This document shows positions 1 through 64,000 of a DNA stretch of 64,000 nt, one piece after another (the stretch's first letter is position 1; each line of letters opens with the position of its first letter). Both the position numbers and the translations under genes were made by a program. The notes under the pieces are model-generated. The model did no database searches. It saw nothing but the letters and a program-made list of their open reading frames with translations, and had not been told where the DNA came from. Origin of the DNA: Deltaproteobacteria bacterium (GTDB taxonomy: Bacteria > Myxococcota_A > Polyangia > Polyangiales > Houyiibacteriaceae); the NCBI GenBank assembly GCA_004283055.1, contig SHLP01000003.1, positions 41,587 through 105,586 on the forward strand. The letters are read 5' to 3'.

Positions 1-1199
1 AGCCCGGCCGCCTGTCGGTAGGCTTCGGCACGCTCTGTGTTGCGCGCCCCGCGGATCAGCGCCACGTCGAGCGCCGCTCGCGCGTAGCTCGAATCGGGGA
101 ACCTATTCGCCGCGTCGCGAAGTATTTCCAACGCGCTTTCGATCTCATCGCTCGACCGTGCGAGCCGTAGCTCGTGCGCGACGAACGCCGGGTCCTCGGG
201 GGCCATCGATCGGAACCAGCTCGATGCGCTCTCAGCCGCCGCCGCGTCGCCAAGACGCTCGGCGGTGAGAAGGGACTGCAATCGGAGGAGCCGGCTCTGG
301 GGCATCCATCGCAGAGCCGATTCGAGGTAGCCCGCTGCCGCGCCGGCGTCATCGAGATGCCCGGCACTGCAAGTCGCCGCTTCCTGCCACAGGAGCGCCG
401 CCATCGGTCGACGCGCGCCCTCCGGGACCGAAAGGCTAAGCGGGTCAGGCGAGCCGCTCTGCTCGATTGCCGCTTCGAGCAGCCGAGCCATCGAGGTCAG
501 GGCATGGACGAGCTCATTCCAGCGCTGGTGCGCGCGAGCGGTATGAGCCTGCAGTGACCGCGCCTGCCAAACGACTTCATCGCACTCGCAGGCCCGCTCG
601 AGGGCAGCAAGGGCCTCCTCTGGCTTGCTCGCCCTGAGCTCGTGTAATGCGATGTCAATCCAAAGCGCGGCACTCAAGATGGGATCGGCGGCGTGCTTCG
701 CCTGCGTAAGCATCGCATCCCGAACCGCGCCGTCATCACCCCGCGCTTCCGCCAGCCATTCGAGAATGAGCGCAGGCACCGCAGGCTCTACAGAGCGAGA
801 AATCGCCTCGCGCAGGAGGGACGCCCAATCTGCGGACTGCATGGCCAAATCTACCAGAGCGGCGCTGCTCAGCGCAGGGCTCGTGGCTCGCGCGACCTGC
901 TCCGAACGAAGCGCGTGCAGATCGTAGCCATTCCTCGCGCGCTCTGCGATCCGCAGCTGCGCGATGAGCGCCGGCTGGAATCCTGGGGCGACCGTGTGCG
1001 ACTGCTGGTACTGCTCCATCGCCTCGGAAGCGAGCTCGAGCTCGTGCTCGTACAGCGCTCCGACTTCGTAGAGAATGGCCGCCCTCGCTCGTGGCTCCGT
1101 CACTGCGTCGAGCTCGCGCCGCAGGTTGGCAATGCGCAGCTCAACGAGGTCGCGCCTGCGCCCGCTCTCACCCTGGCCCATGGGCGCCCTTTCGATCAT
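1..1199 (-). CDS. TPR-like/alpha-helical repeat protein, truncated by left window edge
   Basis: Minus frame open from ATG at 1199 (MIERAPMGQGESGRRRDLVELRIANLRRELDAV...) to the window edge; Ala/Leu/Glu-rich helical repeats. Absent from ORF track because there is no stop in the window. Confidence 0.6.
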   Translation of the reverse strand, partial: MIERAPMGQGESGRRRDLVELRIANLRRELDAVTEPRARAAILYEVGALYEHELELASEAMEQYQQSHTVAPGFQPALIAQLRIAERARNGYDLHALRSEQVARATSPALSSAALVDLAMQSADWASLLREAISRSVEPAVPALILEWLAEARGDDGAVRDAMLTQAKHAADPILSAALWIDIALHELRASKPEEALAALERACECDEVVWQARSLQAHTARAHQRWNELVHALTSMARLLEAAIEQSGSPDPLSLSVPEGARRPMAALLWQEAATCSAGHLDDAGAAAGYLESALRWMPQSRLLRLQSLLTAERLGDAAAAESASSWFRSMAPEDPAFVAHELRLARSSDEIESALEILRDAANRFPDSSYARAALDVALIRGARNTERAEAYRQAAG

Positions 1200-1212
1200 C
1201 CTCCGCCCACGA

Positions 1213-1974
1213 CTAGGTAACGGTCCAACCGCCGTCGATGACCATTACGTCTCCTGTGAGGTAGTTCGATTCGTCAGAAGCCAAGAAGACCGCGCCTCCG
1301 GCGATGTCGCGCGGCTGTCCCACGCGTCCCAGAGCCGTCTTGTTGACGATGCTGGATCGGATCTCATCGTTGTCGACCAAGACCTGTGCGAACTTGGTTT
1401 CGATCAGCCCGGGTGCGATCGCATTGACGCGAATCCCGGCTGCCCCGAGCTCCATCGCCAAAGTCCTCGTCATCGAGATCACGGCGGATTTGGTCATGGC
1501 GTAGACACCTTGCATCGGCGCGCCCATGAGGCCGACGACGCTGGCAATGTTGACAATCGACCCTTTCGCTTTGCGCTGCTGCAGGTGGCCGGCGACGAGC
1601 TGGATCATTCCGAAGTAGCCCTTCACGTTGACCTCGAAGGTCTTGTCCCAGGCCGCTTCGTCGACACCGAGCATCGGTCCGAAGTGCGGGTTGGTCGCCG
1701 CGTTGTTTACCAGGATGTCGACCTTGCCATAGGCTTGGAGCGCCTGTTCCAGCATGTCTTCCCGCTGGCCTCTGTGGCCGACGTGGCACGCGATCGGCGT
1801 TGCATCGCCGCCCTGCGCCACGATTTCCTCGGCTACGCCCTTCAGGCCGTCGATCTTCCGAGAGACGAGGACTACCTTGGCACCTTCCTCCGCCATGAAG
1901 CCGGCAATGGCGGCTCCGATCCCCCGGCTTGCTCCTGTCACGATCGCCACTTTGTCTCGTAGGCGCTCACCCAT
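1213..1974 (-). CDS. SDR family oxidoreductase (FabG-like)
   Basis: MGERLRDKVAIVTGASRGIGAAIAGF; NNAATNPHFG; YAMTKSAVISMTRTLAMEL; C-terminal YLTGDVMVIDGGW. Track ORF start (2403) is too long. Confidence 0.92.
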   Translation of the reverse strand: MGERLRDKVAIVTGASRGIGAAIAGFMAEEGAKVVLVSRKIDGLKGVAEEIVAQGGDATPIACHVGHRGQREDMLEQALQAYGKVDILVNNAATNPHFGPMLGVDEAAWDKTFEVNVKGYFGMIQLVAGHLQQRKAKGSIVNIASVVGLMGAPMQGVYAMTKSAVISMTRTLAMELGAAGIRVNAIAPGLIETKFAQVLVDNDEIRSSIVNKTALGRVGQPRDIAGGAVFLASDESNYLTGDVMVIDGGWTVT

Positions 1975-2106
1975 GTCGTCCCCTCCTTTGGTTCGACACG
2001 TATAGCGCTCTGCGGGGTGGTTTTGCCAGCGCGATCTGCACGAGACTTGCGCGCTCGCGCTCCTGGGCAAGACTAGGCCGTTCTTCGTTTCGCCGAAGAG
2101 GTTGTC

Positions 2107-3099
2107 CTGACGCTGTTCCAAGCCATAGCCGCAATCATCGCGGGTTTCGTCGCCGTGGTCTGGGGCGCCGATCGCTTCGTGTACGGAGCCGCGGGGCTGG
2201 CGAGCAATCTCGGTGTCAGCCGCCTCGTCATCGGGCTGACCGTCGTGGCATTTGGCACCTCGGCGCCCGAAATGTTGGTCTCGGCGATGGCCGCGTTGGC
2301 CGGCAGCCGCGAGATCGGCGTCGGCAACGCCGTCGGCTCCAACATCACCAATGTGACGCTCGTTCTGGGCGCAGCCGCGCTGGTTCGGCCGCTCAGCATC
2401 CACTCTCGCCTACTGATTCGAGAAATCCCTGTCTTGTTTCTCAGCATGGCCGTCGCCTGGGCTTTTCTGTGGGACGGAGAGCTCAGCCGCTTGGAGGGCG
2501 TTCTCCTAATCGTTGGAATGTTCCTCTTGATCGCCTGGATCGGGACGCAAGGCCGTAAGGCGGACCCGGGGTACAGCGATCCTCCCCCGGACGCCTTCGT
2601 CGACGATGACATCCCCGACGCGCTGCCCACCGCCAAGGCGATTGTTCTTTTCTCGGTCGGTCTGGTCCTCCTGCTCGCCGGCTCGCGCGTTTTGGTCTGG
2701 GGAGCGATCGGGATCGCGCGGGACCTCGGCGTCAGCGAGCTGGTGGTCGGTCTGACGCTCGTTGCTCTCGGGACGAGTCTTCCCGAGCTGGCGGCTTCGG
2801 TGGCGGCCGCTCGCCGGGGAGAGCAAGACATCGCGGTTGGCAACGTGGTGGGGTCCAACATGTTCAACCTGCTCGGCGTGCTTGCGCTCCCAGGCATCAT
2901 CGCTCCCGGCGAGGTCGACCGCGCGATCATCGTCCGTGACTTCCCCCTGATGGTGGGTGTGACGCTGCTACTTCTCTTGATGGCGGTGAACGAGCGCAGC
3001 CGCATCGGCCGAAAGCGCGGGACGACGCTGATCCTCGTCTTCATTGCCTATTTCGTGGTGCTCTTTTGGAATCCCTCGCTGCCCTCGCTTCCGGGCTGA
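2107..3099 (+). CDS. Calcium/sodium antiporter, CaCA family (YrbG-like)
   Basis: Two inverted alpha-repeats: VVAFGTSAPEMLVS...GNAVGSNITNV and LVALGTSLPELAAS...GNVVGSNMFNLLGV. Start uncertain: GTG 2155 in track; upstream CTG 2107 restores the first TM helix. Confidence 0.9.
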   Translation: MTLFQAIAAIIAGFVAVVWGADRFVYGAAGLASNLGVSRLVIGLTVVAFGTSAPEMLVSAMAALAGSREIGVGNAVGSNITNVTLVLGAAALVRPLSIHSRLLIREIPVLFLSMAVAWAFLWDGELSRLEGVLLIVGMFLLIAWIGTQGRKADPGYSDPPPDAFVDDDIPDALPTAKAIVLFSVGLVLLLAGSRVLVWGAIGIARDLGVSELVVGLTLVALGTSLPELAASVAAARRGEQDIAVGNVVGSNMFNLLGVLALPGIIAPGEVDRAIIVRDFPLMVGVTLLLLLMAVNERSRIGRKRGTTLILVFIAYFVVLFWNPSLPSLPG

Positions 3100-3713
3100 G
3101 CGACACGGGCCCAGACCAGTGTCATGTTGTTGGCCGGCATGGGCACACTGTCCCGCAGCTCGAAGCCGGTGCGCTCCGCCAGCCCTCGGAGCTGATCGAT
3201 GTCCCGAATGCCCCAGCGCGGGTTGCGTGACCGAAGACTCTCGTCGAAGGCTGCGTTGCTAGGCGCACTGTGCTCGCCATGAAGCCGGTAAGGGCCGTAG
3301 GTCACCAGCGGCGAGCCGCTCTCTAGCAGCACGCTCGCGCCCTCGAAGAGGCGCTCGGTGGTCTCCCAGGGGGAGATGTGGATCATGTTGACGCAAAGCA
3401 AGGCGTCCGCCCTCGGGATCGGCCATCGAGGCCAGCAGACGTCGAGCTCGATCGGAGGCAAGAGGTTCTCGCGAGCGGAATCCTCGACCCAGGCGCGAAT
3501 GCTGCGCAGGGCATCGTCCGATGCATCGCTCGGCTGCCAGCTCAGGTGGGACAGATGCTCCGCGAAGAAGATGGCGTGCTGACCGGTGCCGCTAGCGATT
3601 TCGAGAACGAGCCCGTTCGGCGGCAGCACACGGCGAAGAACGTCGAGAATGGGTTGCCGATTGCGTTCGGCGGCTGGCGCAAAACCCTTTGCCATCGCGC
3701 TTGCATAGCCCAT
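3048..3713 (-). CDS. DUF938 SAM-dependent methyltransferase
   Basis: FAPAAERNRQPILDVL...VLEIASGTGQHAIFFAEHL...CVNMIHISPWETTERLFEGA matches the DUF938 pattern. Confidence 0.88.
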   Translation of the reverse strand: MGYASAMAKGFAPAAERNRQPILDVLRRVLPPNGLVLEIASGTGQHAIFFAEHLSHLSWQPSDASDDALRSIRAWVEDSARENLLPPIELDVCWPRWPIPRADALLCVNMIHISPWETTERLFEGASVLLESGSPLVTYGPYRLHGEHSAPSNAAFDESLRSRNPRWGIRDIDQLRGLAERTGFELRDSVPMPANNMTLVWARVAQPGSEGSEGFQKSTTK

Positions 3714-3757
3714 AACTTCCCGTCATCGAAGTCGACCGCGAGGACTGGAAGGGAACG

Positions 3758-5953
3758 CTGGGCTGGCGGCTCATCGTCACGCTGTGTCTTGCCACGCCTT
3801 GGCTGGCCCGCGCCTTGCTTCTGCACGAAAAGCGCCTTGCTCTGGCGCCGATCGACCTGCGCGGCGTCCTAGCCGACGCTTCGGTTGGTTTGCTGCTGGT
3901 CGGACTCATGGGGCTCCTGTTGGCAAAACGGCATTTGCTGGGCCGCTTCCTGGCGTTGATGCTGCTCGTCACGTTCGTCCTGCTGAGCTTTGCCATGTAC
4001 GAGTTCGTCTCGGTGTTTGATTCCCTGTACGCGCTCAGTCACGCCGGCTTCCTCGGCGATCCGACGTTTCTGGGCGGCTCGGTCCTGCACGCACGCCGCC
4101 CGCTGCTGCTCGCGCTGGTGACGGCTCTCGCGGTCCTCGGAGCCGCGTGGGCGCGCCCGCCCGTGTCGCTCTGGTGGCGATGGTGGGGCCTCGGTTTCGC
4201 GGTTTCGGTGTTCGGGCAAGTGCTCATCCCTACCTCGTACGCCCACGAAGAGTGGCGCGAACGTCACGCGATTCAGGCGAATCTCGGGTTCTTTCCGCCT
4301 TCCGCCCGGCCCCACCGCGTCGCCATCAGCGCCGAGGTTCGGGAGGTGTTTGACGGCGATCTCGGCGGCGAGCGCTGGGTGGGGCCGCTGTCCAAACGGC
4401 CGAATGTTCTACTCATCCTGATCGAAGCGGCGTCAGGCGCGCATCTCCCTTCGGTCGCGGCGGCCGAGGGGGTCCGGAGCGACATCGAGATGCCCAAGCT
4501 CGACGCGCTCGCTCGCCGGCATGTTCTCTTCACGCACGTCGTCTCGCATCAGCGCCAGACCAACCGCGGGGAGTACGGGATCCTCTGCGGGGACTACCCG
4601 AAGCTCCTCACCGATCAGTCCAAGATGAGCGAGCAGGTCTATGCAGCCGCGCGCCGCTGCCTTCCGGAGGCGCTGCGGGAGCAGGGATACGCCACTTCCT
4701 ACATTCAATCGGCGCCCCTCGGCTTCATGCTCAAGGATCAGTTCATGAAGAAGGCGGGCTTCGAGGAGCTCATCGGCGACCCATTTTTTTTGCAGAGCTA
4801 CGCGCGAACGGACTGGGGCGTCGACGACAAGGCCTTCTTCGAGCAGTCACTCGGACCCGTCCTCCGGCTGCATGCGGCGGAGCGACCGTTCTTCGCGACG
4901 CTCTTGACCGTAGGCACCCACCATCCGTTTACCTTTCCTGACGCGGCTCCAGCAGACGGAGGGCAGACCCGGCAAGCGCGGGCTTTCCGATGGGCCGACG
5001 ATGCGCTCGCGGATTTTCTCGATGAGCTCGGTCGGCGCGGCGTGCTGAACGACACGGTCGTCATCGTAACGTCGGACGAATCGACTGGGGTACGTCAGGC
5101 GGGTAGCGCCACGCATAGGCTGCTCTCGCAGAGTTGGTCCTTTGCGGTCGTCATGTTTCCCGCGCCAATCGTGAAACGCGTCGACACCGTATACGCGCAC
5201 GTCGATACCGCGCTGTCGGTCACTGATTTACTGGGCTTCGGCCGCGAGGCCCACGGTTTTCAAGGACGCAGCTGGTTTCGGGACTACGCATCGCCCCGTC
5301 CGGTGTTTTCCGGAAACACGTACGCGCGGAGGGTGCTGATGTTCGAGCCGTCGGGCAGCGCGGTGATTTGTAGCGAATCGTTTCAGAATTGCTCACGCTC
5401 GGTCCCGCTCGGAGGCTTGCCGTTCGGACCGAACCGCCAGAGCGAGCCTGCGCCGGAGCGCGCTCGTCAGCTGCTCACCGAGGTAGCCCGCCTCTCCCGC
5501 TCCGGCCGTGCGGACATGACACGGGCGGAGGGGCTCGACCTTCTCGTCGAGGAGCGCGTGACGGTGCGCGCGGCCGACGGAAAGAGACTGCTGATCGGCG
5601 GGCAGTACCTCCGCGTCCCTCGCGGCACGACCCTGCGGGTCGACTTGGATCTCGACGTCCTGGGCGAGCAATCGGCGGTCGAGCTCCACCAAGATGTCTT
5701 TCTCGGCGGCCGTTTGCAGCTCGAACGAGAAGACCGCGAGCTTCGAGCCGGAGAGCGCTGGCGCTTGAGCTACGAAATCGGCGTTCCTCGAGATTCTGGT
5801 CAACTCGTGGTCCAGCTCTACGCAACGACGGTCTCGGGCGACGTGGCGACGATTCGGTTCCACGATGCGAGGCTCACGATGACCGCTGGCAACGCGACTT
5901 CCGACGCTGTGCTCGTCATCGAGGACGCGGTGTCTCGGTCCGTTCCTCGCTGA
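3758..5953 (+). CDS. LtaS/sulfatase-fold membrane phosphotransferase-like protein
   Basis: N-terminal TM segments then RPNVLLILIEAASG...HQRQTNRGEYGILCGDYP...VVIVTSDE. Start uncertain (track TTG 3815; upstream CTG 3758). Confidence 0.8.
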   Translation: MGWRLIVTLCLATPWLARALLLHEKRLALAPIDLRGVLADASVGLLLVGLMGLLLAKRHLLGRFLALMLLVTFVLLSFAMYEFVSVFDSLYALSHAGFLGDPTFLGGSVLHARRPLLLALVTALAVLGAAWARPPVSLWWRWWGLGFAVSVFGQVLIPTSYAHEEWRERHAIQANLGFFPPSARPHRVAISAEVREVFDGDLGGERWVGPLSKRPNVLLILIEAASGAHLPSVAAAEGVRSDIEMPKLDALARRHVLFTHVVSHQRQTNRGEYGILCGDYPKLLTDQSKMSEQVYAAARRCLPEALREQGYATSYIQSAPLGFMLKDQFMKKAGFEELIGDPFFLQSYARTDWGVDDKAFFEQSLGPVLRLHAAERPFFATLLTVGTHHPFTFPDAAPADGGQTRQARAFRWADDALADFLDELGRRGVLNDTVVIVTSDESTGVRQAGSATHRLLSQSWSFAVVMFPAPIVKRVDTVYAHVDTALSVTDLLGFGREAHGFQGRSWFRDYASPRPVFSGNTYARRVLMFEPSGSAVICSESFQNCSRSVPLGGLPFGPNRQSEPAPERARQLLTEVARLSRSGRADMTRAEGLDLLVEERVTVRAADGKRLLIGGQYLRVPRGTTLRVDLDLDVLGEQSAVELHQDVFLGGRLQLEREDRELRAGERWRLSYEIGVPRDSGQLVVQLYATTVSGDVATIRFHDARLTMTAGNATSDAVLVIEDAVSRSVPR

Positions 5954-7940
5954 GCTGAAGCCGGCACTCAATCCGCCGCATCTGCGCGTGCTCCCAGCGC
6001 TGGAGCTCACGTCCGAGGGCTTCGCGGGCTTCCGGCCTGTCGCTTTGGAGCCCGGGGTCTTCGTCCGGATTGGCTTCGTCGTCGAAAAACAACGTCGTGC
6101 CCGCGCTGCGATGATGAATCAGCCGATCGCCATCGAGGCTGATCGCGCCCTTGGGCTCGTAGCCTTTGTTCGACACTCGAATGCTCTGGAGTCGCGCGCG
6201 AATCGTCGCATCGTCGAGTGCGGGGAGACGAAAGCTATCGAAAAGCTCACGGCCCCGCACAGGGAAGGCCTCGGAAAAGGTCGCACGGCCCCGCAGGTCA
6301 GGCTCGAGCGTGAAGAGGCTCCGTGCCGACGTGTCGGATGGCAGAGGTAGGCCCAAGAAGTGCAGAACGGTCGGCGCAACGTCGGCGAGGCTGGCGCCGA
6401 CGCGGGGCTCAGCGGGCGTGAACGCCGAGTGCCAAAGGACGAGCGGCACGTCGACCATCCAGCCGTTCAAGTACACGTGATGGCCCCAGTAGGACCTCTC
6501 CCCCAATGCCTCACCGTGGTCCGAAAAGAAGATCACGAGGCTGTCGTCGAGCCAGTGTTCGGCTTCCAAGTAGCTCATCAAGCGGCCGAGCTCCCGGTCG
6601 AAGTAAGCGACCTCGCTCAGGTATGCGTTCTTCCTTCCACGACCAAAAGGAAACGCAGCATGCGACTCGTAGGGGTCGTGTGGAGCATAGTAGTGGACCC
6701 AGGCCATCACCGAGGCGTCGTCCCGATGCGCTTGGCGAAGTTGGGCGATGAGCGCATCGGTTGCGTCCTCGTCGGTGGCTGCGAACTTGGTTTCGACACC
6801 GTGTGCGAGGAACTGCTGCACGATCGGAAGACGAAACCACTTCACATCCGGAAGCACGGCGATCTGCCGGTCGACGTGAGCACGGGAACGGGTGAAGATC
6901 GTCTCCGGCAAGGAAGGCGAGAGGTAGAGCTCTGCCGGGCTCAGGCCCGTAAACGCGCTGCCCACCGCAAACAGGGTGGCCGGGTACGTCGAGGTTGCGT
7001 TCCCCCAAGAGAGCCCTTTTTCAGACCATCTAGACAAGTGCGCAGTTACCGCGCTTCCATCGTGTTCTAGTCCCACGACGTCTTTTCGGAGCGCGTCGAC
7101 CGTGATGAGGATGACGTTCCGCCGGCCGTCGGCCAGGATGCCGATTGGAGAGGTCTCGACGACGGGCCTCGGCTCGGGGCAACGCGCGTCGTCGCTCCAA
7201 AGGCTCGAATGTGTGCTCACGCGAGGGAGCACGTACAGGGTCGCCAAGGCGCCGGCTCGGCTCTGGGCGATCACTTCGCGCTGACCGGTTGCCACGAGGG
7301 CAGGCGCAAAGCGCGATCCGACGCCAAGCAACGCACATGTCGCTGCGAGGCCGACGCCGATGAATCGACGGGGGGAATCGCGAACGATCAGGTAGAGCAT
7401 CGCGCTGCTCAGGAGCGCCGCGGGAAAGACGAGCTGAGCGATCGAGTAATCGTATGCACGGTAGCGCACGATAACGGCTGTAAGCAGGCTGACCGCGACG
7501 ATGCATAGTGCGATCCAGATCGCCTGCCACGGGCGCTTTCGAATCCGGATGCCGAGGATCAGCCAAAGCCAACCGGCTCCGGAGAGCAGGCCGAGCAGCA
7601 GCAACGTTGCCACTCGGAGCACGAAACGGTGGGGATGGCCGATCCATGCAGGTCCCGAAAGCAGGAAGTCGACGTGCTCCCAGCCGACGGCCATCGTCAG
7701 GATGGCGAGGATGAGAGTCCACGTCGCGACGATCGGTCGCGCCGCACCGGCCAAGCGTGACGCCGCGGCCAAGGCTAGGCTCGTCGGTATCGAGGCAAGC
7801 AGCGCGAGCCAACACAGCTGGGCGAGCAAACCGCTCGAGACGGTGCCCTGAGGGAGCAGGCCTGCCGTCAGAAGGAAGGCGGGGCCGAGGTAGGCCGCCG
7901 ACCAGAGTACGAGCACCGAGTCGAACGGCTTAGCGGCCAT
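5916..7940 (-). CDS. Sulfatase-fold membrane protein (alkaline phosphatase superfamily)
   Basis: Multiple TM helices then RNVILITVDALRKDVVG...HYYAPHDPYESH...VIFFSDHGEALGERSYWGHH. Confidence 0.88.
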   Translation of the reverse strand: MAAKPFDSVLVLWSAAYLGPAFLLTAGLLPQGTVSSGLLAQLCWLALLASIPTSLALAAASRLAGAARPIVATWTLILAILTMAVGWEHVDFLLSGPAWIGHPHRFVLRVATLLLLGLLSGAGWLWLILGIRIRKRPWQAIWIALCIVAVSLLTAVIVRYRAYDYSIAQLVFPAALLSSAMLYLIVRDSPRRFIGVGLAATCALLGVGSRFAPALVATGQREVIAQSRAGALATLYVLPRVSTHSSLWSDDARCPEPRPVVETSPIGILADGRRNVILITVDALRKDVVGLEHDGSAVTAHLSRWSEKGLSWGNATSTYPATLFAVGSAFTGLSPAELYLSPSLPETIFTRSRAHVDRQIAVLPDVKWFRLPIVQQFLAHGVETKFAATDEDATDALIAQLRQAHRDDASVMAWVHYYAPHDPYESHAAFPFGRGRKNAYLSEVAYFDRELGRLMSYLEAEHWLDDSLVIFFSDHGEALGERSYWGHHVYLNGWMVDVPLVLWHSAFTPAEPRVGASLADVAPTVLHFLGLPLPSDTSARSLFTLEPDLRGRATFSEAFPVRGRELFDSFRLPALDDATIRARLQSIRVSNKGYEPKGAISLDGDRLIHHRSAGTTLFFDDEANPDEDPGLQSDRPEAREALGRELQRWEHAQMRRIECRLQLSEERTETPRPR

Positions 7941-9636
7941 CGAGCTCCGCCACCTTTTGATTGAGGGACTGTTCGATCCCTATCACGCGCGTTGCGCGCA
8001 TGGGCGGCTCGAACGCGCTGTGAAACAGCCGCCATCGGAGGCTAGGCTGAACGGGCGTGAGGCCCCATGCTTCAATGTCGCGAACGTTGCGGCGCAGGTC
8101 CAGCATGAAGTAGTCGCCGTACTGCCGATACGGGTGACGCGAAGCAAACGCAGCGCGTTCGTCTTCAGAGAACGCTTCGACCGCCGCAACGAAAACCCAG
8201 ACCGATACGCCCTGTTCGTTTGGAATCTCGCCGCGCGGGTTTCGTGACCAGCGGTGCGTGGCGCGGTCGAGTGTGATGTCGAATCGAGGCTCGAGGCGAA
8301 GCGGTTTGAGGCTGGTGTGCAGCTGGACGCCTGTGTTCCGGTCCGTCCAAGCCTTGACGCGACGCGCGAAGCGGAGCTCCGGCCGGCCCGAGTCGTAGCG
8401 ATCCGTCGACCCTCGTACCGGGGTGAAGAACCACATCGAGCCGCCAACGTAGCGGCCCGTGGGGACGAGATCCACGTCGCGGGCCGCCAGAGGGACGAGG
8501 AGGAGCAGAACGCCAACGCTTGCCAAGCGGCCCGCGCGCGCGCGAATCCAGCGCCCCATTTCGAAAAGTGAGGTCGTGACGGCGATCGCGACTGCGGGAA
8601 GCATCGGCCAGGCCCAGTACGAATGAACGATCGCGCTCCAGCGAAACGTCCAGTAGTGAATCGCGGCGGCGAGAAGAAAGGCGAGCGGCACCAAGTCTCG
8701 TGCCTTTGCCGTGCCGCGGGTCAGTCGGACCCCCCAGGCGCCGAGCCAGCCCAGGCAGAGGCCGAGAATCGGGGCCGTGAACATCAGCTCGGGCACCACT
8801 ACGAGGTGTGTGCGAAACCGGCTCCAGGATAGGGCCCGCCGCGCGTTGAACGTCCCCCTGAGCTCATCGAGATTTCCGGTCAGCGCTTCGACCAGCACGA
8901 AGTGCCCCACGAACAAGGCCAGTACCCAAAGGCAGAAGGCGGCAAGCTGCGTCGCCGACCCGCGTGGGAGCGAAGCGCTGCGCCGGGCATAGAGCGACCA
9001 CGCCCAGTGGACAGCGATGCAGAACGCAAGGTAATAGCCCGGCCAGTCCCAGGTCGCAGTCATCGCGAAGCTGGCGAGAAAGATCGCGAAAGGCAGCGGC
9101 CGCCAGGGTGGGGCACGGCTCGGGCGGATGTAGAGAAAGAGCGTCAGCAGTCCCCAGAAAAGGAATCCAGCCGAGTTGTTGGCCATGTTCGTGTAGATGG
9201 CGTTGATTGGGAGTGCGACGTAGATGGCCGATGCGGCGAGCGCGTGCGCGTCGTCCCAGAGGCGTCTCACCACGGCGAAAAGCATGCAGAGCGTCGCTAC
9301 GCTCCAGAAGCCCGCCACCAGGCGGATCGACAGCTCGCGGTCGCCCAACAGCTTCACGGCGACGACGTTGTGCAGGTGCAGGGCGAGCGGATGGTGGGTG
9401 TACACCTGGTCCTTGCTCGGCGGTACGTTGGCCGTCTCGTACTGCAGCGGAAACAACACCCCCCAACGCAGGGTGTTTCGGGCGGCGTTATGGTACGCGG
9501 CTCCATTCCAGCCGTTGTGGCCCCGCGTCCATTGGTCGGCGACCCCCCACACGGCCAAAAAGACCTGCGCTGCGAGCACCATGGCAAAGGCGATGCGTAC
9601 GAGCCTTCGCCTCTCGCCGACGCGGTCAGGCCTCAT
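7930..9636 (-). CDS. GT-C type membrane glycosyltransferase (ArnT/PMT-like)
   Basis: Many TM helices; YTHHPLALHLHNVVAVKLLGDRELSIRLVAGFWSVATLCMLFAVVRRLWDD is typical of the PMT_2/ArnT family. Confidence 0.75.
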   Translation of the reverse strand: MRPDRVGERRRLVRIAFAMVLAAQVFLAVWGVADQWTRGHNGWNGAAYHNAARNTLRWGVLFPLQYETANVPPSKDQVYTHHPLALHLHNVVAVKLLGDRELSIRLVAGFWSVATLCMLFAVVRRLWDDAHALAASAIYVALPINAIYTNMANNSAGFLFWGLLTLFLYIRPSRAPPWRPLPFAIFLASFAMTATWDWPGYYLAFCIAVHWAWSLYARRSASLPRGSATQLAAFCLWVLALFVGHFVLVEALTGNLDELRGTFNARRALSWSRFRTHLVVVPELMFTAPILGLCLGWLGAWGVRLTRGTAKARDLVPLAFLLAAAIHYWTFRWSAIVHSYWAWPMLPAVAIAVTTSLFEMGRWIRARAGRLASVGVLLLLVPLAARDVDLVPTGRYVGGSMWFFTPVRGSTDRYDSGRPELRFARRVKAWTDRNTGVQLHTSLKPLRLEPRFDITLDRATHRWSRNPRGEIPNEQGVSVWVFVAAVEAFSEDERAAFASRHPYRQYGDYFMLDLRRNVRDIEAWGLTPVQPSLRWRLFHSAFEPPMRATRVIGIEQSLNQKVAELDGR

Positions 9637-9669
9637 GTCAGGCCAGTATGGCCTCTCGAGCTGCGCGCG

Positions 9670-11283
9670 TCAGTTTTCGAGAAGTCGTCGTGCGACGACG
9701 TGCGCCTGAATCTCGTTGGCGCCCTCGAAGATGCTCAGCACTCTGGAATCGACGAGGAGCCGGGACGCGGTGTACTCCTCGGCGTAGCCGTTTCCGCCGT
9801 GAATTTGAACGTTGGCGTCGGAGGACTCCCATGCACAGCGCGTTGCCAAGAGCTTGGCCATGCCCGCCTCGAGGTCGCAGCGTTTTTCTTGGTCCTTCTC
9901 CCGCGCGCTGAAATACGTGAGCTGGCGGCCGGCTTCGATGCGGCAGATCATGCGGCCGATCTTCCGAGCCACCCTCGGGAACTGGAAAATGGGACCGCCG
10001 AATTGCTCGCGCTCGGTGGCGTAGAGAATGGCGTCTTCGAGCGCTGCTTGAGCGAGACCGACGCCGCGGGCAGCGGTTTGAATCCGCGCGCTTTCGAACG
10101 TCTGCATGAGCTGCTTGAAGCCCGCGCCTTCCTCGCCGCCCAGCAAAGCCTCGGCGGGGACGCGAAAGCCTTCAAAGCTCAGCTCATACTCCTTCATGCC
10201 GCGATAGCCGAGGACCTTGATTTCGGTGCCGGTGAGCCCCTCGTCGACAAATTCGGGCTCGCCGTCCTCGCCTGTCAGGCGCGTCTTCTCCGCGAGGAAC
10301 ATCGACAGCCCCTTGTAGCCGGGTTCATCCGAGTTCGTGCGCGCGAGCAAAGTCATCAGGTCGGCGCGCACCGCGTGCGTGATCCAGGTTTTTGCTCCGT
10401 TGATGACGTAGCTTCCGTCCGCTTGCTTGACGGCGCGCGTCCCGAGGTGGGCGAGGTCCGATCCGGTGTTTGGCTCGGTGAAGACCGCGGTGGACAGCAC
10501 CTCGCCGGCTGCGATCTTTGGCAGCCAGCTCTGTTTCTGCTCTTCGGTTCCCCCTCCTAGAATGAGCTCGGCTGCGATTTCGGCGCGTGTGCCGAGCGAG
10601 CCTACGCCAATGTAGCCGCGCGAGAGCTCCTCGGTGACGACGCACATGGCGACTTTGCTCATCCCAAGGCCGCCGTACTCTTCGGGAATCGTGAGCCCGA
10701 AAACGCCGAGCTCGCTCATCTGTTCGACGATTTCCATCGGAATCAAAACGTCGTGACGGTGGATGTCTTGAGCCTTTGGAATGACCGCGGCGTCTACGAA
10801 CTTCGAAAACTGTGACCGAATCTCGTCGAGCATCTCGTCGCCAAAGCCGCGATTCGCGAAGCCGTTGTCCCGGGCGTGCGCGGCAAGCTCCAGATACACC
10901 TGGCCGTTCGCATGCTCGTGCGAGAAGGCGGTGACCTCGGGCCCAAGCAGCGTTTCACGCAGGAGGCCTTCATTGACGCCGACCTCGGCCAGACTGATGC
11001 TCTCACAGGCGCCTAAGTCGACGCCTCCGACGATGGAGCGCGCGACCTCGCCGATGTACGCGCGAGCGATTTTACCCTCGTACTCGCCCCCGACGCGCTC
11101 GGCCCAGGCGGCCAACTGGCGGCAGGCTTCGAGCTCGGTGGCAAGGTAAGCGACGGCGTGCGCGGCAAGCTGATTCGCGTTCAGCTTCTTGGCGCTGATC
11201 CGATCCCCGTCAGAGACGAGCGCTTTGACGTGGTCGTGTGCGCGCTGGTAGACGGCTTCAATCGCTTCAATGACCTTCTGCAT
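9670..11283 (-). CDS. mcd: (2S)-methylsuccinyl-CoA dehydrogenase-like acyl-CoA dehydrogenase
   Basis: 537 aa with long N-terminal extension; GSLGTRAEIAAELILGGGTEEQKQSWLPKIAAGEVLSTAVFTEPNTGSDLAHLGTRAV...TWITHAVRADLMTLLARTN; clustered with MeaA/MeaB. Confidence 0.75.
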   Translation of the reverse strand: MQKVIEAIEAVYQRAHDHVKALVSDGDRISAKKLNANQLAAHAVAYLATELEACRQLAAWAERVGGEYEGKIARAYIGEVARSIVGGVDLGACESISLAEVGVNEGLLRETLLGPEVTAFSHEHANGQVYLELAAHARDNGFANRGFGDEMLDEIRSQFSKFVDAAVIPKAQDIHRHDVLIPMEIVEQMSELGVFGLTIPEEYGGLGMSKVAMCVVTEELSRGYIGVGSLGTRAEIAAELILGGGTEEQKQSWLPKIAAGEVLSTAVFTEPNTGSDLAHLGTRAVKQADGSYVINGAKTWITHAVRADLMTLLARTNSDEPGYKGLSMFLAEKTRLTGEDGEPEFVDEGLTGTEIKVLGYRGMKEYELSFEGFRVPAEALLGGEEGAGFKQLMQTFESARIQTAARGVGLAQAALEDAILYATEREQFGGPIFQFPRVARKIGRMICRIEAGRQLTYFSAREKDQEKRCDLEAGMAKLLATRCAWESSDANVQIHGGNGYAEEYTASRLLVDSRVLSIFEGANEIQAHVVARRLLEN

Positions 11284-11347
11284 GATTTTCTCCTAACCGT
11301 TCGCGATCGCGGCGCGGGCTCCTTCGACTTCGTTCATGACTTCTTCA

Positions 11348-12352
11348 TCAAGTGGTGCCGAGCGCTGCTACATAGTCTCGGCTCAAGTGCTCGCAAAGGG
11401 CCAAGGGCGTTTCACCGCCGTCGAGCTCTCGTTCGGCGAGCGCTTGCAACTCTGCCTTTCCTCCTAGGGTCGAAACCCCGTGCTCGCCATGCTTTCGGCT
11501 GAAAAGGTCCAGAACCCAGCTCACCTCCCCTTGCCGGCGCCGCGCCACGAGGGTCCCCTGAATGTGCGCTCGATGCTGCTCGAGCGCGTCGACCAGGGCG
11601 TCCATTCCGGTGCCCTGGGTCGCGCTGGTGGCCACGATCGGGGTCTGCCAATCGCTGTCCTGTTCGGCCCCGGCCCCGACAGCGAGGGCGGTTTGGATCG
11701 CTCCCCGCAGATCGGCGACTGCGCGTCGTGCCAGCTCCTCCTGATCGGCCTTGTTCACGACCAGGATGTCCGGAATTTCCATGATTCCTGCCTTCAAGAA
11801 CTGAAGCACGTCTCCGCTCCCGGGCTGGATGACGAGTACGACGGTGTCGGCAACGTCGACGACATCGACCTCCGACTGACCCACGCCGGTCGTCTCGACG
11901 ACGACCATATCGTAGGCGGAGGCCAGCACGCGCACCGCGGAGTTCGCGGCGTAGGTGAGGCCGCCGACTTCGCCGGCAGTCGCAAGTGAACGGACGAAGA
12001 GGCCCGCATCTGTCGGGTCGAAGCTCATGCGCGCACGGTCGCCGAGCAGCGATCCGCCTGACCGTATGCTCGACGGGTCGACGGCTACCACGCCGACGGT
12101 GCGACCGCGCCGCCGAACGCAGCGAGCAAGCGCCGCGGTGAGCGTGCTCTTGCCGACGCCCGGCGGGCCTGTGAGCCCGACTCGATGCCCGCCGGCTGCT
12201 TTGGGCGCGTCTTTGAGTGCGGCCAACAGCGCTGCCACACGCGCCTGCGAGCCCGGCCTCCGATCTTCGACTAGATTCAAAGCGCGGGAAATGGCGGCCT
12301 TGTCCGCGGACATCACCCGCAACCCGTCCTCGCTCGGGTCACTCGGCGGCAT
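11348..12352 (-). CDS. meaB: Mutase-associated GTPase MeaB/ArgK
   Basis: GLTGPPGVGKSTL (Walker A), VAVDPSSIRSGGSLLGDRARM, VVETTGVGQSEVDVVDVADT, NKADQ. Confidence 0.95.
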   Translation of the reverse strand: MPPSDPSEDGLRVMSADKAAISRALNLVEDRRPGSQARVAALLAALKDAPKAAGGHRVGLTGPPGVGKSTLTAALARCVRRRGRTVGVVAVDPSSIRSGGSLLGDRARMSFDPTDAGLFVRSLATAGEVGGLTYAANSAVRVLASAYDMVVVETTGVGQSEVDVVDVADTVVLVIQPGSGDVLQFLKAGIMEIPDILVVNKADQEELARRAVADLRGAIQTALAVGAGAEQDSDWQTPIVATSATQGTGMDALVDALEQHRAHIQGTLVARRRQGEVSWVLDLFSRKHGEHGVSTLGGKAELQALAERELDGGETPLALCEHLSRDYVAALGTT

Positions 12353-14345
12353 GCTGACGGTCGACCAGGTCGATCAAGTCGCTCATGATGTTGTCGAGCT
12401 CGAAATCCTTTGGAGTGTAGACCGCCGCGACCCCCTCGGCGCGAAGCCTCTCGGCGTCCGCTTCTGGAATGATGCCGCCGGCGACCACTGGGATGTCGCC
12501 TAGGCCTGCGTCGCGAAGCCGCTGCACGACCTCGGGAACCAGCGCGAGATGAGAGCCGCTCAGGATGCTGAGGCCGATGAGGTGCACACCTTCCTCGAGC
12601 GCCGACGCCACGATTTGCTCGGGAGAGACTCGGATTCCCTCGTACACCACGTCAAAGCCGACGTCGCGTGCCTTGATTGCGATTTGCTCGGCGCCGTTCG
12701 AATGCCCATCGAGGCCCGGCTTGCCGACCAGAAGCTTGGCGCGCCGTCCCATCTGCGACTCGAGCGCGTCGAGTCGTTTGCGGAGGCCAGCGATCTTTTC
12801 GGCAGCCGCTCCTGAGCGGGAAGCTTTCACCGAGGCGCCAGCAACCCCCGTCGGTGCGCGGTACTCGCCCCAAACCTGGCGAAGGGTGTTGGCCCATTCA
12901 CCGGTTGTCACACCGGCATGCGCCGCGGCGATCGAGGCTGACATCAGGTTTTCGTCGGTCCTCGCGACACGCTCAATTTCTGCGAGCGCAGCGTCGACGG
13001 CGGCGTCATCCCGGCTCTCCTTCCAGCGTGCGAGCGCGGCGCGTTGCCTGGCATCGACCTCCGGGTCGACCGTGAGAATCGCCTCGTCGAGATTTTCGGT
13101 GAGCGGGGACGGGGCGCCTTCCACGTACTTGTTGACGCCGACGACGACCTGCTCCCCGGCTTCAATCGCGCGAAGCCGGGCTGCATTGGACTCCACTAGC
13201 TTCTGCTTGATGTAACCGGTCTCGACTCCTTGAACCGCTCCGCCTCGCTTCAAGACCTCCTGAACCTCCGCCCAGGCCGAGTCGACGAGCTGCTGCGTCT
13301 TCGCTTCGACCACGGCGCTGCCGTTGAACAGGTCATCGTATTCGAGAAGGTCTGTTTCGTAGGCGAGAATCTGCTGGGCGCGAAGAGACCACTGCTGATC
13401 CCAGGGTCGCGGAAGTCCGAGCGCCTCGTTCCAGGCGGGGAGCTGAATCGCGCGAGCCCTGGCGTCCTTGCTCAGCGTGACCGCTAGCATTTCGAGAACG
13501 ATCCGGATCATGTTGTTCTCGGGCTGCTGTTCGGTCAGTCCGAGGGAGTTGACCTGAATCCCGTACCGGAACCTGCGCTGCTTGGCATCGGTCACGCCGT
13601 AGCGCTCCCGGGTGACTCTGTCCCAGAGCTCGACGAATGCCCGCATCTTGCAGAGCTCTTCGACGAAACGAATGCCCGCGTTGACGAAGAAGCTCATGCG
13701 CGCGACGACCTTGCCAAACTCTTCATCGGGCACCCGGCCCGTCGCTTTGACCGCATCGAGCACGCCGATCGCGGTAGCCAGCGCATACGCGAGCTCCTGT
13801 GTGGGTGTCGCCCCGGCCTCCTGCAAGTGGTAGCTGCAGATGTTGATGGGGTTCCACTTTGGAACCTCGTCGACCGTGTAGGTGATCAGGTCGGTGATCA
13901 ATCGCATCGAGGCGGCTGGCGGAAAGATGTGTGTGCCGCGCGATAGATACTCTTTGATGATGTCGTTCTGAGTCGTTCCGCGAAGGACGTGGTGGTCGAC
14001 CCCTTGGTCCTCGGCGGTCGCGATGTAGAGCGAAAGCAACCAGACAGCCGTCGCGTTGATCGTCATCGACGTGTTCATCTGGTCGAGCGGCAGACCATCG
14101 AAAAGCGCGCGCATGTCACCGATGTGCGAGACCGGAACGCCCACCTTCCCAACCTCGCCGCGAGCAAGCGCGCTGTCGGGGTCGTAGCCGGTCTGAGTGG
14201 GCAAGTCGAAGGCAACACTGAGCCCGGTCTGGCCCTTGGCGAGGTTGGTCCGATAGAGCTCGTTCGATGCGGTCGCCGTGCTGTGGCCCGAGTAGGTCCG
14301 CATGATCCACGGTCTGTCGCGCTCTGGCTTGCCGTACTCCGCCAT
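12339..14345 (-). CDS. meaA: Ethylmalonyl-CoA mutase-type B12 mutase (MeaA)
   Basis: DRPWIMRTYSGHSTATASNELYRTNLAKGQTGLSVAFDLPTQTGYD; GTTQNDIIKEYLSRGTHIFPP; C-terminal B12 domain LDGHSNG/GLSILSGSH. Resembles MeaA/Ecm more than MutB. Confidence 0.85.
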   Translation of the reverse strand: MAEYGKPERDRPWIMRTYSGHSTATASNELYRTNLAKGQTGLSVAFDLPTQTGYDPDSALARGEVGKVGVPVSHIGDMRALFDGLPLDQMNTSMTINATAVWLLSLYIATAEDQGVDHHVLRGTTQNDIIKEYLSRGTHIFPPAASMRLITDLITYTVDEVPKWNPINICSYHLQEAGATPTQELAYALATAIGVLDAVKATGRVPDEEFGKVVARMSFFVNAGIRFVEELCKMRAFVELWDRVTRERYGVTDAKQRRFRYGIQVNSLGLTEQQPENNMIRIVLEMLAVTLSKDARARAIQLPAWNEALGLPRPWDQQWSLRAQQILAYETDLLEYDDLFNGSAVVEAKTQQLVDSAWAEVQEVLKRGGAVQGVETGYIKQKLVESNAARLRAIEAGEQVVVGVNKYVEGAPSPLTENLDEAILTVDPEVDARQRAALARWKESRDDAAVDAALAEIERVARTDENLMSASIAAAHAGVTTGEWANTLRQVWGEYRAPTGVAGASVKASRSGAAAEKIAGLRKRLDALESQMGRRAKLLVGKPGLDGHSNGAEQIAIKARDVGFDVVYEGIRVSPEQIVASALEEGVHLIGLSILSGSHLALVPEVVQRLRDAGLGDIPVVAGGIIPEADAERLRAEGVAAVYTPKDFELDNIMSDLIDLVDRQHAAE

Positions 14346-14552
14346 TGGCCGGTCCTTTCCTCTGCGATGTGTCCGAGGGGGCAGAAGCCTACCCCGTTTT
14401 GGCGTTCCCTGGGTTTCAAGCCACTGAGGTCGTTGCGGTGCTCTTTACAGCTTCACACGGCCTAGCCTGAACCCTGTTCCACTATCATACGCTCGGGAAG
14501 GGTCAAGCGCCTCTCAAACCTGCTTTTCAGGCGCTTCTGGGCTCTAGCAGGC

Positions 14553-14571
14553 TTTGTAAATTTGCGGTAAA
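14553..14571 (+). promoter_or_regulatory. Candidate RamB/ScfR-type operator, tandem TTTGTAAA-TTTGCGGTAAA
   Basis: Directly upstream of regulator ATG (14580), in the divergent region with meaA; resembles TTTGCAAA-type sites of RamB/ScfR regulators. Confidence 0.4.
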
Positions 14572-14579
14572 CGAATCGA

Positions 14580-16085
14580 ATGGCCGAGACCAATGCAGCG
14601 ATGGGACAGCGTCTGCGGGAGCTTCGGCTTCGTCGGGGCCTTCAGCAGAGCGAGGTCGCGCGGCGCCTCAAGATCTCACCTGCCTACCTGAGCCTCATCG
14701 AGAAGGGCAAGCGCGTCGTGCAGCTGCCGCTGCTATTTCAGGCGCTGGAGCTCTACGACGTGGCGGTCGAGGATTTCATGGCGAGTCTCGGCGAGCGCCG
14801 CGTCGACGACGGCCTTGCTCGTCTCATCGACGATCCGCTGCTTCGCTCACTCGACCTGAGCGAGGAAGACCTCGCGAGCATGAGCGCCGAGCCGCGCATG
14901 ATGGCTACGATTACGGCGCTGTTCAACCTGTACAAGAACACCCGCAGCCAGCTCGACCACGTCTTGACGAGCCTTGCGGAAAGGGAGCAGCAGGCAGACG
15001 AGGGCGCCGTTCGCTTCGACTACAATCCGTATGACGAAGTGACGGACTTCCTCGAGCAGAACCACAACTGGTTCGAACAGCTCGAGGAACGCGCGCAGCA
15101 GTTTCGGCGCGACTGCGCGTTTGGTCGCCGCGTGACGAGCGAGGATCTCGAGCGTGGACTGTTCGACCAGGTCGGCGTTCGCGTACTTCGGATCCCCGAG
15201 CGGTCCAGCAGCTCCGTCATCCGGACTTGGAACGCCGATGAGCGTGTCCTCACGGTTTCCAATGACCTCTTCGAACAGCGATTGAAGTTCCAGCTCGCGC
15301 ACACAGTCGCCCTCGCACTATTCGACGAGGAGAAGCTGCACGAGCCCATCCTCGAAGGATACCGCGGCCAGCACGCCGAAACTCGCAAGCTGATCAAGAT
15401 CCACCTCGCGAACTACTTTGCTGGTGCTTTGTTGCTTCCCTATCCAGAATTCTACCGCGACGTGACCAGCACTCGGCACGACGTCGAGCTGCTCGCGCAG
15501 CTGTTCGAGTCCTCGTACGAGACTGTTGCGCACCGCATGTGCAATTTGTCCGATCCGCGTCGCCGCGGCGTGCCCATGCACTTCTTGCGCGTCGACGTTG
15601 CGGGCAACATCTCGAAGCGATACTCCGGCGATGGCATTCGGTTTCCGCACCAAGGTGGGTCGTGCCCGAAAATGGCGGTGCACTTGGCGTTTCTCACGCC
15701 GAGCGTCATCAGCAAGCAGTACTCGGCGTTTCCGGACGGTTCGACCTATTTCTGCTTTGCAAAGGTCGTTAGCGAGCCTCAGCAGGGGTCGCTGGTCAAG
15801 GGCACGACGTACAGCATCGGCCTCGGCACCCACGCAGACAACGCGAAGCACTTCGCCTATGCCGACGACCTGCCCTTCGCGGACCCGAAAAAGATGGCTG
15901 TGCCCGTCGGAACGACCTGCACGTTCTGCGAAAGGACCGACTGCAACATGCGTTCGGCGCCGAGCTACAAATTCGCCTTCCGCGTCGACGAGTGCACCAA
16001 GAAAGACAACTTCTTCTCGCCGCTGGTGCGGGGGGACGCCGTGCGTGAAAAGCAGAAGCCAGCTCGCCGCAAGCCATCGGCATGA
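14580..16085 (+). CDS. RamB/ScfR-type XRE transcriptional regulator (HTH + ImmA/IrrE-like + DUF2083)
   Basis: MGQRLRELRLRRGLQQSEVARRLKISPAYLSLIEKGKRVVQ; long C-terminal region with RAxFF-like cysteine-rich end (CTFCERTDCNMRSAP) typical of the family. Confidence 0.88.
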   Translation: MAETNAAMGQRLRELRLRRGLQQSEVARRLKISPAYLSLIEKGKRVVQLPLLFQALELYDVAVEDFMASLGERRVDDGLARLIDDPLLRSLDLSEEDLASMSAEPRMMATITALFNLYKNTRSQLDHVLTSLAEREQQADEGAVRFDYNPYDEVTDFLEQNHNWFEQLEERAQQFRRDCAFGRRVTSEDLERGLFDQVGVRVLRIPERSSSSVIRTWNADERVLTVSNDLFEQRLKFQLAHTVALALFDEEKLHEPILEGYRGQHAETRKLIKIHLANYFAGALLLPYPEFYRDVTSTRHDVELLAQLFESSYETVAHRMCNLSDPRRRGVPMHFLRVDVAGNISKRYSGDGIRFPHQGGSCPKMAVHLAFLTPSVISKQYSAFPDGSTYFCFAKVVSEPQQGSLVKGTTYSIGLGTHADNAKHFAYADDLPFADPKKMAVPVGTTCTFCERTDCNMRSAPSYKFAFRVDECTKKDNFFSPLVRGDAVREKQKPARRKPSA

Positions 16086-16109
16086 TATCATCCTGAATCG
16101 GAGGTGAAG

Positions 16110-16595
16110 ATGCCGTCGTTCGATGTCGTTTCCAAGGTCGAGCAGCATGAAGTCGATAATGCGCGCAACCAGGCGAGCAAGGAGATCGCTCAGCGATACG
16201 ATTTCAAAGGCACGGAGAGCTCAATCGAGCAGACCGAAGAAGGAATCGTGATCCGGTCCAATAGCGAGGGTCGGGTCGACGCCGCCCGCGACGTGCTCGA
16301 GAGCAAGATGGTTCGCCGACAGGTGTCCTTGAAGTCGCTCGACCCTCAGACGCCGCAGCAAGCGGGCGGCCAAATGTGGCGTCAGCTCATCAAGCTCAAA
16401 GAAGGAGTCTCCAAAGAGAAGGCGAAGCAGATCGTCAAGGCCATCAAGGACAGCAAGCTCAAAGTCCAGGCTTCCATTCAGGGCGACGCCGTGCGCGTCT
16501 CGGGGAAGAAGCGCGATGACCTACAGGAGACGATTGCTTTCCTGAAAGAGCAGGACTTCGACCTTCCGCTTCAGTATGTGAACTTCCGGGACTGA
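16110..16595 (+). CDS. yajQ: YajQ family nucleotide-binding protein
   Basis: MPSFDVVSKVEQHEVDNARNQASKEIAQRYDFKGTESSIEQ... ends ETIAFLKEQDFDLPLQYVNFRD. Confidence 0.95.
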   Translation: MPSFDVVSKVEQHEVDNARNQASKEIAQRYDFKGTESSIEQTEEGIVIRSNSEGRVDAARDVLESKMVRRQVSLKSLDPQTPQQAGGQMWRQLIKLKEGVSKEKAKQIVKAIKDSKLKVQASIQGDAVRVSGKKRDDLQETIAFLKEQDFDLPLQYVNFRD

Positions 16596-16606
16596 GGCAG
16601 AACGCG

Positions 16607-17470
16607 TTGGCGCAGAATAAAAACGAGCTGCGGGTCGGCTATCAGGGCAGCGAAGGTGCGTATAGCGAGCTCGCAGCGAAGCAGCATTTCGCGGGCGCCG
16701 ACCAGCCGCTTCGCTGCATCGGCTACCACAGCTTTCGTCAGATGCTCGAGGCGCTCAAAGCCGGGAAGCTCGACTACGCCGTGCTTCCCATCGAGAACTC
16801 GATCGCAGGCTCTATCAACGAAAGCTACGACCTGCTCGCAAAGATGGGACTTTCTCTCGTCGGCGAAGAGTTCCAGCCCATCGCGCACTGCCTCATCGGC
16901 GCAGCGGAGGTGGCGGTCAGCGACATACGCCGCGTGTTCTCCCATCCGGTGGCCTTGGCGCAGTGCGGAGGGTTTTTGGAAGCCCTCCAGGACTGCCATG
17001 TCGAAGCCTTTGCGGATACCGCGATGTCGGTGGCCAAAGTGAAGCAGGACGCCGATCCGACGCAAGCGGCCATCGCGAGCGAACAGGCCGCTGCATTGCA
17101 CGGCTTGCCTATCCTGCGCAGGGAAATCGCCGACCATCCGGAGAACTTCACACGGATGGTGATCGTCGCATCCGAGCCTGCGCACTACGAGCCGGGGGTT
17201 CCCTGCAAGACCTCATTGGTTTTTTCGACCATCCACGAACAAGGCGCGCTCGCCCGGTGTATCGCCATCTTTGCCGAACGCGGCTTGAACCTCACCAAGA
17301 TCGAGTCTCGCCCCAAGCCGGACACGCCCTTCGAGTACGTCTTTTACGTCGACTTCGAGGGCAATATCGATCGCGAAACGACGCAAGAGGCGCTCGAGGA
17401 CCTCAAAGAAGTGACCACCTTTTTGACGGTGCTCGGGTCGTACCCCACGCGGCGCGCTGGCCTTAGCTAG
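16607..17470 (+). CDS. pheA: Prephenate dehydratase
   Basis: VGYQGSEGAYSELAAKQHF; VLPIENSIAGSINESYDLL; ACT domain with LNLTKIESRP. TTG start. Confidence 0.93.
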   Translation: MAQNKNELRVGYQGSEGAYSELAAKQHFAGADQPLRCIGYHSFRQMLEALKAGKLDYAVLPIENSIAGSINESYDLLAKMGLSLVGEEFQPIAHCLIGAAEVAVSDIRRVFSHPVALAQCGGFLEALQDCHVEAFADTAMSVAKVKQDADPTQAAIASEQAAALHGLPILRREIADHPENFTRMVIVASEPAHYEPGVPCKTSLVFSTIHEQGALARCIAIFAERGLNLTKIESRPKPDTPFEYVFYVDFEGNIDRETTQEALEDLKEVTTFLTVLGSYPTRRAGLS

Positions 17471-19787
17471 CCAGCGCTTCGGCGACTCCAGCGATGCGGT
17501 CGGCATCCGTGTCCAAGCCGGCCGCGAGGCAGGTCGCGGAAACCATCTTCAACGAGGCTGCTTCACCCGGGCCGTCCTCTTGCGTTCGAGCGGCGGCCAG
17601 CGCTTCGAGAGAGTCGATCATCGCGTCGTATCGGTGACCGCGCACGAGCTGCAGGCACGCCGAAGCAATGGAAACCCGAATTTCTGCGCCCGGTTCTCGA
17701 TTGGCGCTGCTCCTCGCAGACTCGAGCGCCTCCGCGGCGGCCTCCATGTTACCGCGACTGATGTACGAGATGACGCGCAGGCAATGGGCCGCCGTGAGGT
17801 CTCCACCTGCTGCTATGGCTGAGTCGATCAGAGCATCGAACTGCTGGTGATCATGGTTCTTGAGGACCTGGACGAGCGCTTCGGTCGTGTTCTCCAGGGC
17901 CGCCTCGGGAACGGGCATGGTAGGCCGATCGTCGTCGAGGTCCGGCGGTGGAACGCTGGGCAGGCGGACCGCTTTGCTGATTTCCGAGGCCGCAGAGCGG
18001 GTATCGGGGTCGGGCTGGTACTGAACGGCGGCGGCAGCGAGCCGGACCGCGGAGGCCGTGTAACCGAGGTTCGCCGCAAGCGACCCCGCTTCCAAAATCG
18101 CCTGCGTGCCTAGTTCTAGATCGCCGCCTTCGCAGAGATACGCGCCCACCGTCGCTGCCATGGAAGGGCCTACCAGGGGTTCGGCGGTGTGCAGCGCTTC
18201 GGCGACGAACCGGTACACCTCGCTTCGTCGGGCCGGCGGCATGCGTTGAACGACCGCCCTGCGCAGGAGCTCGGATGTCGGCTTTCCCTGTGGCGTCAGC
18301 AGGCTGTCGTTGACCAGCGCCTCTAGGCAGCGACGTCGCGTGCTCTGTGGGATGCCGTCGAGGCCGACCGCCGCGTCGATGACCTGCCCCGAGGAAGCCG
18401 GCAGCGCGGTGCAGGCGACTTCGAGGTAACGCATCGATGACGTATCGAGCGTTGCAAATCTCTCTTCGAGTAGCGCGCGCGGCCCGAGATATTGACGCCG
18501 CTCGGCGGCCTTTTCGCGCCAGACGAAGCCATTGCCGTCGTGCACCAAGTCCCCCGTCGCTACCATGGTACGGGCCGCTTCCCCGATGCCGAGCACGCTC
18601 GTGCCGCCGGTGATCACGAGCTGCTTGGCAATTTCCATGTCTGCCTCGACGCCGAGTATCCCTGCTGCGACCACGAGTGCTTCGCTCGGATCGATTGCCG
18701 GAAGCTCGATGCGAACGGACTTCCGGAGCGAGCGGAGCCCCGCAGGAACCGTCGACTCGGTCGTTCGAATACACATCAGCGCGGCGACGCTCTCATCGGA
18801 GAGGGCGGCCCCGAGCACCCAGAGCGTTGCCGGATCGAGCGCCGAGATGCGATCGGCGTAGATCCACGGAAGCCCCCGCTCACTGCGCAGCGAACGAAGC
18901 AGCACCTTGAGCGCGTGAATGGTCGCTTCTCGGGGAGGAGGCGTCGCGCACGCGATGGCTTTGATCGCATTGGCGACTTCGGGCTCGGTTTGTTTCAGCC
19001 GTTGCCGGGTGGGCTCGAGCGTTCGCCAGGCTTTGACGAGCGCGAGTCGAAGCCCTCCAAGCGGCTCGAGCCCTCCTGGCACGGCGCCGACTTCGAGAAA
19101 CGCCGGCGGGCGGAGCTCTTCGCGCAGCGCGAAGACCGCGTTGCGCGCACCGATACCGAGCGGACCCTGCAAGTAGAACGCGGCGGACGTCCCTCCTGCA
19201 GCGGCCTCCTTGATGGGCTCGAAGGCATGGCGAACGCTCGCCGGCACCGGAGCTGGGGAGAGCAGTCCGACCGCCTGTCGGCATTGCTCGACGAGCGGGC
19301 GGCTTCGATCGATCGCTTCGCCCTGCAGGGCGAAGGAGTTTGTGGAGACCGAGCGCCCGAAGAGGTACGTCCGCGATGCGGCCTCGCGGGACTCGACGTC
19401 CAGCACCACTTCTCCAGCGTGTGCTTGGTTCGCTAACAGCTGTGCGCGATCGATCGCGCCGCCACTATTCGTGGGTCGGCCTAGGTCGTCGGCCGCCTTG
19501 TGAATTTCACCGGTAGCGATGCCGAACGCGATGGGGAGCCCACGGGCTGGCACGGGCTGCGATTCCGCTTCTGCGAGCAGGCGGAGGGCGAGGTTGATCG
19601 CGGACTTGAGCTCGTGAAGGGCGAAATGGGCGACTACCGTACCGGCAAGAGAGGACATCACCTCCCCGCCAGCATTCTTTACTTCGTTCGTGACGTAGCG
19701 GGCCCACTGACCGGCCGCCGCGGTGGTCTCCTCCTCTTCGAAGGCGGGCGGGAGGATTCTGTGCCAGAGGACGAAACGTTCCATCAC
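17463..19787 (-). CDS. Degenerate class III cyclase-like/STAND ATPase-like protein
   Basis: N-terminal cyclase-like pattern (GGEVMSSLAGTVVAHF...IAFGIATGEIH...AQLLANQAHAGEVVLD) then eroded P-loop GPLGIGARNA and helical repeats. Confidence 0.55.
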   Translation of the reverse strand: MMERFVLWHRILPPAFEEEETTAAAGQWARYVTNEVKNAGGEVMSSLAGTVVAHFALHELKSAINLALRLLAEAESQPVPARGLPIAFGIATGEIHKAADDLGRPTNSGGAIDRAQLLANQAHAGEVVLDVESREAASRTYLFGRSVSTNSFALQGEAIDRSRPLVEQCRQAVGLLSPAPVPASVRHAFEPIKEAAAGGTSAAFYLQGPLGIGARNAVFALREELRPPAFLEVGAVPGGLEPLGGLRLALVKAWRTLEPTRQRLKQTEPEVANAIKAIACATPPPREATIHALKVLLRSLRSERGLPWIYADRISALDPATLWVLGAALSDESVAALMCIRTTESTVPAGLRSLRKSVRIELPAIDPSEALVVAAGILGVEADMEIAKQLVITGGTSVLGIGEAARTMVATGDLVHDGNGFVWREKAAERRQYLGPRALLEERFATLDTSSMRYLEVACTALPASSGQVIDAAVGLDGIPQSTRRRCLEALVNDSLLTPQGKPTSELLRRAVVQRMPPARRSEVYRFVAEALHTAEPLVGPSMAATVGAYLCEGGDLELGTQAILEAGSLAANLGYTASAVRLAAAAVQYQPDPDTRSAASEISKAVRLPSVPPPDLDDDRPTMPVPEAALENTTEALVQVLKNHDHQQFDALIDSAIAAGGDLTAAHCLRVISYISRGNMEAAAEALESARSSANREPGAEIRVSIASACLQLVRGHRYDAMIDSLEALAAARTQEDGPGEAASLKMVSATCLAAGLDTDADRIAGVAEALAS

Positions 19788-19796
19788 GCTGACCGG

Positions 19797-20477
19797 CTAG
19801 CCGCCGAGCTTGGCCTTGAGAGCTGCGAGCTCGTCGTCGACGTCGTCTTTCCCTTCCTCGGACTCCAACGCTCGAAAACGCTCGTCCATTTCGGCGCGCT
19901 TGGGGTCATCCAGCACTTCGTGGGCCTCGACTTCCGCATCCAACTGGTCAATCTGGTCGGCCATGCGGTCCAGGTCGGCGAACGCACCACCGCCAAGGCG
20001 ATCGCCACTGCTCAGCTCAGGGTCTGGCTCCTGAGCCCGCGCGTCGCGCACTTGAGCGGCTAGTGTCTTTTGCCTGGCTTTGAGGTCGTCGAGCTTATCC
20101 TCGACGCGTTCGAGCTGAGCCTTCATCGCGTCGGCTGCGCTTGCTTGCGCTGCTGACCGCGCTCGGACCTGCTTCGCCTCTTCGAGTGCGTGCGCTTTCC
20201 GACGGAGAGCCTCTCGGGCGAGATCGTCGTCGTCTTGCTCGAGCGCAAGGATCGCTTTTTGTTCCCAGTCGCTCGCCTCTTGCTCGAGATCCCTCTGCTT
20301 CTTCTCGAGCCGTTTCGCGTTGCCCAATGCCCCGATGAGGTCTTTGCGCGCGCGCTTCAGCGCCGATTTCATGTCGGTCACGGTCTGACCGATCATTTTG
20401 TCCGGATCCTCCGCCTGGTCGATCAGAGCGTTCAGATTGGATTTGATCACCCGGTTCAGCCGACTGAAGATACCCAT
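19797..20477 (-). CDS. pspA: PspA/IM30 family protein
   Basis: MGIFSRLNRVIKSNLNALIDQAEDPDKMIGQTVTDMKSALKRAR, coiled-coil body. Confidence 0.92.
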   Translation of the reverse strand: MGIFSRLNRVIKSNLNALIDQAEDPDKMIGQTVTDMKSALKRARKDLIGALGNAKRLEKKQRDLEQEASDWEQKAILALEQDDDDLAREALRRKAHALEEAKQVRARSAAQASAADAMKAQLERVEDKLDDLKARQKTLAAQVRDARAQEPDPELSSGDRLGGGAFADLDRMADQIDQLDAEVEAHEVLDDPKRAEMDERFRALESEEGKDDVDDELAALKAKLGG

Positions 20478-20575
20478 ACTCCCCCTACTGAGATCACGAT
20501 CCCACGCCGGGAGCCCTCTGTAAAGGGACTGAGGTTTCTCGACTTCCGGCTTCCGTCTATGCTAGCTGGGGGGAT

Positions 20576-21541
20576 ATGTTGAAGGGGGCACACGTCCTGA
20601 TTACAGGGGGTGCGGGGTTCATTGGAACCGCGCTGGCTGCACGTCTGGCGGACGACAACCGCGTTCGCGTGCTCGATATTTTGCGCCGGAATGCGCTTTC
20701 GAAGGCTGGCCTCGACCGGCATCCGAACGTGGAGCTGGTCGTCGGCGATGTCCGCGATTTGACGGCCGTTCGCCGCGCCGTGACCGGCTGCGACTACGTC
20801 ATTCACATGGCCTCGATCGCAGGCGTCGACACGGTCTTGAAAAACCCGGTCATGACGATGGAGATCTCGCTCGAAGGAACGATGAACGTTCTTCGCGCCG
20901 CCAACGACTGCACCGGCATCAAGCGGGTCATCGACTTCTCCACGAGCGAAGTCTTTGGCTCCTACGCGTTTCGCGTCCGGGAGGCCGACGTGACGAGCCT
21001 TGGCGCAGTCGGGGAAGCGCGGTGGACGTACGCGGTCAGCAAGCTTGCAACCGAGCACCTCGCACACAACTACTGGAAGCAGTTCAAGTTGCCGACCGTT
21101 TCGATCCGCCCTTTCAACATTTTCGGACCTGGCCAAGTTGGCGAGGGCGCGGTCCACGCCTTCGTGGTGCGCGCCCTGCAGGACGAAAAAATCCTCATCC
21201 ACAACGAGGGCGACCAGATTCGATCCTGGTGTTACATCGACGATATCGTCGACGCGATCGAGCTCGCGATGGAGCGAGACGAGGCCGTCGGTGAGAGCTT
21301 CAACATCGGCAACCCTCGAAGCACGGTCACGATCTACCAGCTCGCGCGGCTCATCGTCCGGTTGACCGAGAGCAAGTCCCCCATCGAGTTCGTCGACTGG
21401 GACTTCCCCGACGTCGAGCTTCGTATTCCGGATGTGAAAAAGGCGGAGGAGCTCCTCGGCTTCCGCGCACACGTCGAGCTCGAACAAGGGCTCCTCGACA
21501 CCATCGAATGGTACCGGCGCAAGCTCGTCGGCGAGGCCTGA
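20576..21541 (+). CDS. NAD-dependent epimerase/dehydratase
   Basis: VLITGGAGFIGTALAARL; DFSTSEVFGSY; WTYAVSKLATEHL; SIRPFNIFGPGQ. Confidence 0.93.
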   Translation: MLKGAHVLITGGAGFIGTALAARLADDNRVRVLDILRRNALSKAGLDRHPNVELVVGDVRDLTAVRRAVTGCDYVIHMASIAGVDTVLKNPVMTMEISLEGTMNVLRAANDCTGIKRVIDFSTSEVFGSYAFRVREADVTSLGAVGEARWTYAVSKLATEHLAHNYWKQFKLPTVSIRPFNIFGPGQVGEGAVHAFVVRALQDEKILIHNEGDQIRSWCYIDDIVDAIELAMERDEAVGESFNIGNPRSTVTIYQLARLIVRLTESKSPIEFVDWDFPDVELRIPDVKKAEELLGFRAHVELEQGLLDTIEWYRRKLVGEA

Positions 21542-21542
21542 G

Positions 21543-22640
21543 ATGTCCGATCGTCCTCCGCAGGTCTATGACTTGTCCGCGGCGCGTCCGGACGGTTGGT
21601 TCGACGAGGTGCTCAAGCAGTCCAAGGACTTCGACGCCGCCTGCAAGATCATCGGCCGGAACACGCTGGGCCTCGCTCTCATTGCCGGCGCCCGCATTTT
21701 GAGCCTCACGGCCAACCCGCACACGCAGAGCTTGACCACGGTCGAGTTCTCTCTCGGACAAGATGCGACGGTCCGGCAGGTCCCGCTCCCGGAGTTTCGC
21801 GAAGCCATCGCGCGTGCTTTGCTGAACCCGCTGCAGAATCAGGGCCTTCCCGAAAATGCGGACGTCGAGACGATTCAAGCGCACATCGGTGGGCGCTATT
21901 TGCTCGAGGCGAGCTTGTTCTTCGTGACCCCGCTCGAGCTTCGACACGATCTCGGCCTTTCCGAGATCGAGGTGCAGTTCAACGAGGTCCAGCACGTCTT
22001 GAGCCTCGAGGATTTCAGGGAGGTTCTCGATGAGCGGGTGCGCTCCGAGCTCGGGCTCGACCAGCCAAGCCAGCCGTCGATCGACCTCGCCGTCGTCGAC
22101 CAGGCCGAGGTGGCCAACGCCCACGGCAACTGGGGTGCGACGATTGCCATGCTCAACCCTTGGCTGACCCCGATCGCCATGCTGATGCGAACGGGGGAGT
22201 CGGAGGGTCTCCCTCAAGACGTACACCAACGTCTGTCGATGAGCCTCGATCTTCTCGGCACGGCCTACGCCAAGATTGGCGAGCTCGATGCGGCCAACGA
22301 GGTCCTCCGTCTCGGGGTGCAGTGGGCCGGCGAATCCGGCCAGGCAGCCACGCTTTATCTCGCCCTCGGCCGCGCGTCGCTCGCACGGGAGAAACACGGT
22401 GAGTCGATTGGCCTTCTGCGGCGCGCGATTCGGCTGGGTGCCGAGGAACGTGAAGCACTGCCGCTCTTGGCTCGATCGTTGGCGGCTCGAGACCAGCTCC
22501 TGGCGGCCATGGTGTGCGTGGAGCGCGCCCGGGAGCTGGGCGCCGATTTCGAGGACCTGAAGTCGCTTCGTGATGCGCTTCAGACCCAGCTCGGCGACGC
22601 CTGGCCTCGCTTTCAGGCCATGACGAACGGCGCCGAGTAG
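21543..22640 (+). CDS. TPR-containing protein of unknown function
   Basis: C-terminal TPR-like helices (LDLLGTAYAKIGELDAANEVLRLG...LYLALGRASLAREKHGESIGLLRRAI); 1-bp gap from preceding gene. Confidence 0.75.
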   Translation: MSDRPPQVYDLSAARPDGWFDEVLKQSKDFDAACKIIGRNTLGLALIAGARILSLTANPHTQSLTTVEFSLGQDATVRQVPLPEFREAIARALLNPLQNQGLPENADVETIQAHIGGRYLLEASLFFVTPLELRHDLGLSEIEVQFNEVQHVLSLEDFREVLDERVRSELGLDQPSQPSIDLAVVDQAEVANAHGNWGATIAMLNPWLTPIAMLMRTGESEGLPQDVHQRLSMSLDLLGTAYAKIGELDAANEVLRLGVQWAGESGQAATLYLALGRASLAREKHGESIGLLRRAIRLGAEEREALPLLARSLAARDQLLAAMVCVERARELGADFEDLKSLRDALQTQLGDAWPRFQAMTNGAE

Positions 22641-22683
22641 TCGCTTTACATTGGCTCCGAGGCTTCGTACCGTAGCCGCTCGG

Positions 22684-24183
22684 ATGTCGGGCTTTCTTTT
22701 GTCTATCGATCAGGGAACCACGGGTTCCACGGCCATGCTTCTGTCTCCCTCGGGGCAGGTCTTAGGGCGCGCAAACCACGAATTTCCGCAGCATTTTCCC
22801 CGTTCGGGCTGGGTCGAGCACGACCTCGAGGAGATCTGGAAAAGCGTAGGCGACGCGGTCCGCGACGCGATCGAGGGCGCCGGAGCTCGGGCGACCGATT
22901 GTTTGGGAATCGGCATCACCAACCAGCGGGAGACGACCGTTCTTTGGGATCGGAAGACGGGGAGGGCAGTGCACAGGGCAATCGTCTGGCAGGATCGCCG
23001 CACAGCCGATCGCTGCAAGGAGCTCAAGGACGCCGGCAAGGAGGCGATGTTTCGCCAGCGCACGGGCCTCGTGCTCGATCCGTACTTGGCGGGTACCAAG
23101 CTCGAATGGCTGCTCGACCACGTCGATGGCGCACGGGCACGTGCCGAAAAGGGCGAGCTGGCTTTTGGGACGATTGACTCCTGGCTGGTCTACCGCTTGT
23201 CAGGCGGGAAGGTGCATGTAACCGATGCGAGCAATGCGTCGCGCACCCTGTTCTACGACATCGAGAAGGGCCGATGGGACGAGGAGCTCGCCGCGGTCCT
23301 GCGCGTGCCGATGGCGCTCCTGCCCGAGGTGCGCAGCAGCTCTGAAATCTACGCGCACAGCTCCGGCGTTCCCGGCTTGCCCGACGGCGTCCCTATCGCT
23401 GGGATGGCAGGCGATCAACAAGCGGCCTTGTTCGGCCAGACCTGTTTCGAGGTGGGTGACGCCAAGTGCACCTATGGCACCGGCGCGTTCCTCCTGATGA
23501 ACACTGGGACGAGCTTGGTACATTCCGACAACGGGCTCCTGACGACCATTGCATGGCGACTTGGAGATGAAACCGTCTACGCGCTCGAGGGGAGCGCATT
23601 CATCGCTGGCGCCGCGGTCCAGTGGCTGCGCGATGGGCTCGGCCTGATCTCCTCCTCAGACGAGGTCGAGTCGAAAGCGCGGGAGGTGGATGAAGCCGGT
23701 GACGTCGTTTTCGTCCCTGCTTTGGCGGGTTTGGGCGCGCCATACTGGGACCCGCATGCGCGGGGCCTCATCTACGGGCTGACGAGGGATACGACGGCAG
23801 CGCACCTAGCGCGCGCGACCCTCGAGGGAATCGCTTTTCAAATCGTCGACTTGGTCGACGCCATGCAGGCCGATGCGGGTCGCCCGATCAAGCGACTTAG
23901 GGTCGACGGTGGCGCGGCCCGAAATGACTTACTCATGCAATTTGAATCGGACATGGTCGGGTTGACGATCGATCGACCGCAGAATGTCGAAACGACCGCT
24001 TTAGGAGCTGCTTACTTAGCTGGGATGGCCGTTGGTGTATTCAGCGGACTCGATTCGATTTTAGATGCTTACCGTATCGAGCGTAGCTTTGAGCCTCAGG
24101 TCACCCACGCTGAACGAGACGGGCACTTGAAGCGATGGCGCGACGCGGTGCGGCGGGCGCGAAGTACGATGGGAATAACATGA
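22684..24183 (+). CDS. glpK: Glycerol kinase
   Basis: FLLSIDQGTTGSTAMLLSPSG; ITNQRETTVLWDRKTG; IAGMAGDQQAALFGQTCF; KCTYGTGAFLLMNTG; RVDGGAARNDLLMQFE. Confidence 0.96.
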   Translation: MSGFLLSIDQGTTGSTAMLLSPSGQVLGRANHEFPQHFPRSGWVEHDLEEIWKSVGDAVRDAIEGAGARATDCLGIGITNQRETTVLWDRKTGRAVHRAIVWQDRRTADRCKELKDAGKEAMFRQRTGLVLDPYLAGTKLEWLLDHVDGARARAEKGELAFGTIDSWLVYRLSGGKVHVTDASNASRTLFYDIEKGRWDEELAAVLRVPMALLPEVRSSSEIYAHSSGVPGLPDGVPIAGMAGDQQAALFGQTCFEVGDAKCTYGTGAFLLMNTGTSLVHSDNGLLTTIAWRLGDETVYALEGSAFIAGAAVQWLRDGLGLISSSDEVESKAREVDEAGDVVFVPALAGLGAPYWDPHARGLIYGLTRDTTAAHLARATLEGIAFQIVDLVDAMQADAGRPIKRLRVDGGAARNDLLMQFESDMVGLTIDRPQNVETTALGAAYLAGMAVGVFSGLDSILDAYRIERSFEPQVTHAERDGHLKRWRDAVRRARSTMGIT

Positions 24184-24941
24184 ATGAGAATGATGCCGGG
24201 CAAGACAAGCAAGACAAACACGACAAACAAATCAAGCACGAGGACAACGCGCTAGCCGTACCCGTAGCGTGGGAGGCACTGGAAGACGCATTCGAAAACA
24301 ACGCACCCGAGGTGCACAGCTACTTGCACTTCGATACCGGCGAAGTGATCCGCATCGTCGACGGCGTTGCGGACCCGTCGATGCACACGCGCATCATGAA
24401 CGATGCCCGTTACCTTCGAATCGATCCGGTCTCGTCGCGCGAGCAGTACCGCTGGATGGAGCGTTTCATCGCGACGGTCGAAGACGAAGAGCTCAGAAGA
24501 CGTCTCAACATCGCCATTGATGGGAAAGGCGCGTTTCGACGGTTCAAAGACGCGCTGATGAGCCACCCCGTCGATCGGGAGCGCTGGTTTGCCTTCCGAT
24601 CCGAGCGTTTGCGCTCTTGCATGGAGTCCTGGCTGACCGCGCACGGCATCAGCTCTGTCGAGCGGCCCACCTGGCACGTTCCGACCGCCCAGGAGGTCAA
24701 GCCCGTTGCAGTCGAGGAGCCGGTGGAGCCGACGCCGAAAGCGGCCGTCCGTCGGGGGCGCAGCGACATCCAGCGCGCCCGGCTTCACGAGCTCGTCGAC
24801 GCGCTTGCGTCTCAGGATATGGACTTGGCCCAGAGCTACCTGGAGCTGCTTCGCGACCGCCGGCATGCCGCCGGTCGCGCGCCGAGGGCAGGCTCGGACG
24901 CCTCGGTGGCCGCCGCCGCGAAGTCGGCCGACGAGGATTAA
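24180..24941 (+). CDS. UPF0158 family protein
   Basis: VAWEALEDAFENNAPEVHSYLHFDTGEVIRI...YLRIDPVSSREQYRWMERFIATV...ALMSHPVDRERWFAFRSERL. Confidence 0.8.
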   Translation: MNENDAGQDKQDKHDKQIKHEDNALAVPVAWEALEDAFENNAPEVHSYLHFDTGEVIRIVDGVADPSMHTRIMNDARYLRIDPVSSREQYRWMERFIATVEDEELRRRLNIAIDGKGAFRRFKDALMSHPVDRERWFAFRSERLRSCMESWLTAHGISSVERPTWHVPTAQEVKPVAVEEPVEPTPKAAVRRGRSDIQRARLHELVDALASQDMDLAQSYLELLRDRRHAAGRAPRAGSDASVAAAAKSADED

Positions 24942-25001
24942 AACCCGGACGAGGTCTCCGGCCTAGGCCCGTTCACATGGCTCAACCACAACATATAGTG
25001 G

Positions 25002-25018
25002 GGGTCAGGGTCTGACCC
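25002..25018. repeat. Perfect inverted repeat GGGTCAG-GGT-CTGACCC
   Basis: 7-bp perfect stem, 3-nt loop, between UPF0158 gene and smc. Confidence 0.8.
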
Positions 25019-25096
25019 TCGCTTCTGGTCGCGTCACCCGTTGCAATCCCGTATGTTCAGTGATAGCCACGTCCAACTACTCCTTTGGGGGGCAGA

Positions 25097-28000
25097 GTGA
25101 AGATCAAGAAGCTCCAAATCGTTGGCTTCAAATCCTTCGTCGATACGACGACGGTCCATTTTGACCATGACATCACCTGTGTCGTCGGGCCGAATGGTTG
25201 CGGCAAGTCCAACATCGTGGACGCCATCAAGTGGTGCATGGGCGAGCAGTCCCCGTCCCGGCTTCGGGGCAAGCAGATGGAGGACATCATCTTCAGCGGA
25301 GCTGAAGGCAGGGGGCCCCACGGGTTCGCCGAGGTCACGATGACCTTCGACAATCGAGATGGCCTCGCGCCCGCCGAATACAGCGATTACGCCGAAATTC
25401 AAGTCACCCGGCGTCTCGACCGACAGGGCAACAGCGACTATCTCATCAATCGCACTCCGGTCCGCCTCCTCGATATCACCAACCTCTTCCTAGGAACGGG
25501 CGTGGGGAAGCGCGCGTACTCGATCATCGAGCAGGGCCGCATTGGCTTCATCGTTACCTCCAAGCCCGAGGATCGCCGTTCGATGATCGAAGAGGCTGCG
25601 GGCATCAGCAAGTTCAAGTTGAGCAAGCGTGCTGCCGAACGAAAGATGGATCAAACACGCCAGAACCTCCTGCGCGTCACGGACATCATCGGTGAGCTGG
25701 AGCGCAGTCTCGCTTCACTCAAAAGGCAGGCGCAAAAAGCGGAGCGCTACAAGCGCTACAAGAAAGAAATGCGAGACCTCGACTTGTGGGTCGCATCGCA
25801 TCGCTTCCTCGAGCTCAGAGGGCAAATGGGCTCGGTCTCTGCCCGCTTGTCGCAGGCCAGCGAGGACATGCAAGCAAGCCGGCACGCATTGGTCGCGAGT
25901 GAGGCGTCGGTCGAGGCGGAGCGCGTAGCGCTGTTGCAGCAAGGCTCCGAGGTCGAGCGTGGACAGAGTCACGCGTACGAGCTCGACAATTCGGTGCGGC
26001 AGCTCGAAGGGCTGATCCGACAGCAGCAGGATCGACAGGCTGCGTTGATCGAACGCAAAGACCTAGCGAGCCGCGAGCTACGCCAACTCGAAGAACAACG
26101 CCAGGGCTTGCATGAAGAAGCATCCACCGTTCGTCTATCTCTGGGCGAGCTCGAGGCGCTGGAAGCCGAGACGGGCGAGCTCTTGGCCGACGTCCAGGCA
26201 GAGCTCGAAATACGCAAAAACGCAGCAGAAGAGGCCGAATCGAAGCTGCAGAGCGCCCGCACTGACCTGGCCGAGGGACGGGCCCGCGTTGCGGGCGCCG
26301 AGGCGGTTCTCGAGGGTTATGACGGGCGTCGCAGCGAGGTTCGGGCGCGTCTCGAACGCTTGCAGGAAGAGCTGCAAGCCCTTGCCGCGCGCGAGGTCGA
26401 GTTCAAGCAGCAGCGCGGAGAGCTCGAGGCGCGAATGCACGGGCTGCGGAGCGGTAAGTCGGAAACCGCGGACCGGCACGCCGAAATCGAAGCATCGTTG
26501 GCCTCGGGCAAGGACGCGCTCCACCGTGCGGACGCGGAAGTCGATTCGCTCCGGGAGGCGTTGGCGGTCACGAGCTCGCGGCTGCGGTCGATCAACGAAA
26601 TCCACGAGCGTTTCGAAGGAGTCGGCGCAGGCGCACAGGCGGTCCTGACGGGATACGCGAGCGCCGCAGGTGATTCGTCCCGCTCGGGCCTGGTGGGCTT
26701 GGTTGCCGATCGCTTGGAGTGCGCGCCCGAGCACGTGCGCGCTCTGGGCGCCGCGCTCGGTGGCGCGCTCGAGTACCTGCTCGTCAACGATACGGATTCT
26801 GCGCTGCGTGCAGCCGACTACCTTGCGCGCGAAGAGAAAGGCCGGGCGACCTTTTTGCCGCGCTCTCCGACCGGCGCCCCGCGCGTCGTTCCCCAATTCC
26901 CCACCGGGATGGGCATCGTCGCGCCTCTGCTGACTCTGCTGCGTTACTCCCAGACCGACGACAGCTGGGTGCGCTACCTCCTGTTCGACGTTCTGGTGGT
27001 CGATGACTTGCAGACTGCGGCTCGTCTTCACCGTGACGGTTTCCAAGGGAAGCTGGTGACGCTGGACGGTCAGGCATTGCTACGCGACGGGGCCGTGGTG
27101 GGTGGTGCCAAGGACGAGTCGGCGGCCCATCTGCTCAGGCTCAAGCGAGAGATACGCGAGCTGGAGGAATTGGCGGCTTCGCAGCGCGCCGCCCTCGAAC
27201 AGGCGACTGCCCAGCAGGGCGGGCTTCGTTCCAGCATCGCCGAGGGGCAAGCGGCCATCGATTCAGCTCGGGTTCAGGCCCATGACGCGGAATTGGAGAT
27301 CCTCGGGTCGGAGCGAGACCTGCGGCTCGTCGAGTTGGAGCTTCAGCGGATCGAGGAGCGGCGCCGTGAGATCGCGGACACCGACGGCGAAGGGCGGGCC
27401 GCGCTCTCGCAGGTCGACGTGGACGAGGCCAACAGCCGGCGCATGCTGAGCGAGGCCCAGCATGTCGTCACCCACACCGAGGAAGCCGTGCAGGTTGCCG
27501 AGAGCGTTCTCGTCGAGCGGCGACGGGTGGTCGAAGAGCAGTTGGCCAAGGCGACGGAGGTGAAGGTTGCGGCGACGCAGTCGCGGGAGCGCGCCGACCG
27601 CGAGCGTTCGGTCATCGGGCAGCTCGAGCGTGCTGTCGCGGAGCTCGACGCGCGTGAAGCGCGCCTGCGAGAGGACGTCGCCGTCGCCGATCGCGACCGG
27701 GGCCAGGCCGCCGGTCGTATCCTATTGCACCATGGTCGATTGAGCGAGACCGCTCACGAGGCCGCGATGGCTCGCCAAGAGCTTTCACGCCAACGCGCCG
27801 ACTTCGACGAAGCGCAGACGCAGCTGGGCATATCGGAGGCTTCGCTCAAGGAGCTCCGCTCGAGCATCGACGTTCAGTCGACCGAGCTCAACGAGCTGAC
27901 TCTCCGCGATCGCGAGATCAGCCTGTCGCTCGAGCACCTCGAAGAGCAGGTTCAGGACAAGCATCGCGTCGAGCTGGCGTACGTCCTCGGTGACCACCAC

Positions 28001-28702
28001 GCGCGACCCGTGCCCGACGCCGAGGTGACCGCGCGAGCGGAGGAATTGCAGCGGCTCATCGATCGCATGGGCGAGATCAACCTCACGGCGATCGAGGAGT
28101 ACGAGGAGAACGCGCAGCGCTACGAGTACCTCACCGCTCAGCGCCGCGATCTCGATGACGCTCTGAACAAGCTCGACAAGGCGATTCGGCAAATGAACCG
28201 AGAGAGCCGTGCGCTCTTCCGCGAGGCGTTCGCCGCGATCAATGAGCGATTCAAGCGAATTTTCCCGATGCTCTTCCGTGGCGGCAAGGCCGAGCTGAGG
28301 CTGACCGATCCGCAGGACATGCTCGAAACCGGGGTCGAGATCATCGCGCAACCGCCAGGCAAGCGGCTCGGGTCACTCGAGCTCATGAGCGGTGGCGAAA
28401 AGGCGCTCACCGCGGTTGCCCTGATTTTCGCGATCTTCCAATACAAGCCAAGCCCCTTCTGCCTGCTCGACGAGGTCGATGCGCCGCTCGACGAAGCCAA
28501 CATCGGCCGCTTCGCCGAAACCATTCAACAGATGACCGATCGCTCGCAGTTCATCATCATCACGCACTCGAAGCGCACCATGGAGTTCGCCGACGTTCTC
28601 TATGGAGTCACGATGGAGCAGCCGGGAGTCTCGAAGCTCGTCTCCGTCGAGCTGCGTGGCGAAAAACGCCCCCTCTCTCAGTCCGTAGAAGCCGCCGAAT
28701 AG
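25097..28702 (+). CDS. smc: Chromosome segregation protein SMC
   Basis: KIKKLQIVGFKSFVDTTTVHFD; VGPNGCGKSNIVDAIKW; hinge; C-terminal LMSGGEKALTAVALIFAI and FCLLDEVDAPLDEANIGRF. GTG start after ggggggcaga. Confidence 0.97.
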   Translation: MKIKKLQIVGFKSFVDTTTVHFDHDITCVVGPNGCGKSNIVDAIKWCMGEQSPSRLRGKQMEDIIFSGAEGRGPHGFAEVTMTFDNRDGLAPAEYSDYAEIQVTRRLDRQGNSDYLINRTPVRLLDITNLFLGTGVGKRAYSIIEQGRIGFIVTSKPEDRRSMIEEAAGISKFKLSKRAAERKMDQTRQNLLRVTDIIGELERSLASLKRQAQKAERYKRYKKEMRDLDLWVASHRFLELRGQMGSVSARLSQASEDMQASRHALVASEASVEAERVALLQQGSEVERGQSHAYELDNSVRQLEGLIRQQQDRQAALIERKDLASRELRQLEEQRQGLHEEASTVRLSLGELEALEAETGELLADVQAELEIRKNAAEEAESKLQSARTDLAEGRARVAGAEAVLEGYDGRRSEVRARLERLQEELQALAAREVEFKQQRGELEARMHGLRSGKSETADRHAEIEASLASGKDALHRADAEVDSLREALAVTSSRLRSINEIHERFEGVGAGAQAVLTGYASAAGDSSRSGLVGLVADRLECAPEHVRALGAALGGALEYLLVNDTDSALRAADYLAREEKGRATFLPRSPTGAPRVVPQFPTGMGIVAPLLTLLRYSQTDDSWVRYLLFDVLVVDDLQTAARLHRDGFQGKLVTLDGQALLRDGAVVGGAKDESAAHLLRLKREIRELEELAASQRAALEQATAQQGGLRSSIAEGQAAIDSARVQAHDAELEILGSERDLRLVELELQRIEERRREIADTDGEGRAALSQVDVDEANSRRMLSEAQHVVTHTEEAVQVAESVLVERRRVVEEQLAKATEVKVAATQSRERADRERSVIGQLERAVAELDAREARLREDVAVADRDRGQAAGRILLHHGRLSETAHEAAMARQELSRQRADFDEAQTQLGISEASLKELRSSIDVQSTELNELTLRDREISLSLEHLEEQVQDKHRVELAYVLGDHHARPVPDAEVTARAEELQRLIDRMGEINLTAIEEYEENAQRYEYLTAQRRDLDDALNKLDKAIRQMNRESRALFREAFAAINERFKRIFPMLFRGGKAELRLTDPQDMLETGVEIIAQPPGKRLGSLELMSGGEKALTAVALIFAIFQYKPSPFCLLDEVDAPLDEANIGRFAETIQQMTDRSQFIIITHSKRTMEFADVLYGVTMEQPGVSKLVSVELRGEKRPLSQSVEAAE

Positions 28703-28708
28703 GTCAAT

Positions 28709-30019
28709 TTGCGGGCGTCTGGGTCGAGCCGAGGGTTCCTGGACTTGTGGTCCGGGGTCGGTCTGGTCGTCGCGAACATGGTCGGCGCAGGCGTATTTCT
28801 GAGCGCTGGGTTCATGTCGCAGGAGCTGAGCGCTGGATGGATTCTCGCCGCCTGGGGCATCGGCGGCCTCCTGGCGATGGCGGGGGCCCGCACCTACGCC
28901 GAGGCGGCCTTGATGATTCCGCGCTCGGGCGGTGAGTACCGCTATCTGTCCGAGCTTCTGAGCCCCGCGGTCGGTTATCTCGCAGGCTGGGCTTCGCTCC
29001 TCGTGGGTTTCTCGGCGCCGATGGCGATCAGCACGTTTGCGGCCGCAGCATTCGCTTTCGCGGTCTTCGGACTACCCAACCCGCGCCTGGGCGCCGCGGT
29101 CCTCATCGTGCTTCTGACCCTATTTCACGCAGCTGGCCTTGGGCTTTCGAAGTGGACGCAGAACGGCCTGGTGATTCTCAAGGGGCTCTTGATTCTCGCC
29201 TTCGTGACGCTGGGGCTGTGCTTGGGCGAAACGCAGTGGCCCAATTGGGCGCCGCCCAACGAGCCGCCGAGCCTTGCGCTATCGTTCGCGAGCAGCCTCT
29301 TCTTCGTCGCGTACGCCTTCTCCGGCTGGAATGCGGCAGCCTACGCCGCCGAGGAGTTCCGTTCGCCGCGCCGTGACGTTCCGCGGGCGATGTTGACCGG
29401 ATGCGCGATCGTTGCGGTTGCGTACGTCCTGGTAAACTGGATTCTCGTGGCGAACCTGAGCCCGGAGCGCGCGCAGGTCGTCTTCGAGTACGAAGAGGCA
29501 AAGATCACGCTCGGACACGTCGTCGCCCAGGATCTCCTCGGCGACTTAGGGGCCCGCGCCATGTCCTTGGGCATCGCGGCGATCATGGTTTCGAGCAGTA
29601 GCGCAATGCTCTTGGTGGGTCCGCGTGTCTACGCAGAAATGGCTCGGGACGGGTTTCTGCCCCCGTTTCTTCGAGGTGAACCCGGGTCGCCACCGCGCGC
29701 CGCCGTGGCTCTTCAGGGCGCGATTGCGATTGCGCTCTTGTACATGCACAGCGTCGGGGAGCTCCTGAGCAATGTGGCGGGCATCCTCGTGTTCTTTTCC
29801 GCGCTGGTTGCCGTTGGCCTGCTCACGGTTCGTTGGCGCCGGCCCGATCTCCAGACGCCACGCGCCGCGGCGCTCTTTGCAGCCGCGGTCTACGCAGCTT
29901 CATCGGTTTGGATGCTCTACAGCGCCTTCAAGGCGCAAACGGGGCTGCTTCCATGGATTGCGCTGGCGATGGGAGCGGCCCTCGTCGCCTACGCGCTGAG
30001 CGCGAGGGCGCCTAGCTGA
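28709..30019 (+). CDS. APC family amino acid permease
   Basis: [73 protein letters not shown] start. Confidence 0.9.
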
Positions 30020-32294
30020 CGATCGCGTCCAGGGCCGACGCGTGCGCTTCGGCGAGCTCTTCCACCGGCACCTCGCAGGCGCCGTCAATCGCGACGGTCT
30101 GGCCCGTGACCGTTCCAATCTTCTCGAATGGCACTCCGTGTCGTGCGCAGATGTCACCGACCTGACCGGCATGGCTCGGGGAGAGACTGACGAGGATCCG
30201 CGTTGGTTCTTCGCTGAAGAGCAGGGCGTGCGCGGGCGCGTCCTCACTCGAGGGCAGGCTCACCTGTGCGCCGTGTCCGTACGCGATGCACGACTCGGCC
30301 AGCGCGACCGCGAAGCCGCCGTCGCTGATGTCGTGAGCGCTTCGCAGAAGCTTCTTCTTTGCAAGCGCGAGCATCGCGTGCTGGAGCTCCGCTTCCGCGT
30401 CGAGGTCGATCCCGACGGGCGCGCCCGTTACCGAGCCGCTGCGCTGCGCGAGCCACTCGGAGCCGCCGAGCACTCCGCGGGAAGGGCGCCCTAGGTGCGC
30501 AATGACATCGCCTTCGGACAGAAATCCAAGTCCAATGCGATGCTCGGGGTCTTCGAGTTGCCCCACGACGGCGACCGTCGGCGTTGGCAAGATGGCCTTG
30601 CCATCGGTCTCGTTGTAGAGGCTGACATTGCCTGAGACGACAGGCGCGCCCAGGGCGCTACACGCCGCAGCCAAACCGTCGATTGCCTGTGAAAAGCGCC
30701 ACATCTGCTCGGGCACTTCGGGGTTACCGAAGTTCAGGCAGTCGGTGAGGCCAAGTGGCTTCGCACCAACGCAGACGATGTTGCGCGTGCACTCGGCGAC
30801 CGCCATTGCGGCGCCGGCGTAGGGATCGAGCTCTACGTGTCGGCCGTTGCAGTCGACGGAGATGGCGAGGAACTTCTCGCGTGACCCACCGGCATCTTCG
30901 CAGAACGCGCGAATCACCGCAGCGTCCCCGTCCCCGGGACGAATCACCGTTCCGTTTCCGACGATGTGATCGTACTGCCGCCAGATCCAAGAACGGCTTC
31001 CGATGTTGGGCGAGCCGATCAGGCGCACGAGCTCGGCGCCCAGGTCTTCAGGACCGTCTCCGGTCATCGTGAAGAGCCTGGCCTCATCCGAACGCCCCCG
31101 CTGGGGGCGATCGTACTTGGGTGCTGCGTTGGTGAGCAGGTCGACCGGAAGATCGACGACGACCACCGGGTCCGGCTCACCCGTTCCGTCGAACGGGTCG
31201 TAGCCGGGGGTAGCTTTGCAGACGAAGCGCCCGGTATCCGTCACGCGGCCGACGATCGACGCGTCGAGGTCCCACTTGGCACAGATATCGAACACTTCTT
31301 GCTCGCGCCCCGCCTTGGCGACCATCAGCATGCGTTCTTGCGACTCGCTCAGCAGCATTTCGTAGGGGCTCAATGCCTTGGTCCGGCGGGGAATCGCGTC
31401 GAGATCGAGCTCGATGCCATTGCCCGCGCGGTCCGCCATTTCGACCGACGACGAGGTCAGCCCCGCTGCGCCCATGTCCTGTACGCCAGACAGGCAATCG
31501 GTGGCGAAGATCTCCAGGCAGGCTTCGAGCAGCAGCTTCTCCATGAACGGGTCGCCCACCTGCACCGTCGGGAGCTTGCTGTCGGTCTCCTCGCCGAACT
31601 CCGCGCTCGCCATGGTGGCGCCGTGGATTCCGTCTCTGCCTGTCTTGGCGCCGACATAGAGGATCGGGTTGCCGATGCCTTCTGCAACTCCGAAGAAGAG
31701 GTCGTCGGTCTTGGCTATTCCCACGGTGAACGCGTTGACCAGGATGTTGCCGTCATAGCTCGCGTCGAACTGGACTTCGCCGCCGACGGTCGGGACGCCG
31801 ATGCAATTGCCGTAGCCGCCGATGCCTGCGACCACGCCCTTGAGGAGCTGAGGAGTCCTCGGGTGATCGGGGCGACCAAACCGGAGTGAGTTCAACGACG
31901 CGACCGGACGCGCGCCCATCGTGAAGACGTCGCGTAGGATGCCGCCCACGCCGGTTGCCGCGCCCTGGTAGGGTTCGATATACGATGGGTGGTTGTGCGA
32001 CTCCATCTTGAACACCGCGCAGAAGCCATCGCCGATATCGACGGCCCCAGCGTTCTCACCGGGCCCCTGAACGACCTGCGGCCCTGTGGTCGGCAGGCGA
32101 GCGAGGTGAACCCGTGAGGACTTGTACGAGCAGTGCTCGGACCACATCACGCTGATGACCCCGAGCTCTGCGTAGCTGGGCGCGCGCTCGAGGGTGCTGA
32201 GGACGCGCTTCCACTCCTCCGCCGCTAGACCAAACTCGCGTGCGATTTCGGGAGAGCTATCCGGCTCTCCGGGAAAGTTGGCTGGTGTGCTCAT
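30012..32294 (-). CDS. purL: Phosphoribosylformylglycinamidine synthase subunit PurL
   Basis: [67 protein letters not shown]. Confidence 0.97.
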
Positions 32295-32986
32295 TCGAAC
32301 CCCAAATGACGCCGAAGCGATGTGAAGAGCGCGAACCCGTCGTCGTTGCCCAGGATGGTTTCGCTCGCACGTTCCGGGTGCGGCATCATGCCGAGCACGT
32401 TCTTCTCACGGTTGTAGAGACCGGCGATGTCTCCCACCGAGCCGTTCGGATTTGCATCGCTGCCCTCGGGCTCGCCGCCGCCTCGCGTGCAGTAGCGAAA
32501 CGCGATCTGCCCGTGGCGTTCGAGGTCGGCAAGACCATCCTCGGTGGTGTGGTACCGGCCGTCTGCATGCGCAATGGGGAGGCGGAGAACCTTGCCTCGT
32601 CCCATGTCGGTGAACGGACCTTCGTTTTCGACTCTGAGATGGATGTCGCGGCACTCGAAGCGAAGATGAGCATTCCTGGTGAGTGCACCGGGTAGGAGCC
32701 CCATCTCCGTCAGAATCTGAAACCCGTTGCAGATACCGAGCACCGGGCCGCCTCGGCCGGCGAACTCGCGGACGGAGTGGTCGATCGGACTGAAGCCCGC
32801 GATCGCGCCGGCGCGAAGGTAGTCACCGTACGAAAAACCGCCGGGAATCACGACGGCGTCCGCGTCGCCGAGGCTCGTCCCTTTGTGGAAGGCGTACCAG
32901 GCGTCTGCGCCCAAGACGTCGCGGACCGCGTGAAGGGCGTCCCAGTCGGCGTTCGAGCCTGGAAATTGTAAAACAGCGACTCTCAT
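32291..32986 (-). CDS. purQ: Phosphoribosylformylglycinamidine synthase subunit PurQ
   Basis: [66 protein letters not shown]. Overlaps purL by 4 bp. Confidence 0.97.
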
Positions 32987-33056
32987 CTGACGGTTCCCTG
33001 CTCCTCGGCGCGCGGAGCATAGAACGGACCGGCCCGCAGGCAACGCGGAAGCGATG

Positions 33057-33683
33057 CTATCGAATCCGCTCGAAATAGCCGTGGCTGATCTCGGGTTCGA
33101 GACCTGCCACCGGGGTCAAGCGAAAGACGATCGTGCCTCTGCAGCTCGACGCGTCAACAACCCCGTAGGCACGGCTGTCCTGGCCCATGTAGCCGCGGTA
33201 GTCACCGAGAAGGTAGAGCCTCCCCGCGGGGACCTCCGCTTTGTCGACGTGGTGCCGACGGTTTTCGCCGAGGAAGATCTGGTGGTTGCCGGTGCCGAGG
33301 TACTCGTCGCCCCAGGTCACCTGGACCGTCCGGTCGGTGTCCTCGTTGTAGAACGAGCCGCTTCCGCCTCCGTTGTATTCGACCGGCTTGCCGTCGATGA
33401 AAAGCTCGGTCCCAAACGAATGGATCGTCATCCCTTCGGTTGCCGCGACGCGGGCAACGACCCAGCCGACCTCGGTAGGATGTTGGCAAACCGCGATCGA
33501 TCCCAGGGTGGGGGCCGCTTTTTTGCGGATCAGTACACGCTCTCCGCGAAGCAAAGTAGGCGCCATCCCGTTGTGTCCCACCTCCGCCATGTCGAACAGG
33601 AATACCTTGAGGGCCAGGGCGATGACGATCAGGGCCGCGCCCACCCAGGAAAGGCATCCAAGCCCGCTGCGAATCGCCCCCAT
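33057..33683 (-). CDS. Signal peptidase I fold (S26) protein lacking the Ser/Lys catalytic dyad
   Basis: N-terminal TM; VGHNGMAPTLLRGERVLIRKK; VVARVAATEGMTI; GDYRGYMGQDSRAYGVVDASSCRGTIVFRL. Confidence 0.85.
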   Translation of the reverse strand: MGAIRSGLGCLSWVGAALIVIALALKVFLFDMAEVGHNGMAPTLLRGERVLIRKKAAPTLGSIAVCQHPTEVGWVVARVAATEGMTIHSFGTELFIDGKPVEYNGGGSGSFYNEDTDRTVQVTWGDEYLGTGNHQIFLGENRRHHVDKAEVPAGRLYLLGDYRGYMGQDSRAYGVVDASSCRGTIVFRLTPVAGLEPEISHGYFERIR

Positions 33684-33691
33684 CCCCCTCG

Positions 33692-34330
33692 CTATTCGCC
33701 GCTTGCGAGGTACTTGTCAAGCTCGCGAAGGAAGGGCTGAATGGTCTCGGCGGGCCGAGCCGCGGCATAGACGGCACGCCGGATCGCGACACCGGTCGCG
33801 CCGGCCCGAAGCAACGGCCGAAGATCCTCTGGACGCACGCCCCCCAACGCATATGTCGGTAGCTCGACACCGGCGATCGCAGCCCGAAAACCGTGAAGCC
33901 CAAGGGGTGGACCCTTGCCCGGGACGCCGAATACCGGGCTCAAGAACGCATAGCTCGCAAGCGCGCGCTCAGCGGCCTCGAGCCCGCTGCGATCGTGGCG
34001 AGAGACGCCCAGCACACTGAAAGCAGACCAATGGCTTCGAATCTCCATGGGCGAAAGGCCAAGCTCGGGCAGGTGCACGCCGTCCGCGTGTACGACGTCG
34101 GCGAGATCGGCCCGTCGGTTCACCGTCAGCGCGCTGCCGACGTCGCGCGTGATGGCGCGCAGCTCGTGTCCCCATTGCACGATCTGGCGATCAGACGCCC
34201 TTTTCGCACGGAGCTGCACGCCAATCACCTCCGGTGGGCACCCTTCGAGGGCCTTTCGAACTGGAGCCACGGGGCCGTCCGCGTGATTCGGGTCTGTGAT
34301 GATCCAGATCCGCGGAAGGCCGTTGTTCAT
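33692..34330 (-). CDS. thiE: Thiamine phosphate synthase
   Basis: VIGVQLRAKRASDRQI; SALTVNRRADLADVVHADGVHLPE; ALGGVRPEDLRPLLRAGATGVAIRRAVY. Confidence 0.9.
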   Translation of the reverse strand: MNNGLPRIWIITDPNHADGPVAPVRKALEGCPPEVIGVQLRAKRASDRQIVQWGHELRAITRDVGSALTVNRRADLADVVHADGVHLPELGLSPMEIRSHWSAFSVLGVSRHDRSGLEAAERALASYAFLSPVFGVPGKGPPLGLHGFRAAIAGVELPTYALGGVRPEDLRPLLRAGATGVAIRRAVYAAARPAETIQPFLRELDKYLASGE

Positions 34331-34340
34331 CGCGATCGGC

Positions 34341-35138
34341 TCAGGTTCGGCCGTCTTGATCGGAGCCGATGACGCCTTCGAGCGGGCTCGACGCCGTCGC
34401 GTAGAGCTTGCGTGGAATACGGCCTGCGAGGAACGCGTCCCGGCCGGCCTCGACGGCTGCTCTCATCGCTCGAGCCATTCGAACGGGGTCCTTGGCGCCG
34501 GCGATCGCCGTGTTCATCAGCACTCCGTCGATGCCGAGCTCCATCGCGATTGCAGCGTCCGACGCGGTGCCGACGCCGGCGTCGACAATGACGGGCACCG
34601 TCGCGTGCTTCACGATGATCTCGATGTTGAAAGGATTGCGAACGCCGAGCCCGCTGCCGATGGGCGCGGCCAACGGCATGACTGCAGCACAGCCCAGCTC
34701 CTGGAGGCGAAGCGCCGCGATCGGATCGTCATTGAAGTAGGGAAGAACGGTGAACCCGTCGTCTACCAAGGCCTTGGCGGCTTGCAGTGTTGCAGGCACA
34801 TCGGGGAAGAGCGTCTTTTCGTCGCCGATGACCTCGAGCTTGATCAGCGGGGTGTCCAGAAGCTCCCTCGCCAGCCGAGCGGTTCGCACCGCGTCTTCCG
34901 CGGTGTAGCAACCCGCTGTGTTGGGCAAGAGCGTGTAGTTGCCCTCGCGCAGCACCGTCATGATCGAGTCCGCCCCGGTGGCTTTCAAATCCACCCTGCG
35001 CACGGCGACGGTCACGACTTCGCAGCCGGAGGCGTCCAATGCCCTTTTTGCGATATCGAGGCTCGGGTACTTCCCGGTACCCGTGAACAGGCGCGATCGA
35101 AACTCGAACTGGCCGATCTTCAGAGTGTCTTCGGACAC
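34341..35138 (-). CDS. thiG: Thiazole synthase
   Basis: [80 protein letters not shown]. Confidence 0.97.
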
Positions 35139-35339
35139 CTAGCCGCCTCCTACGAACTGGACCACCTCGACCCGGTCACCGTCGCTGAGGCGGGTGCTCT
35201 CATGGAGGGCGCGCGGCACGACTTCTTCGTTACGCTCGACGGCGACCAAGGTGTCCTCGAGCCCGAGGGAGGAAAGCAGCTGCTTCACCGTGGTGGTCGG
35301 CTCGACCTGCCGTTGTTCACCGTTGACCATGAGACGCAT
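35139..35339 (-). CDS. thiS: Sulfur carrier protein ThiS
   Basis: 66 aa [27 protein letters not shown]...[11 protein letters not shown]-terminal GG; adjacent to thiG. Confidence 0.93.
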
Positions 35340-35425
35340 CGGACCGAAGACTAGGGCGGGTGCAGAGGCGCTGCAAGCGGGTTCGAAGATGGGCGCGCTC
35401 CTCCTCCGATGATAGGCTCGGGCGC

Positions 35426-36295
35426 GTGAAGCGCATTCTTCAAGGCGATAATTTGCAGGTCCTCCGGACGCTCCCTCCAGAGCACGCGCGCTTGATCTAC
35501 ATCGATCCACCCTTCAACACCGGGCGGACCCAATCGCGCAATCGGATGCAGGTGCGCGCGGCAGCCCACGGCGAGCGCAAGGGCTTTGGAGACCGCCGCT
35601 ACGAAATCGAGCAGATCGATAGCCCGCGCTACGAAGACGACTACGAGGAGTACCTTCCGTTTCTCATGAGCCGCATCGAAGCTGCGCTGCCCTGTCTCAC
35701 GAGGGATGGTTCGCTCTTCGTCCACCTCGACTACCGCGAAGTGCACTATGTCAAAGTCGCGCTCGACGGCCTGCTCGGCCGTGATCATTTCCTCAACGAA
35801 ATTATTTGGGCGTACGACTTTGGTGGGCGGCCGAAGCGCTGGTGGCCCGCAAAGCACGACACGCTTCTGTGGTACGTACTCGACCCCAAGCAGTACGTCT
35901 TCCAGTTCGACGAAATGGACCGAATTCCTTACATGGCCCCAGGGCTGGTGGGCAAAGAGAAGGCCGCGAGGGGCAAGACGCCCACCGACGTCTGGTGGCA
36001 CACGATCGTTCCAACCAATGGAAAAGAGAAAACGGGCTACCCGACCCAGAAGCCGCTGGGTGTGTTGGACCGCATCATCAGGGTCCATAGCGAGCCCGGC
36101 GACACCGTGCTGGATTTCTTCGCCGGAAGCGGCACCACGGGTGAATCTGCAGCACGCCTAGGAAGAGGCTTCGTGCTCATCGACGAAAGCCAGGAGGCGG
36201 TGGAGATCATGCGCAGGCGCCTTGCTCGATGGGAGCCGGAGGTCGAGATCCACGACGCTGTTCAGCGCGGCACCAGCTCGACCTCGAAGAGTTGA
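35426..36295 (+). CDS. Orphan site-specific DNA methyltransferase (N6-A/N4-C, DPPF type)
   Basis: [16 protein letters not shown]...[10 protein letters not shown]...[10 protein letters not shown]...[16 protein letters not shown]...[20 protein letters not shown]; catalytic motif precedes SAM motif. GTG start. Confidence 0.93.
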
Positions 36296-37119
36296 GGCCA
36301 GAGCTTTCCAGTCAGCAGGAATGTCTTCGAGTCGGGTCTGTAGGCGATTCCGTTGAGCACATCGGCTCGTAGCGATTCAAACCGGGTCAAAAGGGCGCTC
36401 GCATCGACGATGGCGGTAACACGACCGGTCTTGGAATCGATCCGTAGAATCTCGTCGCTCTGCCAGACGTTTGCGTAAATCTCGGAGCCCACGCATTCGA
36501 GCTCGTTGAGTCGCGGAACCGGGCGTCCCTCTCTCACGACGCGAACCTCGCGCAGGACATCCATGGAGAGGGGATCCCGAAATTCGAGTACCGAAGATCC
36601 GTCGCTCATCACCAGCGCCGTCCCGTCGAAACACAAACCCCATCCTTCACCTCGGTAGCGGACGGTCGAGCGCTGCTCCAGCGTCGCCAAATCGGAGATC
36701 AGAGCAAGCCCGGATCTCCACGTGAGCTGAATCAAGTGCTCGCCGACCCGAGCCAGCCCTTCGCCAAAGAGCTCGGATTCGAGCTCACGCTCTGCGAGCA
36801 CCTTTCCGTCTTCGAGCCGAACCCTGCGCAGCGATGACTTGCCATACTGGCCGGTGCTCTCGTACATGACTCCGTCATGCCAAATGAGGCCCTGTGTAAA
36901 CGCGTCTTTGTCGTGAGGATACTGACGAACGACGCGCACACGAAGCGCCTCGGGCGCTGGCACCTCGACCTGGTGCGGGGCGTCGCTGGGCGTCACGTGG
37001 ACCGGCGAGACGGTCTCTTCGGCGGGCTTTCCACAGCCGGGAGCCAACGCTATCGCGATCGCTGCGAGGCCGCTCGCGAGCAACTCACATTCCAAAGCGC
37101 GTCCGCGAGCCGTTGCCAT
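36262..37119 (-). CDS. Glutaminyl-peptide cyclotransferase (bacterial QC)
   Basis: [80 protein letters not shown]-terminal signal-like segment. Confidence 0.9.
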   Translation of the reverse strand: MATARGRALECELLASGLAAIAIALAPGCGKPAEETVSPVHVTPSDAPHQVEVPAPEALRVRVVRQYPHDKDAFTQGLIWHDGVMYESTGQYGKSSLRRVRLEDGKVLAERELESELFGEGLARVGEHLIQLTWRSGLALISDLATLEQRSTVRYRGEGWGLCFDGTALVMSDGSSVLEFRDPLSMDVLREVRVVREGRPVPRLNELECVGSEIYANVWQSDEILRIDSKTGRVTAIVDASALLTRFESLRADVLNGIAYRPDSKTFLLTGKLWPQLFEVELVPR

Positions 37120-37195
37120 CCGGACGGAAGCCTAGCCTTCGAGCGTTCGGACGCCAATGCTTGACGCCGGCGGTGCCAACCGTTAGCCCCAAGCG

Positions 37196-38350
37196 GTGCA
37201 ACCGGACTCCTCGAAGCCATCGAGACCGCGCGTTCAGCATGCCGAGGTATCCTTGCGACCGACGCGTGCCGAGATCTTGCTCGACGCCATCGCGCACAAC
37301 CTCAGCGTCGTGAAGAATGCGGCGGCGGGGCGGAAGATTCTCGCGGTCGTCAAGGCGGATGCTTACGGTCACGGCGTGGTCCCCGTCGCCCGGCGGCTTC
37401 AGGCCGAAGGCGTAGACGGCTTCGGTGTTGCCCTGGCGGAAGAGGGAATCGAGCTTCGAGAAGCCGGCATCGACCGGACCATTTTGGTTCTCAACGGCAT
37501 CAACGGCGGCGCCCACAGAGAGATCATCGCGGCCGGACTCACCCCCGTGCTCTACGAGGTCTCCGAAGCGAGCGCGTTCGAACGCGTATCCGGAGGCCGT
37601 CCGATCGACATTCACCTCAAAGTCGACACCGGGATGGGCCGTCTCGGCGTGCCCCTCGCAGAGCTCAGCGCCTTCCTTCGCGATCTTCGTCGCTTCCCTT
37701 CTATTCGGATCGCGGGCTTGATGACTCATCTATCGACCGCCGACGCCGACCGTCCATACGTCGCCGAGCAGCTCGCGGGTTTCGCGCAGGCCCGCGGTCT
37801 CGTTCGTCGCTTCGGACACGAACCGTCGGTCCTGCACGTCGCCAACAGCGCGGCCCTGTTTCGGCACCCCGAGTCCCATTTCGACTGGGTGCGCGTTGGC
37901 CTCGCGCTCTATGGTTATCCCGGCTCGGACACCGTTGATCCGCCCCTTCGCCCTGCGCTTCGTTGGCGCACCGAGGTGCTGCGCCTACGAATCCTGCAAG
38001 CGGGCGAATCGGTCGGCTACGGACGCTCGTTTCGTGCACGCAAAGAGACACGCCTCGCCACGATTCCCGTGGGCTACGGCGACGGCCTGCTGCGATCGGC
38101 GTCGAATCGCGGACAGGTCTTGATCGCGGGTGCTCGCTGCCCGATCGTCGGCAACGTCGCGATGGACTTGACCACCGTCGATGTTTCCGGCGTTGCAGAT
38201 GTCGCCATCGGCGACGAGGTGCTTCTCCTCGGCGAGCAGGGCGGCGCCGCGCTAGATGCGCGGGACCTGGCCACCGCTGCCGGAACGATTCCGTATGAGG
38301 TGCTGACCAATGTCTCGCGGCGCGTCCCGCGTGTCTACCTCAATGGCTGA
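37196..38350 (+). CDS. alr: Alanine racemase
   Basis: AVVKADAYGHGVVPVARRL; HLKVDTGMGRLGV; WVRVGLALYGY; VGYGDGLLR; GNVAMDLTTVDV. GTG start. Confidence 0.95.
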   Translation: MQPDSSKPSRPRVQHAEVSLRPTRAEILLDAIAHNLSVVKNAAAGRKILAVVKADAYGHGVVPVARRLQAEGVDGFGVALAEEGIELREAGIDRTILVLNGINGGAHREIIAAGLTPVLYEVSEASAFERVSGGRPIDIHLKVDTGMGRLGVPLAELSAFLRDLRRFPSIRIAGLMTHLSTADADRPYVAEQLAGFAQARGLVRRFGHEPSVLHVANSAALFRHPESHFDWVRVGLALYGYPGSDTVDPPLRPALRWRTEVLRLRILQAGESVGYGRSFRARKETRLATIPVGYGDGLLRSASNRGQVLIAGARCPIVGNVAMDLTTVDVSGVADVAIGDEVLLLGEQGGAALDARDLATAAGTIPYEVLTNVSRRVPRVYLNG

Positions 38351-38367
38351 CTTTTCGCCGAGGAACC

Positions 38368-39231
38368 ATGCTATGGAGTCTCGTGCCTGACGCCGCGCCC
38401 AGCGCACCCGCGAACCCGGACGAGCACTCGAAGCTTCGCGCAGCCTTTCGTGACGCCGGCAACTGGCTCCTTCGACTGCTCCTGTCCCCGTTCGTCGAGG
38501 TCGGCGCGCTCTCAAAGCTGCTTTGGGAATCGGCGTTCTGGGGGATCCGTCCGCCATACCGCGGTCGGCTTTTCGTCGAGGCGATGGAGTTCATCGGCAT
38601 CGGCTCGATCTTTCTCGTTTCGCTGACCGCGGTCTTCGTTGGGGGCGTGCTCGCCTTGCAGCTCGTCGATGGTTTTCGGGACTTTGGCGCCGAGAATCAG
38701 ACCGGCGCCGTGATTGGCTTGGCCCTGGCCCGGGAGGTTGGGCCGGTATTCGCTGCGCTGATGGTCACGAGCCGAGCGGGGAGCGCGATGACGACCGAGC
38801 TCGGCTCCATGCGCGTCACCAACCAAATCGACGCTCTGGTCACCATGGCGGTCAACCCCGTGCAGTATCTGGTCGTGCCGCGGCTCGTCGCTGGCTTCGT
38901 CATGGTTCCGGTCCTGACGATGCTGTTCAACATCGTCGGAGTGATGGGCGCCTTCTTCGTCGCCGTCGGGCTCCTAGGGCTCGACCCCGGCGTGTTCATG
39001 GACCGGCTCAAATGGCTGGTGGACTGGGACGACGTCTCTCAGGGGCTCATCAAGGCGATGGTCTTCGGTGTGGCGGTGACGCTGATCGCGTGTCGACAGG
39101 GCTTCTATGCGAAGGGCGGAGCGGCAGGAGTGGGGCGAGCCACCAACCGCGCCGTCGTGCAAAGCGCCATCGCAATCCTCGTGCTCGACTATCTGGTCAC
39201 GGGCCTCGTCCTCGGACAAGGGCTGCTCTAA
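38368..39231 (+). CDS. mlaE: ABC transporter permease, MlaE family
   Basis: GGVLALQLVDGFRDFGAENQTGAVIGLALAREVGPVFAALMVTSRAGSAMTTELGSMRVTNQIDALVTMAVNPVQYLVVPRLVAG. Confidence 0.94.
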   Translation: MLWSLVPDAAPSAPANPDEHSKLRAAFRDAGNWLLRLLLSPFVEVGALSKLLWESAFWGIRPPYRGRLFVEAMEFIGIGSIFLVSLTAVFVGGVLALQLVDGFRDFGAENQTGAVIGLALAREVGPVFAALMVTSRAGSAMTTELGSMRVTNQIDALVTMAVNPVQYLVVPRLVAGFVMVPVLTMLFNIVGVMGAFFVAVGLLGLDPGVFMDRLKWLVDWDDVSQGLIKAMVFGVAVTLIACRQGFYAKGGAAGVGRATNRAVVQSAIAILVLDYLVTGLVLGQGLL

Positions 39232-40043
39232 TGAAGTTGTTCCGACGGAACCTCCTGCGCTTGACGCGGGCTTCGCTGCCTCCGGGGGTGAAGGACGATC
39301 CGATCCATGTGAGGATTCGTGATCTACACAAGAGCTACGGCGAGCACGAGGTGCTCAAGGGCGTGTCGCTGGACATCCATCGGGGACAAACGAATCTGAT
39401 CATCGGGCCCTCCGGGTCCGGCAAGACCGTCCTGATGCGGCAGTTGATTCGGCTCGAAAACCCGGACTCCGGGCAACTCATCGTCAACGGCATCGATTTC
39501 GCACGGCTCGAAGGCCTCAACCTGGCCGCGATGCGACGCACTTTCGGGATGGTGTTTCAAATGTCTGCGCTCTTCGACTCCATGACGGTGTTCGACAACG
39601 TCGCGTTTCCACTCCGCGAGCACACCGACCTGTCGCGTACTGAGATACGCGATCGGGTGATGGATCGATTGACGGGGCTCGGCGTTGCTGCTGCAGCCCA
39701 GAAGCTTCCCGCCCAGCTCTCCGGGGGGATGCAGAAGCGTGTCGCCGTCGCGCGCGCAATGATCCTCGAGAGCGAGATTCTAATCTACGACGAACCCACC
39801 ACTGGCTTGGATCCGATCACGACCGAAATGGTGGACGAGTTGATCACTGAAGCCGAAGAGATGTTCGGCGTGACCTCGGTCGTGATCAGCCACGACATGG
39901 CCTCGGTCGTGCGTATCGCCAACCAGCTCAGCTTCCTGCACGAGGGGCGGATCGCAGCGACCGGGACGCCGGAGGAGCTCCTGCACACCGATCATCCAGC
40001 CACGGCCGAGTTCATCCGGGCATCGCGAATCAGCACGACCTGA
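39231..40043 (+). CDS. mlaF: ABC transporter ATP-binding protein, MlaF family
   Basis: IIGPSGSGKTVLMRQLIRLENPDSG; QLSGGMQKRVAVARAMILESEILIYDEPTTGLDP; VVISHDM. TAATG overlap with mlaE. Confidence 0.95.
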   Translation: MKLFRRNLLRLTRASLPPGVKDDPIHVRIRDLHKSYGEHEVLKGVSLDIHRGQTNLIIGPSGSGKTVLMRQLIRLENPDSGQLIVNGIDFARLEGLNLAAMRRTFGMVFQMSALFDSMTVFDNVAFPLREHTDLSRTEIRDRVMDRLTGLGVAAAAQKLPAQLSGGMQKRVAVARAMILESEILIYDEPTTGLDPITTEMVDELITEAEEMFGVTSVVISHDMASVVRIANQLSFLHEGRIAATGTPEELLHTDHPATAEFIRASRISTT

Positions 40044-40066
40044 AGAAGAAGAAAACGAGGGGAGCT

Positions 40067-40333
40067 TTGCCGCTTCGGGCTTGCGAAACCCGCCGCCGGA
40101 CCCAGAGTGCCGCGGTGCCGCCCACGCTTTCGCCGCAGGTCCTCCAAGCCCACGATGAAGCCGAGCTTCGAGGTGATCGAGGTTATCTCGATCCCGAAAC
40201 CGGTCTCTTCGTCTTGACGGCGACCGCGCTGCGAAGGCAGGGCGCCTGCTGCGGCTCAGGCTGCCGTCACTGTCCGTACTCGGCTGAAGAGCAGCGGGCC
40301 GCGGGGCGACCTACGATCGGGCGATCGGGGTGA
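40067..40333 (+). CDS. DUF5522-like Cys-rich small protein
   Basis: YLDPETGLFVLTATALRRQGACCGSGCRHCPY. Confidence 0.75.
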   Translation: MPLRACETRRRTQSAAVPPTLSPQVLQAHDEAELRGDRGYLDPETGLFVLTATALRRQGACCGSGCRHCPYSAEEQRAAGRPTIGRSG

Positions 40334-40351
40334 ATCGGCCGGCGAGGGAGG

Positions 40352-41218
40352 TCATACGTAGTTCCGTACCACCACTTCCCTCACCTTTCCGCGTTTGGTC
40401 GCATCGCAGTTGATCGCGCGAGGTGCGGCAACCGTGTCGACTTTGAACTTGCCGTAGAGATCTCGAATGAAGGGGACGTCGCTATTGGAGAGCATGAGCT
40501 TGCATCCACGCCGATCCAGGGCCCTGTATACGTCGCGCAGCCGCGTCTGATCATCTTGTGAAAAGCCGTCTTGGGCATACGACGTGAAGTTGGCGGTGAC
40601 GGAAACCGGGGCGTAGGGCGGGTCGAAGTAGATGAAATCGCCCGGCTTTGCACTCTCGAGCAGCGCGTCGAAGGACGTGCAACGAAGATCTGCACCTTGG
40701 AGCGCCTTGCTCGCCGACTGCAACGCAGCCTCGTTCAAGATTCGCGGGCTCTTGTATGAGCCTGCCGGTACGTTGAACTCGCCTTTGCGATTGACTCGAT
40801 GCAAGCCGTTGAAGCAAGTCTTGTTGAGATAGATGAACATGGCTGCCCGCTTGGATGTACCGATTCGACGTTCTTGGTTGTAGCGCGCGCGCACCTCGTA
40901 GTACCGCTCTTTGGAGTGCTGATTTGCAAGCCTTCGTAGCCCGCCGATTACGCTTTTGACGTCGTCGCGAATTGCCGTGTAGGTCGAGATCAGAGTGGGG
41001 TTGATGTCGGTGAGCAGGGCGCGCCTTGGTACACGAGAGAAGAACAGCGCGCCGCCACCAACGAAGGGCTCGACGTGGCGCATCTGCTCGACCCCCGGTG
41101 GAAGCAGCGGTCGCAGCTGACTGAGCAATCGGCCCTTGCCCCCAACCCACTTCACGAAGGGAGCTGCCTCCCGTGGCTCGTGCTCTACCCGCGCCGCGAC
41201 CGCCGCCGATGTCGTCAT
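40352..41218 (-). CDS. dam: Dam-type DNA adenine methyltransferase
   Basis: APFVKWVGGKGRLLSQLRPLLP; EPFVGGGALFFSRVPRRALLTDINPTLISTY; FIYFDPPYAPVSVTANFTSYAQDGFSQDDQTRL close to the Dam DPPYAPLSxTANFTxY region. Confidence 0.92.
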   Translation of the reverse strand: MTTSAAVAARVEHEPREAAPFVKWVGGKGRLLSQLRPLLPPGVEQMRHVEPFVGGGALFFSRVPRRALLTDINPTLISTYTAIRDDVKSVIGGLRRLANQHSKERYYEVRARYNQERRIGTSKRAAMFIYLNKTCFNGLHRVNRKGEFNVPAGSYKSPRILNEAALQSASKALQGADLRCTSFDALLESAKPGDFIYFDPPYAPVSVTANFTSYAQDGFSQDDQTRLRDVYRALDRRGCKLMLSNSDVPFIRDLYGKFKVDTVAAPRAINCDATKRGKVREVVVRNYV

Positions 41219-41310
41219 ATGTAGTATGATTGCCTACACACGCTGAATCAGTGAAGAAAGCGACGCTTTCCGGCCGAAGAAGCCTGTAATTTCGGTTTTT
41301 CTCGCCGGCT

Positions 41311-42588
41311 TCAGCCGGCGCTGGCGACCATCTCGCGAAGCCGCTCGAGCGCTTCCTCGAGGACAGGCATCGGCGGCCCGAAGGAGAAACGCGTGTGCCG
41401 AACGAAACGCGAGGGCCGTCCGCTCCGGCGCTTGCCCGGATTCACGTCGAAGAAGTGCCCGGGCACGGTGATGACCTGTCGCTCGAGTGCGGCTGTGAAG
41501 AAATCGTCGCTGTTTCGAATCGATGGCGGCAGGGCGCTCAGATCTCCCCAGGCGTAGAAAGTCCCCTGCGGCTCGAGGTCGAACTCGACACCGATGTCCT
41601 TGAGCCCCTGCACCAGGAAGTCGCGCTTCTTCTGAAATTCGCGGTGGACCGCCTTGGTTTCGGCGAGGGTCGGCTCCTGCTGGACCAGGTCGATTGCGGC
41701 GCGCTGCATCGGAGCGACGCCACCGCCATCGAGGAACGAGCCAGCGCTCGCGGCAGACTCGATGACGCGCTTCGGGCCGACGATCCAGCTCACCCGAAAG
41801 CCTGGGTATCGCCAGTTCTTGGTGAGTCCGTCGAATAGGACGACCGGATCCTCATCGACGTCCTCGACATACTGCGCCGCGCTGACGATCGACTGCGCTC
41901 CAGTCCAAACGTAGTGTGAATAGAACTCGTCGAGCAGCAGCGCGCAGTTCAAGTCCCGCGCCGTCTCGACCCAGCTCGCCATCGCATCGCCTTCGACGAC
42001 CTTGCCCGTCGGGTTGCACGGGTTGCTCGCCAGGATTGCACTGAGCCCGCGGCCCAAGATCTCCTGCTCGAGCTCGTTACGTGTGAACTCGTATCCTTGT
42101 TTCGGGTCCAGCAGGATCGGGATCGGCAAGAATCGCCGAAACACGTCGAGCAGCTCTTCGTAGGCGGTGTAATCCGGAAGAAAATGCCCGAGGTGGATGG
42201 GTGCGATAGCCGCGCACGCGCGCATGACCGCGACTCGACCGCCGCCCGCAATACATACGTTTTCGGCCGAGTACTGGGACTTCATGCCTCGTCGGAACAT
42301 CTGGTTGTAGAGGCCCGCCACGGCTTCACGGAGCTCCCAGAGCCCCGGAACCGGCGCGTAGTCGAGGTCCGCCGGACGTACCGTGATCTGCGTCACCCGC
42401 TCTGGGGCCCCCGGAACCGCCCCGGTATCCGGCTGACCCTGGCCGAGGTTGCACCAGCCGGGCGCGTCGAGGCTGAATCCTCGTTTCTGGGCCTCGACCG
42501 TGACGTAGATCACGCCCGTACGAGGGACCGGTCTAAAGGCGGCGGCCTCTGCGATTCCGCTCCTCGGTTTCAGCTCGGGCTCGCTCAT
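41311..42588 (-). CDS. PLP-dependent class I/II aminotransferase
   Basis: CNLGQGQPDTGAVPG; ASNPCNPTGKVVEGDAM; LLLDEFYSHYVW; LFDGLTKNWRYPGFRVSWIVGP. Confidence 0.92.
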   Translation of the reverse strand: MSEPELKPRSGIAEAAAFRPVPRTGVIYVTVEAQKRGFSLDAPGWCNLGQGQPDTGAVPGAPERVTQITVRPADLDYAPVPGLWELREAVAGLYNQMFRRGMKSQYSAENVCIAGGGRVAVMRACAAIAPIHLGHFLPDYTAYEELLDVFRRFLPIPILLDPKQGYEFTRNELEQEILGRGLSAILASNPCNPTGKVVEGDAMASWVETARDLNCALLLDEFYSHYVWTGAQSIVSAAQYVEDVDEDPVVLFDGLTKNWRYPGFRVSWIVGPKRVIESAASAGSFLDGGGVAPMQRAAIDLVQQEPTLAETKAVHREFQKKRDFLVQGLKDIGVEFDLEPQGTFYAWGDLSALPPSIRNSDDFFTAALERQVITVPGHFFDVNPGKRRSGRPSRFVRHTRFSFGPPMPVLEEALERLREMVASAG

Positions 42589-42636
42589 GAGCTGGGCGAC
42601 TCTAGCAGAAGTCTCGAAATGCGATAGCCTTGCCGC

Positions 42637-43383
42637 ATGGATGTCTTGCGCATCGAAGAGCTCATGGTCGACTGCGTGGTCGGGGTGTACCCACACGAGC
42701 GCAACGCCTCGCAGCCGCTGCGCGTCGACGTCGAGATGCGCCTGCACACCGAGGCCTCTGCGGTCAAGGAAAGCCTCCGCGCGACGATCGACTATGCGGC
42801 CACCGCGTCACAGCTGGTGTTCCTGCTTCGAAGCTGCCGCTTCCGACTTCTGGAAACCGCCGCCCACGTTCTCGCGCGATACGTTCTCGCACCCCCGGCA
42901 CCCGACGAGCGACGCGCGCAGGTGGAATCCGCCGTCATTCGATTGAGTAAGCCGGGGGCGCTGCGAAGCTTCGCGGTTCCCTCGCTCGAGATCGAACGCA
43001 GCGCTTCCTGGTGCTCGTTCGAGGTCGAGCACAAGCCCTTCGGTACGGTCGACATCATCTACGAAACCAAGGGCGCCGGTATTTATCGTCTGAACGTCGC
43101 TCCTGGACAGGGCATTCCGCTACACGTCCATCAGCAGATGCGCGAGTCCGAGATGGTGCTCGGCGACGGGCTGCTATGCCAAGGAGAGCGGTGCGCGCCG
43201 GGGACGGTGCATCGCTGGCCGAGAGGCGCAGCGCACAGCTACACCAACCCGAGCGATCGCCACCAGACCATCCTCTGCGTGGATTCGCCACGCTTCATAC
43301 CGGAGGACGAAATCGAAGTCGCCGGAGAGCCGGCCGACGTTCCTGCCGAGCCTCCATGGGGTCCCATCGCAGGGCTTGGCTGA
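42637..43383 (+). CDS. FolB-like dihydroneopterin aldolase domain fused to C-terminal cupin
   Basis: N-term VDCVVGVYPHERNASQPLRVDVEM...LLETAAHVLARYVL...LSKPGALR (FolB); C-term GQGIPLHVHQQMRESEMVLGDG...PRGAAHSYTN (both cupin motifs). Confidence 0.88.
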   Translation: MDVLRIEELMVDCVVGVYPHERNASQPLRVDVEMRLHTEASAVKESLRATIDYAATASQLVFLLRSCRFRLLETAAHVLARYVLAPPAPDERRAQVESAVIRLSKPGALRSFAVPSLEIERSASWCSFEVEHKPFGTVDIIYETKGAGIYRLNVAPGQGIPLHVHQQMRESEMVLGDGLLCQGERCAPGTVHRWPRGAAHSYTNPSDRHQTILCVDSPRFIPEDEIEVAGEPADVPAEPPWGPIAGLG

Positions 43384-43384
43384 G

Positions 43385-44161
43385 ATGACGATTTCCCGAG
43401 GTACAGTGGTGGTCACCGGTGCTAGCCGCGGGATCGGTCGCGCCACGGTCGATGCGATTTTGGCCCGTGGAGGCAAAGTCGTGGCTGTCGCCCGTGACGA
43501 GGGACTGCTCGGTGCGCTCCAAGCGTCCTGGCCGAATCACGTTCGCGCGCTGCCGGCTGACCTCCAACACCTCGATAGGATTCCCGAGCTGGCTGGCCGC
43601 GCCGTCGATGCGTTTGGAAGCGTGGACGGTTTGGTCAACTGCGCTGGGGTTGCCCGCTACGAGCCCGTGGGCGCGATCGACCTTGCATCCGTCGAAGCAC
43701 AGCTCCGAGTGAATCTGATTGCGCCGCTTTTCTTTTCTCAAGCGCTTGCTCTGCACCTGCGCGCTTCGGGGGGCTCCATCGTCAACGTTTCGAGCACCCT
43801 GTCCGAGCGGGCGGCTCCGCACACGGTCGTGTATGCGGCGACCAAAGCTGCCCTAAACGCCGTAACCAGGGGGCTGGCGCTCGAGCTCGCCTCATCGGGC
43901 GTGCGCGTCAACGCCGTACTCCCGGGCGGCGTGGAGACCGACATGCTACGAGCGCCGCGCCTCCAGCCGGGTGAAACCCTCGACCCCGGGGAGATCGAGG
44001 CTAGGGTGGCCTCCCAGCTTGCCGGCCTAGCCGCTCTCCACCCGCTTGGTGGCCGGCTCGGAACGCCAGAGGAAGTGGCCGCTGTCATCCTGAGCGTGCT
44101 CGACCAAACCTGGCAGACAGGAAGCCTGGTCACCATCGATGGAGGCCTCTCGCTGGCCTAG
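43385..44161 (+). CDS. SDR family oxidoreductase
   Basis: [75 protein letters not shown]. Confidence 0.92.
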   Translation: MTISRGTVVVTGASRGIGRATVDAILARGGKVVAVARDEGLLGALQASWPNHVRALPADLQHLDRIPELAGRAVDAFGSVDGLVNCAGVARYEPVGAIDLASVEAQLRVNLIAPLFFSQALALHLRASGGSIVNVSSTLSERAAPHTVVYAATKAALNAVTRGLALELASSGVRVNAVLPGGVETDMLRAPRLQPGETLDPGEIEARVASQLAGLAALHPLGGRLGTPEEVAAVILSVLDQTWQTGSLVTIDGGLSLA

Positions 44162-44741
44162 GCTTGAAGCGCACGGCCTTTTCACACACACTCCGCCCGA
44201 CGTGGCTCGAACCCAGAAGGTCGTACTCGATGCGGACGCTATCCAACGAAGCATTCGACGCATTGCTGTTGCCATTCTGGAAGCGACCTCGGGCATTGAA
44301 GACCTTACCCTGATCGGCATCCGCCGCGGCGGTGTCGGGCTTTCCAAACGCATTGCGGAAGAGATCGCGAACGTCGAAGGGCGACCGCCGCCGGTGGGGA
44401 CCGTCGACATCTCGCTCTACCGAGACGACGCTGCCACCGCGCTCCCGAATCCGAAAATCGGGCCGAGCGACATTCCCTTCGACGTGAGCGGCCGTCATGT
44501 CGTGCTCGTGGATGACGTGCTGCACACGGGGCGGACGGTCCGTGCCGCAATCGAGTGTCTCCAAGATCATGGTCGCCCCGCGCGGGTCTGGCTCGCGGCG
44601 CTCTGCGACCGCGGAGGCCGTGAGCTTCCGATCGCCCCAGACTTCGTGGGCCGCATCCTCGATCTCGAGCCGGGTGGCCGACTCGACGTATGGGTCGACG
44701 CCGCCGGTCCTGATCGTGTCGTGCTTACCGAGGGGGAGTGA
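44139..44741 (+). CDS. pyrR: Bifunctional PyrR-like uracil phosphoribosyltransferase/regulator
   Basis: [83 protein letters not shown] 44202 is an alternative start. Confidence 0.93.
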
Positions 44742-45694
44742 TGGAGCCGTTCGCCCACCGCAGCCTCCTCGATGTCGAAGGGCTCACGAAGGCGGACGTG
44801 AATCGTATCCTCGACACGGCCGAAGCGTTCTTGCAGGTCTCTCGTCGGCCTGTGCGCAAGGTGCCGACGCTCCGAGGAAAGACCGTGATCAACCTCTTCT
44901 ACGAAGCGTCGACGAGGACCAGGACTTCGTTCGAGCTTGCGGGCAAGCGTTTGAGCGCGGATGTGATCAACATGAGCGTGTCCGCATCGAGCGTGAAAAA
45001 AGGGGAGACGCTACAAGACACCTGTCGGACTCTTCAGGCGATGCACCCCGACGTGATCGTCATCCGGCACGCCTCGTCGGGCGCCCCCAACTACGTAGCC
45101 TCGAAGATCGGCTGCAGTGTCATCAATGCGGGAGACGGGATGCACGCGCATCCAACGCAGGCCCTGCTCGACGCGTTTACGATTCGGCGCGCCAAAGGCA
45201 CGCTCGACAACCTCGTCGTGGCTATCGTCGGCGACATTGCGCATTCGCGCGTCGCTCGATCGAACGCGCACCTGTTGAAGCTATTCGGCTGTGAGGTTCG
45301 TGTCGTTGGGCCTCGAACCTTATTGCCTGCCGCCGCCGATTCTCTCGGCGTACGTGTCTTTGACGCTCTCGAGGACGGCCTCGCAGGCGCCGACGTAGTC
45401 ATGGTGCTTCGGATCCAGAGTGAACGTCTCGAGGGGGCGCTCCTGCCGAGCCTTCGTGAATATGCCCGTACCTTCGGCATCGGTCCCGTCACAATCGGGC
45501 CCGCAAAGCCGGATGCGATCATCATGCACCCCGGTCCGATGAACCGCGGCGTCGAAATCGAAAGCCTCATCGCCGACGGCGAGCGCAGTGTCGTTTTGCA
45601 GCAAGTAGAAGCCGGAGTGGCCGTACGCATGGCGCTCCTCTACCTCCTCGCTGGTGAAGCGACCGATACGCTGGCCGAAGGTGAAGTTCATTGA
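44741..45694 (+). CDS. pyrB: Aspartate carbamoyltransferase catalytic subunit
   Basis: [76 protein letters not shown]. Confidence 0.96.
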
Positions 45695-46866
45695 CTGAGG
45701 TTCGGACCGGGCTGGATCGCATCTCCGACGGTGACCCGGAAGCTCTTCGCTTGGTCGCCGGCCGCAGCGTGGGTCTGCTGGCGCATGCCGCGAGCGTCGA
45801 CCGAAAGCTTCGCTCGGCCGCTCGAGTTCTACACGAGGCCGGCGCCCGTGTTTCTGCCCTTTTCGGGCCCGAGCACGGTTTTGCCGGCGCTGCCCAAGAC
45901 ATGATCGGCGTCGGAAGTCGGGAAGAAACCGATGTCCCGGTGTACTCCTTGTACGGAGACGACGCAGAGGATCTGAGCCCAGACCCCGATTGGTTGAGGA
46001 GCTTGGATGCGATCGTCATCGATTTACAAGACGTCGGCTCCCGCTACTACACCTACGTTTGGACGGCCGCGCTCATGGTGAAGGTCGCCGCGACCGTTGG
46101 GGTCGAGGTCGTGCTTCTCGATCGACCGAACCCCCTCGGAGGCACTCGCGTCGAAGGGGCGCCACAGCGCCAAGGCTACCTCTCGTTCGTGGGCTTGTAT
46201 CCAGTTTCGGTGCGCCACGGCCTCACCATCGCCGAGCTCTTGCTCTGGGTTTGCGAACTCGAACGGTTCGACCAGAGCGTGCTCCAGCTCGTCCCGATGG
46301 ACGGCTGGACTCGCGCGATGGAGTGGAACGACACTGGCCTTCCTTGGCGGATGCCCTCGCCCAACATGCCGACCTTCGACACTGCGATGGTCTATCCGGG
46401 CGGCTGCGTCGTCGAAGGTACGACGCTCTCGGAAGGGCGCGGCACCACCAGGCCCTTCGAGCTCTGGGGCGCACCCGGCTTGGATGTCGGCCCGCTTCTG
46501 GAGCTCGACCTGCACGGCGCGACCCTGAGACCCGTCGAGTTTGTCCCGACATTTCAGAAGCACGCGGGCCGGACCTGTGCCGGAGTACAGGTGCACGTCA
46601 CCGACCCCTGGGTTTTTCGACCTTACGAAACTTACCTGCGCATGCTCGCCGCAGCGCTCCCTCAGCTACCTGACGCGAGCCGTTGGAGAACGGACGTTTA
46701 CGAGTTCGTGTCCGACCGGCCTGCGATCGATCTCTTGACCGGCGGCCCTGAGTTTCGAACAGCGGTCGATCGCGGCGCCTCACTCGACGAGGTCTTGGCA
46801 GAGGAAGCCCGCGGAGCGGCAAAGTTCGACGACGAACGACGCTCGGCCTGGCTCTACGAGAAGTGA
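45691..46866 (+). CDS. namZ: DUF1343/NamZ-type exo-beta-N-acetylmuramidase
   Basis: [86 protein letters not shown]. Confidence 0.92.
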
Positions 46867-47804
46867 GAGAACCCGCCTCGGCCGAGCTCGATCGCGCTGC
46901 CCGCCGCGTCCAGGACCCGGCTGCCCGTGCCTTCGACGATTTCGCCGATGCGGGTACCTAGCGCGGCAGCTTCGGCAGACTCCCGCGCTGTAAACAGCAG
47001 CTCGTAGTCTTCGCCGCCGCTCAGAGCGAGCACCATCGGATCGATCGAGAGCGCGACACAGGCGGCTTGATAGCCAGGTGCGGTGGGAACGGCGGGGGCA
47101 TGTAGGACCGCACCAACCCCTGATGCGGTGAGGAGGTGTTCCAAGTCTTGAAGACATCCATCGGACACGTCGACCGCCGCGGTCGCGATTCGCGCCAGAA
47201 CCGCAGCGGCTTTTCCGTTGAGAGGCGGCTTTTTCCAGCGTTCGGCGAACTTCCGGGCTCGTTCGATATCGAGCCGATCGGCCTCGAGAATCGCGAGCCC
47301 GAGTGCCGCCGCTCCCAGAGTTCCTGTCACGTAGATCGAATCTCCGGGTCGTGCGCCGCTCCGGGTCAGCGATTTGGAGATCGGCAGCCCAAAGACCGTC
47401 GTCGTCACGGTCAAGGACGAGCCTCGACTCAAGTTCCCGCCGATGACGCGCGCCCCGGTCACGCGAGCAGCGTCTGCAACGCCGTCGATGAGGTCGCGAA
47501 ACTCGTCGTCGGAAAAGTCGTCGCGCAAGGTCAGTGCGATCACCGAGGCGCTAGGGATCCCCGCCATCGCCCAAACATCGCTGGCGGCGGCTACGACGGC
47601 GCGGTAGCCGAGCTCCCGAGGGGACAGCAGATCCGCGCGAAAGTGGACCTCTTCTACCTGCGTATCGACGGTGACGATGGTCGGTCGGTTGCCGAAATCG
47701 ATTACGGCGGCGTCGTCGCCGATGCCGACCAGAACCGCGCTCGAATCGCCGTTCAGGGCAAGACGAGTTTTCAGCCAGTCGATTTTGGCGAACTCGTCAC
47801 GCAT
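46854..47804 (-). CDS. thiL: Thiamine-monophosphate kinase
   Basis: VGIGDDAAVIDF; VDTQVEEVHFRADLLSPRELGYRAVVAAASDVWAMAGIP; DVSDGCLQDLEHLL; LSGGEDYELLFT. Confidence 0.94.
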   Translation of the reverse strand: MRDEFAKIDWLKTRLALNGDSSAVLVGIGDDAAVIDFGNRPTIVTVDTQVEEVHFRADLLSPRELGYRAVVAAASDVWAMAGIPSASVIALTLRDDFSDDEFRDLIDGVADAARVTGARVIGGNLSRGSSLTVTTTVFGLPISKSLTRSGARPGDSIYVTGTLGAAALGLAILEADRLDIERARKFAERWKKPPLNGKAAAVLARIATAAVDVSDGCLQDLEHLLTASGVGAVLHAPAVPTAPGYQAACVALSIDPMVLALSGGEDYELLFTARESAEAAALGTRIGEIVEGTGSRVLDAAGSAIELGRGGFSHFS

Positions 47805-49203
47805 CGTCGTCGGCGGCGGGAAGTGTCACGACGAAGGTCGTACCCTCGCCAGGCGTGCTGGTCACTTCGATTTTTCCCTCGTGGCCGTCGACGAGCTGTT
47901 TCACGATCGACAGCCCGAGCCCCGCGCCGCCATGAACGCGTGTGGTCCCGGCATCGACCTGGTAGAACGCGTCGAAAATCTTGGAAAGGTTTTGTTCTGC
48001 GATGCCCATGCCGCCGTCCTCTATCGTCAGGACGACAGCCGGCCGGCTTGCCGAAAAAAGGGCAGCGCCCAGGCCTGAAGCGCCTGCGGCATCGATGTCA
48101 CCCCGCTCCGCGCGGATGGTCACCGTGCCGCCTTCGTCGCTGAATTTGACGGCGTTGTCGGCGAGATTGAGCAGAATCTGGCTGAGGCGGACAGGGTCTC
48201 CCCAAAGCTTCGGGGTTTGCTCGCCGACTTGGACGTCGAGCGCCACGTTGCGCCGATTGGCGGTCGGCACAATCGTCGCGGCCAGGTCGGACAAGAGGGC
48301 GTGCGCGTCAACCGACTCGTGCTTGAGGTCCAGGCTCTTCGCCTCCAGGCGGCCGAGGTCCAGCAGGCTGCTGATCAGGCCCAGCAGCTGATCGGCCTTG
48401 CTGCGAATAGTGCCAAGGAACTCCGCCTGGCCGTCGCTGAGGGCGCCAGCAGCGCCGCTTTCGAGCATTTCGGTGTAGCCGATGATCGAGGTGAGCGGAC
48501 TTCGCAACTCATGGCTCACGGTAGCCAGAAACGTGCTCTTGAGCTGGTCGAGCTGCTTGAGCTCGTCGAGCGAAGACTCGAGCGCTTCGTTCTTCTCGGC
48601 GAGCTCGCGGTAGTTTTCTCGAACGCTGGCAACCTGCATCGTCGATGCGAGCTGTGCGCGATGGCCGGAAAACAGCAGCAGCTCGAGCACACCCTTCAAA
48701 TGGTCTGAGATCTCCTTCGCGATGTGCTCGCGCACGCGCGGCATCGTTTCGAAGTGCCCGCATGCGGCCGCCGAATCGATTGCAGCGTCGACCGACAGAA
48801 GCGAAGCGGGCGGCTGTGTCGTCTCCGCCGGTACGTACGGTCCGACGATGAATCGACCGATCGGACGCCCCTGGTACTCGAGAGGAACGATTCTGTACAC
48901 TGCGCCGGTGAAACAGGGGTGAACGATGGTTTGCAGCTCTGGCTCGAGGTCGCGCACGACGCCGACGGTCTTGGCGCACTCTCGTTCGCCCGCGTCGAGG
49001 GTATTGAGGTAGTTGCACAGAGGCTGGTCGCGATGAACGTCGGCGAGCAGGTCCCCTTCGTGGGTGATGACGCGCACCGGCAGGCCGAATAGCGAAAAGA
49101 AAGACTTGCAAACCGAGGTCACCGAATCGCGGCTCAGCACGTCTTCGAGACGAACGACGTCTCCCATCATGATGTCAGCAGCGTCTGTCTGGTCGTGCAT
49201 CAT
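47797..49203 (-). CDS. Sensor histidine kinase with N-terminal PocR-type ligand-binding domain
   Basis: PocR-like PLCNYLNTLDAGERECAKT...IVHPCFTGAVYRIVPLEYQGRPIGRFIVGPYVP; FLATVSHELRSPLTSIIGYTEML (H box); LNLADNAVKFSDEGG; GGMGIAEQNLSKIFDAF. Confidence 0.9.
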   Translation of the reverse strand: MMHDQTDAADIMMGDVVRLEDVLSRDSVTSVCKSFFSLFGLPVRVITHEGDLLADVHRDQPLCNYLNTLDAGERECAKTVGVVRDLEPELQTIVHPCFTGAVYRIVPLEYQGRPIGRFIVGPYVPAETTQPPASLLSVDAAIDSAAACGHFETMPRVREHIAKEISDHLKGVLELLLFSGHRAQLASTMQVASVRENYRELAEKNEALESSLDELKQLDQLKSTFLATVSHELRSPLTSIIGYTEMLESGAAGALSDGQAEFLGTIRSKADQLLGLISSLLDLGRLEAKSLDLKHESVDAHALLSDLAATIVPTANRRNVALDVQVGEQTPKLWGDPVRLSQILLNLADNAVKFSDEGGTVTIRAERGDIDAAGASGLGAALFSASRPAVVLTIEDGGMGIAEQNLSKIFDAFYQVDAGTTRVHGGAGLGLSIVKQLVDGHEGKIEVTSTPGEGTTFVVTLPAADDDA

Positions 49204-49874
49204 CGCTCCCGTGGTCCCGGGTCGTGCTTCAATTTCGCTTCCACCTCGGTCATGAACCGGATGGGACTAATCCCAAACTTTTCTTCGAGCTGGTGATCGT
49301 CTTCGAGCTTCGCCCAGGTGTCTCGAATCAGGCCGCGGAGGGTTTGCATTACCCCGTACCCCCGGGTTGCTACGGCTTTGTAGATAGGCTCTTTGCTTCG
49401 CTGCGCAATCAGCTCGAGCTCCTCGTCGGTGCGAATGCTCGACATATCGCGTTTGTTGAACTGAATGATGATCGGAATCCCATCCGGATCGATCTTGTTC
49501 TCTTGGAGGTTGCGCTTGAGGTTGAGGAAGGATTCCCGGTTTGCATCCGCTTCACTACGCTGCGAGTCGGCGATGAAGGCGACTCCGTCCGTTCCCTGCA
49601 AGACGAGTCGACGGGTTGCGTTGTGCATCACTTGACCCGGAACCGTAAACAGCTTCAAACGAACTTTGAGCCCAGTTCCCGAGCTCACGGTGATCGGGAG
49701 CATGTCGAAAAACAAAGTTCGGTCGTTTTGCGTTTCGAGCGTCATGAGCTCGCCGCAGGCACTCGATGTGCCGAGCCAGTGGATAGCGCGGAGGTTGCTC
49801 GTTTTCCCACTGAGAGCCGGCCCGTAGTACACCAGCTTCACGGTCAGTTCTTTCGCGGCGAAGTCGATTTGCAT
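49200..49874 (-). CDS. MglA-like small Ras-family GTPase
   Basis: KLVYYGPALSGKTSNLRAIHW; RTLFFDMLPI; LFTVPGQVMHNATRRLVLQGTDGVAFIADSQ; IIIQFNKRDM. Longer C-terminus than canonical MglA. Confidence 0.92.
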   Translation of the reverse strand: MQIDFAAKELTVKLVYYGPALSGKTSNLRAIHWLGTSSACGELMTLETQNDRTLFFDMLPITVSSGTGLKVRLKLFTVPGQVMHNATRRLVLQGTDGVAFIADSQRSEADANRESFLNLKRNLQENKIDPDGIPIIIQFNKRDMSSIRTDEELELIAQRSKEPIYKAVATRGYGVMQTLRGLIRDTWAKLEDDHQLEEKFGISPIRFMTEVEAKLKHDPGPRER

Positions 49875-49902
49875 TTCGAACTGCGGGTCGCCCGCTCCGG
49901 CG

Positions 49903-50229
49903 CTACGCCCGCAGCAGAAGCAAGATCCCCGCCCCCATCAACAGCAACATGATAAAGAACGCGACCCATGTCAGCGTTCTTTTGTGCTCATGGCTGGCGG
50001 GGACGACGCGCGTATCCTGCAATTGCTGGGTCGCGAGGGCGATCAGGCCGTCGATTTGCCGGACGGCGTCGTCGCGGCGAGCAGGGTCGTTGTCCCGCAC
50101 CGCGCGGTAGCGTTTTCCCGCGTCGGCTAGCCGATCCAAGGCCACGCAGACGGCCACAAAACGGCGATGCGAGTCCTGATTCGCCCAGTCGGCTTCGACC
50201 CGCTCCCACGCCTCGTCGATCGGATCCAC
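49903..50229 (-). CDS. Small predicted tail-anchored membrane protein
   Basis: 108 aa; hydrophilic helical body then C-terminal TM WVAFFIMLLLMGAGILLLLRA; 28 bp upstream of the MglA-like gene. Confidence 0.6.
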   Translation of the reverse strand: MDPIDEAWERVEADWANQDSHRRFVAVCVALDRLADAGKRYRAVRDNDPARRDDAVRQIDGLIALATQQLQDTRVVPASHEHKRTLTWVAFFIMLLLMGAGILLLLRA

Positions 50230-50452
50230 GCGGGCCGAAGAATAGCACGCCCTGTTTTGGCCAAGTTAGGCCTATTTTGTCGTCAATAGAGCCAGTTCTG
50301 CACAAAGGCGCGCCCTGCGGAAGTGGATACGAGCCGAAATGCGTTCTGCAGATCGAGGTCGGAGTCCGCGGCCCGGGTTGGGCCATGGATTTCGCACCTA
50401 CATGAAGCCCAAAAAACCGTTTTAATTCTGCCACTTGGACTGCAGAAAGAAG

Positions 50453-50482
50453 TTGACATCAGAGCCGCCTCGGCTTTAGTTT
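50453..50482 (+). promoter_or_regulatory. Candidate sigma70-type promoter of dcw cluster
   Basis: TTGACA (50453-50458), 18-nt spacer, weak TAGTTT (50477-50482). Confidence 0.5.
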
Positions 50483-50490
50483 CCGGCCTT

Positions 50491-50520
50491 AGTGGGAACT
50501 AGTGGGATCAAGTGCCAACT
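50491..50520 (+). promoter_or_regulatory. MraZ operator: three 10-bp-periodic boxes AGTGGGAACT-AGTGGGATCA-AGTGCCAACT
   Basis: Direct repeats seen in sequence 29 bp upstream of mraZ; matches known MraZ TGGGN direct-repeat sites with 5-nt spacing. Confidence 0.88.
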
Positions 50521-50548
50521 GACCACAAACTAGGACGAGAGGGTTAGA

Positions 50549-51001
50549 TTGTTCCGAGGACGCTACGAGCACGCAATCGATGCCAAAGGCCGCACGTCCG
50601 TGCCTTCTCGATTTCGCGAGGTCATGACGGCCCAAGGCGACTCGCAGCTCGTTCTCACCACCGGCTTGGAGAGCTGTCTGGTGGCTTACCCGATGGCGGA
50701 GTGGCTCGCGTTCGAGAATCGGCTCTCGGCTCTTCCGCAGTTTGATTCGAACGTCGTGACTCTCAAGCGGATCTACGTCTCGGGAGCGGTCGAGTGTGAC
50801 GTCGACAAGGTCGGGCGACTTCTCATCCCCGCCGCGCTGCGGAAGCACGCGGGGCTGAAGCGCGACGCGCTCTGGGCCGGAATGGGCAGCTATATCGAGC
50901 TCTGGGCGAAGGAGGGCTTTGAAGACCTTCGCAAAGAAGTCTTGAGCGATCAGGACCGCCGTTTGGAGATTGCCCGACGCTTGGCGGAGCTTGGCCTGTG
51001 A
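50549..51001 (+). CDS. mraZ: Transcriptional regulator MraZ
   Basis: MFRGRYEHAIDAKGRTSVPSRFREVM; C-terminal second SpoVT/AbrB-like repeat KVGRLLIPAALRKHAGL. TTG start; head of dcw. Confidence 0.95.
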   Translation: MFRGRYEHAIDAKGRTSVPSRFREVMTAQGDSQLVLTTGLESCLVAYPMAEWLAFENRLSALPQFDSNVVTLKRIYVSGAVECDVDKVGRLLIPAALRKHAGLKRDALWAGMGSYIELWAKEGFEDLRKEVLSDQDRRLEIARRLAELGL

Positions 51002-51888
51002 GCGCATTCGAGCACACCCCCGTTTTGCTCGAAGAGGTGCTCGAGCAACTCGATCCGACAGCCGGCGGAGTCTACGGGGACGTGACGCTTGGCGGTGGAG
51101 GCCATGCGAAAGCAATCCTGGAACGCAGCTCTCCCGATGGCCGGTTGATCGGAACGGACCGCGACTCGAGCGCGCTCGAGGCAGCCGGTGCAGCGCTGTC
51201 CGGCTTTGGAGAGCGCGCTACGCTGCGCAAAGCGCGAATCAGCGAGCTCGTCGCTGTCTTAGCATCGCTCCAGATCGACAAACTAGATGGTGTTCTGGCT
51301 GACCTGGGAGTCAGCTCCGTCCACCTCGATCGCGCTGAGCGCGGGTTTTCATTCGCGAAAGACGGCCCGATCGACATGCGCATGGACCGGACCGAAGGCG
51401 AGACCGCCCTGGACCTCATCGGCCGCAGCGATCCCGAGGAGCTCGCCAACCTGATCTACCGCTACGGAGAAGAGCACCGTTCGAGGAAGATCGCGCGCTC
51501 CCTTCGACGCGCGTACGAAGAGGGAGAGCTCAGAACCACGGGTGATTTGCGGCACGCCGTGCACAGAGCGGTCGGGGGACGCAGAGGCCGCGTGGACCCG
51601 GCGACCAAGACATTCCAGGCGCTGCGCATTGCGGTCAACGATGAGCTCGGAGAGCTCCAAGCTCTGCTCGAACAGGCTCCGCACGCGCTGCGGCTGGGTG
51701 GGGTCGTCGCAGTGATCAGCTTCCACTCTCTAGAGGACCGGATGGTGAAGCACGCGTTTCGAGACAGCGAGCAGCTGTCGCCCTTGACCAAGCGTCCCAT
51801 CGTGGCTTCGGAACGAGAGCGCGCCGACAATCCAAGGTCTCGCAGCGCCAAGCTTCGTGCCGCCAGGCGCGTGGAGGTCGCAGCGTGA
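50998..51888 (+). CDS. rsmH: 16S rRNA (cytosine1402-N4)-methyltransferase
   Basis: EHTPVLLEEVLEQLDP; GDVTLGGGGHAKAIL; GVLADLGVSSVHLDRAERGFSFAKDGPIDMRMD; RIAVNDELGELQALLEQAPHALRLGGVVAVISFHSLEDRMVK. Confidence 0.97.
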   Translation: MSAFEHTPVLLEEVLEQLDPTAGGVYGDVTLGGGGHAKAILERSSPDGRLIGTDRDSSALEAAGAALSGFGERATLRKARISELVAVLASLQIDKLDGVLADLGVSSVHLDRAERGFSFAKDGPIDMRMDRTEGETALDLIGRSDPEELANLIYRYGEEHRSRKIARSLRRAYEEGELRTTGDLRHAVHRAVGGRRGRVDPATKTFQALRIAVNDELGELQALLEQAPHALRLGGVVAVISFHSLEDRMVKHAFRDSEQLSPLTKRPIVASERERADNPRSRSAKLRAARRVEVAA

Positions 51889-52190
51889 AGGGTCGCTTCC
51901 TGCCACTATGGTGCGTCGCCGTCTTCGCAACCGCTGCGGCTTTCGTAGTTCACTTGTCCATCCGCTTCGAGACGGTTCGCCTCGGTTATGAGGTGAGTGA
52001 AGAGCGGGACCGACAGCGTGACTTGCTGCAGGATCGACGACTCCTTTCGATTGAAGCCGCCACGCTCCGGCAAAGCGGACGCATCGAGACCATTGCGCGC
52101 GGAACGCTCGGCATGGAAGTCCCGAAGCCGACTCGAATCGTGACGATGAAAGAGAAGCGCAAGCGTACGGCCGCGGGGAGGGTGAGGTGA
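51885..52190 (+). CDS. ftsL: FtsL-like division protein
   Basis: 101 aa, single N-terminal TM, coiled-coil; syntenic between rsmH and ftsI. Confidence 0.82.
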   Translation: MKGRFLPLWCVAVFATAAAFVVHLSIRFETVRLGYEVSEERDRQRDLLQDRRLLSIEAATLRQSGRIETIARGTLGMEVPKPTRIVTMKEKRKRTAAGRVR

Positions 52191-54238
52191 AGAACCGGCA
52201 TCAGCGATGGTTCCGGGCGAGAATTGCCCTGCTGGGCGTTTGTGTCGCCGCCGTCGCCGTGCTCGTTCTGGTTCGGGCCTTCCATCTGCAGATCGCGAGC
52301 GGCGATCGTTTGCGTGAAATGGCAGAGGGGCAGCACCTCCGCGAGCTTCGCGTGTCGCCGCGACGAGGTGCGATCTACGATCGGCATGGTGCAGAGCTTG
52401 CCGTGAGCGCCGACGTGCACAGCGTGTACGCCAATCCCCGTCGTCTCAAAGCGATGGAGCAAGAGCCTCGGTTGGTAGCGAAGCGGATTTCCAAGATCCT
52501 CGACCTCGACCCGAAGGCGCTTGCGAAGCGGCTGTCGGCGGACCGCTATTTCGTCTGGATCGAACGGCGCGTGACGCCCAACGAGGCTGCGCAGATCCGG
52601 GCCCTCGACATTCCAGGGCTAGAGCTCACGACCGAAGCGCGCCGGTACTACCCGAATCGTCACCTGGCAGCGCATCTCCTGGGCTTTGCCGACATCGACG
52701 GACGCGGCATCGAAGGCGTCGAGCTCGCCTACGAGGATCGACTTCGTGGCTCCGATCGGCGCGTCGAGGCGATTCGCGACCGCCGCGGTCAGGTCGTCTT
52801 TGCAGACGAAATGGAAGACGATCGATCGATGCAAGGGCAGAGCGTCGTCCTCACGATCGACAAGGCGATCCAGCACATCGCCGAGCGGGAGCTCGCACTC
52901 GGTGTGCGGACGTTCGAGGCACGCGGTGGGAGCGTGGTCGTGATGGACCCGTCCAGCGGAGAGATCCTCGCGCTTGCAAACTACCCCCCTTTCAACCCAA
53001 ACGAGCCGTCGAAACACCCAACAGCGCACCGTCGAAACCGCGCAGTCGTCGACCGATTCGAGCCGGGGTCCACCGTCAAGCCATTCACCATGGCCGCAGC
53101 GCTTGCCGCCGGTGCGGTAAGACCCAACCAATCGATCAACTGCGAGAACGGGGTGACCCGGATTGCGGGACGGATTCTGCACGACGCTCATCCCTACGAA
53201 TGGCTGACTCCGACCCAGATACTCGCGTACTCGAGCAACATTGGCATTGCGAAGATTGCGCTCGACCTCGGCAAGAAGAACCTCTACCGAGGGTTTCGAC
53301 GTTTCGGCTTTGGTGAGCCGACCGGTCTAGGCGTACCGGGTGAGACGGCCGGCATTCTCCGACACTACCGGCGTTGGTACGAGATCGACGCGGCCACCGT
53401 TTCGTTCGGGCAGGGAATGAGCGTCACGAACGTTCAGCTCGCGACGGCGATGAGCGCGATTGCAAACGGGGGTCGCCTGATGCAGCCGATGCTCGTGCGC
53501 CGGCTCACGGACGGGCATGGCGTCACGATCGAGGAGAGCACGCCCCGCGTTCGGCGCCAAGTGGTGCCGACGCGCGTCGCAAAGCTCGTGGGCCAGATGC
53601 TGACGGCGGTGACCGAGCCCGGAGGAACCGCGATTGAAGCGGGGATAGATGGCTACCTCGTTGCTGGCAAAACCGGAACGGCTCAAAAAGCAGACTACAT
53701 TCGGGGTGGATACGCGAAAGACAAATGGCTGGCTTCGTTCATCGGCTTCGCTCCCGCGGAACGGCCGGCCGTCGTCATCTCCGTGGTCATCGACGAGCCC
53801 GTGATCGCGCACTATGGCGGGACCGTAGCGGGGCCTGTCTTTCGCCGAATCGCCGAGGTCACCCTGCGGCACATGGGCGTCGCCCCCGAGGGCAGGCCCG
53901 CGGTACTTGCGCAGAGGAAGAAGCAGATCGTGGTCGATGAGGTGGAGCCTTCGCCCGAAGAAGAAGCGGTGGCAAAAGGGCAGAGCGCGGTCCCCGACGT
54001 CCGCTCACTTCCCTTGCGCCAGGCGGTCATCGCTCTGCACGACCAGTCCCTCGTAGCAGAGGTCGCGGGCTCCGGCCTGGTCGTCGATCAAGATCCTTCG
54101 CCGGGCAAGGCGGTGCCTCACGGTGCGGTCGTGCGGATCAGGCTCGAGCGACGGCGATTCGAGACCGAGGCCGGCAAGCCCGAACCGCGCAATGAGACCC
54201 TTGCAGCGGCGGTGCCCCGGAGGCCGCATGTCCCCTGA
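52187..54238 (+). CDS. ftsI: Division transpeptidase PBP (FtsI) with C-terminal PASTA domain
   Basis: FEPGSTVKPFTMAAAL (SxxK), YSSNIGIAK (SxN), VAGKTGTAQKAD (KTG); C-terminal PASTA-like VPDVRSLPLRQAVIALHD...GSGLVVDQDPSPGKAVPHGAVVRIRL. Confidence 0.95.
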   Translation: MKNRHQRWFRARIALLGVCVAAVAVLVLVRAFHLQIASGDRLREMAEGQHLRELRVSPRRGAIYDRHGAELAVSADVHSVYANPRRLKAMEQEPRLVAKRISKILDLDPKALAKRLSADRYFVWIERRVTPNEAAQIRALDIPGLELTTEARRYYPNRHLAAHLLGFADIDGRGIEGVELAYEDRLRGSDRRVEAIRDRRGQVVFADEMEDDRSMQGQSVVLTIDKAIQHIAERELALGVRTFEARGGSVVVMDPSSGEILALANYPPFNPNEPSKHPTAHRRNRAVVDRFEPGSTVKPFTMAAALAAGAVRPNQSINCENGVTRIAGRILHDAHPYEWLTPTQILAYSSNIGIAKIALDLGKKNLYRGFRRFGFGEPTGLGVPGETAGILRHYRRWYEIDAATVSFGQGMSVTNVQLATAMSAIANGGRLMQPMLVRRLTDGHGVTIEESTPRVRRQVVPTRVAKLVGQMLTAVTEPGGTAIEAGIDGYLVAGKTGTAQKADYIRGGYAKDKWLASFIGFAPAERPAVVISVVIDEPVIAHYGGTVAGPVFRRIAEVTLRHMGVAPEGRPAVLAQRKKQIVVDEVEPSPEEEAVAKGQSAVPDVRSLPLRQAVIALHDQSLVAEVAGSGLVVDQDPSPGKAVPHGAVVRIRLERRRFETEAGKPEPRNETLAAAVPRRPHVP

Positions 54239-55754
54239 GCCGAGCCATGGCATGACGCTGCAGCAGCTCCAAGACCGCGGTGTCGGGATCGGGATCGCCG
54301 GATTGGCGTCGCAGACGGTCTATGGTGTTCAGCACGACTCTCGCGAGGTGACCGGTGGCGACCTCTTCGTTGCCGTTCCTGGTGAGACCTACGACGGGCT
54401 GAGCTTCGCGGGCGATGCCGTCGCCCGGGGCGCAGTCGCAGTCATGGCCGAGCGTCGAATCGAGCTCGACGTTCCGCAGCTCCTCGTGAAGGACATCCGC
54501 GGGGAGCTCGGACGCGCAGCGGAGCTCGTGTATGGAGAGCCGACGAGTGCACTGCACACCGTGGGGATCACCGGCACGAACGGGAAGACGACGACGGCCT
54601 ATCTTCTGCAGCGCGCCCTCGAGGGCGTGGCAGCCAAGCCAGCGCTCGTCGGCACGACGGGTTGGATCGCCCCGGGTTCAGAGCGGCCCTCGCTACACAC
54701 GACGCCCGAAGGCGACGACCTTTCACGCTTCGCGAAGCTAGCGCTCGACGCCGGCGCCACGCACCTGGTCTTGGAGGTATCCAGCCACGGGCTGGCCCTG
54801 CATCGGGTTGATGCCCTCGACTTCGAGGTCGCGGCCTTCACCAACCTCTCGCGGGACCATCTGGACTTCCACGAGAGCATGGAGCGCTACGGCGAGGCCA
54901 AGGCCAGGCTCTTCACCGAGCTGCGTCCCAAATGCGCCGTCATTCATGTCGATGACACCTTCGGGTCCGCGCTTGCACACCGCATCCCGGGTCCCGTGAT
55001 TCGTTGCTCGCGGAAGTCGGGAAGCCGGGCGGAGATCTTGGCGACCGACTGGTCGGTGAAGCGGGCCGGAATTCGAGCGACCTTCGAGACGCCGGCGGGT
55101 CCGATTGAAATCCGAAGTCCGATGCTCGGGGAGCACAACCTCGAAAATCTTCTCGTGGCCCTCGGCTGTGCCTACGCCCTCGGACTCGACCTGAACCTGG
55201 TGTCAAAAGCGTGGGAGAGCGCCACTGGAAGTCCAGGACGGCTCGAGCGGGTTGCACACCCAGAGGATGTGGCGGTGCTCGTGGACTACGCACACACTCC
55301 CGAGGCGCTTCGTACCGCTCTCCAAACGATGCGTGCGGTGACCCCCAGGCGCTTGATCGCTGTGTTTGGCGCGGGCGGTGATCGAGACAAGGGGAAGCGG
55401 CCGGAAATGGGTCGCGTCGGAGTGGAGGGCGCCGACCTCTGCATACTCACCAGCGACAACCCGCGTTCCGAAGATCCCAGTCAGATCCTCGATGAGGTCG
55501 CGGCGGGCGCAGAGCAAGCCGGCGGTACTCCAATCGAAGCGACCAAGCTCAGCGATGCGAGGCGGGGCTATTGTCGGCTGACCGGGCGTCGAGAAGCGAT
55601 CGCCGCTGCGATTCGAGCGGCTCGCCCAGGAGACACGGTGCTTCTCGCGGGCAAGGGTCACGAAAACTATCAAATTGTCGGCGCAGAGCGTCAGCACTTC
55701 GACGATCGGGAAGAAGCACGCGCGGTCATCGCGAGCCTGGCAGGAGGCGAGTGA
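54228..55754 (+). CDS. murE: UDP-MurNAc-tripeptide synthetase MurE
   Basis: GITGTNGKTTTAYLLQ; LVGTTGWI; FTNLSRDHLDFHESMERYGEAKARLF; VLVDYAHTPEALRTALQ; TSDNPRSEDPSQI. Confidence 0.96.
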   Translation: MSPEPSHGMTLQQLQDRGVGIGIAGLASQTVYGVQHDSREVTGGDLFVAVPGETYDGLSFAGDAVARGAVAVMAERRIELDVPQLLVKDIRGELGRAAELVYGEPTSALHTVGITGTNGKTTTAYLLQRALEGVAAKPALVGTTGWIAPGSERPSLHTTPEGDDLSRFAKLALDAGATHLVLEVSSHGLALHRVDALDFEVAAFTNLSRDHLDFHESMERYGEAKARLFTELRPKCAVIHVDDTFGSALAHRIPGPVIRCSRKSGSRAEILATDWSVKRAGIRATFETPAGPIEIRSPMLGEHNLENLLVALGCAYALGLDLNLVSKAWESATGSPGRLERVAHPEDVAVLVDYAHTPEALRTALQTMRAVTPRRLIAVFGAGGDRDKGKRPEMGRVGVEGADLCILTSDNPRSEDPSQILDEVAAGAEQAGGTPIEATKLSDARRGYCRLTGRREAIAAAIRAARPGDTVLLAGKGHENYQIVGAERQHFDDREEARAVIASLAGGE

Positions 55755-57160
55755 TGGCGAGCCGAATCCCTCAGAACCAAGTTCGCCTGCTTCGAAACCA
55801 GGTGCTGGCTGTAACCGATGGTGATGCCAGCGGTCCCGACTGGGAGGGAGCTTCGGGTGTCGTGACAGACTCGCGGGCGGTCCAAGCGGGCAATCTCTTC
55901 GTCGCGCTCCGCGGCGAGCGCTTCGATGCGAATCAGTTCGCGGTGCAGGCGGTAGATGCGGGCGCAGCGGCGGTCTTGGTAGAGCGAGGCACGTCGCTTC
56001 CAGCCCATGTGAGTGCGGTCGAGGTGGATGACACGCTTCGCGCGCTTGGCGATTTGGCCAAGGCTCATCGCGCTAGTTGGACCGGAAAGGTCGTCGGCAT
56101 CACCGGCTCGGTCGGCAAGACCAGCACCAAGGAGCTCAGCGCCGCCGCTCTCAAATCGGCCGGTTGCAAGGTGCTCAAGACAAGCGGGAACCTGAACAAC
56201 CGAATCGGCGTTCCGATGACGCTTTTCCAGCTCGATGAGACGGTCGACACCGCAGTCATCGAAATGGGCACCAGCGAGCCAGGAGAGATCGCGCGCTTGG
56301 CCGAGATCTCCGCGCCAGATGTGGGGATCGTGACCCATGCGACCCTCTCCCACACCGAAGGGCTCGGTTCGGTTGAAGCGGTAGCCGATGAAAAGGTCTC
56401 ACTGCTACATGCGCTGTCGCCTAGTGGTGTCGCGATCGTGTACGGAGACCCGCCCGCGCTAAAGAAGCGAGCGTCAGTCGTGGCCGCCAGGCGAAAGCTG
56501 TTCTATGGCCGCTCGGCCGGGCACGACGTGCGCGTGATGGACTGGGACGTCGACGCCGATCGCACCCAGGCTCGTTTTCAGGTTCGGGGCAAGGACATCG
56601 AAATCACGATGGCCTTGCTCGGCGAGGGCGCGGTGCTGAATGCGGCAGGCGCTCTCGCGATCGTCCTGGGCCTGGACCTTCCCCTCGAGGAAGCAAGCCG
56701 TGGTCTCGCCACCGTGAAACCCCCGCCCGGTCGGATGCAGCCTCGGACCGGCGGCGGCAAGCGACTCGTCATCGATGACTCGTACAATTCGAACCCAGCT
56801 TCACTAGAAGTGGCGCTGGAGACAGCTCGCTCCATCGCAGAAAAGCGAAGCGCGCCGTTGGTTGCGATCTTGGGAGACATGAAAGAGCTTGGCGCGCATA
56901 GCGAGAAAGCGCACCGCAAGGTTGGCGATCTCCTTGCGGACGCCGACGCGTTTCTCTTCGTCGGCTGTGGCGATGCCATGCATGAGGCGGTCGCGAGCGC
57001 GAACGCCCGAGGCACGGACACACTCTGGTTCGAGGACGCCGCGGAATGCGGCGAGCTTTCGGACCGGCTTCCGCTCAACGCCGTGATTTTGGTGAAGGGC
57101 TCCCGAACGATGCGGATGGAACGGGTCATCGAGCCGCTCCTCGGGGAGGGGCAGCGATGA
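55754..57160 (+). CDS. murF: UDP-MurNAc-tripeptide-D-Ala-D-Ala ligase MurF
   Basis: VVGITGSVGKTSTKELSAAAL; NLNNRIGVPMTLFQLDE; IDDSYNSNPASLEVAL; AILGDMKELGAHSEKAHRKVG. Confidence 0.96.
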   Translation: MASRIPQNQVRLLRNQVLAVTDGDASGPDWEGASGVVTDSRAVQAGNLFVALRGERFDANQFAVQAVDAGAAAVLVERGTSLPAHVSAVEVDDTLRALGDLAKAHRASWTGKVVGITGSVGKTSTKELSAAALKSAGCKVLKTSGNLNNRIGVPMTLFQLDETVDTAVIEMGTSEPGEIARLAEISAPDVGIVTHATLSHTEGLGSVEAVADEKVSLLHALSPSGVAIVYGDPPALKKRASVVAARRKLFYGRSAGHDVRVMDWDVDADRTQARFQVRGKDIEITMALLGEGAVLNAAGALAIVLGLDLPLEEASRGLATVKPPPGRMQPRTGGGKRLVIDDSYNSNPASLEVALETARSIAEKRSAPLVAILGDMKELGAHSEKAHRKVGDLLADADAFLFVGCGDAMHEAVASANARGTDTLWFEDAAECGELSDRLPLNAVILVKGSRTMRMERVIEPLLGEGQR

Positions 57161-58284
57161 TCTACTACTTGCTCTACCCGCTGCATGAGTACGAGTCGCT
57201 CTCGTTTCTCAACGTCCTTCGCTACGTTCCGTTCCGGTTCTTGATGGCGACCATCACGTCGCTCTTGCTCACGTTCGGTCTCTACCCCTGGTTCATTCGC
57301 CGCTTGCAGCGTAAACAAATCGGGCAAGTCGTTCGCGCGGATGGGCCGGAGACGCATTTGTCCAAGGCCGGCACACCGACGATGGGCGGCGCCCTGATGC
57401 TGTTGGCGCTGGTCCTCTCGACAGTGCTCTGGGCAGACCCCTCGAACGCCATGGTGTGGGTGGTGACGCTGATCACAGTGGCCTACGGCGTCGTCGGCTA
57501 CATCGACGATACCTCCAAAATTCGAACACGCTCCAGCGGAGGGCTCTCGGGCCGGTACAAGCTTCTCTTGCAGTTCTCGACCGCTATCGTCGTGTGCGCG
57601 TGGCTCTACTACGGCGAAACGGGGCTTCCCAGTGACTGGCTCGACATTCGCCATCGCCTCGCCGCACCGTTCTTCGCTTTCTCGAAATATCCGATCGAGT
57701 TGCCGCCCTGGCTCTATGTCGTCTTTTCCGCGTTCGTGATCGTCGGCACGTCGAACGCGGTCAATCTCACAGATGGACTCGACGGGCTAGCGATCGGCCC
57801 GGTCATGATCTCGGCGGGCACCTATGCGATCCTCGCATACCTCGCGGGCCTCACACTCTTTGGAAACGTAGTCGCCGCGTACCTGGACATCCCTCACATC
57901 CAAAGCGCCGGCGAGCTCAGCATCTTTGCGGCTTCGGTCGTCGGCGTGGGGTTCGGTTTCCTTTGGTACAACACTTATCCGGCCCAGGTCTTCATGGGTG
58001 ACGTCGGCTCACTGGCTCTCGGCGGGGGCCTCGGAGCCCTAGCGGTTCTGACGAAGAACGAGCTCCTCTCGGTGATCCTCGGAGGCATCTTCGTCGTTGA
58101 AGCGGTGAGCGTGATTCTGCAGGTCGGCTATTTCCGCATGACCGGTCGCCGCATCTTTCTGATGGCGCCCATTCACCACCATTTCGAGAAGAAGGGCTGG
58201 CCCGAGCCGCGGGTCATCGTTCGGTTCTGGATCATCGCGATCGTATTGGCCGTGTTCAGTCTTGCAACGTTGAAGCTGAGGTGA
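57157..58284 (+). CDS. mraY: Phospho-N-acetylmuramoyl-pentapeptide-transferase MraY
   Basis: KAGTPTMGGALML; GYIDDTSKIR; NAVNLTDGLDGLAIG; YNTYPAQVFMGDVGSLALGGGLG; APIHHHFEKKGWPEPRVIVRFWII. Confidence 0.98.
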   Translation: MIYYLLYPLHEYESLSFLNVLRYVPFRFLMATITSLLLTFGLYPWFIRRLQRKQIGQVVRADGPETHLSKAGTPTMGGALMLLALVLSTVLWADPSNAMVWVVTLITVAYGVVGYIDDTSKIRTRSSGGLSGRYKLLLQFSTAIVVCAWLYYGETGLPSDWLDIRHRLAAPFFAFSKYPIELPPWLYVVFSAFVIVGTSNAVNLTDGLDGLAIGPVMISAGTYAILAYLAGLTLFGNVVAAYLDIPHIQSAGELSIFAASVVGVGFGFLWYNTYPAQVFMGDVGSLALGGGLGALAVLTKNELLSVILGGIFVVEAVSVILQVGYFRMTGRRIFLMAPIHHHFEKKGWPEPRVIVRFWIIAIVLAVFSLATLKLR

Positions 58285-59639
58285 CGTTGGAGCTTTCGCA
58301 GAAAAACACGATGGTGGTCGGGCTCGGCGAAAGCGGGCTGGCGGTGGTTCGCTTTCTCACGGCGCGGGGTGCACTGGTCCGGGTCAACGATCAGCGCGAC
58401 CTGGCGGAACTTGGTGCAGCCGCTGCAGAGGCGGAGGCCCTGGGCGCAGAGCTGGTGCTGGGCGGCCATCCCGAGAGCGCTTTTGAGAACCTCGATCTCA
58501 TCGTGGTCTCGCCGGGCGTGCCGCCGTTGGCGCAGCTCGAAGAGGCGGAGCGCCGTGGCGCCCAGGTCGTCAGTGAAGTCGAGCTTGCATCTCGCTTCCT
58601 CGACGCACCCATCGTCGCGATCACCGGAACCAATGGCAAGAGCACGGTGACCACTCTCATTGGGCAGATGTGCAACTACCTCGATCGGCCGATCTTCGTC
58701 GGCGGCAATCTGGGTCGCCCGATGATCGAGGCTGCAGGCACCGATGCTGGCAACGAGCGAGGCTTGGTTATCGTCGAGCTCTCGAGCTTTCAGTTGGAGC
58801 GTGTCTCCGAGATGAGGGCCCACGTCGCGCTTCTGCTCAACGTCTCGGCGGATCACCTCGATCGCTACCCTTCGTTTGAAGCCTATGCTGCTGCAAAGGC
58901 GCGGATTTTCGAGCGTCAAAGGGCAGAGGATTTCGCGATCCTGCCAGCAGACGCTCCCGACCTTCGCGAGCTCATCGAAGACGGTGGAACGCTAGTCCTC
59001 TTCGGAGGACGAAACGGCGAGGTTCGCGTCGTGAATGGAGCGCTCACCGACACCCAGAGCTCGCTGCGCGTGCCGATCGCGGAGCTCGGGATTCGAGGAC
59101 TGCACAACGTGGCGAATGCCTGTGCCGCCGCACTCGCTGCCCGACTGCTCGGCGTGCGCGAGTCGGACATCGCTTCGGTTCTTTGCGAATTCAAAGGTCT
59201 GGCGCACCGGATGCAGTACGTCAGCTCGGTTGGGGGCGTGGAGTACATCGACGATTCCAAGGCGACCAACGTGGGCGCAGCCGTCGCGTCCATCGACGGG
59301 TTAGCCGGTGCGAATGGGAAGATCGTCCTCATCGCCGGCGGCGTCGACAAGGGCGGCAGCTATGAGCCGCTTCGTCAGCGGATGACGGAGCGCGGACGAG
59401 CCGTCGTCGTCCTGGGGGAAGCAGCGCCCTTGCTGGAACGAGCGTTCGTGGACTCGCCGCTGACGCTTCGCCACGCCCAGTCGATGGCTGAAGCGGTCGA
59501 CTCTGCGTCAGCCATGGCGGTGAGCGGCGACATCGTGCTCCTGGCGCCCGCCTGCTCGAGCTTCGACATGTTTCGCTCTTACGCCGAGCGAGGCGATCAG
59601 TTCCAGAGCGCAGTCCACAGCCTTGGAGGGCACGTATGA
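58281..59639 (+). CDS. murD: UDP-MurNAc-L-Ala:D-Glu ligase MurD
   Basis: VVGLGESGLAVVRFL; VSPGVPPLAQLEEA; AITGTNGKSTVTTLIG; ELSSFQLERVSEMRAHVALLLNVSADHLDRYPSFEAYAAAKARIF; YIDDSKATNVGA. Confidence 0.97.
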   Translation: MTLELSQKNTMVVGLGESGLAVVRFLTARGALVRVNDQRDLAELGAAAAEAEALGAELVLGGHPESAFENLDLIVVSPGVPPLAQLEEAERRGAQVVSEVELASRFLDAPIVAITGTNGKSTVTTLIGQMCNYLDRPIFVGGNLGRPMIEAAGTDAGNERGLVIVELSSFQLERVSEMRAHVALLLNVSADHLDRYPSFEAYAAAKARIFERQRAEDFAILPADAPDLRELIEDGGTLVLFGGRNGEVRVVNGALTDTQSSLRVPIAELGIRGLHNVANACAAALAARLLGVRESDIASVLCEFKGLAHRMQYVSSVGGVEYIDDSKATNVGAAVASIDGLAGANGKIVLIAGGVDKGGSYEPLRQRMTERGRAVVVLGEAAPLLERAFVDSPLTLRHAQSMAEAVDSASAMAVSGDIVLLAPACSSFDMFRSYAERGDQFQSAVHSLGGHV

Positions 59640-60835
59640 GCCGTTCTTCGAAACCCGCCCCACGCAAGGAGGCCGGACCGATCGATGTCACGCTTGCGGC
59701 CACCTTGATCGGGCTGATCGCTTTTGGCGTGGTGATGGTCTACAGCGCGAGCGCGGTCTACGCGAACAACATGTTCGGAAACGGATATCACTTTCTCATC
59801 CGACAAACCGTATTCGCACTGGTTGGACTCGTCGTGCTCTTCGTTTTCGCGCACATCAACGTCGATTTACTTCGGCGCACCACGTATCCAGTCCTTTTGC
59901 TTGCCGTCCTTTTGATGATCGCGGTTGCGCTCGGCTTTGGACGTAGCGCGGGAGGTGCGACGCGTTGGTTGGCGGCGGGTCCGGTGAACGTGCAGCCCGC
60001 AGAGCTGGCCAAGCTGGCGATGATCCTCTGGCTTGCCCATTCGCTCGCGAAAAAGTCGCACCGTGTTCACACCTTCTCGATCGGTTTCCTTCCGCACGTC
60101 CTGGTCGCCGGGCTCCTCATGTTGCTCTGCCTCGCACAGCCCGACTTCGGAAGCGCGGTGATGATTGGGCTCCTGACGTTCGTCGTGCTCTTTGCGGCAG
60201 GTGCCAAGGCAGGGTACCTGCTCGGCTGTCTTTTGATAGCCCTACCGGTCGGCTACGCGACCATCGCCGCGTCCCCGTACCGAATGCGCCGTATCCAAGC
60301 GTTCTTGGAGCCGTTCGAGCACCGCCGTGGCGCCGGCTACCAAATCACCGAATCCCTGATGAGCTTTGGCTCTGGTGGTTGGACGGGCGTCGGACTCGGT
60401 GACGGCCGTCAGAAGTTGCTGTTCCTACCTGAGGCGCATACCGACTTCATCAGCGCGATCATTGGGGAGGAGCTCGGCTTCATTGGGGTGGTCCTCTTGA
60501 GCACAGCCTTTGCCTGGGTCGTCTTTCGTGGCCTCCGAGCCGCCTGGCGGGCCCATGACGAGTACGCGGGCTACCTCGCTGCAGGCATGACCCTGTTCAT
60601 TGGACTTCAGGCGTTCACGAACCTGGCCGTCGCCATGGGCCTGCTACCCACCAAAGGGCTTGCTCTTCCGTTTGTGAGCTACGGAGGTTCGTCGCTGCTC
60701 GTCAACGCCGCCGCGGCGGGCATCATCTTGAACACATCGCGCTTCGGCGCCTGGCGTCGGGAACCGCCGGCCGAGAAAGCGAAATCGGCCCGACGCCGGC
60801 CGAAGCTCCGAGCTGCTCGCGGAGGTGCACGATGA
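59636..60835 (+). CDS. ftsW: Lipid II polymerase/division protein FtsW
   Basis: ATRWLAAGPVNVQPAELAKLAMILWLA; LAQPDFGSAVMIGLLTFVVLFAAGAK; HTDFISAIIGEELGFIGVVLL; MGLLPTKGLALPFVSYGGSSLLVN. Confidence 0.97.
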   Translation: MSRSSKPAPRKEAGPIDVTLAATLIGLIAFGVVMVYSASAVYANNMFGNGYHFLIRQTVFALVGLVVLFVFAHINVDLLRRTTYPVLLLAVLLMIAVALGFGRSAGGATRWLAAGPVNVQPAELAKLAMILWLAHSLAKKSHRVHTFSIGFLPHVLVAGLLMLLCLAQPDFGSAVMIGLLTFVVLFAAGAKAGYLLGCLLIALPVGYATIAASPYRMRRIQAFLEPFEHRRGAGYQITESLMSFGSGGWTGVGLGDGRQKLLFLPEAHTDFISAIIGEELGFIGVVLLSTAFAWVVFRGLRAAWRAHDEYAGYLAAGMTLFIGLQAFTNLAVAMGLLPTKGLALPFVSYGGSSLLVNAAAAGIILNTSRFGAWRREPPAEKAKSARRRPKLRAARGGAR

Positions 60836-62106
60836 TTCAACGCATCATGGTTGCAGGTGGCGGCACGGGCGGGCATCTCTTTCCCGGTCTCGCGGTCGTC
60901 GAGGAGCTTCGTCGAAGGGTGCCCGGCCTCCAAGTGAAATTCGTGGGAACGGCCCGCGGCATCGAGGCTCGCATTCTCCCAGGGCGTGGCGAGGAGCTGC
61001 AGCTTCTCGACGTGACGCCACTCAAGGGGCAGGGCGCCGCTGCGCGGTTCAAGAGCTTCGCCCGGATTCCAAGCGCAATGAGAGAGGCGGCATCCCTCAT
61101 ACGGGACTTCGAGCCAGATCTGGTGCTTGGGGTCGGAGGTTACGCATCTGGTCCCTTGCTTCTCTCCGCTTCGCTCTCGGGAAGGCCGACGGCGCTTCTC
61201 GAGCAAAACGCATACGTCGGCATGACCAATCGAATCCTCGCACGATTCGTCGACCGTGCGTACATCGCCTTCGAGCAGACCGAACGGGTTTTTGGAGCGA
61301 GCAAATCGAGGCTGACGGGCAATCCCGTTCGACACGAATTCGTCGAGCATGCGCGCCTTGCCTTGGCCGACCCGGAAGGCTTCGAGTCGCGGGCACGCAC
61401 GGTGCTGGTCCTTGGCGGGTCCCAGGGAGCCCGCAAGCTAAATGAAGACCTGCCTCGTGCACTAGGCCGGGCCGGCCTTGCCGACCGCAATCTCCAAGTC
61501 GTCCACCAGACCGGTGAAGCGATGCGTGAGGAGGTTGAAGCGATCTATCGAGACCTCGGAATCGAGGCCAAGGTCGTCACCTTCATCGACGAGATCGCGC
61601 GCGCCTATGCAAACGCAGCGCTGGTCGTGGCGCGTGCGGGAGCCACCACCTTGGCGGAGCTCTGCGCGATTGGCCGCCCGTCCATTCTGATCCCATTCCC
61701 GTTTGCGGCCGACGATCACCAAGCCAAGAACGCCGATGCCCTGCAAGCGCAGGGAGCATCGATTTGCATCCGAGAGTCTGAGCTCGAGGTCGACCGCTTG
61801 GCCGCGCTCGTCGCCGGCCTTTTGGAGGATCCCGACCGTCGCAAGGCGATGGCACGGGCGGCGCGGAAGCACGGCCGACCGGATGCGGCCGCAGCGATTG
61901 TCGACGACATGATGGACTGGATCGGTGGCGCAGAGCCGTCCTTAGGGAACGCGCAGGAGCCCGAAAACGAGCCACCGTCCGGCGTGCAGTACCGAGGGCT
62001 TGCCGTCGCCCCGATGCTCCGACTTGGATCGCCCGAGGTGGCCCTCCGTCCCGCCACGCATCGCGCGCGCCGCCCGGTTGTCGTCGACGGGGCCGTGTGG
62101 GAGTAA
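60832..62106 (+). CDS. murG: MurG glycosyltransferase with C-terminal extension
   Basis: MVAGGGTGGHLFPGLAVVEEL; GVGGYASGPLLLSA; LEQNAYVGMTNRILARFVDRAYIAF; VLGGSQGARKLNEDLP; VARAGATTLAELCAIGRPSILIPFPFAADDHQAKNA. Confidence 0.97.
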   Translation: MIQRIMVAGGGTGGHLFPGLAVVEELRRRVPGLQVKFVGTARGIEARILPGRGEELQLLDVTPLKGQGAAARFKSFARIPSAMREAASLIRDFEPDLVLGVGGYASGPLLLSASLSGRPTALLEQNAYVGMTNRILARFVDRAYIAFEQTERVFGASKSRLTGNPVRHEFVEHARLALADPEGFESRARTVLVLGGSQGARKLNEDLPRALGRAGLADRNLQVVHQTGEAMREEVEAIYRDLGIEAKVVTFIDEIARAYANAALVVARAGATTLAELCAIGRPSILIPFPFAADDHQAKNADALQAQGASICIRESELEVDRLAALVAGLLEDPDRRKAMARAARKHGRPDAAAAIVDDMMDWIGGAEPSLGNAQEPENEPPSGVQYRGLAVAPMLRLGSPEVALRPATHRARRPVVVDGAVWE

Positions 62107-62112
62107 GCGACC

Positions 62113-63486
62113 ATGTTTCGCGGTAGAATTCGCTCCATTCACTTCGTTGGCGTGGGCGGCGTCGGGATGAGCGGCATTGCGGAAGTGCTGCTCGACTCGG
62201 GCTTCGACGTGACGGGGTCCGACCTCCGCCACAACGACTACACGCGCCGCCTAGAGAGGAAGGGCGCGAAGGTCTACCTTGGTCACAAAGCCGAGCAGGT
62301 GACCAATGCGGATGTCGTCGTGTTCTCATCGGCGGTTCCACCCAGCAATCCGGAGCTGGTCGCAGCGCGCGCGGCGGGCGTGCCCGTCATACCTCGGGCG
62401 GAGATGCTCGGTGAGTTGATGAGACTCAAAGACGGCATCGCCATCGCAGGATCCCACGGCAAGACGACGACGACGTCCTTGGTTGCCACGGTCTTACGAG
62501 GAGCAGGGCTCGACCCAACCGTCATCATCGGCGGCAAGCTCAATGCGCTCGGCTCGGGGGCGGCCAGGGGCGCCGGGGACTTGCTCGTGGCGGAAGCCGA
62601 TGAATCCGATGGCTCGTTCCATCATCTGATTCCTTCGATCGCCGTCATCACCAACATCGATCCGGAGCACCTCGACCACTACGGAAGCCTGGAGGCCGTC
62701 AAAGAGGCATTCATCGACTTTGCCAATCGGGTGCCCTTCTATGGCTTGGTGGTCGCGTGCCTCGATCACCCGAACGTTCAGGACGTTTTGCCGAGGCTCG
62801 ACAAGCGCATCGTCACGTACGGGTTTTCGGTGCACTCGGACTACCGAGCGCGCAACCCGGTGTTTTCGGGTCTCACCGTAGGCTTTGATGTAGAGCATCA
62901 CGGAAGAAGCTTGGGTCAGTTCGAGGTTCGCATGCCGGGCATTCACAATGTTCTGAACGCGCTTGCGACCATTGCGGTCGCCGACGAGCTGCGGGTTGAA
63001 CACGACCAGGTCCGTTCTGCGCTCCGCGGCTTCGAAGGTGTGCAGCGTCGCTTCTCGATTGTCGGAGAACAGAACGGGGTGACGGTCATCGATGACTATG
63101 GACACCACCCGGCCGAGGTCGAGGTGACCTTGGAGGCCGCAACGAGGGCCTATCGGTCACGAATCATCGTCGCCTTTCAGCCCCATCGGTACACTCGAAC
63201 GCGAGACCTCTTCGATGAGCTCACCCGAGCGTTCAACCAGGCCGATGTTCTATTCTTGACCGAGGTCTATGCCGCGGGCGAAAAACCAATCGAGGGGGCT
63301 GATGCGCGTCGACTCGCAGAGGCGATTCGTGCGCACGGGCATCGTGACGTGACCCTGGTAGAGGACCGAAAGGATTTGGCCGCCGCGATGGCCGAGCGTG
63401 TTCGCTCGGGGGATGTGGTCATCACGCTGGGGGCGGGAGACATCACAAGGACCGGCCCAGAGCTCCTCGAGGTGCTCCGCCGATGA
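62113..63486 (+). CDS. murC: UDP-MurNAc-L-alanine ligase MurC
   Basis: [118 protein letters not shown]. Confidence 0.97.
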
Positions 63487-64000
63487 ACCGACGCGCCTCG
63501 ACGAATGGTCGGAAGAAGCCTGCGCGGAAAAAAAAGCCGGCGCAGAAAAGGCCGGTCGAAAGGAAAACCGCGCCAAAGCGGCCTGCTCGAAAGAACGCGG
63601 TCGCCAAAAAGGCCAGCCGGCGAAAGACTGCCGCCGAGAAGCCGACCCGACGGTCCGCCGCGAAAAAGGTCGCTCGCGAACAGCTGACGCGCAGGGCCAG
63701 GCCGAGTGGCCGCAGCCAAAATCGGCGACGGCCTAGCGCGAAGAAGCTGCCCCAAGGCAAACCTACGAGAACCTGGCGCGAGCGAGCGGCACGGGCCCGG
63801 GAAGGGCTCGGCGAAGGTCTCCGCGCCCGGAGAGCCTGGCTTCGTCGAGGGGGGCAGGTGGCTCTCGGAGGACTGCTCGTCGCCGCCGCCCTGTGGCTCG
63901 GAGAGCAGACGGTTCGCTACGCGCAGCATGCGGAGGCGTTCGAGATTCGCGAGATCGTCATCGACGGCAACATTCAGCTCGAGGACATCGACGTGCGGGG
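63483..64000 (+). CDS. ftsQ: FtsQ/DivIB-like protein with Lys/Arg-rich N-terminus, truncated by right edge
   Basis: [37 protein letters not shown]..., then [18 protein letters not shown] and POTRA start [20 protein letters not shown]; overlaps murC by 4 bp. Absent from track because no stop in window. Confidence 0.82.

Follow-up and report, generated by a model that had tools for sequence, protein, structure and literature searches.

A signal peptidase I homologue lacking its catalytic residues, encoded directly downstream of thiE in relatives of the myxobacteria

The window (the whole 64,000-nucleotide stretch of DNA that was analysed) encodes, within a thiamine operon, a protein with the fold of signal peptidase I that an earlier note had read as lacking both catalytic residues. 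The locus raises the question of what a signal peptidase might do when it no longer cuts. The gene, here called pseudo-SPase, its relevant residues and its neighbours were located as follows, all on the complementary (minus) strand:

33057..33683 (-), pseudo-signal-peptidase I, 208 aa, ATG start, identified by PF10502 and TIGR02227 scores over their cut-offs, the AlphaFold model and a Foldseek match to E. coli LepB
33600..33677 (-), predicted N-terminal membrane anchor helix, residues 3-28, from DSSP of the model and the hydrophobic sequence, with the topology taken from the family
33552..33575 (-), box B, HNGMAPTL, residues 37-44, with His37 at the LepB Ser88 position
33567-33569 (-), Gly39 codon, at the position of the Ser nucleophile, box B reading H37-N-G-M-A-P-T-L44
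33453..33455 (-), Ala77 codon, at the position of the Lys general base, box D reading W-V-V-A-R-V
33183..33185 (-), Gly167 codon, at the position of the accessory Ser (LepB Ser278)
33162..33206 (-), box E, GDYRGYMGQDSRAYG, residues 160-174, structural GDxR...DSRxxG motif intact
33486..33488 (-), Cys66, clade-specific (77/77)
33141..33143 (-), Cys181, clade-specific (77/77), possible disulfide partner of Cys66
33120..33122 (-), Arg188, clade-enriched (38/42 and 32/35), absent from the residues listed for 29 canonical enzymes
33692..34330 (-), thiE, thiamine phosphate synthase, directly upstream (PF02581, E 6.6e-32)
34341..35138 (-), thiG (PF05690, E 1e-111)
35139..35339 (-), thiS, 66 aa with a GG C-terminal end, read as an ORF, with homologues similarly placed in other loci
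32291..32986 (-), purQ, downstream, start assumed (PF13507, E 2.6e-43)
30012..32294 (-), purL, named from sequence, order conserved in the genus

The pseudo-SPase product matched PF10502 at 65.7 bits (E 6.5e-18; cut-off 22.9 bits) over profile positions 10-167 of 168, and TIGR02227 at 74.6 bits. Because the latter score passes an equivalog-level cut-off (47 bits), proteins of this kind are liable to be mis-annotated as signal peptidase I. The Ser to Gly change in the S26 box (Gly39) and the Lys to Ala change before R-V (Ala77) that the earlier note described were both confirmed, as was its intact box E. A third active-site loss, Gly167, had been missed; the residue directly before DSR at this position is Ser in 29/29 Lys-bearing Myxococcota LepBs. 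The protein is therefore an S26 homologue with substitutions at all three active-site positions (Lys base, Ser nucleophile, accessory Ser). It has the profile match and fold of an S26A peptidase with none of these three residues, and it falls within the definition of an inactive SPase I homologue, that is, an SPase fold with both dyad residues replaced (PMC4049620).

An AlphaFold (AF2) model computed from an alignment of 42 orthologues had a mean pLDDT of 91.3 and a pTM of 0.85, and comprised a single N-terminal helix (residues 3-28) followed by beta strands. When the model was compared with the PDB using Foldseek, the best match was E. coli LepB (E 2e-9, TM-score at most 0.70, probability 1.00), in agreement with the LepB-like fold proposed earlier, and the inactive S. 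pyogenes protein SipA was also matched (4n31, E 1e-5). A profile search of PDB sequences returned SpsB, EF3073, SipA and LepB. Pseudo-SPase and E. coli LepB have in common the fold, the layout of boxes B-E, a Met at the Met91 position and the DSR box, but the positions of Ser90, Lys145 and Ser278 are all replaced in pseudo-SPase, a Cys pair and Arg188 are added, and there is one N-terminal helix rather than two. Positions that line the LepB cleft are hydrophobic in the orthologue alignment (Val35 in 35/42, Met40 in 42/42, Val50 in 37/42 and Val75 in 41/42).

Of the 19 genomes of the genus, 18 have a pseudo-SPase orthologue; together with those of 24 more genomes from elsewhere in the family and order, these make up the set of 42. 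Substitutions of the same kind recur throughout this set: the Lys position is occupied by Gly in 35 and Ala in 7, with Lys in 0/42, and the Ser position by Gly in 35, Ala in 5 and Ser in 2. Nine residues are invariant (M40, P42, G47, C66, P69, D169, S170, R171 and C181). A search of the 42 sequences for a conserved replacement Lys found none at 80% conservation in any column, indicating that no general base of the Lys type has moved, and a compensating Lys or Ser close to the dyad positions was rejected since none is conserved. Within the genus the median dN/dS of pseudo-SPase was 0.22 (153 pairs), similar to that of thiE (0.25), with lower values for thiG (0.05) and purQ (0.09). The closest pairs, which are the better guide because synonymous sites are partly saturated in distant pairs, gave 0.08-0.15. 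These values are well below 1, and the intact protein is under purifying selection, so that the reading of the gene as a pseudo-peptidase and not a decaying gene has held.

A profile search of 379 Myxococcota genomes revealed a second tier of homologues, scoring about 85-133 bits, in three genome groups (f12, f7 and f17), the last of which belongs to a different order of the same class as the window genome. Both C66 and C181 are present in 77 of the 123 S26 sequences collected, and none of these 77 has the Lys; conversely, the Cys pair occurs in 0/29 Lys-bearing enzymes, and no sequence has one Cys alone. In a tree computed with the four trait columns removed, the Cys-pair group is separated from all other sequences by a single branch (bootstrap 91, SH-aLRT 86, found in 90% of bootstrap trees; 91 in a quick tree), which supports a single origin of the clade as judged from these sequences. 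Ser is kept at the aligned nucleophile column in 33/77 members, the f12 alignment being less certain owing to an insertion just before this column, and therefore the loss of Lys is the clade-wide change, while Ser was lost later or repeatedly. The claim that both dyad residues are gone thus stands for the window protein but not for the clade as a whole, where only the Lys loss is universal.

Another gene that recurs beside pseudo-SPase outside the genus encodes a YbjN-like protein. In 12/24 non-genus genomes it is the next gene downstream, in some of them at loci that have no thi genes, and in f17 the same pair is present in 2/3 loci, again with thi genes absent. The YbjN-like protein is about 180 aa long, has an N-terminal signal sequence (judged by eye) and two invariant Cys, and scores just above the cut-off for PF10722 (YbjN), with weak matches to CesT and TY-Chap1. 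Its AlphaFold model (pLDDT 87.7) was matched by Foldseek to 2plg (E 4.6e-4), to the class I T3SS chaperones ExsC, VecA and SicP, and to E. coli YbjN. Examples of this chaperone-fold gene are found at L054 4262-4804(+), L069 4102-4683(+) and L100 3893-4402(-). Because of the signal peptide and the two invariant Cys, it is probably an exported member of a family that is normally cytoplasmic; YbjN proteins are thought to work through protein-protein interaction (PMC5398634). The YbjN-like gene was absent from all 19 genomes of the window genus that were searched, so its product cannot be an obligatory partner, and in four genomes (families f5 and f9) it is present with pseudo-SPase undetected. 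Most non-genus f1 relatives also have, inserted between thiG and thiE, a gene for a small exported TPR-like protein. This protein carries the motif PFQCASDPDPxRRxEDT and is seen at L066 5219-5470(-), L067 2762-3067(+) and L021 4889-5161(+). The neighbours differ in f12, where pseudo-SPase lies between genes for a trypsin-like exported protease and an FHA/double-zinc-ribbon protein, as at L105 (3284-4147(+) and 4903-6036(+)), and proB is also nearby.

The closest functional parallel appears to be streptococcal SipA (LepA; 4N31/4K8W), to which pseudo-SPase is, on our best reading, analogous. According to the published study of that protein, the Ser/Lys dyad of SipA is replaced by Asp/Gly, the cleft is conserved, there is no peptidase activity, and pilus polymerisation requires the protein, although pull-downs failed to show peptide binding to clients (PMC4049620). 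The two proteins share the S26 fold, a membrane anchor and an operon with exported proteins. The SipA dyad positions are Asp48 and Gly85, so that Lys is replaced by Gly as in most of the pseudo-SPase clade, whereas the nucleophile site is Asp in SipA and Gly in pseudo-SPase, and identity in the structural match is 21%. SipA is found in a Gram-positive pilus operon with a sortase, and some of its homologues keep the dyad. A pilus or sortase context was not found around pseudo-SPase, which is flanked instead by thi, pur, YbjN-like, TPR-like, FHA and trypsin-like genes. In the text read on SipA there is no mention of a Cys pair at the sites of C66 and C181 (PMC4049620).

We propose that pseudo-SPase is a conserved, catalytically dead paralogue of SPase I that acts as a non-catalytic, periplasm-facing adaptor or holdase for exported polypeptides, a proposal that we regard as evenly poised between right and wrong. 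The loss of the cutting residues, the retained selection, and the presence of thiE and exported chaperone-like neighbours together suggest binding of exported peptides and not their cleavage. One N-terminal membrane helix would anchor the S26 domain facing the periplasm, the shallow hydrophobic peptide-binding cleft is probably retained, and a disulfide between Cys66 and Cys181 may stabilise the adaptor. With no Lys general base, Ser nucleophile or accessory Ser left, hydrolysis would be impossible. At the outer face of the inner membrane the protein would hold certain exported clients by their c-region or by an extended segment, and so deliver or protect them. A role of this type has been proposed for SipA. 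In many relatives outside the genus, the YbjN/T3SS-chaperone-fold protein and the small TPR-like proteins are candidate clients or co-chaperones, the YbjN-like gene having perhaps been lost by the window genus or never acquired. The earlier note had suggested a chaperone or regulator that binds signal peptides, and this suggestion, while still conjectural, is strengthened because an exported chaperone-fold neighbour recurs. Our wider and more tentative idea, possible but on balance doubtful, is that the large, old, Gram-negative Cys-pair clade and the exported YbjN-like protein (with the TPR-like protein) make up a periplasmic peptide-handling module embedded in a thiamine operon. If true, this would be a holdase system in which the membrane-bound receptor for peptides is a signal peptidase stripped of its activity.

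Pseudo-SPase could instead regulate the housekeeping LepB, competing for or sequestering signal peptides or forming mixed LepB complexes, with no dedicated client; the processing of some preproteins would thereby be tuned. The window genome does have a separate canonical lepB of the active type (L001 1441-2166, motifs GPSMEPTL and VKRV), and a canonical LepB (GPSMEPTL ... VKRV) is co-resident in nearly every pseudo-SPase genome in which a second S26 gene was read, the exception being G031, where the second S26 match read (L173) is itself non-canonical. The fold and probable cleft are the same in both proteins, and a decoy role would follow the general logic of pseudoenzymes. However, recurrent linkage to specific exported proteins suggests dedicated clients, and no second S26 gene was found among the identified neighbours, so that we consider such regulation unlikely.

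The operon itself suggests a role at the envelope that involves thiamine or its precursors, whether in transport, in sensing or in a ThiE-coupled step. Pseudo-SPase starts 8 bp past the thiE stop codon in the order thiS-thiG-thiE-pseudo-SPase, as the earlier note had it, and purQ and purL then follow on the same strand; this gene order is kept in the genus wherever the contig continues. The thiE gene is directly upstream on the same strand in 18/18 genus members with pseudo-SPase and in 15/24 non-genus genomes from several families, and is retained better than other window neighbours, purQ being nearby in only 2/24. In G029, another non-genus genome, the thi genes adjoin pseudo-SPase but are divergently oriented. 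On the other side, no thi gene was found adjoining pseudo-SPase in 8/24 non-genus genomes, and no thi gene was present in any of the 20 second-tier neighbourhoods examined (f12, f7 and f17), for which thi linkage was rejected. The thiamine-operon setting is thus frequent, though not general, in the order; linkage to thiE is genuine and extends far outside the genus, yet membership of the family does not depend on it. Moreover, pseudo-SPase would face the periplasm, whereas ThiSGE are cytoplasmic. A thiamine-related function therefore seems to us rather improbable, and we provisionally treat the thiE link as co-transcription or an inherited operon. A search for the TPP riboswitch (Rfam, gathering threshold) gave no match in the window or in ten related loci, while the same search detected one upstream of thiC in the window genome (L192 1156-1246(+)); control of the thiSGE/pseudo-SPase operon by a TPP riboswitch was therefore rejected, a result that also weighs against a thiamine-related function. 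Divergent from thiS, and conserved in the genus, is a stand-alone N6/N4 DNA methyltransferase gene (PF01555) at 35360-36295(+).

It is very unlikely that pseudo-SPase has remained active, as a hydrolase or some other enzyme, through catalytic residues that have moved, perhaps to the surroundings of His37, Asn/Asp38 or Cys66. Cys66 is indeed invariant, but the case is weak: conservation of His37 and Asn38 breaks down in the second tier of the clade, and there is no conserved Lys. In SipA, moreover, mutation of Asp48 at the nucleophile site and of a nearby Lys had no effect (PMC4049620). Finally, a decaying pseudogene or a sequencing error, which the loss of both dyad residues might have suggested, has a negligible chance and was rejected in view of the 42 intact orthologues, the nine invariant residues, the omega of about 0.22 and the absence of both residues from 17 other genomes of the genus, two of them single-contig chromosomes, which rules out an error in the sequence.

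Pseudo-signal-peptidases are already known as a kind, mainly from Gram-positive pilus operons. S. aureus SpsA is likewise an SPase-like protein without the dyad. Neither SpsA nor the other inactive Gram-positive homologues are known to have a neighbour like thiE or YbjN. The existence of inactive Gram-positive SPase homologues without the dyad is also noted in the study of SipA (PMC4049620). What appears to be new is that a large Gram-negative clade carries the Cys pair, is coupled with an exported chaperone-fold protein and lies within a thiamine operon; a search of open-licence papers found no report of a Cys-pair pseudo-SPase family or of a thiamine link. The family spans an order of Gram-negative relatives of the myxobacteria, and with its missing Lys, its Cys pair and Arg188, its exported neighbours and its co-resident LepB, the clade would represent a second, independent system for a non-cutting role of signal peptidase. 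S26 paralogues without the catalytic Lys were also seen outside the Cys-pair clade (L118, L119, L154, L155, L156, L159, L161, L163, L164, L166 and L167). In these the Lys is mostly replaced by Arg, and in some by Gly or Ala, and the tree places them in three or more well-supported groups, so that the origin or diversification of pseudo-signal-peptidases seems to have happened repeatedly in Myxococcota.
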